In this document: piece by piece, positions 1 through 38,197 of the stretch | How the letters are laid out: each line of letters starts with the position of its first letter | Position numbering within the stretch: position 1 is the first letter of the stretch | NCBI GenBank assembly: GCA_001509375.1 | Contig: LGFT01000035.1 | Span: forward strand, 1 to 38,197 | Length of the DNA stretch: 38,197 nucleotides | From: Methanothrix harundinacea | Lineage (GTDB): Archaea; Halobacteriota; Methanosarcinia; Methanotrichales; Methanotrichaceae | Direction: 5' to 3' | Position numbers and translations under genes: made by a program | The notes under the pieces: generated by a model | Database searches by the model: none | The model's input: the letters and a program-made list of their open reading frames with translations, nothing else | What the model was told of the DNA's origin: nothing

Positions 1-50
1 ATAGCACAAATTAATCGATATTGAGGGGAAAAACCAGGTTAATAGAATGT

Positions 51-200
51 TCAAATTGAAAACATTGAGGTAGAGCCCTTCAATGAACGCTTATCGCGAA
101 ATAATCGAAATCCTCTAAGGACGTTTGCACCTGACATGGAAAGCTCATTGGCGGCAAATAGCCCAGCAGGTCCGGCTCCTACGATGATCACATCAAGCAT
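51..200 (-). pseudogene. FAD-dependent oxidoreductase, N-terminal stub
   Basis: A 49-codon reading frame starts with MLDVIIVGAGPAGLFAA, the beta-alpha-beta dinucleotide-binding fold with the GxGxxG motif (residues 8-13) that opens FAD-dependent NAD(P)-type oxidoreductases. After about residue 26 (LSMSGANV) the expected acidic residue and the rest of the FAD domain are missing, and the frame runs through unrelated basic sequence into a TGA. Such enzymes are normally 300-480 residues long, so this is a severed 5' end and not a functional gene. It lies with other broken genes. Recognition of the fold is firm; the exact family cannot be named. Confidence 0.6.
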
Positions 201-283
201 ACAAAAAGGTATTATCGTTGCTGCTATTTAGGATTACAGATCGGGGCTATATAGTTAGGATAGATGCGAAAATTTCAGGGTGA

Positions 284-695
284 TTAAAACACCGTGCAAC
301 CTTCATAGATCTCGGCGCCGAACTGGATGGCCCCCTCAACAGCGGCAAGATCTTTCATCAAGAAAATCCGCTCTTTTAGGGTCTCTGTGAATGCTACCGA
401 GTTCCTCAGGACCGGAGCTATATTTGCTGAACTTGTCCAGCTTGACTACGTAGCCCTTCAGCTCCTCTATAGGGTAGGCATCGAACCCGTTCCGCTCCAG
501 CAGCTTGAGAGCTTGGTTCCTCTCACCTACGGACTTGAACTCAAACCTGTACGTTTCGCGGTTGTAGTGGTCGGCAAGCTGCCTGAATAGCTCCTTGTTG
601 TCGCTGAAGAAGTGCTTGAAGACCCAGGACTCGCCGACCTTGAATACGTTGATGCGCTTCCGTCTCTCGGTGAAAATGTTGGTCGACTCGCTCAA
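284..695 (-). pseudogene. conserved hypothetical protein with a single-base frameshift
   Basis: From a TTG start at 695, directly preceded by an in-frame TAG, the frame encodes a basic, aromatic-rich protein (INVFKVGESWVFKHFF, then RFEFKSVGERNQALKLLERNGF, then GYVVKLDKFSKY). Near 418-422 the frame shifts. Removing one A restores APVLRNSV, ETLKERIFLMKDLAAVEGA and FGAEIYEG before a TAA at 284, giving about 136 residues. The restored tail is compositionally continuous with the N-terminus, so I read one gene with a one-base insertion. I recall similar proteins in methanogens but know of no function. Either a pseudogene or a sequencing error is possible. Confidence 0.5.
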
Positions 696-1050
696 CTACA
701 ATCTGAAGGAGCTTCAGCGCCTCCAAGTGCTCTACGTCTCTGGGAGCTATTCTCGCATCCTCGGCAAGCTTGATCGCCGTTTCACCGAGCTGGATGTCCG
801 CAGGGCCTTCACCGCCTACCAGCTTATGACCGTCCTCAAGGAGGCGTACCAGACTCTGATCTTATTCGAGTATGACCCAAGCCTCTTCAAAGACGCTGGT
901 GAGATGGCGGAATACGTCGGTCAAGCTCTAAAGGAAGCATCGAATGGATCAGCCGTGCTCCTGTACTCTCCATGGACTGATAGACCCCTTGAGGAGATCT
1001 CCAAGTTCGCCGCCATTCCTGGAATTCGACCTCAACTTTCTAACAGTTAG
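676..1050 (+). CDS. conserved hypothetical protein, probably C-terminally damaged
   Basis: The ATG at 676 opens a protein beginning MLVDSLNYNLKELQRLQVLY, followed by a helix-rich stretch (GSYSRILGKLDRRFTELDVR, AFTAYQLMTVLKEAYQTLIL) and a conserved-looking segment ending near AVLLYSPWTDRPLEEISKFA. The last 13 residues (IPGIRPQLSNS region) look unrelated, and a longer C-terminus is suspected to be lost. Codon use matches GC-rich neighbours. It is divergent from the gene ending at 284 and overlaps its 5' end by about 20 bases. No catalytic motif or membrane segment is visible and I cannot name the family. Confidence 0.45.
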   Translation: MLVDSLNYNLKELQRLQVLYVSGSYSRILGKLDRRFTELDVRRAFTAYQLMTVLKEAYQTLILFEYDPSLFKDAGEMAEYVGQALKEASNGSAVLLYSPWTDRPLEEISKFAAIPGIRPQLSNS

Positions 1051-1072
1051 CGTTTTACGGTAATTGCTAACT
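1040..1072. repeat. CTAAC/GTTAG inverted repeats
   Basis: CTAAC-A-GTTAG is a perfect inverted repeat at 1040-1050. Its right half (AGTTAGC, 1045-1051) is complemented again by GCTAACT at 1066-1072. The cluster sits between a hypothetical gene and a recombinase fragment. It could be a weak terminator or an operator/recombination site; no T-run follows directly. Confidence 0.35.
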
Positions 1073-1101
1073 TTTAATAGTTCTAAGCTCTCCCCTCCCT
1101 C

Positions 1102-1323
1102 GTGGTTCCCAAGCTGATCTCCCCGGCTGAGTTCAATGCCCTCGTCGACTCCCTCGAGGGCCGGGACCGGCTCATCATCAAGCTCCTGGCGGGCACGGGG
1201 CTGCGGATCTCGGAGCTGACCCGCCTGAAGAAGTCGGACTTGGACCTCGATGACAAGCACAGGGAATCAAAAAGCATAGCGAGTTTGCCTCGGAGAGCAT
1301 GCCCCAGCAGCCCAGCAAGATAA
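1102..1323 (+). pseudogene. tyrosine recombinase/integrase fragment
   Basis: The GTG-initiated frame encodes SPAEFNALVDSLEGRDRLII, then LLAGTGLRISELTRLKKSDLD. The second block is the start of the catalytic domain of XerC/D or phage-type tyrosine recombinases and contains the first catalytic Arg (in TGLRISEL). The sequence leaves the family at about position 1255, and the H-x-x-R and Tyr motifs are absent, so the protein cannot be active. It is evidence that an integrating element once lay here. No att-like duplication is visible beside it. Confidence 0.7.
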
Positions 1324-1382
1324 ATTTGAAATGATAAACACAAAAATATTAAATGTGGGACGCAGTAAAAGCGTCCAATCAT

Positions 1383-3137
1383 TCATCTGAAGAGGTCCAT
1401 GAAATTGTAGAACGCCTCTGGATCTTCTCCACTTATTTTGACGCCTCCGCTGGCTACCGCTTCCTCAGAGTCTAGCTTTCCTAAAACCAGGTTCTTCCAG
1501 GTCAGCGAGTCTGTGACAACGGTGAACGTCGGATCTTCAACAACCTCCTGTTGAACCTCTATGATCCCCCTGCGAACGTATATGACATAGTCGCCAGATA
1601 CGGAATCATCCGAGAGATCAAAGCCGACGGCGTACTCCTCGTCAAGGGCCTTGGAAGCATTGAGGCTCACAGCCATAATCCTGAATAGGGTCTCCATCGG
1701 CATGTAGAAGACCATATTATCATCCATTGCTCTGAAGCCGAGGTCGAGAATCGGAATGCTTATCTGACCTGTCTCTTCGAGATACTCGGATAGCAAGTAG
1801 TTTCTTACCTGAGCGTTTGAGGTCTCTTCGGCGAGAGATAATAACGCCGAGTTCTTGACATCTCGAGCTTCAGCATTCTCAGAGTCGAGGAGGAGAACGT
1901 TGTCTGAGAAGATCAAGGCCCGTTTCATATCGCCCTCATCCAGAGCCGCCTTCGCCTTGATGGCAAGCTCTTCGGTGCCACCGGCTAGGTAAGCCATATC
2001 CTCCGCCTCTTCGGTAGGAGAGGTCGGGAATATATCTCTGCATTTACCGGTGAACCATCCCAAGTACTGCTGGTAGATCTGGAATATATCTCGATCCACC
2101 TCGCCGTAAATTTCCTGCAAGTTTGGATCTTCGGCGAGGTGGGGCGGCAGCTCGACGACCTCAATTATCTCACCAGCGGTCAGCCCCTTGTTCATGTAGC
2201 GAACCGTCTGGTCGTGAACATACTGGAGGGCGTCCCGGGCGTTGGTGAGGGCTCGACTGATGTTTTCAGCGCCGACGATCGGCCCTCCGCTGCTGTGGAT
2301 TAAAACCAGGTATTCAGCATCGAGCTTCCTCATGCTGTCTATGCTGTTTATGTAATCCAAAGGATCTCGATAAGAGGCGCCTCGAAGCGTATTGATGGCT
2401 GGGAATGCTTTGTAGAAATTGCCTATCTGAATTAGCACCTTATCGTCCGGCAGCCAGACGTAGATTATGTCGGAGGTCTCGCCGGGAGCGTGAACCAGGG
2501 TGAGATTAACCCCGGCGATGTTCGTCTCCAGTTCGTCTCCAATGGTCAGGGTGGGCGGCAGGTATCCTGATGGGCCGAGGATCGAGAAGGGCGCGATGCC
2601 GATAGTTGTCCAGTACGCCGGATTCTTTTGGTATGGCAACCCACTCATCATCGCCGCACGGTAATATTTGATGGGTGCGATCTGGCCATCCAGGGACGCC
2701 GGACTGAAGAGATTATAATTTAGAGTCTCGTGAGCAATGATCTCCGGTGAGTCATCGCCCGCGAAGACGCTAGCTCCGTGGACGTGGCATGCATGGTAGT
2801 GGGTGTAGATGATGGCTTTTACGGGCTTTTTGGAGAATATATCATCCAAATTCTCATTGAAAGCCGCTTTAGCTGCTTCGGCACCCGGTATGCTCTCACC
2901 AGGATCGACGACAATAAGACCATCGGTTCCTTCTATCAACACGGGATTATCTTGATTGTAGCCCACAGCAACATAAACCCCATTCGTCACATTATATACG
3001 GTTGGAGGCACCCAACTCTCTGTGAGGGCGACGAGATCGGGGTTGGCTGGAACCGCCTCAGGCTCAAAGGCTGCTGCAGACGACAACCAGAAAAATAACA
3101 ATAAGATTATCGCCTTGGAACATTTCTCCCTTTCCAT
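1383..3137 (-). CDS. secreted MBL-fold protein, alkyl-sulfatase (SdsA1/YjcS)-like
   Basis: The ATG at 3137 is chosen because GAGGTGAG lies just upstream; the GTG at 3146 would overlap that site. The 584-residue product starts with a hydrophobic segment (AIILLLFFWLSSAAA), a probable signal peptide. A metallo-beta-lactamase domain follows with VVDPGES, THYHACHVHG (residues 112-121) and GETSDIIYVW, then the family-typical NTLRGASYRDPLDYI. The C-terminal half resembles the helical dimerisation and SCP2-like domains of SdsA1-type alkyl sulfatases. In active relatives the zinc motif is THxHxDH; here Asp is Cys117, and the second His of the later HH motif is absent (LIHSSGG), so substrate or activity may differ. 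It probably forms an operon with the HTH gene 33 bases upstream. Confidence 0.8.
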   Translation of the reverse strand: MEREKCSKAIILLLFFWLSSAAAFEPEAVPANPDLVALTESWVPPTVYNVTNGVYVAVGYNQDNPVLIEGTDGLIVVDPGESIPGAEAAKAAFNENLDDIFSKKPVKAIIYTHYHACHVHGASVFAGDDSPEIIAHETLNYNLFSPASLDGQIAPIKYYRAAMMSGLPYQKNPAYWTTIGIAPFSILGPSGYLPPTLTIGDELETNIAGVNLTLVHAPGETSDIIYVWLPDDKVLIQIGNFYKAFPAINTLRGASYRDPLDYINSIDSMRKLDAEYLVLIHSSGGPIVGAENISRALTNARDALQYVHDQTVRYMNKGLTAGEIIEVVELPPHLAEDPNLQEIYGEVDRDIFQIYQQYLGWFTGKCRDIFPTSPTEEAEDMAYLAGGTEELAIKAKAALDEGDMKRALIFSDNVLLLDSENAEARDVKNSALLSLAEETSNAQVRNYLLSEYLEETGQISIPILDLGFRAMDDNMVFYMPMETLFRIMAVSLNASKALDEEYAVGFDLSDDSVSGDYVIYVRRGIIEVQQEVVEDPTFTVVTDSLTWKNLVLGKLDSEEAVASGGVKISGEDPEAFYNFMDLFR

Positions 3138-3170
3138 GTTTCTCACCTCATTTTCGTCATAGCTTGCTTA

Positions 3171-3461
3171 TCAAATTGCTCTCCTTTTGCACGAATATAC
3201 TTTGTGAGGTCGACCTTTACCTTGGTCGCTCTTCACATCACGCTCATGGACCCAGTTCTCACGACGCAGCGTACGCATCGCGATGCTAACTTCAGGCGGT
3301 CTCATATCAGTCCCGCGTTCGATATCTCTGGATGTCGCCTCGCCAGCAACCGCCAGATATGTAATGACCTTAGCCACGTTCCGTTGGACACCCAAGCTGT
3401 GTAAAAGATCCACAAACTCGTGGTCATCGTCGTCCTGGACTTTTGCTACTCCCTCTCTCAT
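3171..3461 (-). CDS. winged-helix transcriptional regulator (MarR/TrmB-like)
   Basis: The 96-residue protein has the pattern of archaeal one-domain winged-helix regulators: LGVQRNVAKVITYLAVAGEA (helices 1-2), SRDIERGTDMRPPEVSIAMR (helix-turn-helix with recognition helix around residues 53-63) and a basic wing with GKGRPHKVY. It has no ligand domain or metal site. A GAGGGGGT-rich stretch precedes the ATG, and an AT-rich TATA-like box lies at 3491-3500. It is the first gene before the alkyl-sulfatase-like protein on the same strand, so it may regulate that operon and itself. That role is inferred from position. Confidence 0.8.
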   Translation of the reverse strand: MREGVAKVQDDDDHEFVDLLHSLGVQRNVAKVITYLAVAGEATSRDIERGTDMRPPEVSIAMRTLRRENWVHERDVKSDQGKGRPHKVYSCKRRAI

Positions 3462-3488
3462 AGTCTAGCTACCCCCTCAGGTATGGAG

Positions 3489-3502
3489 ATATGTATATAT
3501 TT
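3489..3502 (-). promoter_or_regulatory. TATA-like box for the HTH/alkyl-sulfatase-like operon
   Basis: On the minus strand the stretch reads AAATATATACATAT, about 30-40 bases before the ATG at 3461. It resembles an archaeal BRE/TATA element. Divergent promoters share this 300-base gap, with another TATA box at about 3748-3757 for the rightward gene. Confidence 0.45.
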
Positions 3503-3747
3503 CCATTATACATAATTATTGTATTCGTAACCCAAAATAGATTGTGTCAGCAAAATACTTTCGCCGTGCATGGATCGTATATTAATAATAGCCATTCCAT
3601 TGATATATTAGAGGATTCGAAGATTGCACGGCGCCCTACACGTTTCTGGGCAGAAGTACGATCTTCTCTAGTTTCCTATTTTTAGGCATGATTTGATAAT
3701 TTTGGTCGCTTCAATCAGAATTTATTGACCCCGATTCAGGGAAAGAA

Positions 3748-3757
3748 TATTTATATA
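3748..3757 (+). promoter_or_regulatory. TATA box of the ATC-hydrolase-like gene
   Basis: The sequence TATTTATATA sits 20-40 bases upstream of both candidate ATGs (3776 and 3788). A transcription start about 25 bases downstream would give a leaderless or very short-leader mRNA. Other AT-rich sequence between 3505 and 3740 shows no supportable gene. Confidence 0.5.
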
Positions 3758-3775
3758 GTCTGTGATGTTCAAAGT

Positions 3776-4288
3776 ATGGGGTTTGCTATGGTCGGTATTA
3801 AAGACGTTCCTGCAAAAACGCGGTGGGAGATTGCAACTAGATCAGCAAATTTCGCTACCGTGGCAAGAGATGCTATGTTGAGGAAAGCCTTCGACAACGA
3901 CGAAATCATCGACGAGATTGAACGGTGTATTTGGGCTGAAGGAGGGAGGGCTGTAAGAGATATAGCCATCGCTTTGGGATTGCCCTCCGGTAACGCTATC
4001 GAGATCAACGAGGCCCTCGGTGTAGTTTCTGCGATCATTTTAGGGCCAGGATTTGATGCGGAGGTTATAGAAGCTTCTGAATCCCGAGTTAATGGAAGGA
4101 TAACGAGCTGTCCCATGCTCAACACACACAGAGAACTGGGACTACCAACAGCAGGAACGCACCTGCATTGTCAGGCGTTCTGTGAGAACGGCATCCAAGG
4201 CATGAACCCACGATACGCCATGGGATATACAAAGAGGATGTGCAGAGGGGATGACTGCTGCGAATACGCGGTTGAGCTTAAGAGATGA
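3776..4288 (+). CDS. L-2-amino-thiazoline-4-carboxylic acid hydrolase-like protein
   Basis: The 170-residue product has a helical N-terminal half (VARDAMLRKAF, IIDEIERCIW, AVRDIAIALGLP). Its C-terminal half carries conserved-looking cysteines: ITSCPMLNTHRELGL, HLHCQAFCENGI, and a terminal CRGDDCCEYAVEL. This CxxxxCC-E-x-x-V-E-L ending is typical of the ATC-hydrolase-like/V4R-related proteins widespread in anaerobes, where the true substrate is usually unknown. The ATG at 3776 is used; ATG 3788 fits the TATA spacing equally well and would remove four residues. There is no signal peptide. Confidence is moderate for the family and low for the reaction. Confidence 0.65.
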   Translation: MGFAMVGIKDVPAKTRWEIATRSANFATVARDAMLRKAFDNDEIIDEIERCIWAEGGRAVRDIAIALGLPSGNAIEINEALGVVSAIILGPGFDAEVIEASESRVNGRITSCPMLNTHRELGLPTAGTHLHCQAFCENGIQGMNPRYAMGYTKRMCRGDDCCEYAVELKR

Positions 4289-4345
4289 TGGCTATCTGAG
4301 ATCCCGCACTCAGTATCGTAATTTGGGCGATTCAGGAGACCTGTC

Positions 4346-5240
4346 ATGACCATTCTGGTGGGCTGCAGCGGCTGGTCGTATGACGACTGGGTAGGAGCGG
4401 CTCTATCCCATAGGACTGGCCAAAAAGAAGGCAGAATGGTTGGCCTATTACGCCCAGTTCTTCGATACGGTAGAGATCAACAGCACCTATTACCATCCAC
4501 CAGGGGAGCGACAAGTCCATTCATGGATTAAGAAGATGAAAAATAAGGATGGCGGATTCGAGTACTCGGTGAAGATGCCGGGCCTAGTTACCCATCAGGC
4601 TCTTGTAGAAGGCGACGAGGAGAAGGCACTCTTCTGGGCATCCACCTTTGATAAGACCTGCCTATCCCCTCTCGCCGATGCAGATCTTATGGGCGGCGTT
4701 CTGTTTCAGTTATCACCTTATTTCAAGAACGAAGGACAAGCTCTGAGTCGTATGGCCATGGTTCTGGACTCTCTGGCCCAAAAGGAGTACGACCTCGCGG
4801 TGGAGTTCAGGCAAAGAAGCTGGCTGGACGAGAGCGGCAACTACCTAGATCCTCGACGTTAGAGGTTCTGAAAGAGAGGAACGCAGCCAACGTTATGATC
4901 GACTGTCCAGGACATTATCCCGGCAAGACGCTGACTGCGGATCACGCTTATTTACGCTTCCACGGCAGAAACTACGATATCTGGTACAGAAGAGAAAAAG
5001 AGGCCGATCACAGACTCGATCGGTATGACTATCTCTATGATAAGGATCAACTCGAAAGATGGATTCCCAGGATCAAGGAAGCGGATTTGAGGACTACCAA
5101 GGTCAGGATGTTTCAACAACCACGCCAGAGCCAAGGCGGTAAGGAACGCATTTCAGATGATGGACATGCTCCTGATCGAGCACAAATCCAAGGAAGTGCA
5201 TTTACAGGATCAATTCACTCTTGGGGGATTTGGAAAATAG
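4346..5240 (+). pseudogene. DUF72 family gene, broken by at least three frameshifts
   Basis: The frame opens with TILVGCSGWSYDDWVG, the hallmark N-terminus of DUF72 (YecE-like TIM-barrel) proteins. The frame then shifts near 4395-4408 to YPIGLAKKKAEWLAYYAQFFDTVEINSTYY. It shifts again near 4850-4863, where one frame stops at DPRR and another resumes with LEVLKERNAANVMIDCPG. A third shift near 5113 moves to the DUF72-typical NNHARAKAVRNAF. All pieces are collinear and recognisably one protein of about 290 residues ending at TAG 5238-5240. Several independent lesions make true decay more likely than sequencing error. DUF72 function is unclear. Confidence 0.85.
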
Positions 5241-5889
5241 CGGAATCGAGTCAAAGGCGGCCAGCACCGACCACAGCGCCCTGCCTTAAGGGACCATCAC
5301 AGGTTGATGGCCTGTCCGCCCCGAGTCTCGATTCAAAGCCGAGCAGAGAAGCATATCGCTGTCACTTTGCACCGTCCTTATACACAGCTTCCCATTCACG
5401 AGAACCCGAGAGCGTCATCCGATTGTCGGGCCTGTTGCTTGATCTGGCTCAAGCTTTGTGCCGCATCTCGCACTTGGCGAGAACTCTCGGATTTGGCTGA
5501 GTTGAGCATATACTACGCCCGTTACGGCGTGCATATATCCGACCTCATCGGTTCTCAGCCTCCCCAATGCTTTCCGGATGCTGCCTCGATAGACAGCACC
5601 TCTTAGGTCTAGCCTGAAGAGCCTGCCGGTATGCTTGTCCTCGTTCTTACAGCACGAAACGCGGCAAACCTTACATATGATCGTTAGAGATACTTGTAGT
5701 TTGCGGTTGATGAAAGAGGTAATGGAATGATGTTGGGTGGCACTGCACAAGAAAATGCTTAAGGCGCTGGTCCTAATCGGTCTAAGCCGGGTTATCGCAC
5801 TCATTAGAAGGAGATATAAGCGACGGCGTTAGATCCACTCCATACTGGGCGGATGAAATTCTTTTACATAGAGAATGTGGACGACAAAG
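5241..5889. other. intergenic stretch without a supportable gene
   Basis: Open frames on both strands here lack family signatures, membrane segments or matching start signals. A 17-codon frame at 5852-5905 (MKFFYIENVDD...) is too short to judge. The stretch follows a decayed gene and probably consists of more eroded sequence. Confidence 0.4.
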
Positions 5890-6699
5890 TCAACAACAAC
5901 GGGTAATAATATTATTTATTATATTTGATATTAATTCTTTTGTGCAAATGAATTGAGTTGCCTTGGTGCCTGTTTCTTCATTCATATATGAGCTTCTGTT
6001 CACCTCGATCATGATAGAGGATACTCTTCCATCTTTCCCAAAACACTCTAATGGCACATAGGTTCCAGCAAAGGGCTTGTCGATGGCTACTTTGATTCCA
6101 TTAGCTTCACAGAACGATAGCGTCGCCTCTATCAACACCTTTGGAGTATGGAACGAATCGGTGCCGATACAGATATCAGGTCTATTGGGATCTTGATCTA
6201 TTTCGTATGGCAGCGGCTTTGATGGGAATGAGTGGCAATCAATTATAAGACATCGATCAAACCGGTCTAGTATTCCTTCCACCTCTAACTCCACAGCTCT
6301 ATGATACGGCCTGTAATATGTGGAAAGCAGCTCTTCCCTTTCTTTTCCAGAAAGATCTCTTCTTAGTACCTGCTGGTATGCCGTTCTTGTATAGATTACC
6401 CCCATCCCTTTCGAAGCCATTACTTCTTTCTCATTGTCTTCAAACCTCTCAGGATCGATTACCAGCCTGCTATAATTGTTCACCAGAGCAATGCCACCTA
6501 AGTCGACAGCGGCATCAAAAAGCTCAGGGGTATAGCGGTCGGTTATAAGAAGTAGCTCTTTCTCAAGGTCACTATCGCTTAATACGATAGAGCGGCGTAC
6601 ATCTTCCGGAATGAATGTGGAGCCATGCGGCACGTGGGCTATCACTGGAACTTTTATCTCTCCCTTCGTGATTGCACTAATTGGGTTCGTATGATGCAT
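5890..6699 (-). CDS. N-formylglutamate amidohydrolase family protein
   Basis: The 269-residue protein shows the N-formylglutamate amidohydrolase (FGase) pattern: IAHVPHGSTFIPEDVR, then DRYTPELFDAA, NYSRLVIDPERF, IIDCHSFPSKPLPYE and, near the C-terminus, IMIEVNRSSYM. The PHG, NRxxID-like and DCHS segments are the positions that hold the metal and catalytic residues in this family. The known reaction releases formate from N-formylglutamate in histidine degradation, but no hut genes are near, so the physiological substrate is uncertain. It is cytosolic, with no signal peptide. The gene stands alone between a decayed gene and a long intergenic region; its ATG at 6699 has only a weak ribosome site. 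Confidence 0.85.
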   Translation of the reverse strand: MHHTNPISAITKGEIKVPVIAHVPHGSTFIPEDVRRSIVLSDSDLEKELLLITDRYTPELFDAAVDLGGIALVNNYSRLVIDPERFEDNEKEVMASKGMGVIYTRTAYQQVLRRDLSGKEREELLSTYYRPYHRAVELEVEGILDRFDRCLIIDCHSFPSKPLPYEIDQDPNRPDICIGTDSFHTPKVLIEATLSFCEANGIKVAIDKPFAGTYVPLECFGKDGRVSSIMIEVNRSSYMNEETGTKATQFICTKELISNIINNIITRCC

Positions 6700-7236
6700 T
6701 GCTGACGTTCCTTTCCGGCTTTCGGTAATTCAACGCTGTTCCATGATAAATCAGTTCGATATGGGCTATATGGGTTATTATTCTCTCTTATCACTTAGAA
6801 AAGGAGTATGTAGAGATGTTAAAAGAATAGAAGGAAGAAGAAAACAGTGGCTCCTCGCTGATTTGTGTGGGTGGATTTAAGTGATCTCGAATCCTGTGGC
6901 TTGGTCTTTATAACTTCATGACTGCAGGGAATTGGGTTGATCACGTGATGTATCGCTACCTGTTGACTCAGGAACGGAATTCATGGCAGGTATTTGAATG
7001 ATCGAGTCAACTTATCGCTATCCTGAAGTTACCCACACGGAATAGCGAAGAGCCTAATTTTTGGTTGTGGCAACCTATCCAGGGCAGATGAAAATCCATT
7101 AGGCAGCATCGAGTAATGGTCGAGGTAACAGGATTGCGTTACCTACTGCGGAAAAAGACTTATATTATAGAGTAGAACGAATCCTTTGAAGCGGTCAAAT
7201 TGCCTCCGAAAAACCGACACACGAGGAGCGATAATG
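6700..7236. other. 537-base intergenic region
   Basis: The region is AT-richer than the coding flanks and no frame has coding character. A 10-base palindrome ATCACGTGAT lies at about 6942-6951. Its proximal end presumably carries the promoter of the amidohydrolase gene, but I see no clear TATA box close to 6699. Confidence 0.4.
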
Positions 7237-7309
7237 TGGGGCCACGGCGATTTGAACGCCGGTTACAGGACCCCCAGTCCTGTGGGATACCAGGCTACCC
7301 TATGGCCCC
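7237..7309 (-). tRNA. tRNA-Pro(GGG)
   Basis: Read on the minus strand, the 73 bases fold as a tRNA. The acceptor arm is GGGGCCA paired to TGGCCCC with discriminator A. The D arm has GGGT...TCCC, the anticodon stem is CAGGA/TCCTG around the loop CTGGGGG, and the T arm is CGGCG/CGCCG with GTTCAAAT-type loop sequence (TTCAAAT). The anticodon is GGG, which reads CCC/CCU proline codons. CCA is not encoded and no intron is seen. A TATA box lies about 30 bases upstream. Confidence 0.93.
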
Positions 7310-7336
7310 GCTGCGGATTCGAGGACGCTGACCACC

Positions 7337-7344
7337 CATATAAA
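7337..7344 (-). promoter_or_regulatory. box A/TATA of the tRNA-Pro gene
   Basis: On the minus strand CTTTATATGGG is centred about 31 bases before the first tRNA base (7309), the normal archaeal spacing for a promoter. It immediately follows the stop codon (7347) of the upstream small membrane protein gene. Confidence 0.65.
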
Positions 7345-7346
7345 GC

Positions 7347-7595
7347 TTATCGCCAGGCGGCCTCGCGCCTCGCGCCGACCTCCACCATCCAGAGGCCGCA
7401 GAGGACCAGAAGGCCGTTGAAGAAGAAGGCTATCGGATTCAGGGGGTTCGGGACGATGGTGAAGAGGAAGACCCCCGCCGCAATGGTCCCGAGGCCCGCC
7501 ATGACGATCCCCGCCCGGACCGAGACGAGGGTGTAAAGGATGCCCACAGATATCAGAACTATCCCCGCCATGATCAGCGGGTTGAACTCTATCAT
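7347..7595 (-). CDS. small three-span membrane protein
   Basis: The 82-residue product is almost entirely hydrophobic, with three predicted spans at about residues 7-24 (LIMAGIVLISVGILYTLV), 27-48 (RAGIVMAGLGTIAAGVFLFT) and 54-75 (PIAFFFNGLLVLCGLWMVEV). The short C-terminal tail is basic (ARREAAWR). A TATA-like GTATAAG lies at 7622-7628, 30 bases before the ATG, so the transcript is probably near-leaderless. It lies just upstream of tRNA-Pro on the same strand. No function can be assigned. Confidence 0.65.
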   Translation of the reverse strand: MIEFNPLIMAGIVLISVGILYTLVSVRAGIVMAGLGTIAAGVFLFTIVPNPLNPIAFFFNGLLVLCGLWMVEVGARREAAWR

Positions 7596-7843
7596 GTCCG
7601 GAAATATCGCGGCCGTTTACTTATACGTTGCCGTCGTCGTCTTTCGCCATCCGGTCGCCTTTCCTCCCTCTTTTCGCCGCAGTCGGGTTTTTTGCTCTTC
7701 AGCGGTCCGATAAGTCGCCTCCTTTCGCCCTCGGTTTTTTTGCGCCGCCGGGGCCTTCTGGTCCTCGGGTCGTCGGGCCCGTCAGGTCTTCAGATCTTCG
7801 CCCCTCGGCCCGTCTCGTCGCCCTCCTCCTCACCCTTCGCCGC

Positions 7844-7850
7844 CTATTTA
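7844..7850 (+). promoter_or_regulatory. TATA-like box of the cysteine desulfurase gene
   Basis: CTATTTA stands out in a very GC/pyrimidine-rich 280-base leader and is centred 29 bases upstream of ATG 7876. This supports that start and a leaderless mRNA over the in-frame ATG at 7855. Confidence 0.45.
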
Positions 7851-7875
7851 CCCTATGGGCTCCTCGGATTTCCCC

Positions 7876-9036
7876 ATGAAGAGGATCTACATGGACCACG
7901 CCTCCACCACCCCGATGGCCCCGGAGGTGATCGAGGCGATGAAGACGGCCTTCGTCGAGACCTTCGGCAACGCCTCAAGCCTCCACCAGCCGGGTCTTGC
8001 AGCCCGGGGGGCCCTGGAGGAGGCCCGCGAGGGGGTCGCAGGGCTGATCGGGGCGAAGGCGGAGGAGGTCTACTTCACCAGCGGCGGGACCGAATCGGAC
8101 AACTTTGCGATTAAAGGCGTCGCCCTCCGGAATCGGGACAGGGGACGGCACATCATCACCACCTCCATCGAGCACCCCGCAGTCCTGGAGCCGTGCAGGT
8201 ATCTGGAGCAGCAGGGCTTCGAGGTGACTTATTTGCCCGTTACAAAGGAGGGGCTCGTCGAGGTCGACGTTCTGGAGTCGGTGATCAGGAAGGATACGAT
8301 CCTCATATCGATGATGCACGCCAACAACGAGATCGGTACCATCCAGCCCATCGCCGAGGCGGGTTCGATCGCTCGCGATCGGGGGATCGCCTTCCACACC
8401 GACGCCGTCCAGACCGTCGGCAAGATCCCGGCGAAGGTCGACGACCTCGGCGTCGATCTGCTTTCGGTGTCTTCGCACAAGCTCCACGGCCCCAAAGGGG
8501 TAGGCGCCCTCTACATCCGGGAGGGGACTAATATCGAGCCGATGATGCTCGGTGGAGGCCACGAGCGGGGAATGAGGTCCGGGACCGAGAACGTCCCCGG
8601 GATCGTCGGTCTCGCGGCGGCGGCGGACCTCGCTGGAAGGAACCTGGAGGGGGATATGACCCATCTCGCGGGGATGAGAGACAGGCTCGCTGAGTTCGTC
8701 CTGGTGAGGGTCAAAGACTCCTGGGTGAACGGCTCTCGGACGAGGAGGCTTCCGAACAACCTCAACCTAGGCTTCTCTTACATCGAGGGGGAGGCTCTCC
8801 TGCTACGGCTCGATGCCGAAGGGATCGCCGTCTCGACGGGATCGGCCTGCTCATCAAAGAAGACGGTAGCAAGCCACGTCCTCACCGCCATAGGCCTGCG
8901 GCCCGAAGAGGCCCACGGGTCCCTGCGGATAACCCTGGGGAGGGAGAACACCGACGAGGAGGTCGATTTCGTAGCCAGGGCCATCGTCGATGTGGCGGAG
9001 AAGCTCCTGGCGATGTCGCCTTTCAGGAGATCTTGA
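7876..9036 (+). CDS. nifS: cysteine desulfurase (NifS/IscS family)
   Basis: This PLP enzyme takes sulfur from L-cysteine and delivers it as a persulfide to iron-sulfur cluster assembly. From ATG 7876 (MKRIYMDHASTTPM) it has 386 residues. Visible motifs are TSGGTESDNFAIKG, SIEHPAV (His100), HANNEIGTIQP, HTDAVQT, SSHKLHGPKG with the PLP lysine Lys202, RSGTENVPGIVG, and the mobile loop STGSACSS with catalytic Cys325. All catalytic residues are present and the length is normal for the NifS/IscS group. No scaffold (iscU/nifU) gene is adjacent, so its partners are elsewhere. The converging PUA-domain gene ends 40 bases downstream. Confidence 0.93.
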   Translation: MKRIYMDHASTTPMAPEVIEAMKTAFVETFGNASSLHQPGLAARGALEEAREGVAGLIGAKAEEVYFTSGGTESDNFAIKGVALRNRDRGRHIITTSIEHPAVLEPCRYLEQQGFEVTYLPVTKEGLVEVDVLESVIRKDTILISMMHANNEIGTIQPIAEAGSIARDRGIAFHTDAVQTVGKIPAKVDDLGVDLLSVSSHKLHGPKGVGALYIREGTNIEPMMLGGGHERGMRSGTENVPGIVGLAAAADLAGRNLEGDMTHLAGMRDRLAEFVLVRVKDSWVNGSRTRRLPNNLNLGFSYIEGEALLLRLDAEGIAVSTGSACSSKKTVASHVLTAIGLRPEEAHGSLRITLGRENTDEEVDFVARAIVDVAEKLLAMSPFRRS

Positions 9037-9075
9037 GGGGCGAGATCTTTCTCACCCGTCTCATCCCTCAACCCC

Positions 9076-9549
9076 TCAGTCCTCTTCGCCGCCCCGGTCC
9101 TCCTCCTGGCCGGACCTCACGAGGACCGCAGGGCCCCGGTTGATCTCCATCATCTCCTCGGGGGAGAGAACGGCCCGACCGGTGGCGATGAGACGTCCAT
9201 CCTCGTCGACTACGAGGACCTCCTCCCCGGCCCGGATCTCGGGGTCGACGGCGACGACGTGCTTGGCGAAGGCCGTCCCGCCCCGGGCGACGTAGGGCGC
9301 CACCTCGCTTCTGATGACGACCCTCTGCCGGGGGGCCAGGAGGTGGTCGTAAAGGAGCCTCGCGCCCAAACCACTCAAGGTCAGAAGGCCGTCTCGAGCC
9401 CTCACCGTCGCTATCCTCTCATCGCCCCGATAAAGGTGCCTCAGCCTTCCGGTATTCGAGAGCATAAAGGTGGTATCGTCTCCGAATAGGGCTCGGCCGC
9501 TCCCGCGTCCGAACTGAAAGTCGGCTATAATCCTGGCCCGTTTGAGCAT
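9076..9549 (-). CDS. PUA domain protein (COG1370-like)
   Basis: The ATG at 9549 gives 157 residues beginning MLKRARIIADFQFGRGSGRA, the usual start of the small archaeal PUA proteins related to the C-terminal part of archaeosine tRNA-guanine transglycosylase. The N-terminal half (FQFG, LSNTGRLRHL, ATVRARDGLLTLSGLGARLL) is the pre-PUA segment. The PUA domain spans about residues 75-145 (RVVIRSEVAPYVARGGTAFA, EEVLVVDEDGRLIATGRAVL). An RNA-binding role in tRNA or rRNA modification is likely from the fold; the substrate is not known. The tail is acidic (EEDRGGEED). Confidence 0.82.
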   Translation of the reverse strand: MLKRARIIADFQFGRGSGRALFGDDTTFMLSNTGRLRHLYRGDERIATVRARDGLLTLSGLGARLLYDHLLAPRQRVVIRSEVAPYVARGGTAFAKHVVAVDPEIRAGEEVLVVDEDGRLIATGRAVLSPEEMMEINRGPAVLVRSGQEEDRGGEED

Positions 9550-9729
9550 TGTTCTAAGTGTCGTATCATGGGCTAAAAAAGCTGTCGTGATGGGGGGAGA
9601 GCCTTCGGCCAAGCTGCCTCACCGCCAAAACTTCTCCCTCCGCCGCCTCCCAACACCACAACCTATGCACCATAACCTATTTTGCCCCCAAGACAATCCT
9701 CTCCAGAAGATCGTTTACCGGTGATTTAA

Positions 9730-10974
9730 TTGAACTTCCTGGATGATGCTGATCCCGAGATCGCCTCGGCCATAAATGACGAGCTGGAGCGACAGAGAAA
9801 CGGCCTGGAGCTGATCGCCGCCGAGAACTTCACCAGCCCCGCGGTGATGGAGGCCTACAACAACGTGATGACAAACAAGTACGCTGAGGGCTACCCTGGC
9901 AAACGGTACTACGGCGGCTGCACCTTTGTTGACGTCGCCGAGAACCTGGCAAAAGACCGGTGTAAAGAGCTCTTCGGGGCGGAGCACGTCAACGTCCAGC
10001 CCCACAGCGGTTCCCAGGCGAACATGGCGGTCTACCTCGCCCTGGTCAAGCCAGGCGAGACGGTCATGGGCATGGCCCTCGACCACGGAGGCCACCTCTC
10101 CCACGGTAGCCCCGTCAACTTCTCGGGCAAGATCTACAACATAGTCCACTACGGCGTCAACCGCGAGACAGAGATGCTCGACTACGGCGAGATGCTAAAG
10201 ATCGCGAGAGAGTGCTCCCCAAAAATGATCGTCACCGGCGCCTCCGCCTACCCAAGGACCATCGACTTCAAGGCCCTCCGGGAGGTGGCCGACGAGGTGG
10301 GAGCCTACCTGATGGCAGACATCGCCCACATCGCGGGTCTCGTGGCCGCCGGCGTCCATCCCTCGCCGATCCCCTACGCCGACGTCGTCACCACCACCAC
10401 TCACAAGACCCTCCGAGGCCCTCGGGGCGGCGTCGTCATGTGCAAAGAGGAGATCGCCCCCGCCATCGACCGGGCCGTCTTTCCCGGCGTCCAGGGCGGC
10501 CCATTGATGCACGTCATAGCCGCAAAAGCGGTCGCCTTCAAGGAGGCCTTGACCCCCGAGTTCAGGCGCTACCAGCAGCAGGTCGTAAAGAACGCCGGCG
10601 TCATCGCCAAGACCCTCCTCGAGCAGAACTTTGAGCTGGTCAGCGGCGGGACGGACAATCACCTGATGCTGGTCAAGCTTCTGAAGATGCCCTACTCAGG
10701 AAAAGACGCTGAGGCAGCATTGGAGAGGGCAGGGATTACCCTCAACAAGAACACCATACCCTTCGAGCCGACATCCCCATTCGTCACCAGCGGGATCAGG
10801 ATCGGGACCCCGGCCGTCACCACCCGGGGGATGAAGGAGGGAGAGATGGTCCAGATCGCGAACATGATCGCGTCCGTCCTCCGTAACATAGACGACGAGA
10901 ACGTCATCGCCAGGGTAAAAGACGAGGTGGCAGAGCTTTGTCTGAGGTTTCCTCTGTACCCGGAACTGGGATGA
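9730..10974 (+). CDS. glyA: serine hydroxymethyltransferase
   Basis: GlyA interconverts serine and glycine with transfer of a C1 unit to tetrahydrofolate or tetrahydromethanopterin. The start is TTG 9730, fixed by a perfect GGTGAT ribosome site five bases upstream. The 414-residue protein has [60 protein letters not shown] and [14 protein letters not shown] with PLP-binding Lys226, and ends with a normal C-terminal domain. The folD start codon overlaps its stop (ATGA at 10971), so the two are translationally coupled and form a one-carbon operon. Confidence 0.96.
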
Positions 10975-11822
10975 TCATAGACGGGAAGGCCCTCGCCTCG
11001 GAGTTGGAGGCCGAGACGAAAGAGAGGGTCGGAGAGCTCGTCGCTTTGGGCCGAAGGCCGGGCCTTGCGACGATTATCGTCGGCGAGAACCCCGCCTCTG
11101 CGATGTACGTCCGGATCAAGCACTCGGCCTGCGACCGGGTGGGAATCAGGTCTGAGAACGTCAACCTTCACGAGGACGCCGGGATCGAAGAAATAATAGA
11201 GACGATCCGGGGCCTGAACGAGAGGGAGGACGTAAACGGAATTCTCCTCCAGCTTCCTCTCCCAGGCAATCGAGATTCCGCGCCAGCCATGGCTGCCATC
11301 GATCCCGCAAAGGATGTGGACGGATTTCACCCGGTGAACATGGGCTCCCTTTTGGCCGGGGCCGAGAGGCTCGTCCCCTGCACGCCGAAGGGGATCGTAT
11401 GGGCCCTCGAAAGGCTCGGCGTCTCCCTCGAGGGGAGGGAGACGGTGATCGTCGGCCACAGCAACGTCGTCGGAAAGCCCCTGGCGGCGATGATGCTCAA
11501 CAGAAACGCCACCGTCTCCGTCTGCCACGTCTTCACGAGGAACCTTGCGGCCCACACCCGGAATGCTGAGGTCCTGGTGGTGGCGGCGGGGGTGCCGGGC
11601 CTCATCAAGAGGGATATGGTCAAACCCGGAGCCTACGTCTTCGACGTCGGGATTAACAGGGTCGAGGGCAAGACCGTCGGCGACGTGGAGTTCGATGAGG
11701 TCCTGAAGGTGGCGGCAGCCGTAACCCCAGTCCCCGGAGGCGTCGGACCCCTCACCGTCTCGATGCTGATGAGCCAGACGGCGACCGCAACCGAGATGCA
11801 AGAGCAGATTAACAATAGATGA
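10971..11822 (+). CDS. folD: methylene-THF dehydrogenase/cyclohydrolase
   Basis: FolD oxidises 5,10-methylene-THF to methenyl-THF and hydrolyses it to 10-formyl-THF. The 283-residue protein from ATG 10971 has the Y46-x-x-x-K50 catalytic pair ([12 protein letters not shown]), the LPLP segment, [10 protein letters not shown], the Rossmann [11 protein letters not shown] and the C-terminal [16 protein letters not shown]; it is full length. It overlaps glyA by ATGA. Its presence implies that this methanogen keeps a folate C1 pool separate from the methanopterin pathway served by mtd elsewhere in the window. Confidence 0.95.
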
Positions 11823-11842
11823 AATCCGGATGAAATAGTCCG

Positions 11843-12463
11843 ATGGAAGGTGAGCTTGACTTGTCTCTGGTGGTGGGCTTCGCTGGAAAGAAGAGGGCGA
11901 TCTTAGGGGGAGACCGTCGGAGCATTGTCTTCTTCGGAGGAGCCGAGGCCCTGGAGGAGGAGCTTTACGACGGCAAGATCAGAACCGACGAGGAGCTCAA
12001 AAAGAGGGCAGAGGAGCTTGGGTCCGTCATCCAGATAGCCAACGGCCGGGAGAAGGTCTGGAAGAGGAATGACGGCAAAGTTCTGGTGGGGGAAGTTACG
12101 GAACTCTCTGCCAGTAGCCAGAGGCGAAGAAGGGTCTACCTGACCCCCGGTGGGTACATCCTCGTCGAGATCTCTGGGAAGAGGGCAGAGGTCTCGAAGA
12201 AGGGGAAGTCTACACTGATCATTCTCGGAAACAAATTCACAAGAGAATTAGCATATCGTCGGCTGGGGTCGGCCGGTAAGCCCCCGGAGATCTCTTCGAT
12301 GAAGGCCCTATTCGAAGAGGCGAGGAGGGCGACTGCGACGATCAGCCCCGATTATACCCTTCTCAGCTCCGATGAGATCTGTTCAAACCCCGAAGCTGTT
12401 CTTCTACAGGCGCTCCGAGAGGACTGCGAGGAGAGGGGATGGGAGCTATTCGGTCTTGCGTGA
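11843..12463 (+). CDS. DUF2121 family archaeal protein
   Basis: The 206-residue protein opens LSLVVGFAGKKRAILGGDRRSIVFFG, a beta-hairpin pattern typical of DUF2121, a family limited largely to methanogens and relatives and reminiscent of Ntn/proteasome-like folds. A helical middle (EELKKRAEELGSVIQI) and a basic beta region (ASSQRRRRVYLTPGGYILVE) follow. There are no membrane segments. It starts 20 bases after folD, so it may belong to the same transcript, and its 3' end overlaps the start of mobA by 25 bases. No biochemical role is known to me. Confidence 0.78.
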   Translation: MEGELDLSLVVGFAGKKRAILGGDRRSIVFFGGAEALEEELYDGKIRTDEELKKRAEELGSVIQIANGREKVWKRNDGKVLVGEVTELSASSQRRRRVYLTPGGYILVEISGKRAEVSKKGKSTLIILGNKFTRELAYRRLGSAGKPPEISSMKALFEEARRATATISPDYTLLSSDEICSNPEAVLLQALREDCEERGWELFGLA

Positions 12464-13131
12464 TCCTCGCCGGTGGCACAGGAAGGAGGATCGGCTCGGA
12501 GAAGGCTTTTCTCGAGTTTTTCGGATCGACGATGATCGAGCGGACCGAAGAGATCGTCAGCGAGGTCGTCGATGACGTCGTGGTGGTGGCAAGAGACGAA
12601 GAGCAGCTCGAACGGCTCCGAAGTACCGTCTCCGGAGCGAGGCTCTCTTGCGACTCCGTACAAGGGTTTGGACCCGTAGCGGGTCTCGCCGCCGGGATGG
12701 CGGCTGCCAGGGGGGAGCAGGCTCTCGCAGTGGGCTGCGACCTTCCCTTCATAAATCCCGAGGTTCTGGACATCCTCTTCGATCTCGCTGAGGGGTACGA
12801 AGCCGCCGTACCGGTTCGGGATGACGGCCTCATCGAGCCGCTTCACGCCATCTACAGAACCGATGCTATGGCCCGGGCCTGCGAGGAGGCCCTGGCGATG
12901 GATATACGAAAAATCCGGGCTCCTCTGGGGAGGCTGCAGGCGAGGTTCGTCTCGGTGGAGCTTCTCCGCCCCGTCGACCCCGATCTCTTGAGCCTCTTCA
13001 ACCTCAACACCGAAGAGGACCTCTCAGAAGCGGGGCGGATCGCGGGCCGCCTCAAAAGTAGTGGCGGAGGACGAGGTAGACGATGTAGACCACCAGGGCG
13101 AAGATCAATATCCCGGCCAGAAAGCCTATGA
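12439..13131 (+). CDS. mobA: molybdenum cofactor guanylyltransferase
   Basis: MobA transfers GMP from GTP to molybdopterin, making the MGD cofactor used by formate and formylmethanofuran dehydrogenases. The signature LAGGTGRRIGSEK is at residues 10-22, followed by GFGPVAGLAAGMAAA and the metal/nucleotide segment GCDLPFINPEVL. The LFNLNTEEDL motif near the C-terminus is typical of MobA. After about residue 205 the tail is Gly/Arg-rich and overlaps, antisense, the end of a small membrane protein gene. Its start overlaps the DUF2121 gene, with GAGGAGAGGG as ribosome site. mobB lies 15 kb away. Confidence 0.92.
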   Translation: MGAIRSCVILAGGTGRRIGSEKAFLEFFGSTMIERTEEIVSEVVDDVVVVARDEEQLERLRSTVSGARLSCDSVQGFGPVAGLAAGMAAARGEQALAVGCDLPFINPEVLDILFDLAEGYEAAVPVRDDGLIEPLHAIYRTDAMARACEEALAMDIRKIRAPLGRLQARFVSVELLRPVDPDLLSLFNLNTEEDLSEAGRIAGRLKSSGGGRGRRCRPPGRRSISRPESL

Positions 13132-13234
13132 CGTCCAGGAGGATTACGGCGACTATCAGGGCTACGACCAGGAGGATGATGTTCTTCAAGAGGGAACGGC
13201 TCCCTCCGGCCCGAACCGGAATCGCACGAGTCAT
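13052..13234 (-). CDS. small membrane protein, tandem family member 3
   Basis: The 60-residue protein has a basic N-terminus (MTRAIPVRAGGSR), then two hydrophobic spans, about residues 17-36 (NIILLVVALIVAVILLDVIG) and 38-56 (AGILIFALVVYIVYLVL). It shares the NIILLV start of the first span and the VVY-VYxLLxxY-type end with the gene at 13298-13480, so the two are paralogues. Its 3' end overlaps mobA by 80 bases on the opposite strand. The function is unknown. Confidence 0.62.
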   Translation of the reverse strand: MTRAIPVRAGGSRSLLKNIILLVVALIVAVILLDVIGFLAGILIFALVVYIVYLVLRHYF

Positions 13235-13297
13235 GTATCAGAATCACTCCTTTTAGATGATAACGATTTCTCCCCGTTCTATCAGCTTCCTTTCGCC

Positions 13298-13480
13298 TCA
13301 GATGTAGCTCTGAAGGAGCCTGTAGACTAAGTAGACGACGACGGCGAAGAGAGCGAGCCTGAAGATGACTCCTATGAAGTTCCAGAGGAGAGCGACAATC
13401 ACCACCGCCAGGACCAGGAGGATGATATTCTGCTCGCGGCTCCGGATCCGCCCTGATCTGCCCAGCATTCTGCGCGACAT
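13298..13480 (-). CDS. small membrane protein, tandem family member 2
   Basis: The 60-residue protein has an Arg-rich head (MSRRMLGRSGRIRSREQ) and two spans, about residues 18-37 (NIILLVLAVVIVALLWNFIG) and 39-57 (IFRLALFAVVVYLVYRLLQ). Layout and residues match the neighbour at 13052-13234 (NIILLV, G at the turn, VVY-VY). The positive head predicts a cytoplasmic N-terminus. The function is unknown. Confidence 0.65.
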   Translation of the reverse strand: MSRRMLGRSGRIRSREQNIILLVLAVVIVALLWNFIGVIFRLALFAVVVYLVYRLLQSYI

Positions 13481-13537
13481 GGCACGAAGATGGGAGGTAT
13501 CTTCTGATAACCCTTTCCATCAGAACCGGGCTCGGGA

Positions 13538-13750
13538 TCAGGATCGAGACTTTGAGACGACATATATCACGTAGAAGATAACGAATAAGAGAAGAAATTT
13601 GGAGAGGAACCAGTACGAGTTCCAGAAGACGAGGGAGAAGAGGACCGCAAGGAAGAGGAGGCCTGCGGTCTTCTCCTTCGACCTCTCGGCGTCCGTTCCG
13701 GCTGATGGCTTCTCCAACGGCTCCGGCTCGCGCCTTCCTTTCTGCTTCAC
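13538..13750 (-). CDS. small membrane protein, tandem family member 1
   Basis: A GTG start preceded by GAGGAG opens a 70-residue protein with a 28-residue hydrophilic head (KQKGRREPEPLEKPSAGTDA), then two spans, about residues 29-44 (AGLLFLAVLFSLVFWN) and 47-65 (WFLSKFLLLFVIFYVIYVV). It shows the same head-plus-two-spans plan as the two downstream genes and ends SKSRS. It is the most upstream of three same-strand genes and divergent from tyrS. The function is unknown. Confidence 0.58.
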   Translation of the reverse strand: MKQKGRREPEPLEKPSAGTDAERSKEKTAGLLFLAVLFSLVFWNSYWFLSKFLLLFVIFYVIYVVSKSRS

Positions 13751-13895
13751 GATGAACTCCTCAGCCGAGGTCCCTAATAACCCTTACCTCGAAACCTCCC
13801 TTCCTCGCCAGCCGCCGCCCTCGAAAAATCCTCCTTTCCCAAAGGAACCAAAAACGTTATACATCCCCTCTCCTCTGGGGTGGTGGTGATATCTG

Positions 13896-14849
13896 TTGGA
13901 CAGGCTTGAGCTTGTGATCAGGAATGCAGAGGAGATCGTCACGCTGGACGAGCTCAAGGCGTTGATGGAGGAAAAGGGGCAACCGAGGGCCTACGTGGGG
14001 TACGAGCCGAGCGGCAAGGTCCACATGGGCCACATGCTCACCGCAAATAAATTGATCGACCTCCAGACAGCGGGCTTCCAGGTCGTAGTCCTCCTGGCGG
14101 ACCTCCACGCCTACCTGAACGAGAAGGGGACTCTGGAAGAGGTGAGGGCAACGGCCGATTACAATCGGGACTGCTTCATCGCCCTGGGCCTGGACCCCGA
14201 TAAGACCGAGTTCGTCTACGGGACCGACTACCAGCTCGAGCCTGAATACGTGAAGAACGTCCTGAAGATGGCGAGGAACACCACCCTCAACAGGGCCCGC
14301 CGCTCCATGGACGAGGTGGGTCGGAACATGGACAACCCCCACGTCTCCCAGATGATCTACCCCCTGATGCAGGCGGTGGACATCGCGGCCCTCAGAGTCG
14401 ATCTGGCCGTCGGCGGGATCGACCAGAGGAAGATCCACATGCTGGCAAGAGAAGAGATGCCGCGGCTCGGCCTGCAGCCTCCTGTCTGCCTCCACACCCC
14501 CATCATCTCCGGCCTCAACGGCGGGAAGATGTCCTCGTCGAAGGGGAACTACATCTCCGTCGACGATACCGCCGAGGACCTGGACAAGAAGATCATGTCC
14601 GCCTACTGCCCGGCAAAGGACATCGAAGGAAACCCCGTCACCGAGCTCTTCAAGTATCACATCCTCCCCCGCCTCGGGAGCGTCACCATAAGAAGGCCCG
14701 AGAAGTTCGGAGGCGATGTGACCTACGATAAGTACGAGGCCCTGGAGATGGACTATCTGGTCGGGAAGATGCACCCCCTCGACCTCAAGAAGAGCGCCGT
14801 CGAGCACCTCAACATCATACTGGAGCCGGTGCGGGAGAAGATGGGGTGA
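13896..14849 (+). CDS. tyrS: tyrosyl-tRNA synthetase
   Basis: This archaeal/eukaryal-type TyrRS charges tRNA-Tyr. The start is TTG 13896, with GGTGAT five bases upstream. The 317-residue protein has YVGYEPSGKVHMGHM (HIGH-type motif HMGH at 43-46), the LLADLHAYLN and QMIYPLMQAVDIAALRVDLA segments, GGIDQRK, and the KMSKS-type loop KMSSSKG at 211-217. It lacks the bacterial S4 tail, as expected. From codon 221 to the stop and a few bases beyond, its sequence is repeated at 19319-19614 with about 90% identity. A 9-base inverted repeat follows the stop. Confidence 0.95.
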   Translation: MDRLELVIRNAEEIVTLDELKALMEEKGQPRAYVGYEPSGKVHMGHMLTANKLIDLQTAGFQVVVLLADLHAYLNEKGTLEEVRATADYNRDCFIALGLDPDKTEFVYGTDYQLEPEYVKNVLKMARNTTLNRARRSMDEVGRNMDNPHVSQMIYPLMQAVDIAALRVDLAVGGIDQRKIHMLAREEMPRLGLQPPVCLHTPIISGLNGGKMSSSKGNYISVDDTAEDLDKKIMSAYCPAKDIEGNPVTELFKYHILPRLGSVTIRRPEKFGGDVTYDKYEALEMDYLVGKMHPLDLKKSAVEHLNIILEPVREKMG

Positions 14850-14855
14850 AGGACG
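14559..14855 (+). repeat. tyrS 3' repeat, left copy
   Basis: This 297-base segment matches 19319-19620 in the same orientation. By hand alignment I count about 31 mismatches and no gaps. Most lie at third codon positions; 10 of 97 amino acids differ, mostly conservatively. The pair brackets the TIR/toxin-antitoxin island. Confidence 0.9.
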
Positions 14856-14866
14856 TTAGTTTGCTG

Positions 14867-14899
14867 ATTGAGAGATTTCTGAGACTCCTCTCTCTCAAT
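14867..14899. terminator. inverted repeat between tyrS and the TIR gene
   Basis: ATTGAGAGA (14867-14875) and TCTCTCAAT (14891-14899) are perfect 9-base complements around a 15-base loop, lying exactly between two convergent stop codons. It is probably a bidirectional terminator; no long T-run is present. Confidence 0.5.
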
Positions 14900-17146
14900 T
14901 TAGATATCGATATTTCGAGCGATTTTAAGATTGGGAGTTGTCTTAGTTGGAATGGACCAGGCGCCTCTGCGATTTCCTCTTAAATCGTTATCTACTATGC
15001 TACCAATACCACCATCAAACACTCTTATTGCTTCGGAATAATTCGCGTTAATTTTATTCTGACTTACCACTGGATTTCCTGTTGACTGTATCTCGATACC
15101 TGCAAATTTATTCCATATAATATTATTATCCCTTAAAACTCCTTTGCCGTTATCCCAAATCAAAACCCCATTTTGCTCACCATTTCGAATATTATTTCTA
15201 AATATATTGGGGTTTCCATGGGTTGCTATCTCAATCCCTGAATAAAAATTTCCGAAAATATCGTTGTTTTCAATGATTCCCAAACCACTCTCGTGAACAA
15301 AAACGCCATTTTCTCTATTCTTATATATTTTGTTATATTTCAAGTTTGGATTTCCCGATGTACGAATTTGAACGCCCGAAAGACTATTATTAAAGATTTC
15401 ATTCGCTTCAAGAATGCCGCGGCCACTATCTTGTATTCTAACTCCGAATTGCTTATTATCATGTATCATGTTGCGTTGTAATATTGGATTGCTGTTTTTC
15501 TCTACTTCTATCCCGTGAACATTACCGAAAATATCGTTATCTTCAATAACACCTAATCCATTATCCCATATGTAAATACCATCTGATTTTCCTCTGTAAA
15601 TTCGATTATGGCGTAATTTTGGATTTCCTTGAGATTTTATTGCTACAGCGTCACTTTCATTTCCGAATATATCGTTGTTTTCCAGTACCCCAAAGCCACC
15701 ATCCAATACAAATATGCCGCCCTGTTTTCCGTCACGAATGCTATTATGGCGGAGTATCGGATTTCCATTTGACCTGATACCTACACCGTCATGTCCATTA
15801 TCAGAAATATCGTTATGTTCTAGGATACCAAGGCCATAGTTGGTTACTATTATACCACTTTCTTTATTATTATAAATTTTATTATATCTTATATTCGGGT
15901 TTCCCCCATCTCGTATCTCGATACCAGCAATATTTTTGAAAATCTCATTATTCTCAAATATCCCTAGTCCGTCTTTATGTACGAGGATACCGCCTTGTTT
16001 TCCATCGCGAATCCGATTGAGACGTAAGATAGGATTAGCAAAATTCTTAATCTCTATGCCAGAAAATGAATTATCAAAAATATCATTATCTTCTAAAATT
16101 CCTCGAGCATTGTCAAATATAAATACACCACATTGAGCACTACCATGAATACTATTATGCTTAAGTAGCGGATTTGCACCATGATGTATGCCAACACATG
16201 GTGACTCTTGACTAGTTATTTCGCAGTTTTCAATTACAATAGACCCAAACGGGATGTCGACACAGAACCAATTCCCACTGACTTGTTTCAAGGAAATATT
16301 TTTAACACAACCGTGGGACGCTACCGATGCAAGAACGCTTCTCTCTGCAGCTCGTACTACTATATTATTCGAATCGCCTTCGCCCACAATTTCTAAATTC
16401 TTATTAATAATAATTGATTCATCATAAATGCCAGGGCGAATAACAATTTTATCGCCCATGTTTGATGCTTTAATTGCATCATTAATATTTTTAAAGCATT
16501 TATTTTGGTTTTTATCGACTATTAAAGTTTGAGTGTACTTTTTTTCAATTAATTTTTCATCTTTGGCAAAACGTTCATCCAATTGGCCACTTATATCACT
16601 GGAACTGTCTAAGATCGTCTCATCTGATTTTTGTAATCTATCTATGGCATTGGTAATGTCCAACGCCAATTCCTCCAACCTCTCATTGAATTTGACTAAT
16701 TTTAGACTCTTGCCTCTTAGGTCCCTCCAATCTTTGTATTGATGATCTTTAATCAAATTGACTAACTCATCATCTGGCGTAGTATTGGTCTCCATTTGCT
16801 CGCATCTTATGTAATATATTGGAAGGATTAAATCATTACGGTTTACGTTTTTCCCATATTCTGCAAATTGCCGCAATTCATCAAGACATGCTTCACTAGC
16901 AAAATAATTGGGGGTAATTATAGGAATTAGAAAAGTAACACCTCGAAGCGATTCGGTAATCCTTTCTATCCAATTTTGGCCCCATTCTATGCTATTTCGA
17001 TCTTGGAAAATTGGAAATTCCTTTGCATGATGACTTCGTACTTCACCGCTAAGGCGGTCTCGAAGCTTTGTCAGATATCCATGATCATGATTATCATCGT
17101 GATGGGAATAGCTAAAGAAAGCTGCTGGTTGCATGATCGTGGACAT
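14900..17146 (-). CDS. TIR domain fused to a right-handed beta-helix
   Basis: ATG 17146 is chosen because GGTGAT lies six bases upstream; an in-frame ATG at 17182 is less likely. The 748-residue protein starts with a TIR domain (about 6-165): AAFFSYSHHDD, QDRNSIEWGQNWI, LIPIITPNYFASEACLDELR, with the putative NADase Glu90. A hydrophilic linker (170-205) leads to a beta-helix (about 206-740) opened by FKNINDAIKASNMGDKIVIR and built of nine repeats of about 46 residues of the pattern GNPxLRHNxIxxxKxxGI then LExNDIFGN. No signal peptide or membrane span is seen. The gene is far more AT-rich than its surroundings and has a TATA box at 17202-17214, suggesting horizontal origin. TIR proteins commonly cleave NAD+ in prokaryotic immunity; the beta-helix may sense a target. 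Role inferred. Confidence 0.88.
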   Translation of the reverse strand: MSTIMQPAAFFSYSHHDDNHDHGYLTKLRDRLSGEVRSHHAKEFPIFQDRNSIEWGQNWIERITESLRGVTFLIPIITPNYFASEACLDELRQFAEYGKNVNRNDLILPIYYIRCEQMETNTTPDDELVNLIKDHQYKDWRDLRGKSLKLVKFNERLEELALDITNAIDRLQKSDETILDSSSDISGQLDERFAKDEKLIEKKYTQTLIVDKNQNKCFKNINDAIKASNMGDKIVIRPGIYDESIIINKNLEIVGEGDSNNIVVRAAERSVLASVASHGCVKNISLKQVSGNWFCVDIPFGSIVIENCEITSQESPCVGIHHGANPLLKHNSIHGSAQCGVFIFDNARGILEDNDIFDNSFSGIEIKNFANPILRLNRIRDGKQGGILVHKDGLGIFENNEIFKNIAGIEIRDGGNPNIRYNKIYNNKESGIIVTNYGLGILEHNDISDNGHDGVGIRSNGNPILRHNSIRDGKQGGIFVLDGGFGVLENNDIFGNESDAVAIKSQGNPKLRHNRIYRGKSDGIYIWDNGLGVIEDNDIFGNVHGIEVEKNSNPILQRNMIHDNKQFGVRIQDSGRGILEANEIFNNSLSGVQIRTSGNPNLKYNKIYKNRENGVFVHESGLGIIENNDIFGNFYSGIEIATHGNPNIFRNNIRNGEQNGVLIWDNGKGVLRDNNIIWNKFAGIEIQSTGNPVVSQNKINANYSEAIRVFDGGIGSIVDNDLRGNRRGAWSIPTKTTPNLKIARNIDI

Positions 17147-17201
17147 AGCCCAATCACCTTGGACGACTTCTCCATTAAACATTTAAATAGCTTTTTACAA
17201 A

Positions 17202-17214
17202 CTTATATATTATA
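17202..17214 (-). promoter_or_regulatory. TATA box of the TIR gene
   Basis: The minus strand reads TATAATATATAAG about 56-68 bases before ATG 17146, predicting a transcription start near 17180. That would leave a leader containing the GGTGAT site (17153-17158), so translation here is Shine-Dalgarno driven. Confidence 0.55.
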
Positions 17215-17215
17215 A

Positions 17216-17626
17216 AAACTACTATCTCTCCCAACCACATCATCCATAATCAGCCACCAACAACCCTAACAGATCGGCCTCACACCACTCCCCGATAGAA
17301 CGCGAGCCTCCTCGCATACGGCCGAAAGAGCCCGAGCAGCTTCTCCTCCTCCTCCTCGCCGGACAGCGGCTCCGCTTCCCGCCCCATTCGAGCGAGGAGC
17401 CGGACCTCCTCGCGGATCGAGAGCCTACGACGCCGATAGCGGTCTCCCGATACCAGGCGCGCCCGAGGATGAGGCGAGACCGATCCCGGCCCTAGGGTCG
17501 AGGCGGCGGGACGCCCCCGGGACCCTCATCCCGACGACGGCGGGGTCGTCATGGCTCATCAGTCCAATTATAGCTTCAAAATATCATGGGTCGAAGTCTG
17601 GTTTTCTCCGGCATCAGTTGCACCGA
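17216..17626. other. intergenic region with GC-rich remnant
   Basis: After an AT-rich promoter, the sequence switches to very GC-rich DNA (about 17275-17555). On the minus strand it contains a protein-like helical stretch (SIREEVRLLARMGREAEPL, then EEEEKLLGLFRPYARRL) without a valid start or upstream frame. This looks like the 3' end of a lost gene. Part of it is repeated at 18455-18605. Confidence 0.45.
17397..17545 (+). repeat. GC-rich direct repeat, copy 1
   Basis: This matches 18455-18605 in the same orientation through ordered shared blocks: GAGCCGGAC, CGGTCTCCCGA, GGCGCGCCCG, a block of about 23 identical bases containing GTCGAGGCGGCGGGACGC, GGGACCC and TCCCGACG. Spacing differs slightly. 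The two copies flank the DUF104/PIN pair. Confidence 0.7.
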
Positions 17627-18124
17627 TCAAGGCTTCCACAGCTTAATCCAATCGACCCTCTCAAAATCCTGATCGTTGGATGCCAACGTGCTTGCCCCTT
17701 CCTTCTGCATCGTGGCCAGGTGGACGGCATCATTGGAGAGAAGGCCGTAATTTCTCGAATGCTCCAGGGACTGCCTCATCACTTCGACCCCCACCCCAGC
17801 GATCTTGAGATTCTCGATCTGCTCGATGCTCTCGATGGCTGACCACGCCGCTTCAAGGTCCCTTATCGCGCTCGGATTCTCCTTCAAATATCTGACAGCA
17901 CGCTTCGGGTCTATTTTGAACTTCTCAACGACCTCGGCGATCATGACCCTGTGGAAGACTTCGTTGCATACAAAGACCGACGAAACGGCATAATACCTGC
18001 CGCGGTTCACGTCCTTCAGGAGGTTGCCGCACGACTCGGCATATCTCCAGTGATCGAAGATTTTGTAAAGAAATATATTTGCATCTATGAAAATGATTGT
18101 GCCAGGCTCGATATCATTCGGCAT
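17627..18124 (-). CDS. PIN-domain toxin (VapC family)
   Basis: PIN-domain ribonucleases of the VapC type cut RNA and are held in check by a cognate antitoxin. The 165-residue protein has the four acidic positions: Asp14 (IIFIDANIFLY), Glu55 (VCNEVFHRV), Asp132 (LLSNDAVHLATM) and Asp151/Asp153 (TLASNDQDFERV). Its ATG overlaps the antitoxin stop as TGATG (18122-18126), a sign of translational coupling. It lies between two GC-rich repeats in an island of toxin-antitoxin modules. The catalytic set appears complete. The target RNA is unknown. Confidence 0.9.
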   Translation of the reverse strand: MPNDIEPGTIIFIDANIFLYKIFDHWRYAESCGNLLKDVNRGRYYAVSSVFVCNEVFHRVMIAEVVEKFKIDPKRAVRYLKENPSAIRDLEAAWSAIESIEQIENLKIAGVGVEVMRQSLEHSRNYGLLSNDAVHLATMQKEGASTLASNDQDFERVDWIKLWKP

Positions 18125-18312
18125 CAGACCGGCTCCAGTTCCGGACTTTCAACCAGTTCATCAGCCCAGTCCTTGCGAGAGATCCTGACCAGGCCACCCA
18201 GCCGATCTACAGCATCCCTCTTTATCTCGATATCCACAACCTCTCCCTCTCTGAGGTTGAGCTTCTCCAGAGGCTTCAAGACGTCATTTTCGTAAATAGC
18301 CTTCACTCCCAT
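18124..18312 (-). CDS. DUF104/AF2212-like antitoxin
   Basis: The ATG at 18312 has GGTGA five bases upstream (18318-18322) and gives 62 residues. MGVKAIYENDVLKPLEKLNL followed by REGEVVDIEI is the AbrB-like swapped-hairpin core of DUF104 antitoxins, known partners of PIN toxins in archaea. The C-terminal part (GGLVRISRKDWADELVESPE) would wrap the toxin. A TATA-like ACTAAAAA/GTATAAG element lies at about 18340-18346. The stop overlaps the toxin start. Confidence 0.87.
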   Translation of the reverse strand: MGVKAIYENDVLKPLEKLNLREGEVVDIEIKRDAVDRLGGLVRISRKDWADELVESPELEPV

Positions 18313-18454
18313 CAGGGTCACCTTTCACAAATTGGATTTCTTATACTAAAAACTTGCTCATCTGATGGTATAGCGGCGATCTACCTCGATCAATCCTCTC
18401 AAAACCCAGTCGAGCCAAAAAAATGAGGTTTAATTTAAGCCCCACCTCGGCGAT

Positions 18455-18605
18455 GAGCCGGACTTCCCCGGCGATCGACCAGCCGACAGCGGCGAGGGCG
18501 GTCTCCCGAGACCCGGCGCGCCCGTGACGTAGATCGGCGCCGGTCCCCGGCCCCGGGGTCGAGGCGGCGGGACGCCCCTGGGACCCGCGTCCCGACGGCG
18601 ACGCC
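18455..18605 (+). repeat. GC-rich direct repeat, copy 2
   Basis: Partner of 17397-17545. The minus-strand translations of both share GSxGRPAAST, GPG and SI-x-x-EVRL-x-A elements, so both descend from the same formerly coding sequence. Confidence 0.7.
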
Positions 18606-18756
18606 TCCCGCGCTCCCTCGCTTCGGAGGGTCGAGCTGAGAAACTCGGCGAGAGACTCACCCAGGAAGTTCGCTGGCATGAGGACCGAGTCAACGAGCCG
18701 GTTTTTGGCGGCTCCTGCCGATTTCTGGAGAGCGCCGAGCAAGAATACTATATATG

Positions 18757-18770
18757 TATGCTATAGCATA
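18757..18770. promoter_or_regulatory. 14-base palindromic operator candidate at the hicAB promoter
   Basis: TATGCTATAGCATA is a perfect palindrome and overlaps the TATA-like CATATAAAT (18767-18775), 57-65 bases upstream of hicA. HicB-type antitoxins often repress their own operon through such sites. The binding is inferred. Confidence 0.5.
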
Positions 18771-18831
18771 TAAATTAAGTAGAACCGTGGGGTTGAAATC
18801 GTCAACATGCTAAATTGAACGAGGCGGCAGA

Positions 18832-19038
18832 TTGAAAATCAGAGATGTCATTAAGCTGATAGAGGCAGACGGCTGGAGACTGGTGACCACAAGAGGGAGC
18901 CACAGGCAGTTCAAGCACCCATTTAAGAAGGGACGTGTCACGATCGCAGGCAAGCCGGATCTGGATCTCCATCCCAAGACCCTGAAAAGCATATTAAATC
19001 AGGCGGACCTAAAGGAGGTTGAAGATGACCAGAGCTAG
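18832..19038 (+). CDS. hicA: HicA-family mRNA interferase toxin
   Basis: The 68-residue protein from a TTG start (weak GAGG at 18821) is a typical HicA: IRDVIKLIEADGWRLV, then RGSHRQFKHP with the catalytic His, then GRVTIAGKP and a C-terminal LKSILNQADL helix. This double-stranded-RNA-binding-like fold cleaves mRNA. It overlaps hicB by 14 bases, forming the usual hicAB operon, and carries its own palindromic control region. Confidence 0.9.
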   Translation: MKIRDVIKLIEADGWRLVTTRGSHRQFKHPFKKGRVTIAGKPDLDLHPKTLKSILNQADLKEVEDDQS

Positions 19039-19246
19039 ATATGCGATTATTATCGAGAAGGGCGAAAGAAATTACTCTGCATACTGCCCGGACCTTCCCG
19101 GCGTAGCCGCCGCCGGCGAGACCGAAGAGGAGACGGCAGAGCTGATGAGAGAAGCGATAGAGTTTCATCTGGAAGGCCTGAAAGAAGACAACCTCCCCAT
19201 ACCCGAGCCGACCACCACCGCGAGATGCGTCGAAATTTCTGTCTGA
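19025..19246 (+). CDS. hicB: HicB-family antitoxin
   Basis: ATG 19025 is preceded by GGAGG at 19014-19018, inside the hicA 3' end. The 73-residue protein carries the partial RNase H-like HicB fold: RYAIIIEKGERNYSAYCPDL, PGVAAAGETEEETAELMREA, then IEFHLEGLKEDNLPIPEPT. No separate DNA-binding tail is present, so it is a short HicB. It neutralises HicA. Confidence 0.9.
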   Translation: MTRARYAIIIEKGERNYSAYCPDLPGVAAAGETEEETAELMREAIEFHLEGLKEDNLPIPEPTTTARCVEISV

Positions 19247-19270
19247 GACGTCTGCCCCCTCTTGGAAGAG

Positions 19271-19318
19271 ATGAATATGGTCGAAATAGCATTCCACGTT
19301 CCCGACGAGGCCCTTCTA
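19271..19318 (+). pseudogene. truncated antitoxin start (UPF0175-like)
   Basis: Twenty-five bases after hicB an ATG (with GGAAGAG upstream) opens MNMVEIAFHVPDEALLA. This resembles the first strand and turn of UPF0175 antitoxins (V-x-I-x-x-P-D-E-x-L-L-A). After 16-17 codons it meets the tyrS 3' duplicate abruptly and the family sequence stops. The match is short, so the family call is tentative, but the break point is sharp. Confidence 0.4.
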
Positions 19319-19614
19319 GCTCCGTCGACGATTCCGCCGAGGATCTGGAGAAGAAGATAATGTCCGCTTACTGCCCGGCAAAAGACATCGAGGGCAACCC
19401 CGTCACCGAGCTATTCAAGTATCACATCCTCCCCCGCCTGGGTAGCGTCACCATCAAGCGGCCCGAGAAGTTCGGGGGCGACGTCACCTACGAGAGGTAC
19501 GATGGCCTTGAGGCGGACTATCTGGCCGGGAAGATGCACCCCCTCGACCTCAAGAAGAGCGCCGTCGAGCATCTCAACGCCATATTGGAGCCGGTGCGGG
19601 AGAAGATGGGGTGA
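19319..19614 (+). pseudogene. duplicate of the tyrS 3' end
   Basis: The frame encodes the last 97 residues of TyrRS (from SVDDSAEDLEKKIMSAY to EPVREKMG) with no start, HIGH motif or KMSKS loop, so it cannot make an enzyme. Differences from the intact tyrS copy are mainly synonymous or conservative (T/S, D/E, R/K), with no frameshift or stop. This suggests it derives from a functional tyrS of a related lineage, or is the original 3' end displaced by an insertion. Confidence 0.9.
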
Positions 19615-19843
19615 AGGGCGGCAGCGGGATGCTGTCGGCCCTCAAACTTAAAGGGTTTGAAGGCCGTAGCGCAAAATGAATTAAGTTACTCGGATTGTTG
19701 CCCACCGCTTGGGACATCCACAGTACAGCGAAAATAATCAAAATGAAAAATGATCTGTACGACGCTCGGCATGGTGTAAGAAGGCGGTATTTGGCCTTTT
19801 TTCCGAGCGCCTTTGGGTTGCTTACAAATGTTCCTGTGTCGGC

Positions 19844-20002
19844 TCAGCATCTGTATCTTGGACACTTCTCGTCGTGATGAGACCCGTCCATGAAGGGCGT
19901 AACCCCACAGTGTCGGCATACGTAAGCGGTTCTATCTCCAGGAAGAGGGAACTCTTCCTCACCAATGTGGCAAATACAAACTGGCTGGTAATAATCGACC
20001 AT
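19844..20002 (-). CDS. 52-residue Cys/His-rich protein
   Basis: The ATG at 20002 opens MVDYYQPVCICHIGEEEFPL, then YVCRHCGVTPFMDGSHHDEK and CPRYRC before TGA. Six cysteines (9, 11, 29, 32, 47, 52) and several histidines, with CxC and CxxC spacings, indicate a zinc-ribbon-like or other metal-binding fold. A GGTGT stretch precedes the start at modest spacing. It could be a fragment of a longer zinc-finger gene: in another frame a hydrophobic stretch lies downstream (19740-19790). The function is unknown. Confidence 0.5.
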   Translation of the reverse strand: MVDYYQPVCICHIGEEEFPLPGDRTAYVCRHCGVTPFMDGSHHDEKCPRYRC

Positions 20003-20170
20003 TCGATACACCAAACAGACTACATGTCACCGCTTCATTGGATATAAAGTTTCCGGTTTCCGGGTCCAAGGGAGCTCTATAACCACGATTTTGACAGTTT
20101 TGTCGCTAAAATTCTTACATCAAATTCGCCCACACCTTTGTAATTCGAGAATAATAGGCGCCGTCGATAG

Positions 20171-20320
20171 AACGATCCCACATCCATGACCCATGTCGCC
20201 GTCCCGGCGGAGGTAACAAAAAAGGACTGGATCACCGATGACCTGGTGAGGCTCTCGGTGGGAATCGAGGATCCCGAGGACATAATCGCCGACCTCGACC
20301 AGGTCCTGGAAAATGCCTGA
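20171..20320 (+). pseudogene. 3' stub of a Cys/Met-metabolism PLP enzyme
   Basis: The frame reads NDPTSMTHVAVPAEVTKKDW, then ITDDLVRLSVGIEDPEDIIA and DLDQVLENA before TGA. This is the C-terminus of O-acetylhomoserine sulfhydrylase/cystathionine gamma-synthase enzymes (HPASMTH...DDLxRLSVGIEDxEDLIxDL). The first 340 or so residues are absent, so it is a remnant. It lies downstream of the tyrS duplicate. Confidence 0.8.
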
Positions 20321-20367
20321 GCTCACGGATTTAAATGCGGAATGTTTGAATTTATACTGTGGCCTAT

Positions 20368-20811
20368 CTATCCATCGCCGCCTTCTACCCTCTCTTTCAG
20401 GGCCTTGTTCATCTCCTCAAAACCGGAAAGGGTCTGATCGATGCTCTTCGCCATGAAGGGAACCAGAAGCCCAGAAAACACCTCCCTCTGAACGAACCTC
20501 ACCCTCTCGGCCCCCAGGGGTTCGATCTCGAAGATGTGCTCCCCGTCGAATAGGGCGGGAAGCCAGAGTCTGCCCTTCCACCGGAGTTCCCTATCCGGAA
20601 TGACCTGAGCCACAACGGGCCTGAAGGCTACGGACCTCCCGCCCGGGGGCTTTATCTGGACCCTCAGCCGCGACCCCCCTTTTGCCTCTCCAACCACCGG
20701 CCTGATGAAGGGGTTCCAATCCGTGAAGGCCTCAAAGTCGGTGAGAGCTTTCCAGACCTTCTGCGGCGAGGCCATGATCTCGATCTCGCCCCTTATCTCC
20801 TTTTTAAACAT
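20368..20811 (-). CDS. SRPBCC-fold protein
   Basis: From ATG 20811, the 147-residue protein begins MFKKEIRGEIEIMASPQKVW and continues KALTDFEAFTDWNPFIRPVV. This is the opening of the START/Bet v1-like (SRPBCC) lipid or ligand-binding fold. FDGEHIFEIEPLGAERVRFV and the long C-terminal helix (IDQTLSGFEEMNKALKERVE) complete it. Members bind hydrophobic ligands, and no ligand can be inferred. It lies downstream of and co-directional with the secreted DUF11-like gene, with 60 bases between them. Confidence 0.85.
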   Translation of the reverse strand: MFKKEIRGEIEIMASPQKVWKALTDFEAFTDWNPFIRPVVGEAKGGSRLRVQIKPPGGRSVAFRPVVAQVIPDRELRWKGRLWLPALFDGEHIFEIEPLGAERVRFVQREVFSGLLVPFMAKSIDQTLSGFEEMNKALKERVEGGDG

Positions 20812-20870
20812 GTCATGCCGCCCCACTTCTATTTTGGTCGATGGAGTTTTTCTTCGGATCTTCAGGCGAC

Positions 20871-22586
20871 CTAATCCCGGATATCTTTCGCTTCGCCAAA
20901 CCAGTCCGGGGGCTGCCAGCCCGGCCTTGGCCTTTCGCCCTGGAACTCCTCCACCTCGACGATCGACTTGGCATAGATCGGCCGCACGGAGGGGCCGTCC
21001 ACGGACCTTGGACCGACCTCGACGAGGTTGACGAACCTTCCGCTCCAGAGGGCCTCCACCTCGTATATGATCCTCCTCTCTTCGCCGGGACCGAGATCTA
21101 TCAGGTTCCAGGTGACGACTCCGTCGTCATAGGTGGCGAAGATCGGTGACGAGTCGATGAGCCTCATACCCTCCGGGAGCCAGTCGGCGACCTTCGCCAC
21201 CAGGGTGTCGTCCCCGAGGTTTTTGATATCCAGAGAATATAGGACGTGGTTTGGAACCGTATCGTCGACCACCCCCGCCTTGACGACGGCCGCACCTTCG
21301 GCGGAGCAGCAGGAGAGCCAGTCGATCTCGAGGGCGGAGAAGTTTGCGGCGTAGACCCAATCCTCGCCGTCGCCGCCGAAGGCCTCCACCCGATTCACCA
21401 GCTCGCCGCCCAGGAAGCTCGTCACGTCGAGGACAAGCTCGATGCTTCTGACGTCTCCGGGAGATAGGTGGGTGATGGACCAGTTGGCGCCGCCGGAGGT
21501 GAGGGTCGGCTTGAGATTGGATCTGACGAAGACAGATCCCGGCGGGAAGAGGTCTCTCACCAGGATCGGCTCGAGGGTCCTGTCCCCGTCGTTCTCCAGG
21601 ATTATGACGTAGGCGGCGAGGGTTCTATCCTCCTCGTTAACGAGGGATCCCTCTTTCGCCACATGGAGGTGGGGCTGGCCATACCCGGAGGCTTCGTGGA
21701 GCCTGATGTCCCTTTGGAGGGAGTAGTCTCCTTCGTACTGCTCGTCCATATCGATCCCGCCCTCGGAGACGACCCTGTACCTCGCTGCCCCCGAGAACTC
21801 GGCCTCCGTCTCCATCTCGCCGAGACCCAAAGCTGTCGTCGTCTTATCGAGGTGGCTCACCCCGGAGTATTCCTCGCCGATGTAGCTCTCGCCCTCCCGT
21901 CTGGAGCTCATCCCCTCGCTCCACCTGAGGGAGACGTTCGCCGATGGGCCGCCGACGGCGAAGCTCGTGGGACTGTGGTCGAGGGAGACCGACTTGGCGA
22001 TGTAGTTGGTGTAGGTCTCGATCCTCTCCTCGGACTGGTAAGAGCCGGTCCCCGACTCGAAAGTTCTCTGTTCATCTCCGACTTTCTTGTTGACGGCGAC
22101 AAACCCAGTCCCCGAGACGGACCTTTCGGTGGCTATGTTCGAGCCGTAGTCGTCCACCCTCTCGCTGATCTTGAAGCTTCCGGAGTAGTCCTCGGAAGCC
22201 GAAAAGGCCGGGGACTTTTGGGGCGTGCTGTTGGGGCTGGACATCTTATACACCCCCAGGCTCGCCGCGCCGTCGAACTGGGACTCGACCTCCATCTCCG
22301 TACCGCTCCTGTCCACGCCGATGGCTACTTCCCGGTCGAGGGAGCCTCCGTAAAGGTAAGATTCCCTCATCGCCGTGCCCGTTGCCGGGTTTCTTAAAAC
22401 AGTGATCTTTGTGAAACCTCCTCCAAAGGTGGACCTAGATATCTCCAGGACGGGACGGGAGAGAGAGTTGTTCTCCGATACTTTGATCGACGATTCCAAA
22501 AAACTCGTCTCCTCCGCCCACCCCATCTGCCCCCCCATAAGGAGAATACAGGCGCCAGCAGCCAGCAACATCAAGAAACTGCGCAT
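20871..22586 (-). CDS. large secreted surface protein with DUF11-like domains
   Basis: ATG 22586 is preceded by GGAGGTGA, which favours it over GTG 22598. The 571-residue protein begins with a signal peptide (RSFLMLLAAGACILLMGGQM). Residues 30-300 form a repetitive Ser/Glu/Gly-rich region with recurring YSGSFK/YEGDYS/FSGAAR strands. Two DUF11-like beta-sandwich domains follow: one around HLHVAKEGS...AYVIILENDGDRTLEPILVRDLFPPG, one around HVLYSLDIKNLGDDTLVAKVADWLPEGM. The C-terminus is Pro-rich and lacks a clear membrane anchor. DUF11 modules are common in archaeal envelope proteins, so a surface or sheath role is likely. Confidence 0.8.
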   Translation of the reverse strand: MRSFLMLLAAGACILLMGGQMGWAEETSFLESSIKVSENNSLSRPVLEISRSTFGGGFTKITVLRNPATGTAMRESYLYGGSLDREVAIGVDRSGTEMEVESQFDGAASLGVYKMSSPNSTPQKSPAFSASEDYSGSFKISERVDDYGSNIATERSVSGTGFVAVNKKVGDEQRTFESGTGSYQSEERIETYTNYIAKSVSLDHSPTSFAVGGPSANVSLRWSEGMSSRREGESYIGEEYSGVSHLDKTTTALGLGEMETEAEFSGAARYRVVSEGGIDMDEQYEGDYSLQRDIRLHEASGYGQPHLHVAKEGSLVNEEDRTLAAYVIILENDGDRTLEPILVRDLFPPGSVFVRSNLKPTLTSGGANWSITHLSPGDVRSIELVLDVTSFLGGELVNRVEAFGGDGEDWVYAANFSALEIDWLSCCSAEGAAVVKAGVVDDTVPNHVLYSLDIKNLGDDTLVAKVADWLPEGMRLIDSSPIFATYDDGVVTWNLIDLGPGEERRIIYEVEALWSGRFVNLVEVGPRSVDGPSVRPIYAKSIVEVEEFQGERPRPGWQPPDWFGEAKDIRD

Positions 22587-22691
22587 GAACCCACTCACCT
22601 CCGGACGTGACCGAAACCCGAGCTATCGGGCCACCCGTCATGTCTATATCTTACACCTTTTTAAACCCATTTGATTGACGGCGGGTTTGAG

Positions 22692-23229
22692 GTGAAGTTT
22701 TTGGCTGAGGGACGCTGGGATCCGAGTCCTAGTCGACCCCGGCGCCGACAAAAAGGGGCTTCTTTCAGGCCTCTCCCGAAGGGGCCTTTCTCACAAGGAC
22801 GTGGACCTCATATTCGTAACCCACACCCACCTCGACCACATCCTCAACTTGAGGCTCTTTCCTGAGACGGAGGTCTGCGATTCGAGCTACATCTATCGGG
22901 GGGAAGAGGTGATACCATACGAAAAATTTGTCCCGGGAACGAATGTCGAGGTCCTCCCGACGCCCGGCCACACCCCGGATCACGCCTCCCTCCTCGTCCA
23001 GGCCGATGGCGAGATCTGGCTTGTGGCGGGAGACCTCTTCTGGTGGGGGGAGGGTGCTGTCCATGGGGCTGATCGAGAGTCCTTGTTGGCCCTGGAGGAC
23101 GAATACGCCTTCGATACAGAGGCCCTGAGGAGGAGCAGGATGACGGCATTGGAGAGGGCCGACGTCGTGATCCCAGGCCACGGGAAGATCCTCCGCCCCC
23201 ATGGGAGGCATCCGCCTGGAATCCGATAG
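22692..23229 (+). pseudogene. MBL-fold metallohydrolase with disrupted N-terminus
   Basis: From about 22711 one frame reads RDAGIRVLVDPGADKKGLLS, then VDLIFVTHTHLDHILNLRLF, TPGHTPDHASLLV, LVAGDLFWW and VIPGHGKIL. This is the full set of metallo-beta-lactamase metal ligands (THTHLDH, H, D, H). The GTG at 22692 starts VKFLAEG in a different frame, and in relatives about 20 residues separate that start from RDAG. A short deletion plus frameshift therefore seems to have removed part of the first strands. GTG 22801 could start only a truncated protein. Assembly error is possible. Confidence 0.65.
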
Positions 23230-23265
23230 TCACCTTTTAGTAGTTTTTGAGGAGGGCTTGTAGCC

Positions 23266-23832
23266 ATGCAAGAGGAGATCTTCTGTCCCGAATGTGGCGA
23301 CTTCACAGAACACGTCACCGTCAAGCTCAGACGGGAGCACCTCGTCAGATGCGAGGTCTGCGGGACGGTCCATCCCACGGGACTCGAGAGGGCGAGGCTT
23401 GCGCCCCTCAGGGTCATCATCAGCGCCAAGGACGCCTCCCAACGCCGCACCATCGAGATCCCGGCAGAGGATCTCCTGAAGGTAGGCGATGAGATCCTGG
23501 TGGACGACGGGGTCGGCGACGTCGCGATCGTCGAGATCACCTCCATCGAACTGGAGGGGGGGAAGCGGGAGGAGGAGGCTCGTGCCGGAGACGTAGAAAC
23601 CCTCTGGACGAGGGCCGTCGACGAGGTGGTGGTCAAGGTCTCAGTCCAACGGAGGGGAAAGACCACCTCCTACAACATCCCCGCCGGAGGGGACGAGACC
23701 TTCGCAGTGGGGGATGTGAGGACCGCGGGCGCAAGGAGGTATCGGGTGGAGAAGATCAGGCTTCGCGACGGGCGATCTCCCGATAGAGCCCTCGCGAAAG
23801 AGATAACCAGGATCTGGGGGGCTGCCCTCTGA
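23266..23832 (+). CDS. HVO_0476 family zinc-finger protein
   Basis: The 188-residue protein has an N-terminal zinc ribbon: FCPECGDFTEH, then VRCEVCGTVHP (Cys7, Cys10, Cys29, Cys32). A beta-rich region follows (LLKVGDEILVDDGVGDVAIV, DEVVVKVSVQRRGKTTSYN). This is the architecture of the archaeal HVO_0476 family, whose role is unknown but presumably nucleic-acid related. GGAGGG lies eight bases before the ATG. Its stop overlaps the pcm start (TGATG), indicating coupled expression. Confidence 0.85.
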   Translation: MQEEIFCPECGDFTEHVTVKLRREHLVRCEVCGTVHPTGLERARLAPLRVIISAKDASQRRTIEIPAEDLLKVGDEILVDDGVGDVAIVEITSIELEGGKREEEARAGDVETLWTRAVDEVVVKVSVQRRGKTTSYNIPAGGDETFAVGDVRTAGARRYRVEKIRLRDGRSPDRALAKEITRIWGAAL

Positions 23833-24455
23833 TGAAAGAAGATATGCTGAAGATGCTCCGGGGTAACGTCGGCGATCGGGTCATAGAGGCGATGGAACGG
23901 GTTCCTCGCGAGCTCTTCGTCCCCGAGAGCATACGCTCTTTGGCCTACGAGGATCATCCTCTTCCCATCGGCGAGGGGCAGACGATATCAGCCCCTCACA
24001 TGGTGGCGATCATGTGCGACGTCCTTGACCTGGGAGAGGGGATGTCTGCCCTGGACGTGGGGGCCGGCTCCGGCTACCATGCCGCGGTGATGGCGGAGCT
24101 GGTGGGGCCCGAGGGCTGCGTTTATTCCATCGAGCGAGTCCCGGAGCTGGTGGTCTTCGCCCGCCGGAACCTTCGAGAGGCGGGGATCAAGAACGTGACC
24201 GTCGTCGAGGGAGATGGAAGCCGCGGCCTTCCCGAGCACGCCCCCTACGACCGGATCAACGTAGCGGCGACGGCACCGGAGGTTCCCGAGCCCCTAAAAG
24301 AGCAGCTGAAGGTGGGGGGAAAGCTCGTCGTCCCCGTGGGGAGCTGCTACCAGGAGCTGGTCCTGGTCATCAGGACCGAGGAGGGCTTCGAGCTGGAGCA
24401 CCACGGAGGCGTCGTCTTCGTCCCCCTCATAGGGGACCACGGCTTCAAGATCTGA
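23832..24455 (+). CDS. pcm: protein-L-isoaspartate O-methyltransferase
   Basis: Pcm methylates L-isoaspartyl residues in aged proteins using SAM, starting their repair. The 207-residue protein has VPRELFVPESIRSLAYEDHP, the substrate-binding GEGQTISAPHMVA, motif I ALDVGAGSGYHAAV (about 73-86) and the late YDRINVAATAPEVPEPLKEQ. Its length and motifs are normal. It is coupled to the HVO_0476 gene and followed 45 bases later by gpmI. Confidence 0.95.
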   Translation: MKEDMLKMLRGNVGDRVIEAMERVPRELFVPESIRSLAYEDHPLPIGEGQTISAPHMVAIMCDVLDLGEGMSALDVGAGSGYHAAVMAELVGPEGCVYSIERVPELVVFARRNLREAGIKNVTVVEGDGSRGLPEHAPYDRINVAATAPEVPEPLKEQLKVGGKLVVPVGSCYQELVLVIRTEEGFELEHHGGVVFVPLIGDHGFKI

Positions 24456-24500
24456 AGGGGGAAGCAAAGGGTTATCTTGATCTGAGATGACTCTCGAACG

Positions 24501-26018
24501 ATGAAGCCTGTCACCCTCATCATCATGGACGGGTTTGGCGAGAGCGACGAGATCGAGGGAAACGCCATTGCCTCCGCCAAAACCCCCAACATAGACCGCC
24601 TCAAAAGCTCTTATCCCTTCACCACAATAGGCGCCGCCGGGCTGGATGTGGGCCTTCCCCCAGGCCAGATGGGAAACTCCGAGGTGGGCCACCTCAACCT
24701 CGGCGCGGGGAGGGTGGTCTATCAGGACTATACCAGGATCAACCTCGCCATCGAGGACGGCTCTTTCCGTGAAAACCCGGTTCTTATAGAGGCCATGGAA
24801 GAAGCGAAAAAGAGGGGCTGCGGCCTCCACCTGATGGGCCTTCTCTCCGATGGCGGGGTCCACAGCCACAACAGCCACCTATATGCCCTCCTGAAGCTCG
24901 CGAAAGAGAGGGGTCTTGAGAGGGTCTGGATCCATGCCATCCTGGACGGGCGGGACGTTCCTCCAAGAAGCGCCCTCGGCTATTTCGGGGAGCTGGAGGA
25001 GGAGATCGGATCTATCGGCGTTGGAAAGGTCTCCACCGTCGCCGGAAGGTACTACTCCATGGACCGGGACAGAAGGTGGGAGAGGACAGAGCTCGCCTAC
25101 CGGGCCATGACCTCTGGCGAAGGGTTTTTTGCCGACAGCCCGGAGGAGGCGGTGAGGGCCGGCTACGACCGGGGCGAAGATGACGAGTTTCTCAAGCCGA
25201 CGGTGGTGGACTCCGAGGGGCAGGTCAGAGACGGCGATAGCCTCATCTTCTTCAACTTTCGGCCCGATAGGGCTCGCCAGATCACCAAGGCCTTTGTAAA
25301 CCCCGACTTTTGCGAGTTCAACGGGGAAAAGATCAACGTTCACTTCGTTTGCATGACCCAGTACGAGGAGTCGATAGAGGCTCCGGTAGCCTTTCCCGCC
25401 GAGCACCTCAAAGACACCCTGGGCGAGGTGGTGAGCAGGGATGGGCTTCGACAGCTCCGGATCGCCGAGACGGAGAAGTACGCCCACGTCACCTTCTTCT
25501 TCAACGGCGGCCGGGAGGAGGCGAGCCCTGGCGAGGAAAAGGTTTTGATACCCTCGCCGAAGGTCGCCACCTACGACCTGAAGCCTGAGATGAGCGCCTT
25601 CGAGGTGACCGAAGCCGTCGTCGAGAGGATAAAGGAGGGGATATATGACCTCATCGTCCTCAACTACGCCAACTCGGACATGGTCGGCCACACCGGGATC
25701 TTCGACGCCGCCGTCAGGGCGGTGGAGGCGGTGGATGAATGCGTTGGGAGGGTCGTCGACGAGGTCTTGGCCCGCGGCGGAGCCGTCCTTCTGACGGCGG
25801 ACCACGGAAACGCAGAGAAGATGGAAGACCCCAGTACTGGTCAGCACCACACGGCCCACACCACAAACCCCGTCCCCTTCGTCCTGATAATGGACGGCGA
25901 AGAGGTGAAGCTGCGCGACGATGGGATCCTCGCTGACGTCGCCCCTACGGTTTTGGATCTATTGGGCCTTCCGATACCGGCAGCCATGACCGGAAGGTCA
26001 CTGATCGTCAGGGATTAA
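24501..26018 (+). CDS. gpmI: 2,3-bisphosphoglycerate-independent phosphoglycerate mutase
   Basis: GpmI interconverts 3- and 2-phosphoglycerate in glycolysis/gluconeogenesis with two metal ions. The 505-residue protein has IIMDGFGES (Asp10 metal ligand), [17 protein letters not shown] with the phosphorylated Ser60, [17 protein letters not shown] (written HAILDGRDV in full), [22 protein letters not shown] and [10 protein letters not shown]. It is the long bacterial-type GpmI, not the shorter archaeal ApgM. A GTTATCTT element lies 25-30 bases upstream. There is a short gap to the downstream VIT-like gene. Confidence 0.96.
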
Positions 26019-26046
26019 GCCAAAGAAGTTCAGATGGTCTTCTGTC

Positions 26047-26637
26047 ATGGATTCTTGCTGGAAAAGGTTTCAAACCTACCTTCAGGTCAGCCAGGCCTAC
26101 AAGATAGCAAGGCGCCTCTTCGTGATGAACGCCTTCGACGGGATCCTCACCATAATGGGGGTCGTCATCGGCGCCCACTTCTCGGGGCTTACAAATCCCG
26201 ACATAGTCATCAAGGCGGGGGTGGGGGGGAGCATAGCTCTCGGGATCTCTGGCATGAGCAGCGCCTACCTGGCGGAGAGGGCCGAGAGGAAGAGGGACCT
26301 GAAGAAACTGGAGAGCGCGATGCTCATCGATCTTAAGAAGAGCCAGTTCGCGAGAGCCTCGGAGTTTGCCACCATCGTCGTCGCCCTGGTGAACGGGATC
26401 AGCCCCGCCCTGGGGGCGATCATTCTCGTACTGCCTTACTTCTTTGTGCCCAGGATCGATATGGAGGAGGCCTTCATGGCGTCCCTCGGCCTCGGGCTTC
26501 TGTGCCTCTTCTTCCTGGGTTTATTTCTGGCCAGGATCAGCCACGAGCGTATGATCGTCTCCGGCATTCGACTGATCCTCGTGGGGCTTTTGACGATCGC
26601 CGTCGTCAGCCTCGTCTCGGCACCAGGATCAATATAG
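26047..26637 (+). CDS. VIT1/CCC1-type membrane transporter
   Basis: The 196-residue protein carries the VIT/CCC1 start RRLFVMNAFDGILTIMGVVI followed by GAHFSGL. It has about five membrane spans: residues 28-46, 55-72 (VIKAGVGGSIALGISGMSS), 110-132, 143-160 and 168-188. Between spans lies an acidic/basic helical segment (AERAERKRDLKKLE), where family members carry metal-binding Glu residues. Members export iron or manganese from the cytosol. The metal here is inferred from the family only. It abuts the M20 peptidase gene, whose ribosome site overlaps its stop. Confidence 0.8.
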   Translation: MDSCWKRFQTYLQVSQAYKIARRLFVMNAFDGILTIMGVVIGAHFSGLTNPDIVIKAGVGGSIALGISGMSSAYLAERAERKRDLKKLESAMLIDLKKSQFARASEFATIVVALVNGISPALGAIILVLPYFFVPRIDMEEAFMASLGLGLLCLFFLGLFLARISHERMIVSGIRLILVGLLTIAVVSLVSAPGSI

Positions 26638-26648
26638 GAGGATATCAG

Positions 26649-28205
26649 TTGTACGGCGCTATGGGCTTTGAGACCGACACCTTCCTCGAGATGTGTATCG
26701 AGCTTCCCGAGAGACACGAGGTCGATCTCGGCCCCCGAAGGTTGGACGTGATCCTCCGGAAGGGAGGGATCCTGGACGCCCAGATCGAGAACTTGCGAAA
26801 GGGGAGGTACGGGCCAGGACGGGCGAACCACCTTGAATATGTACTCTTTCCGAGGCTTGAGGAGAAGTGTCTCGAGGTTCTGGAGGGGATTTCGCCGGAA
26901 TCGAGACCCTTGCGCGATGGCCAGGTCAGAGAAGCCTTTAATAGGGCTCGGTCCAGCATAAACTTGCTGAGATATATGGAACTTTATCGATACCTGGATT
27001 CGAAGACGCCCGAGATGCTGGAGGCGTTGAGGGACCTGGTACGCTTTGAGACCGTCGCCCCCCCGGGTAAAAACTATCACGAGATCGTCGATTACCTGAT
27101 CTCCATCTTCAGGGGCCTGGAGTTTGAGACGGAGAAGGTGGTGATGCCCCAGGAGATCTTCGATCAGAGGTGTGGGAGGGCGGACCTCGTCGGCGACAGG
27201 GTGAACCTCAGGGCACACCTGGATGCCGGGGCCGAAGAGACCCTGGTGATCTACACTCATCTCGACGTCGTCCCCGCTGGAGAGGGCTGGTCCTCGAACC
27301 CCTTTGAGCCGGAGGTCAGGGAAGACCGAATCTTTGGCCGGGGCGTCGCCGACTCCAAAGGGGCGGTGGCAGCCCTCATCGCTGCCCTCGGGGCGGTCAG
27401 AGCCTGTGGAAGGCACCGGCGCAACCTGGAGGTGCTCCTCACCACCGACGAGGAGGTGGGGGGGTACTCGGGGCTCTGCTACTTCACCGACGAGGGGCTC
27501 GTCAAGGGCGACTGCATGCTCTGCATGGATAGCTTCTCCGACGACATCATCATCGGCTGCAATGGCATCATCACATGGGAGGCGACGGTCCGCGGGAAGG
27601 CGGTCCACTCGGGGGCGAGCTTTCTCGGGGAGAACGCCATCGAGAATGCTCTGCCGGTCATAGAGGCCCTCCTGGATCTGAAGAAAGAAGTGGAGTCGAG
27701 GAGGTCCACCTTGCGGGCCTCCTCGGAGCTTCTTGCCTTTGGCCTGGATCACGGGAGACCGATGTTGAACGTCACAATGATCCACGGCGGGATCAAGGAG
27801 AACATCGTCCCCGACAGGTGCGTCGTCAGGGGGGACCGCAGGGTGATATCTGAGGAGAGGATGGAGGAGGCGGCCGCCGAGATGGAGAGGGCCGTGGCGG
27901 ACCTGGGTGTCGACCTCGAGTGGAGGAGCTGGATGGGCTACCCTCCCATGCGGGTAGATCCTGACCACCCCTGGGTCGCAGAGGTGAGCCGCGCTCTTGA
28001 GAAGGCCTCGGGAAGGAAGCCAAGGCTTGCGGGCGCCCAGTACAGCCTCGACCAGGCTTACGTCGTGGACGTGACGGGGATCCCCTCCTGCGTCTACGGC
28101 GTCGGCCGCCAGACCGACTCAAACCCCCATGGTCCGGACGAGAATGTGACCCTGGAGGACCTCTCGATCTACGCCCGGTTCCTCGCATCTCTGATGACGG
28201 GCTGA
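26649..28205 (+). CDS. M20 family metallopeptidase (ArgE/DapE-like) with N-terminal extension
   Basis: TTG 26649 is chosen because AGGAGGAT lies just upstream (26636-26643); the frame is open further 5' but that part overlaps the VIT gene. The 518-residue protein has an unusual 115-residue lead (FETDTFLEMCIELPERHEVD ... DVILRKGGILDAQIENLRKG). The M20 domain follows: VIYTHLDVVPAG (His/Asp), GRGVADSKGAV (bridging Asp), TTDEEVGGYS (catalytic and metal Glu), and the lid domain around GKAVHSGASF and MIHGGIKENIVPD. The final metal ligand is in NPHGPDENV. It may deacylate or hydrolyse peptides or amino-acid derivatives; the substrate is unknown. Confidence 0.87.
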   Translation: MYGAMGFETDTFLEMCIELPERHEVDLGPRRLDVILRKGGILDAQIENLRKGRYGPGRANHLEYVLFPRLEEKCLEVLEGISPESRPLRDGQVREAFNRARSSINLLRYMELYRYLDSKTPEMLEALRDLVRFETVAPPGKNYHEIVDYLISIFRGLEFETEKVVMPQEIFDQRCGRADLVGDRVNLRAHLDAGAEETLVIYTHLDVVPAGEGWSSNPFEPEVREDRIFGRGVADSKGAVAALIAALGAVRACGRHRRNLEVLLTTDEEVGGYSGLCYFTDEGLVKGDCMLCMDSFSDDIIIGCNGIITWEATVRGKAVHSGASFLGENAIENALPVIEALLDLKKEVESRRSTLRASSELLAFGLDHGRPMLNVTMIHGGIKENIVPDRCVVRGDRRVISEERMEEAAAEMERAVADLGVDLEWRSWMGYPPMRVDPDHPWVAEVSRALEKASGRKPRLAGAQYSLDQAYVVDVTGIPSCVYGVGRQTDSNPHGPDENVTLEDLSIYARFLASLMTG

Positions 28206-28245
28206 GCCGTCAGTCGCGAACGACGATCAGAAGGAGGACTATGCT

Positions 28246-28677
28246 TTGAAGATCGTTTCCGTGGTGGGGCCCAAGAAGTCCGGCAAGACCACTCTCGTCG
28301 AGGAGCTGGTCAGATCTCTGAAGAGGCACGGCCGGGTTGGCACCATTAAGAACATGCCCCACCACCCCGTGGAGGACAGAGGCGACACCAAACGCCACTT
28401 TGAGGCGGGGGCAGACGTGGTGGTGGGCGTAGGCCAAGAGGGCGTCTTCTTCAAAGTGGCGAGGGGCGGAGGGCTTGAGGAGGCTCTGGAGGAGCTTCGG
28501 AGAGAGGGGGTGGATTACGCCATCGTCGAGGGTTTTAAGAGATCCGACCTTCCCAAGATCGTCCTTGGCGGGATCGACGTCCCAAATCCCATCGTGGCGG
28601 TGGAGGGAAGGCCGCCCTTCGACGACGATCTGATAGAAGAGCTGGTGAGACTCTTGATCTCGTCTCAGGAACTCTGA
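28246..28677 (+). CDS. mobB: molybdopterin-guanine dinucleotide biosynthesis adaptor protein
   Basis: MobB is a GTP-binding accessory protein of MGD cofactor synthesis acting with MobA. TTG 28246 follows AAGGAGG (28231-28237). The 143-residue protein has the Walker A loop GPKKSGKTT (8-16), VGTIKNMPHHPVEDRGDTKR with the MobB-typical His/Asp cluster, and DYAIVEGFKRSDLPKIVL. Its length is slightly short but complete. mobA lies 15 kb upstream in the same orientation. Confidence 0.92.
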   Translation: MKIVSVVGPKKSGKTTLVEELVRSLKRHGRVGTIKNMPHHPVEDRGDTKRHFEAGADVVVGVGQEGVFFKVARGGGLEEALEELRREGVDYAIVEGFKRSDLPKIVLGGIDVPNPIVAVEGRPPFDDDLIEELVRLLISSQEL

Positions 28678-28812
28678 TCTTCCAACAAACCACCAGTGCA
28701 GGACCAAGGGCAGGACCATTCAAACAGGATCATAAATTTATTATAGAAGCTGGAGAAACTCGATACGTTTTTAAACGATAAGGCCGTCACCGGAACTTCG
28801 GGGAGGTTCAGA

Positions 28813-29466
28813 TTGAATCGTCTATGGCTCGCAGTCGTGATCTCTATGGTGGTTTTTGTGGGGTCAGCGGCAGCTGCCAACTACGTCTTCGAGCGGTCGG
28901 TGATTCAGGGGGTGGGCTACAGAAGCCACGAGCTCATCGGCCAGACAGCCCAGGGATACAGCGGCCAGAAGATCGTGGAGAGGATATCGGGAAGCGGCAA
29001 CTTCTACGACCGCACCGAGTTCGAGCTCAACGTCCATCACAATTCCATAAACTACACCCAGGAAGCAGAGTTCGAGTACTTCCCAGTAAGCTACCAGACC
29101 GGCACCTACGACCAGAAGTGGGTGGATAAGCTATGCGTATCCAACTACGATGCAGGAGCCGTGGTCACTGAGCAGTATACCCACGCCGAGAGCCTGATGA
29201 AGAGTACCGAGATCAGAACGGCGGGCGATAGCCATCTGAACGCGGTCAACAACAGCGGGATTGAGGCCAGCTTCAGCTCCAACGTCATAGGAGTGGGCCA
29301 CATAGGATGGCTCTCCAAAGACCCCAAGGCCGACAGCAAGGGCAGACACTTCGAGGTGGGAAGGAGCATTGAGGACGTCACAGGAGTCTTCTCGATAGAG
29401 AAGTACATCCAGCTCTCAATGAACGAGACCATCACTTCCAACATAGACTGGCTCCCCTGTCTGTAG
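28813..29466 (+). CDS. secreted orphan protein, methanogen surface type
   Basis: TTG 28813 has GGGAGGTTC upstream. The 217-residue product begins with a signal peptide (RLWLAVVISMVVFVGSAAAA) followed by Tyr/Ser/Asn-rich beta sequence: HELIGQTAQGYSGQKIVERI, SGSGNFYDRTEFEL, FSSNVIGVGHIGWLS, and the end TSNIDWLPCL. There are several N-x-S/T glycosylation sequons (for example NYTQ, NNSG, NETI). The G-SGNFxDRT and S-x-SSNVIGVGHIGW segments look like those of Methanothrix surface proteins, but I cannot name a domain. The ORF ends in five consecutive TAG codons. Confidence 0.72.
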   Translation: MNRLWLAVVISMVVFVGSAAAANYVFERSVIQGVGYRSHELIGQTAQGYSGQKIVERISGSGNFYDRTEFELNVHHNSINYTQEAEFEYFPVSYQTGTYDQKWVDKLCVSNYDAGAVVTEQYTHAESLMKSTEIRTAGDSHLNAVNNSGIEASFSSNVIGVGHIGWLSKDPKADSKGRHFEVGRSIEDVTGVFSIEKYIQLSMNETITSNIDWLPCL

Positions 29467-29478
29467 TAGTAGTAGTAG
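29464..29478 (+). repeat. five tandem TAG triplets at a stop codon
   Basis: The stop codon of the secreted protein is the first of five in-frame TAGs. It is a trinucleotide repeat and makes termination very secure. Confidence 0.9.
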
Positions 29479-29539
29479 GACGATTCTCGGCCGAATAGAA
29501 TGTGGATTCGGCCGGTCAGAGGATCTCAGGCGAAAAGAT

Positions 29540-29588
29540 GCATGAGGCCAAAAATCGAGCATAGTCAACGGAGGGTTCGGCCTCATGC
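29540..29588. repeat. 10-base inverted repeat downstream of the secreted protein gene
   Basis: GCATGAGGCC (29540-29549) and GGCCTCATGC (29579-29588) are perfect complements with a 29-base loop, followed by TAAAATT. It may be a terminator hairpin or a binding site. The rest of 29479-29683 shows nothing else. Confidence 0.5.
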
Positions 29589-29683
29589 TAAAATTGGTCC
29601 TGGGTTGCTGGGCAGTTCAGAAGGCTTCGGGAGAGAATCACAGCTAGGCAAAGAAAATCGGCTTTCTTGGCATCGGCAGGTCA

Positions 29684-29767
29684 TCAGGTTTCTACGTTGT
29701 AACGGATTAGGTAGACCCAGAACGCCAGGCCAACCACTGAGATGGCGACCAGGATCTCACCGATCAC
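29684..29767 (-). CDS. 27-residue single-span membrane protein
   Basis: A GTG start at 29767 is preceded by a perfect GGAGGTGAT ribosome site at near-ideal spacing, and a TATA-like TTTATAATG lies about 35-45 bases upstream of the start. The product is MIGEILVAISVVGLAFWVYL followed by IRYNVET, one membrane helix with a short polar tail. The combined promoter, ribosome site and hydrophobic coding pattern argue for a real micro-gene. Its function is unknown; such peptides often act as small subunits or regulators of membrane complexes. Confidence 0.55.
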   Translation of the reverse strand: MIGEILVAISVVGLAFWVYLIRYNVET

Positions 29768-30088
29768 TTTTATCACCTCCTGAGACTATAATGACTATTC
29801 ATTATAAATCCAGAGTTTATGAAGCTTTTGATCTTTTCATAGGTTCAGCACAGCAGTTGAAAGCAAAAACCAAAGTGAGAGCGCCGAGATCGAAGTCTGA
29901 AATCCGTTATATCTGCTCGCAAAATTTATTAATTGTAAACTTCAATAATGGTTCATGCTCAGGCCGTTTTGGGAAGAGGCGCTGGAGAGATCAAAAATTC
30001 ATGGCAGCCCTCGTGGGGACTTTCCTATGGAGAGGACGAAGGAAGGATCGAGGCCGCAGACCGTTTGCGGCGTCCCCTTCTGCCAACC
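29768..30088. other. intergenic region
   Basis: Contains the promoter of the 27-residue ORF at its left end and no other supportable gene. An in-frame extension upstream of the GNAT ATG (from 29948) has no family similarity. Confidence 0.4.
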
Positions 30089-30630
30089 ATGATCACGACT
30101 CTATCTCTTCGGCTTCCCCTTCCCGAGGACGAGCCCTTCCTCTTTCGCCTCTACACCAGCACCAGTGAGGTGGAGATCGCGTCCATCGGCTGGGGCGAGG
30201 CTGATAAAGAAGCATTTCTGTGGCTCCAGTTCAAAGCGCATCAACATCACTAGCCACCATGACCCCCGAGGCGGACCAGAGGGTAATTCTCCTGGACGGA
30301 AGGCCTGTAGGAAATCTGATCGTCATCCGGGGGCACAAGGAAATCAGGCTGGCGGAGATCGCCCTCCTCTCAGAAGATCGGGACAAGGGCATTGGGAGCT
30401 GCCTGATTCGGGATCTGGCGGAGGAAGCAGTGGAGGCGGGTCTGCCCCTCAGGCTTCACGTGGCGAAGTTCAACCGGGCGATTCGGCTCTATCGGCGTCT
30501 GAGTTTTGCCCTGATAGGCGATACAGGCACCCACTTTTTCATGGAACGGCCCCCCATTAGTTTTGTAATACCTCTTCGGTCACGTCGCCCCCAAATTTGT
30601 CGAGCTATGGGAAGAGACTTATCTCGATAG
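30089..30630 (+). pseudogene. GNAT acetyltransferase with a one-base deletion
   Basis: The ATG at 30089 opens MITTLSLRLPLPEDEPFLFR, then LYTSTSEVEIASIGWGEADK and EAFLWLQFKAHQHH before a TAG at about 30251. In the next frame the protein resumes as TMTPEADQRVILLDGRPVGN, IRLAEIALLSEDRDKGIGSC (the acetyl-CoA loop, RxxGIG) and VAKFNRAIRLYRRLSF. Adding one base near 30250 joins the parts into a normal 180-residue GNAT of the type seen beside tail-collar genes in bacteria. It is either a pseudogene or a sequencing error. Substrate unknown. Confidence 0.75.
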
Positions 30631-30993
30631 AGGGCAGATCTGAGGGACACAAACTCCTACCATAGCCCCTTCGAAGGAGGGCGAGGAGAAGTTCAGAGGC
30701 ACATGGCCGAAGGTAGAACGGGTGCCGTAAGATGAACTCTGGCGAGGAGATCAGCTTTGGTTCCCATCGATACCAGCTCATTGAGTTATGAGTTTCCCTG
30801 AGCGACAAAGTGGCGACAGAAAAGTTTAATGTGACCGATCAAAAAAGAAGTCCTACGCGTGAATAAGCGCAAAATCAGAGTCGAAACGACGGAATCTCAC
30901 ATGAATAATTGTACTGAAAGTAGCGATACGGGCAATATTTTTGGATTATTAGGGAAACCTGATCGATGTTATGAAGATTGGTGGAGGGACGAT
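30631..30993. other. intergenic region before the acyl-CoA synthetase gene
   Basis: AT-rich sequence around 30815-30835 (AAAAGTTTAATG) may be the promoter. The frame of the downstream gene is open back to GTG 30859, but the 45 codons before 30994 have AT-rich, non-family character. Confidence 0.4.
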
Positions 30994-33063
30994 ATGGCAG
31001 AATTATTCAGGGAAGTTGTGGGGCGGGCAAAAGAGGAGAATAGAACGTATCTGATGGAGCACGAGTGCAAGGCTCTCCTCGAAAGCCTGGGGATCTCGAC
31101 GACGGGCGCCGAGGTCGCCCGGTCTGAGGATGAGGCGGTCCGGTTGGCGGAATCGATAGGCTACCCCGTGGTACTGAAGGTGGTCTCCCCAGAGGTAGTC
31201 CACAAGTCCGACGCCGGCGGCGTGAGGCTCGGCCTGATGGGTCCCGACGAGGTTAGGCGGGCCCGCCTGGAGATGGTGGAAGCGTTCCGGGACAAAGAGG
31301 TCGTCGGGATCGCAGTCCAGGAGATGGCCCCGCCGGGGACCGAGGCGATCGTCGGGGTGGCTCGCGACCCCACCTTCGGTCCGATCCTGATGTTCGGCCT
31401 CGGCGGCATCTTCGTCGAGATCCTCCAGGATGTATCCCTGAAGTCGATACCCATCACCGAGACCGATGCCGACGAGATGATCGCGGGGATAAAGGGCCAC
31501 GCCCTTCTTGGGGGGTACCGCGGCCGGTCGGCGGACATCCCTGCTCTGAGGGATCTGTTGATGAAGATCTCCGACCTGGTGATGAAATATCCCGAGATCG
31601 CCGAGATGGACTTAAACCCCGTCTTCCTATACCCCGACGGCTACCGGGTGGTGGATGCGAGGATCATAATCGGCGACGCCCCCGAGGTCACCGAAGGGGC
31701 CTTGCCCAAGATCCAGGACCTCCACGACCTCTTCTACCCGAAGAGCATCGCCGTCATCGGAGCTTCGGGGACAAAAGGTAAGCTCGGATGGAACGTCTTC
31801 TGCAACCTGATCAATCACGACTTCGAGGGAGATCTCTACCCCATCAACCCCAAGGCCGAGTCGATTTTGGGGATCAAGGCCTACCCGAGGATCAGCGCCG
31901 TCAAAAAGCCCATCGACGTCGCCGTCATCCTCGTCCAGGCGAGCATGACGCCGGAGGTGGTGAAGGAGTGCTGCGACTGTGGCGTCAAATACGTCATCGT
32001 CGAGTCTGCGGGCTTCGCCGAGATGGGCGATGCGGGAAGGAGGATAGAGGAGGAGATGAAGGCGATCACCGACTCCTACGGCGTGCGGCTCCTGGGGCCC
32101 AACTGCTCGGGGATAATCAATACCCACTGCAGTATGGTCCAGTCCATAGGGATCGTCGACGCCCTATCCCGGGGGAACATCGGCCTCATATCCCAGGCCG
32201 GGGTCTGTGCCGCCGGGATGCTCTGGGGTCTCCGTCACATCATGGACTTCGGGATCGTGGCGACGATCGGAAACAAGCTCGACATCAACGAGACGGACAT
32301 GCTGGAGGCGGTGAGCCAGGACGAGAATGTGAACGTCATCTGCATGTACCTCGAATCTGTGAAGGGCGGGAGAAGGTTCATCGACGTGGCTAAGAGGATC
32401 ACGACGGAGAAGCCGATAATCGCCCTCAAGTCCGGCAGGACTGAGGCTGGGAAGAGGGCGGTCGCCTCCCACACCGCCTCCATAGCCGGAAACGATCTAG
32501 TCTACAGCGCCGTCTTCCAGCAGGCCAGGGTGATCAGGGCGAGGGACTACGAGCACATGTTCAACCTCGCCAGGGCGGTGTCCAAGCAGCCCTTCCCCAA
32601 AAAGGAGGGCGTCTTCATCATCACATACGCCGGCTCCCTCGGGGTCATATCCGCCGACGCCGTCATCGACGAGGGAATGAAGCTCTCAGATCTGGAGCCT
32701 CACCTCAAGGAGAGGCTCCTCGACCTGCTCCCGGAGTACGTCGGAGGGACAAACCCCGTCGACTACACCTTCAGCATGGACGCCGAGACGGTGAAGAGGA
32801 CGATCGAGATCGGGGTGGAGAGCGAGGACGTGGGAAGCTTCATCGTCATCCTCCAGGCTGAGATCCTGGGAAGCTACGTCGAGCCTTTGGGCAAAATCGA
32901 CTATCGGGGAAAGCCCATTATGGTCTGCGTTGCAGGAAAGGAGTTCGCCATGGACGACGTCATCAAGATGGAGAACGTCGGAATCCCCGTCTACCAGACC
33001 CCAGAGCAGTGCGCCGACGCGATATCGGTGATGTACAAGCACTGGAAGCACTCTGGACAATAG
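30994..33063 (+). CDS. ADP-forming acetyl/acyl-CoA synthetase, fused beta-alpha
   Basis: This enzyme makes ATP from acyl-CoA, ADP and phosphate, or runs in reverse to activate acids. ATG 30994 follows GGAGGG at good spacing and gives 689 residues. The N-terminal third (about 1-230) is the ATP-grasp beta domain: EHECKALLESLGISTTGAEV, GYPVVLKVVSPEVVHKSDAG, GPILMFGLGGIFVEILQDVS, EMDLNPVF. The rest is the alpha part: a CoA-binding Rossmann domain (PKSIAVIGASGTKGKLGWNV), LLGPNCSGIIN, ISQAGVCAAGM, and the phospho-His region KSGRTEAGKRAVASHTAS. All parts are present. The beta-alpha order is the reverse of the alpha-beta fusions I know from other archaea. Confidence 0.9.
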   Translation: MAELFREVVGRAKEENRTYLMEHECKALLESLGISTTGAEVARSEDEAVRLAESIGYPVVLKVVSPEVVHKSDAGGVRLGLMGPDEVRRARLEMVEAFRDKEVVGIAVQEMAPPGTEAIVGVARDPTFGPILMFGLGGIFVEILQDVSLKSIPITETDADEMIAGIKGHALLGGYRGRSADIPALRDLLMKISDLVMKYPEIAEMDLNPVFLYPDGYRVVDARIIIGDAPEVTEGALPKIQDLHDLFYPKSIAVIGASGTKGKLGWNVFCNLINHDFEGDLYPINPKAESILGIKAYPRISAVKKPIDVAVILVQASMTPEVVKECCDCGVKYVIVESAGFAEMGDAGRRIEEEMKAITDSYGVRLLGPNCSGIINTHCSMVQSIGIVDALSRGNIGLISQAGVCAAGMLWGLRHIMDFGIVATIGNKLDINETDMLEAVSQDENVNVICMYLESVKGGRRFIDVAKRITTEKPIIALKSGRTEAGKRAVASHTASIAGNDLVYSAVFQQARVIRARDYEHMFNLARAVSKQPFPKKEGVFIITYAGSLGVISADAVIDEGMKLSDLEPHLKERLLDLLPEYVGGTNPVDYTFSMDAETVKRTIEIGVESEDVGSFIVILQAEILGSYVEPLGKIDYRGKPIMVCVAGKEFAMDDVIKMENVGIPVYQTPEQCADAISVMYKHWKHSGQ

Positions 33064-33075
33064 TCAGAACCGCGG

Positions 33076-33130
33076 GACCCCCAGGAGATTCTCGCGGGGT
33101 CGCCCCCCATCCCGGAGCTCATCCCCGGGA
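33076..33130. terminator. two GC-rich hairpins between convergent genes
   Basis: GACCCC (33076-33081) pairs with GGGGTC (33096-33101), and TCCCGG (33110-33115) pairs with CCGGGA (33125-33130). They lie between the convergent stops at 33063 and 33155. Probably bidirectional termination; no T-run follows. Confidence 0.4.
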
Positions 33131-33154
33131 ATGGGTTGACTACCGACGACCCCG

Positions 33155-33637
33155 TCAGTACATCTTCATGACGTCCTGGGGCTCGGTCCAGTTTCCGCCC
33201 TCAAAGATCCTCATGGAGGATCTCTCCCTTGCGTACTCCATCGTCCTCGTCCAGTTCGCCTTGGAAGGAAGTGTCGCGGGGTCGATCATTCTGCTGAGCC
33301 GAGGGCTTACGATCGGGGGCTGGTTTCCCATTGCAAGGAGTTGTTTTTCCCTCTCCTCGGCGATTTTTCGGGAGACCTTTCCCAGGACCGACGGCGCCTT
33401 CGACGATCCTCCAAGGGATGCCGGCTCTTTGAAGATCTCCGATCCGAAGTAGGGGTAGTACTGGCTGTGGTCTACCCTCGAGGCCGTGCCCCCAGAGAAG
33501 AATATGGGGTCAGAGAAGTAGGACCGCCACTCCGAGTAGTTGGGATTAGTGCCGGGGTTCAGGTAGTCTGCGCCCGCCAGGCCCGCCGTCAAGATCAGGC
33601 CCGATACCACCAAAATCAAATTGCTCTTTGAAATCAT
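33155..33637 (-). CDS. secreted orphan protein
   Basis: The 160-residue product begins MISKSNLILVVSGLILTAGL followed by AGADY, a clear signal peptide. The mature part has Tyr/Pro/Ser-rich sequence (NPNYSEWRSYFSDPIFFSGG, SQYYPYFGSEIFKEPASLGG) then a basic helical segment (GKVSRKIAEEREKQLLAMG) and ends with SMRIFEGGNWTEPQDVMKMY. I recognise no domain and see no anchor. An AT-rich AATAATTTAAACC lies at 33676-33688, with a hairpin between it and the ATG. Envelope location is inferred. Confidence 0.7.
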   Translation of the reverse strand: MISKSNLILVVSGLILTAGLAGADYLNPGTNPNYSEWRSYFSDPIFFSGGTASRVDHSQYYPYFGSEIFKEPASLGGSSKAPSVLGKVSRKIAEEREKQLLAMGNQPPIVSPRLSRMIDPATLPSKANWTRTMEYARERSSMRIFEGGNWTEPQDVMKMY

Positions 33638-33648
33638 GTCCGAGTCAC

Positions 33649-33665
33649 ACTCCCCTGGGGGGAGT
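33649..33665. promoter_or_regulatory. hairpin in the promoter/leader of the secreted orphan
   Basis: ACTCCCC (33649-33655) and GGGGAGT (33659-33665) form a perfect 7-base stem with a 3-base loop, 12-28 bases before the ATG. The GGGGAG arm could serve as or mask the ribosome site, or the palindrome could bind a regulator. Confidence 0.45.
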
Positions 33666-33724
33666 ATGCTGGGCTTGGTTTAAATTATTTGCCCAATAGA
33701 TGACAGGATGATCTCCCGCAGAGG

Positions 33725-34192
33725 TCAGCTTCGGTAGACCTTCATCACGCATCCCTCATCAGTCTCCTCGACCTCGAGCTTCATCCCGAGATCTGCAAAG
33801 ACCTTCCGCCAGTGGCTCTCGACGCAGGTCTTACAGTGCTGTTTTGCAACGAGCCCGGCTCCCAGGCGGGCGAAGGCGTTGATGCCCTCCTTGATGGCGC
33901 ATTTATCCCTTCTGATCTCAACCCAGCCGTCCCCCTCCACCACCGAAACGACGCTTCCAAAGAGGTTCTTGTCGTTGGTGGCCACGGCAATGGCCAGGTC
34001 CTTCGGCTCGGAGAGCTCCAGCCTCTTGAAGGTGTCGGCGACCTGGTGGGCGCCCATATCCTGAAACTCGCGAAGCCCTTTCTTTCCGAGCCTCTTCGCG
34101 ACGTAGCCGCTGCTTCCGTAGAAGCTTCCAAGCCACATCGCCACCACTCGCTGCTGGATCTGCTCCGTCGGGATATCGGGAACGTCGGTCAT
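33725..34192 (-). CDS. conserved cysteine-containing methanogen protein
   Basis: ATG 34192 lies 26 bases from a TATA box (34215-34221), which supports a leaderless start; the longer frame back to 34402 is not family-like. The 155-residue protein has MTDVPDIPTEQIQQRVVAMW, then FYGSSGYVAKRLGKKGLREF, CAIKEGINAFARLGAGLVAK, HCKTCVESHWRKVFADLGMK and the end DEGCVMKVYRS. The HC-x-x-C-x-x-x-H cluster and closing Cys suggest metal or cofactor binding, loosely like the V4R/ATC-hydrolase-type protein at 3776-4288. I cannot assign a function. Confidence 0.65.
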   Translation of the reverse strand: MTDVPDIPTEQIQQRVVAMWLGSFYGSSGYVAKRLGKKGLREFQDMGAHQVADTFKRLELSEPKDLAIAVATNDKNLFGSVVSVVEGDGWVEIRRDKCAIKEGINAFARLGAGLVAKQHCKTCVESHWRKVFADLGMKLEVEETDEGCVMKVYRS

Positions 34193-34214
34193 GAATCTGA
34201 CTCGTCCTGGGGGC

Positions 34215-34221
34215 GATATAA
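34215..34221 (-). promoter_or_regulatory. TATA box, leaderless start
   Basis: The minus strand reads GGTTATATC, centred 26 bases before ATG 34192. At this distance the start codon should coincide with the transcript 5' end. Confidence 0.55.
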
Positions 34222-34270
34222 CCTTTCCGAGAGGTTTCCTCAGACAACTCCGATCTTCGAGGCCCGGTAA

Positions 34271-34560
34271 GATTATCCGGGAAGCTTCGAAGTCCTGGAG
34301 CAGATCGACGAGTACAGGTCGGCCATAAGTTCGGAGAAGACGGCGTCGGATGAGGGGCTCGTCGGGGTGGACGAGAGGATCAGCGAGAGCCAGAGGAACC
34401 ATGAGTCGGTCGCTGGCGCCTATAAATCCGAGGAGCTTATTGAGGCCTACACCGACTACATCACCATGATATCGCCGTCTTTCCCGTGCACGTGAACCAG
34501 AGCATCACAGGCGACGTATCCATCGACGCTTCTACAGAGAGGAAGAAGGGAATCTGCTCC
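34271..34560 (+). pseudogene. surface-protein gene remnant
   Basis: From 34271 (just after an in-frame TAA) the frame reads DYPGSFEVLEQIDEYRSAIS, then SEKTASDEGLVGVDERISES and AYKSEELIEAYTDYI. It then jumps frame near 34465 to DIAVFPVHVNQSITGDVSID. There is no start or signal peptide. The hydrophilic charged helix followed by an N-x-S sequon and beta sequence recalls C-termini of large methanogen surface proteins. This is inferred from composition; the family is not certain. Confidence 0.4.
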
Positions 34561-34589
34561 AAGAACCCCTGCCGAAGAAAAGTAAAGGA

Positions 34590-34608
34590 CTGGCGCCTCT
34601 TGCGCCAG
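34590..34608. terminator. hairpin downstream of mtd
   Basis: CTGGCGC (34590-34596) and GCGCCAG (34602-34608) form a perfect 7-base stem with loop CTCTT, about 28 bases past the mtd stop (minus strand). A CTTTTA stretch follows on the plus strand. It probably ends transcription from one or both sides. Confidence 0.55.
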
Positions 34609-34635
34609 AACCTCTTTTACATGGCCAAGATCGAT

Positions 34636-35460
34636 TCAGATCGGATCGGGCTTATCGAGAAGCCCTCTCTTCTCCAGAATTGCGCCGGATCTCGCGTGGG
34701 GACGCCTTGAGACCGAGTCACCTGCCTTCTCCATCTCCCTCGCCTCGTCGGCCAGCTTTGCTGCAGCCCGCATCACCTCGTGTCCCGCGGCGGCGGTGAG
34801 GGCGATCCTGTCCAGCTCCTTAAGCCTGAAGCAGGCGGCGGCGGCGATTCCCGCCACCGTCTGGGCCATGTGGAGCGCGCCGATGGCCTTCGCCCGAGCG
34901 TAGGGGTTTTTGAACTCCATCCGTTCTGTGCACTTCTCAGGGCTCGCGAGGATGTGGGGAAGCTCGGCGGAGCCTGCGAGGATGCTCGCCATCGTCCTGT
35001 CCAGCTCCTCCTGAACAAGCCTCACAGACCCACAGATACTCAATACCTTGAGGGAGTCGGAGTTGAAGAGCGCCATCTCCGCGGGATCGAGGAACTCCCG
35101 TTTCGCCCCGATGAGGGGGTCGAAGGGAAGGATGATGTAGCCGAAACCCTCGGCCTCCAGAGCTTCGCGAGCATCCTTCTTGGAGGGGCCGTCGGATATG
35201 ACGACGGTCGGAAAATCCTTGTAGATCTCTCTTGCCGCTGTAGGCCCAGGGGTTGCGGCGTTCGGCCCGACCATCACCACAAGCTGGGGTCCCCAGCTCT
35301 TCAGCTCTGCCGACATTTCGGCCTCATTCTTCGTCATCTTGGCTCCGAAGGAGAGGGATCTGACCTCGATGTCCGTCCTCTCGGCTATCTCGTCGAGCGC
35401 GAGGTCTGCGACCAGCGATGATGCGACGTTGCCGAGCTTGATAAATCCGATCTTGAACAT
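34636..35460 (-). CDS. mtd: F420-dependent methylene-H4MPT dehydrogenase
   Basis: Mtd reversibly oxidises methylene- to methenyl-tetrahydromethanopterin (or H4SPT) with coenzyme F420, a core step of methanogenesis and its reversal. The 274-residue protein opens MFKIGFIKLGNVASSLVADL, then VVMVGPNAATPGPTAAREI, ISDGPSKKDAREALE, KREFLDPAEMALFNSD, FKNPYARAKAIGALHMAQTV and AAGHEVMRAAAKLADEA, the family pattern over its full length (about 276). It is cytosolic. The gene stands alone, with a hairpin behind it. It is the clearest indicator that the host is a methanogen or close relative. Confidence 0.95.
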   Translation of the reverse strand: MFKIGFIKLGNVASSLVADLALDEIAERTDIEVRSLSFGAKMTKNEAEMSAELKSWGPQLVVMVGPNAATPGPTAAREIYKDFPTVVISDGPSKKDAREALEAEGFGYIILPFDPLIGAKREFLDPAEMALFNSDSLKVLSICGSVRLVQEELDRTMASILAGSAELPHILASPEKCTERMEFKNPYARAKAIGALHMAQTVAGIAAAACFRLKELDRIALTAAAGHEVMRAAAKLADEAREMEKAGDSVSRRPHARSGAILEKRGLLDKPDPI

Positions 35461-35632
35461 GGCATTAACCCCGCCCCAGGGATGCCGTCAGATCATAAAA
35501 GAGTTCCGATCTCTTGATGGACATCGATCTTGACCCCCATCCCTCCGGTCTCAGTCCGACTCATCTCAATTCGAATCTCAGGCGTCAAAGCGGTCTATTT
35601 CGGCGATAACTTCTTTATATCCCGCTATCGTT

Positions 35633-37393
35633 TTGGAAATAGATACCTTGAGAGCTTGGATGATTCGTCACTTGGGCGAGAACAGGTGGCTGGTCCTGGA
35701 TACCCTCGCCATAGTCACGGGCCTTGCCGGGGGGCTTGGGGCCGTGATCTTCAGGAGGCTGGTCGAGTCGGTCCACCACCTCTTCTTCGGGCCGGTTCTC
35801 GCCGCCCTTCCCGGAGGCGACGAGAGGATGGTGCTACTGCCGGTTCTGGGGGGAGCTGTCGTCGGTTTAACCATCCTCAGGTTTGCGCCCGAGGCGAGAG
35901 GGGAGGGGATCCCGGGCCTCATGGAGTCGCTCCACAAGAGGGGCGGCAGAATTCGGGCCCGGTCTGGGCCTTCCCTCCTCCTCGCATCCATCGTCACCAT
36001 CGGGAGCGGCGGCAGCGCTGGGAGGGACTCCCCCATCGCCCAGATCGGGGCTTACTTCGGATCCATCCTGGGCCAGAGGCTGAGGTTGACGGTGGCCGAC
36101 GTCCAGATCCTCGCCATCTGCGGCTTTGTGGCGGGACTTGCAGGGACCTTCAACGCGCCCCTTGGAAGCGCCATCTTCGGCATGGAGGTGGTCATGAGGC
36201 GCTTTAGGATGGTGGATGCGGTTCCCCTCCTCCTCTCGGCGGTGATCGGAGCGGCAACGGCCTCCGCCTTCCTCGGCACTAACCCCGCCTTCACTCCGCC
36301 CGAGATCGATCTTGTCCTGGCGGAGCTTTGGCTCTGCTTCATCTTGGGGCTCGTCTTAGGCGCCGTCAGTCTCCTCTGGGTCGCCCTCGCCAGCGGCGCA
36401 GAAAGGCTCTTTGAAAAGCTTCCCCTGAGGGATGGGTTGAAGCCAGCCTTGGGCGGTTTTGTCGCAGGGGCCGCGGGACTTTACTTTTTGGACTATGGGA
36501 TCATGGGGGTGGGTTACGACGGGGTGGACCGGGTGTTGAGCCTCGTCTCCGGTCCAAGTGGGTCTGATGAGATACCGATTCTCCTCTTCCTTCTTGCCCT
36601 GGCGGCGGCCAAAGCCCTGGCCACCGCCTCTACCCTAGGATCCGGCGGGAGCGGGGGGAGCATCGGACCCACCCTCTACATCGGCGCTGTGGTCGGAGCT
36701 GGCCTGGGCCTCATCTTCGCAGACGTCTTGCCCGCTGCTGAAGGACACGCTCCGACCTACGCCCTTCTGGGGGCAGGAGCCCTTTTCGCGGGATCTGCAG
36801 GCGCCCCCCTCACCTGTGTGGTGCTGATATCAGAGATGACCGCCGACTACGCCCTCCTTCCGTCTCTAATGATCGCCTGCGCCACCAGCTACGGCATAGC
36901 CCAGATGGGCCTCAAGGGGTCGACCATCTACACGTTGAACCTGCTGAGAAGGGGCGTCACCCTGGAGACGGAAGAGGCGGTTTTGGCGAGGGTCCCAGTC
37001 AAAGATGCCATGGCCCAGGAGGTGGTGACGGTCGACCCGGACGCGACCATCAGAGATGTGAGAGAGAGGATAGTCGAGCATAACATCAGGGGTTTTCCCG
37101 TCGTCAAAGACGGCGATCTCTTGGGGATCGTCACCTTCGACGACCTCCGGAAGGTACCCGAGGAGAGGCAGGATGAGATCCGAGTAGAGGACGTGGCAGT
37201 GAAGGATGTGATCGTCGCCTACCCCGAGGAGAACATGAAGCAGGTGATGGACCGGCTATACCAGAACAACGTCGGACGGCTTCCCGTGGTGGAGCGGGAG
37301 AATCCGAAGAAGCTTCTGGGGATCGTCACCAGGACCGACGCCATCGGCGCCTACGAGAGGGCGGCCGAAAATCAAGAAGAGCGCGCCAAATAA
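35633..37393 (+). CDS. ClC-type chloride channel/transporter with CBS domains
   Basis: ClC proteins move chloride as channels or H+/Cl- antiporters. The frame is open from TTG 35633; TTG 35648 or ATG 35660 are equally possible, given a TATA-like CTTTATATC at 35612-35620. The membrane part (to about residue 430) has the anion-path motifs in variant form: GSGGSAGRDSPIAQIGAYFG (family GSGIP and G[R/K]EGP positions) and GSGGSGGSIGPTLYIGA, with GLAGTFNAPLGSAIFGMEV. Two CBS domains follow, about 445-500 (VKDAMAQEVVTVDPDATIRD) and 510-575 (VKDVIVAYPEENMKQVMDRL), likely binding adenine nucleotides for regulation. The gene is complete. Confidence 0.92.
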   Translation: MEIDTLRAWMIRHLGENRWLVLDTLAIVTGLAGGLGAVIFRRLVESVHHLFFGPVLAALPGGDERMVLLPVLGGAVVGLTILRFAPEARGEGIPGLMESLHKRGGRIRARSGPSLLLASIVTIGSGGSAGRDSPIAQIGAYFGSILGQRLRLTVADVQILAICGFVAGLAGTFNAPLGSAIFGMEVVMRRFRMVDAVPLLLSAVIGAATASAFLGTNPAFTPPEIDLVLAELWLCFILGLVLGAVSLLWVALASGAERLFEKLPLRDGLKPALGGFVAGAAGLYFLDYGIMGVGYDGVDRVLSLVSGPSGSDEIPILLFLLALAAAKALATASTLGSGGSGGSIGPTLYIGAVVGAGLGLIFADVLPAAEGHAPTYALLGAGALFAGSAGAPLTCVVLISEMTADYALLPSLMIACATSYGIAQMGLKGSTIYTLNLLRRGVTLETEEAVLARVPVKDAMAQEVVTVDPDATIRDVRERIVEHNIRGFPVVKDGDLLGIVTFDDLRKVPEERQDEIRVEDVAVKDVIVAYPEENMKQVMDRLYQNNVGRLPVVERENPKKLLGIVTRTDAIGAYERAAENQEERAK

Positions 37394-37444
37394 AGAAGAG
37401 GACGGCTTGCTTTGCGGAACTCTCTCAGAATAGAGGGGAGGGGT

Positions 37445-37472
37445 TTCAGACTTCAGACTTCAGACTTCAGAC
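37445..37472. repeat. four tandem copies of a 7-base unit
   Basis: TTCAGAC occurs four times head to tail. On the minus strand it covers the end of the DUF169 reading frame, and the stop TGA (37460-37462) lies inside it. Change in copy number would alter the C-terminus. Confidence 0.9.
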
Positions 37473-38197
37473 CTGTTCTCTGTTCTTTCCCTCTGTCCCT
37501 CTTTCCGGTGAAGCGTTCCGCTCCGCTCGATCTTCTTCTCTACCCTAGCCCATTCCTTTGTCGCAAGGAAGCTCTCCTCCATGTAGCCGACCGCCTTCTC
37601 GAACCTCCTCATCGGGAAGGCCATGGTCAGAACGTCGAGGGGCACGCAGGGCCGGGCCGACGGATCGAACATGCCCAAGACGACTTTCGGCTCTTCCTTC
37701 GACCCATCCTTCGATCCGTCCTTCGATCCGTCCTTTTGCCCTTCGACGAACGGGTAGAGGATGATGGAACTGCACCCCGCACCCATGGGGGAGATGACCC
37801 CGTTGGGATCGCTTCTGTCAAAGTTTGCGATGGTGAAAAGGCCGGAGAGGACCTCGGGGCGGGCGAAGAAGATCACGACCTCGGGCGCGTCCACCCCCGC
37901 CAGCTGGTCCCACCGGGTGAAGTGCATGTTCATTCCCTCTGAAGAGATCGCGGGGATCATCTTCTCCCAGGCATCGACGATCTCCGGCGTCCTTTTATAC
38001 CGCTCCCCTTCGAGGCTGCCCGGCTTGCCGTACGAGAGGAAGTACCGGAAGTCGGGGGGACGCTCCCTTGAATATCCTGAATACATGAGTCCTCCGGGGC
38101 AGGAGATCGAATTCTCATCGAAGACGAGGGGCGTTCCACCCCTCGCGCGGTTGATCTGGCAGATGAGGCAGCGCCAGCCCTCCGGCGGCGGGACTTT
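37460..38197 (-). CDS. DUF169 family protein, 5' end beyond the window
   Basis: The frame is open to the window edge (GWRCLICQINRARGGTPLVF, then SISCPGGLMYSGY), so the start is outside and the ATG at 38086 is internal. The CLIC and SCPGG motifs with the later LAGVDAPEVVIFFARPEVLS and GAGCSSIILYP are typical of DUF169, a family of cysteine-containing proteins common in methanogens and other anaerobes with no settled function. Between VEGQ and PKVVLGMFDPSARP lies a low-complexity insert (KDGS repeated three times) from a 12-base tandem repeat. The basic C-terminal tail ends in a 7-base repeat array. Confidence 0.8.
   Translation of the reverse strand, partial: KVPPPEGWRCLICQINRARGGTPLVFDENSISCPGGLMYSGYSRERPPDFRYFLSYGKPGSLEGERYKRTPEIVDAWEKMIPAISSEGMNMHFTRWDQLAGVDAPEVVIFFARPEVLSGLFTIANFDRSDPNGVISPMGAGCSSIILYPFVEGQKDGSKDGSKDGSKEEPKVVLGMFDPSARPCVPLDVLTMAFPMRRFEKAVGYMEESFLATKEWARVEKKIERSGTLHRKEGQRERTENRSEV
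37696..37731. repeat. three tandem copies of a 12-base unit inside DUF169
   Basis: The unit CCTTCGAYCCRT occurs three times in a row, with a partial fourth. On the coding strand it gives GSKD repeats, in frame, at a probable surface loop of the protein. Confidence 0.88.

Follow-up and report, generated by a model that had tools for sequence, protein, structure and literature searches.

An alkylsulfatase-like protein of Methanothrix harundinacea belongs to a clade with cysteine at the position of the metal-ligand aspartate

The aspartate of the HxHxDH motif is called characteristic of the superfamily in a review and in the sulfatase database paper (PMC5066984). For the alkylsulfatase SdsAP, the zinc ligands given in PMC5426288 are Asp196, His197, His367, Glu322 and water at one site, and His192, His194, Glu303 and Glu322 at the other. 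In the sulfate loop of SdsA1 (Ala298-Arg317), the asparagine was found in 98% and both arginines in 99% of 370 aligned sequences of SulfAtlas family S3, according to PMC5066984. PMC5426288 also states that replacement of Tyr246 by Ala or Ser, or of Gly263 by Ala or Phe, abolished the SDS activity of SdsAP, and that Pisa1 carries Ser at the Tyr246 position, Phe at the Gly263 position and Asp at the Glu303 position.

The protein described here is encoded in a 38,197-nucleotide stretch of Methanothrix harundinacea DNA (contig LGFT01000035.1), the whole of which is called the window below; features are listed in Table 1. The window protein passed all three Pfam cut-offs of the architecture of S3/SdsA1 alkylsulfatases (Lactamase_B, Alkyl_sulf_dimr and Alkyl_sulf_C), in agreement with the initial annotation, which had stated that the family architecture is kept. 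Its AlphaFold2 model, built from 54 aligned sequences, had a mean pLDDT of 93.1 and a pTM of 0.90. The closest solved relatives by sequence were SdsAP, YjcS-type proteins, SdsA1 and Pisa1, and structure comparison with the SdsA1, Pisa1, SdsAP and YjcS entries gave Z values of 34.3-42.7. For Pisa1, SdsA1 and SdsAP, 540-546 residues were matched (Z 41.8-42.7); the values for SdsA1 were Foldseek E 3.9e-41 and VIA Z 42.0, with an rmsd of 2.9 across 540 residues. The window protein has the fold and architecture of a type III alkylsulfatase.

An N-terminal signal peptide had also been proposed from the sequence, and the hydrophobic stretch found there is consistent with one as predicted from hydropathy (15-residue maximum 2.37, starting at residue 10); pLDDT was low at residues 1-20. 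The protein is apparently exported. Its occurrence in a methanogen had been considered unexpected, a view at odds with the ordinary SdsA1-like copies found in the same archaeal family, which by eye also have hydrophobic N-terminal leaders.

Table 1. Coordinates of the enzyme gene, its domains and key codons, and the adjoining upstream features in the window.
Feature	Position	Strand	Basis
Cys-clade alkylsulfatase-like protein, 584 aa, ATG at 3137	1383..3137	-	ORF, Pfam, AlphaFold2 model
Probable signal peptide, residues 1-23, MEREKCSKAIILLLFFWLSSAAA	3069..3137	-	Hydropathy and low pLDDT; cleavage site inferred
Lactamase_B (metallo-beta-lactamase) domain, residues 62-279	2301..2954	-	PF00753, 51.7 bits (cut-off 22.7)
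Alkyl_sulf_dimr dimerisation domain, residues 320-454	1776..2180	-	PF14863, 120.9 bits, above Pfam cut-off
Alkyl_sulf_C / SCP2-like domain, residues 471-583	1389..1727	-	PF14864, 46.2 bits; SCP2, 26 bits; above cut-offs
THYHACH motif, residues 112-118 (H113, H115, C117, H118; A116 is D in other clade rows)	2784..2804	-	
Gln62 codon (Arg in other clade rows covering the position)	2952..2954	-	
Ser165, SdsAP Tyr246 position	2643..2645	-	Numbering from alignment and published residue numbers
Ala182, SdsAP Gly263 position	2592..2594	-	Numbering from alignment; less certain, gaps nearby
Glu220, metal-ligand position kept (SdsAP Glu303)	2478..2480	-	27/27 clade rows
Gly239, replacing bridging Glu/Asp (SdsA1 E299, SdsAP E322)	2421..2423	-	
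Ala247, replacing sulfate-loop Asn (SdsA1 N307)	2397..2399	-	
His281, metal-ligand position kept (SdsAP His367)	2295..2297	-	26/27 clade rows, 1 row X
MreA-type HTH gene, 96 aa, lacking the C-terminal end of its paralogues	3171..3461	-	NCBIfam NF053756
Leader common to nearest orthologue; upstream end encodes last HTH residues	3138..3199	-	Local alignment, G004

Homologues were collected in two ways. A search of 60 related genomes, including the window's own, gave matches in 17; close matches (51-81% identity) that covered the motif read THxHDCH, and the distant full-length matches (26-29% identity) were ordinary copies of the SHPHxDH type. Named contigs were scanned with conserved stretches ending before the Cys, and because the best 80 of 492 relatives were kept, the Asp-bearing sister group is represented by a sample. 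The resulting alignment held 90 proteins: 77 of the 80 scanned loci (L054, L070 and L091 were excluded by a length limit of 480 residues), the window protein, two further loci, and 10 SdsA1-like copies, all drawn from the window's own archaeal family. Rows were assigned to groups by profile score, independently of the motif.

The initial annotation had pointed to Cys in place of the zinc-ligand Asp and had proposed an alignment of archaeal homologues as a check. C117 was present in every Cys-clade row (27/27), and Asp in the 62 other rows with the motif (52 sister and 10 SdsA1-like). One of the 53 rows scored as sister, L055, had X at this position; it is a Cys-clade gene whose first part reads THHHDCH, and it was moved into the clade for the tree and later counts, which rest on 28 rows for the clade, 52 for the sister group and 10 for the SdsA1-like copies. 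We rejected a broken gene as the explanation for L055 (G211), because the 233 N inside it are an assembly gap. With motif and loop columns masked, the 28 Cys rows formed one clade with SH-aLRT 100, obtained by a quick tree method without bootstrap, on a stem 1.4 changes per column long. Cys was found in the orthologues of five further genomes of the same genus (G001, G003, G004, G008 and, truncated, G006), and not the pattern of an isolated Cys beside same-genus homologues with Asp that would have spoken against the initial reading; the Asp forms in the window's archaeal family are distant paralogues with 24-27% identity to the window protein, one of which sits in G006. An isolated variant or a sequencing error at C117 is ruled out by the uniformity of the clade. 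As far as sequence can tell, the Cys belongs to a clade-level remodelling of a known enzyme type and is not an isolated oddity.

C117 is the sole conserved Cys of the clade and the only Cys of the entire ORF in 7 of the 28 rows, which favours a metal ligand over a disulfide. Among five Methanothrix-type copies dN/dS was 0.09-0.20 (0.16-0.18 in pairs with the window), and in the close pair L053-L060 it was near 0.47 at low divergence (dS 0.06). The clade gene is under purifying selection in most pairs.

Changes at positions 117, 239 and 247 were concerted, with no mixed row among those with letters at these positions. The motif of the window reads HYHACH instead of the HxHxDH of S3, and H113, H115, H118 and E220 were each invariant in 27/27 clade rows; H281 was found in 26/27, the other row having X. 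Both the Glu303-type and the His367-type ligand positions of SdsAP are thus occupied in the clade, and the statement of the initial annotation that a second downstream His is missing was incorrect. An apparent misplacement of Glu220 and His281 came from a gap in the automatic alignment and was rejected, since careful and profile-to-PDB alignments paired Glu with Glu and His with His. What is truly absent in the window protein is the bridging Glu/Asp, replaced by Gly239. At this position the clade had Gly in 16 and Ala in 12 of its 28 rows, so that no clade row has the bridging Glu of SdsAP (E322); the sister rows had Asp (52/52) and the SdsA1-like rows Glu (10/10). The sulfate-loop Asn was Ala247 in 28/28 clade rows and Asn in the 62 others, and both loop arginines (Arg252 and Arg257) were kept in all 28. 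The published S3 loop pattern fitted 7/28 clade rows, the window protein not among them, and 62/62 other rows. Because this pattern tolerates Ala at both lost positions, some clade-like sequences may already be in S3.

The substrate pocket differed as well. The Tyr246 and Gly263 that SdsAP requires are Ser and Ala in the window protein. Position 165 of the clade was never Tyr (A 8, S 6, M 5, V 4, G 2, T 2, and L in L116), and position 182 was F in 13, A in 11, C in 2, S in 1 and G in 1. Since all 52 sister rows have Phe at the Tyr246 position, the Cys clade is not alone in lacking Tyr there. Pisa1, with Ser and Phe at these two positions, shows that the pocket residues alone would fit a secondary alkylsulfatase too; in the clade, small residues predominate at the first position, and Phe occupies the second in 13/28 rows. 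The idea of an altered metal site or altered substrate, raised in the initial annotation, is supported and extends clade-wide to the bridging acid, the sulfate loop and the substrate pocket.

Compared with SdsA1, SdsAP and YjcS, the clade thus shares the three domains, the fold (Z 34.3-42.0), the motif His residues, the Glu303- and His367-type ligands and the loop arginines, but differs at the motif Asp (Cys), the bridging Glu (Gly/Ala), the sulfate-loop Asn (Ala) and the Tyr246 and Gly263 positions, at 22-26% identity. Pisa1 is alike in fold (Z 42.7) and unlike in the Cys motif, in the bridging and sulfate-loop losses, and at the Glu303 position, where the clade has Glu in place of the Asp that PMC5426288 gives for Pisa1. 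The nearest sampled group is the sister group (THxHxDH and [GA]DN; Desulfobacteraceae, Alcanivorax, Sneathiella and others), with 36-44% identity to the window protein in 24 rows. It has the APGET ligand and the downstream His in common with the clade, but keeps Asp117, Asp239, Asn247 and the S3 loop pattern in 52/52 rows. We know of no characterised member of this group.

Archaeal members of the clade came from Methanothrix, Methanosarcina, ANME-1/Methanophagales and Methanolliviera. Members labelled as bacterial came from Desulforhopalus, Dehalococcoidia, Anaerolineae, Ornatilinea, Bacillota, Christensenellaceae, Bacteroidetes, Verrucomicrobia, a gammaproteobacterial MAG and Bipolaricaulota; many of the source genomes are MAGs and may contain binning errors. 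In the tree, archaeal members were interleaved with bacterial ones, which suggests horizontal transfer. Of 237 genomes in the window's class, 22 gave matches, and 14 of these were counted as Cys clade by score or fragment; the 14 include G006, G036 and G211 as well as G032 and G207, and in the last two the motif itself is not visible. A phylum-wide draw gave matches in 27/392 genomes; its three further Cys-type genes are probably L035, L036 and L039, which have the same scores. One gene of intermediate score, L149 (G262), nevertheless has Asp117, Glu239 and Asn247. In L016 the clade member (1321-3312, -) carries a C-terminal extension whose hydrophobic end may be a membrane anchor.

Truncated copies were found in three relatives: the G006 copy stops after about residue 154, G036 has one copy lacking the N-terminal part beside an intact one, and the G207 copy lacks the N-terminal part. 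The function therefore appears dispensable in some lineages. L018, L040 (= L015) and L054 (= L117) are truncated Cys-clade copies from Methanothrix and Methanosarcina relatives, and the Methanosarcina copy L054 carries an in-frame TAG, a codon that in Methanosarcina could in principle be read as pyrrolysine. The partial G032 gene was rejected as a broken gene, its match ending 2 bases from the contig end.

Among 94 columns invariant in the 26 other clade rows, the window differed at two, R62Q and D116A. Other rows differed from invariant columns at 0 to 5, and L040 at 19; the N-terminal part of L040 is unrelated sequence, and its Arg62 should not be counted. R62 and D116 are diagnostic of the clade, the sisters having mostly Leu at 62 and mostly Ala at 116. 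As the clade gained the two residues jointly and the window copy lost both, they may form a coupled pair, for example a salt bridge, a hypothesis drawn from a single loss event. The codon of A116 is GCA and that of all 10 orthologues listed is GAC; as two bases differ, a single-base error is no explanation. If the window protein works, it can do without D116 but perhaps not without C117, in keeping with C117 as a ligand. Unique changes in the MBL domain numbered 41 in the window vs 8 in L031 with L032 as outgroup, 40 vs 8 with L033 and 25 vs 15 with L036, and dN/dS was 0.166 for window-L031 vs 0.112 for L031-L032. The window copy appears to have changed fast in its catalytic domain, as a diverging clade member without the R62/D116 pair.

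The HTH gene upstream passed the NF053756 cut-off (115.3 vs 100 bits, model positions 1-81 of 110). The window genome has eight matches to this gene, itself included. Identity to G000:C30 of the same genome is 83% across 91 residues, but the gene is short of the full length of about 130, with 96 aa vs open frames of 130 (G000:C30) and 128 (G000:C68) in its two closest relatives there. Its downstream end and the spacer aligned with the region upstream of the G004 orthologue, and the MreA-type matches of G004, among those listed, were on other contigs. At none of the 30 other loci compared, some of them with short flanks, did an ORF group with the HTH gene. With its end read from an ancestral leader and no similar ORF at these loci, the truncated MreA-type gene would either have been placed recently before the enzyme gene or be joined to it wrongly by the assembly. 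The proposal that the linked HTH gene suggests inducible expression lost its footing with the truncation, the leader-derived end and the lack of a similar neighbour at the 30 loci, and on the same grounds an ancestral regulator of the enzyme gene was rejected. More widely, no neighbour gene recurred in 31 loci, several with short flanks (the widest family after the core was in 4/31), so the gene neighbourhoods give no hint on function.

Subclass B1 metallo-beta-lactamases likewise have Cys among the ligands of their second metal site and no bridging carboxylate, according to PMC5426288. The arrangement is different: B1 has Asp120, Cys221 and His196, where the clade has Cys, Gly/Ala and Glu, respectively. 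The window protein, with Cys at the 120 position and Gly at 221, lacks the B1 site Asp120/Cys221/His263, and scored 19.9 bits against the NCBIfam B1 cut-off of 200. The open-licence literature searched gave no description of the Cys clade (a scope that did not extend to the original reports on SdsA1, Pisa1 and YjcS), no D120C metallo-beta-lactamase and no Methanothrix alkyl sulfatase. HXHXCH gave a match there, in a paper on copper resistance.

The reading we favour, somewhat ahead of an even chance, is an exported metallohydrolase with a His-His-Glu and a Cys-His-His metal site, no bridging carboxylate, water as the nucleophile, and a substrate that combines a hydrophobic part with an anionic head group. 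Two metals would still be bound, one by H113, H115 and E220 and the other by C117, H118 and H281, with no carboxylate bridging them; the thiolate of the B1 "cysteine site" would have moved to position 120 from 221. A metal-bound water would hydrolyse an ester or similar bond. The hydrophobic, anionic-headed substrate is suggested by the retained arginines and SCP2-like domain. With the bridging acid, the sulfate Asn and the pocket residues lost, the SdsA1 reaction is unlikely, although a related one may take place; the clade probably does not act on primary alkyl sulfates as SdsA1 does. A broader proposal, which we put forward tentatively as falling somewhat short of even odds, is that methanogens, ANME-1 and several bacterial phyla share an undescribed exported metallohydrolase family, its site rebuilt around Cys at the Asp120 position without a bridging carboxylate, its reaction or metal preference unlike those of characterised alkylsulfatases, and the Arg62-Asp116 pair part of the site. 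A clade with uniform Cys and matching changes in bridging ligand and substrate loop is a natural experiment on rebuilding a di-metal hydrolase site.

Alternatively, alkylsulfatase activity could have been kept with a tuned metal site, perhaps on secondary alkyl sulfates as in Pisa1. The fold and domains are the same, Arg252, Arg257 and Glu220 are kept, and pocket positions 165/182 resemble the Ser/Phe of Pisa1; however, neither the motif Asp nor the bridging carboxylate is present, the loop pattern of S3 fails in three quarters of the clade, and the Asn that PMC5066984 gives as 98% conserved is Ala throughout. We regard this explanation as unlikely, and plain alkylsulfatase function is probably to be discounted for the clade on these residues. 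For sulfur metabolism, an alkylsulfatase annotation of clade genes in methanogens or ANME archaea is not a reliable guide. The same two losses at the metal site, together with the truncated copies in three relatives, would suit a non-catalytic metal- or lipid-binding protein that has retained the fold. Purifying selection speaks against such a binder, as do the presumed ligand positions, five of six being invariant and the sixth (H281) differing in no determined residue, and we consider it improbable. More remote still is the possibility that C117, rather than chiefly binding metal, acts as the catalytic thiol of a sulfur chemistry that handles thioesters or persulfides. This would agree with C117 being the only conserved Cys and with many clade members apparently coming from anaerobic settings, but C117 lies exactly at the ligand position and the neighbouring ligand residues are kept.

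A further doubt concerns the window copy alone, which might be losing its function, in early decay, so that THYHACH would misrepresent the clade. It is the only row without both R62 and D116, its upstream region is rearranged, and the excess of unique MBL-domain changes relative to L031 gave a chi-square of 22.2 with outgroup L032. Taking L036, which is more distant, as the outgroup left a weak excess (chi-square 2.5), and two changes at invariant columns are not unusual, the other full-length rows having 0 to 5. The frame is open without a stop, dN/dS to L031 is 0.17, and H113, H115, C117, H118, E220 and H281 are all present; decay of the window copy thus seems rather unlikely.

Several other features of the window were recorded. 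A 73-aa Phage_integrase (tyrosine recombinase) fragment (1102-1323, +; positions 5-55 of 172) adjoins the 3' end of the enzyme gene. An ATC_hydrolase (L-2-amino-thiazoline-4-carboxylic acid hydrolase) domain protein (43 bits) lies at 3725-4288 (+), followed by a DUF72 gene at 4440-5500 (+) in two frames (4440-4862 and 4895-5500) that is apparently frame-broken. A 760-aa protein at 14900-17182 (-), in a region of locally lower GC, has an N-terminal TIR domain and then right-handed beta-helix/NosD repeats, and is possibly a defence or signalling protein. A second Lactamase_B match, with a TGA inside, was found at 22687-22896 (+).

Follow-up and report, generated by a model that had tools for sequence, protein, structure and literature searches.

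The 38,197-nucleotide stretch of Methanothrix harundinacea DNA that we analysed (the window) encodes a 748-residue protein in which a TIR domain is fused to a right-handed parallel beta-helix, and this protein, judged from its sequence and its modelled structure, is probably a TIR NADase with a role in defence. The fusion probably represents a virus-triggered alarm of an uncharacterised type, whose sensor is unusual. We somewhat prefer to read it as a TIR enzyme of the cytoplasm in which the beta-helix is both sensor and assembly scaffold, within a defence module composed of a SLATT gene and a TIR-beta-helix gene. The features of the locus are compiled in Table 1.

Table 1. Features of the TIR-beta-helix gene and its surroundings in the window.
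Feature	Coordinates	Strand	Basis
TIR-beta-helix gene, 748 aa	14900..17146	(-)	ORF reading, Pfam, AlphaFold
TIR domain, residues 1-178 (about 1-173 in the full-length AlphaFold model)	16613..17146	(-)	Pfam, AlphaFold, Foldseek
Glu90 codon (putative catalytic residue of S-x-x-C-x-x-E)	16877..16879	(-)	Alignment of TIRs
Shine-Dalgarno-like AAGGTGAT before the 17146 start	17153..17160	(-)	Sequence reading
Disordered linker, residues 174-204	16535..16627	(-)	pLDDT <50
Beta-helix N-cap, residues 205-323	16178..16534	(-)	Family-specific profile; 8 matches in 50 genomes
Nine repeats of 45/46 residues, residues 324-735, two beta-helix coils each	14942..16177	(-)	AlphaFold, self-comparison
VapBC-type module: PIN toxin 17627-18124, AF2212-like antitoxin 18124-18321	17627..18321	(-)	Pfam
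HicAB module: HicA 18832-19038, HicB 19019-19246	18832..19246	(+)	Pfam
Left copy of the 300-bp direct repeat on either side of the island, at the 3' end of the intact tyrS (13896-14849)	14555..14854	(+)	
tyrS 3' remnant, right repeat copy, 90% identical	19320..19619	(+)	

The gene is free of internal stops, and its full open frame spans 14900..17182(-). The methionine at 17146 is a better start than the ORF limit at 17182, since AAGGTGAT lies 6 nt upstream of it and relatives start at the equivalent point; a TATA-like stretch can be read further upstream, at about 17203-17217. The coordinates 14900-17146 given in the initial annotation are thus right, as is its description of the gene as AT-rich (GC content 36%, versus 60% in the upstream flank). 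No hydrophobic membrane-like segment was seen in the encoded protein.

At the N-terminus, the Pfam profiles TIR_2 (6.4e-10) and TIR (6.1e-7) both matched above cut-off, and AlphaFold modelling of this part alone (pLDDT 81.5) gave a flavodoxin-like TIR fold with a helix at residues 85-100. In the full-length model described below, confidence in the TIR is low over residues 50-65, which lie towards the substrate pocket. When the model of the TIR alone was compared with the PDB by Foldseek, the matches were the TIRs of RPP1, L6, RUN1, SNC1, TLRs, SARM1 and SPARTA, so that NADase TIRs are among the nearest solved folds. Glu90, in the alpha-C helix region, is invariant in 13/13 aligned TIRs, the window TIR counted, from archaeal as well as bacterial members, and it aligns with the CLDEL motif of plant TIRs, whose glutamate is catalytic. 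The complete TIR fold with Glu90 in SEACLDELR that had been claimed from the sequence is therefore borne out by the motif, the profiles, the model and the alignment. In the TIR tree, few members of the clade have a terminal branch as long as that of the window TIR; relations within the clade are poorly separated, and the tree does not place the beta-helix fusions in one clade or in several.

The remainder of the protein matched the Pfam profiles Beta_helix (4.6e-78) and NosD (3.3e-35), again above cut-off. A full-length AlphaFold model, built with an alignment of relatives, reached a mean pLDDT of 88, and the beta-helix (about residues 205-748) exceeds 90 over almost its whole length; the structure prediction that the initial annotation had called for thus yielded both a TIR fold and a confidently modelled beta-helix. 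Self-comparison of the solenoid at a shift of 46 residues gave 27% identity, versus a maximum of 13% over 200 shuffles, and the nine repeats of about 46 residues proposed earlier proved to be exactly nine. The repeat number varies widely among relatives, and in two of them (L020 and L018) neighbouring repeats remain near-copies of each other at the DNA level, with 85-90% matches, which points to recent repeat expansion.

The architecture is rare and patchy, being found in Methanothrix, in one ANME-2 archaeon and in one Chloroflexota genome. Searching 50 genomes of the order with the TIR identified 6 loci in 4 genomes, while a profile of the beta-helix cap gave 8 matches at 201-229 bits in 50 genomes of the order, the next best scoring 61; all eight cap-bearing genes (8/8) are TIR fusions. 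When about 85,000 genomes were scanned, the ANME-2 and the Chloroflexota proteins came to light, together with a further Chloroflexi gene that is incomplete at a contig end. A phylum sample of 394 genomes contained two positives, both from the same genus, and in a Chloroflexota class sample of 393 genomes the only proteins with both TIR and beta-helix were those already known. No member of the family was found in phage records, the plasmid search returned two distant TIR matches only, and the cap had no matches in viral contigs. One TIR relative from viral contigs was rejected as a family member, its C-terminal part resembling CobT-vWA fusions and not a beta-helix.

Other proteins of the same TIR clade indicate which position the beta-helix occupies. 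In Methanosarcinales METP1 (L023), a TIR that is 44% identical is fused to NB-ARC and TPR, and in L022 and L024, as well as L027 by sequence, TIRs of this clade are fused to a CobT-type vWA domain, these loci coming from Alphaproteobacteria and, again by sequence, from one IMG/VR contig. Since such close TIRs carry NB-ARC-TPR or vWA there, the beta-helix takes up the usual sensor or assembly slot, in agreement with the earlier proposal that it stands in for a sensor or oligomerisation domain. Variants of the architecture were also noted: (i) in L025, within 3702-9191 (-), a TIR-beta-helix gene reads as having an extra domain inserted between TIR and helix, and the genes divergently upstream of it read as a pair of Hsp70-like genes and one that may encode a J-domain protein, and (ii) in the Chloroflexota locus L062, at 691-3146 (-), the N-terminal domain of a beta-helix protein is of another type, and its gene overlaps one whose product reads like a vWA protein.

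In 6/8 cap loci of the order (G008, G009, two in G025, G036 and G039), a two-transmembrane (2TM) SLATT/DUF4231 gene lies directly upstream on the same strand, in an operon-like arrangement with a gap of 100-130 nt; for four Methanothrix loci the gap is about 106-128 nt. Its product has two hydrophobic stretches and scores 123 bits with NCBIfam SLATT_1, whose cut-off is 41; one of the two G025 copies contains an in-frame TAG. In G036 and G039, a TIR of a different clade is carried on the same beta-helix next to SLATT: for the TIR of G039, identity is as low as about 30% across a stretch of about 100 residues, and its beta-helix is 66% identical to that of its nearest relative, L019. The TIR was thus exchanged while beta-helix and SLATT stayed, and this retention, together with the frequency of the linkage, argues for functional coupling at these loci. 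Between L015 and L016, dN/dS values of 0.14-0.20 for SLATT, TIR and N-cap show purifying selection, and hence functional genes in that pair. G010 has a lone SLATT at the syntenic argB locus, where the TIR gene is missing and no remnant of it was found beside SLATT. The corresponding argB locus of the window genome reads as a probable transposase gene with contig breaks, and neither PF14015 nor the SLATT profile built here had a match in that genome (97.5% complete). The view that no partner effector is adjacent therefore holds for the window genome, but for the family neither it nor the suggestion drawn from it, that the protein may act alone, is supported, since SLATT adjoins most loci of the order. 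Elsewhere in the Methanothrix genome that contains L025, a TIR-TPR gene (L057, 931-3215 (-)) overlaps a double-SLATT gene.

In the window, the TIR-beta-helix gene, VapBC and HicAB sit between the intact tyrS and a 300-bp remnant of the tyrS 3' end. The sequence just past this remnant matches that following tyrS in G007 and G014, so the island appears to have been inserted at the tyrS 3' end. The toxin-antitoxin modules beside the gene number two by Pfam, and not three as first counted. Relatives differ at this site: G007 has a DUF499/HmaC gene, G010 a caspase-EACC1 type gene close to a pair of integrase genes, G014 a DpnII-MboI-like nuclease gene and G009 HicB, and none of these conflict-type genes are present there in G011 and G012. 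Across the genus, the 3' end of tyrS is a variable hotspot that holds conflict-type genes; the comparison was chosen after the repeat had been seen and is hence supportive and not a statistical test. Along with the SLATT linkage in relatives, it lends support to a likely conflict role. Also seen at these loci were a 975-aa ORF downstream of tyrS in G010 (L081, 8870-11797 (-)), an odd fusion of an EACC1-type caspase, DUF3417 and an alpha-glucan phosphorylase, and, in the island itself, two GC-rich repeat copies of about 160 bp (17381-17542 and 18439-18603), probably non-coding and 75-88% identical in blocks. Further off in the window, at 4440-5500, a DUF72 gene seems to be divided between the ORFs 4440-4862 and 4895-5500 and is perhaps a pseudogene.

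The mechanism that we envisage, in which NADase activity, ligand sensing, signal-gated SLATT and an anti-viral effect are all putative, would begin with an infection-related ligand binding along the solenoid. TIR-beta-helix molecules would then cluster, allowing their TIR domains to assemble and to cleave NAD+ via Glu90, and the cell would be halted through loss of NAD+ or, if it has SLATT, through an NAD-derived signal opening a SLATT membrane channel. Because SLATT is missing from the window genome, NAD+ depletion or an unlinked effector would be the likelier output there. Less likely, in our view, is a direct-sensing immune receptor, in which a beta-helix of evolvable length would attach to a repetitive structure of a virus or a cell surface and line up the TIRs, whose product would open the SLATT channel.

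The absence of SLATT at some loci raises the prospect, which we consider unlikely, that the protein is a stand-alone NADase of abortive infection, its beta-helix only oligomerising, SLATT being an optional passenger and the output always being NAD+ loss. The loci without SLATT (those of the window, ANME-2 and Chloroflexota genomes and one other Methanothrix locus) would fit such a protein, as would a repeat number that varies as for a scaffold and the persistence, in one species, of SLATT without the TIR gene; the position of SLATT directly upstream in most loci of the order, kept through the TIR swap, speaks against it. Some TIRs act without NADase activity, and the TIR might be a non-catalytic interaction domain in a housekeeping scaffold or regulator. 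The setting of most family loci, in ordinary housekeeping or metabolic neighbourhoods, accords with this, but a Glu90 invariant across archaea and bacteria and the NADase TIRs among the nearest folds do not, and a patchy distribution with gene loss at a syntenic locus is hardly that of a housekeeping scaffold, so that we judge this explanation improbable.

We give very little credence to the beta-helix being an active polysaccharide-processing enzyme, of the alginate epimerase or pectate-lyase-like kind, with the TIR as its regulator. Its nearest structures by Foldseek are indeed phage tail proteins, AlgE/AlgG epimerases and PL6 lyases, but no curated enzyme family in Pfam or NCBIfam matched it above cut-off, glycines, hydrophobics and asparagines make up most of the invariant columns of the cap alignment, which show no cluster of acidic residues, and the protein shows no membrane-like segment.

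If a beta-helix does act as sensor or scaffold in so compact a module, with one gene for it and one for a predicted channel, the known range of immune sensor folds would broaden, and direct sensing by the beta-helix, if true, would define a receptor class without STAND ATPase, LRR or TPR. Such a small SLATT plus TIR-beta-helix system would also allow a direct test of SLATT gating by a TIR product. The finding points to defence in acetate-using methanogens, of which, to our knowledge, little is known.

Prokaryotic TIR defence proteins include Ago-associated, SAVED, STING and STAND sensors. At the window locus, PADLOC gave a single weak match (PDC-S66, 24.6 bits) and no known defence system was completed. 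In relatives, a TIR enzyme adjoining a separate predicted effector gene recalls Thoeris (ThsB TIR plus ThsA), but the window gene has tyrS, VapBC and HicAB as neighbours and no adjacent ThsA, no ThsB match was obtained in PADLOC, and the TIR is fused to a solenoid. The TIR part matches NCBIfam FxsC_Nterm at 38.8 bits, well below the cut-off of 130, and no FxsA or FxsB neighbours were recognised. With NosD and other parallel beta-helix repeat proteins, the window protein shares fold and repeat family; it differs in its TIR fusion, in showing no membrane or secretion segment, and in scoring 51.5 bits against the NosD subfamily cut-off of 300 (NCBIfam), which sets it apart from the NosD copper protein. 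The co-occurrence of TIR and SLATT has already been described, in GAP1-centred conflict systems (PMC7159879) and in Firmicute phages (PMC9503650), where SLATT is predicted to be a membrane effector, paired with TIRs and opened by a nucleotide or ADP-ribose-derived signal. The adjacent 2TM SLATT is common to these pairs and to the present family; what sets the family apart is the repeat beta-helix joined to its TIR. Neither GAP1/GTPase nor phage surroundings were seen here, and the window copy has no SLATT. The TIR-SLATT pairing is thus published, while for the fusion of TIR with beta-helix (also searched as NosD or PbH1) no relevant paper was found in the open-access literature, itself weak evidence of absence. 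The TIR clade is shared with the STAND/NLR-like architecture TIR-NB-ARC-TPR of L023; the window protein carries no NB-ARC or other STAND NTPase domain by Pfam, and the beta-helix stands in place of NB-ARC and TPR.
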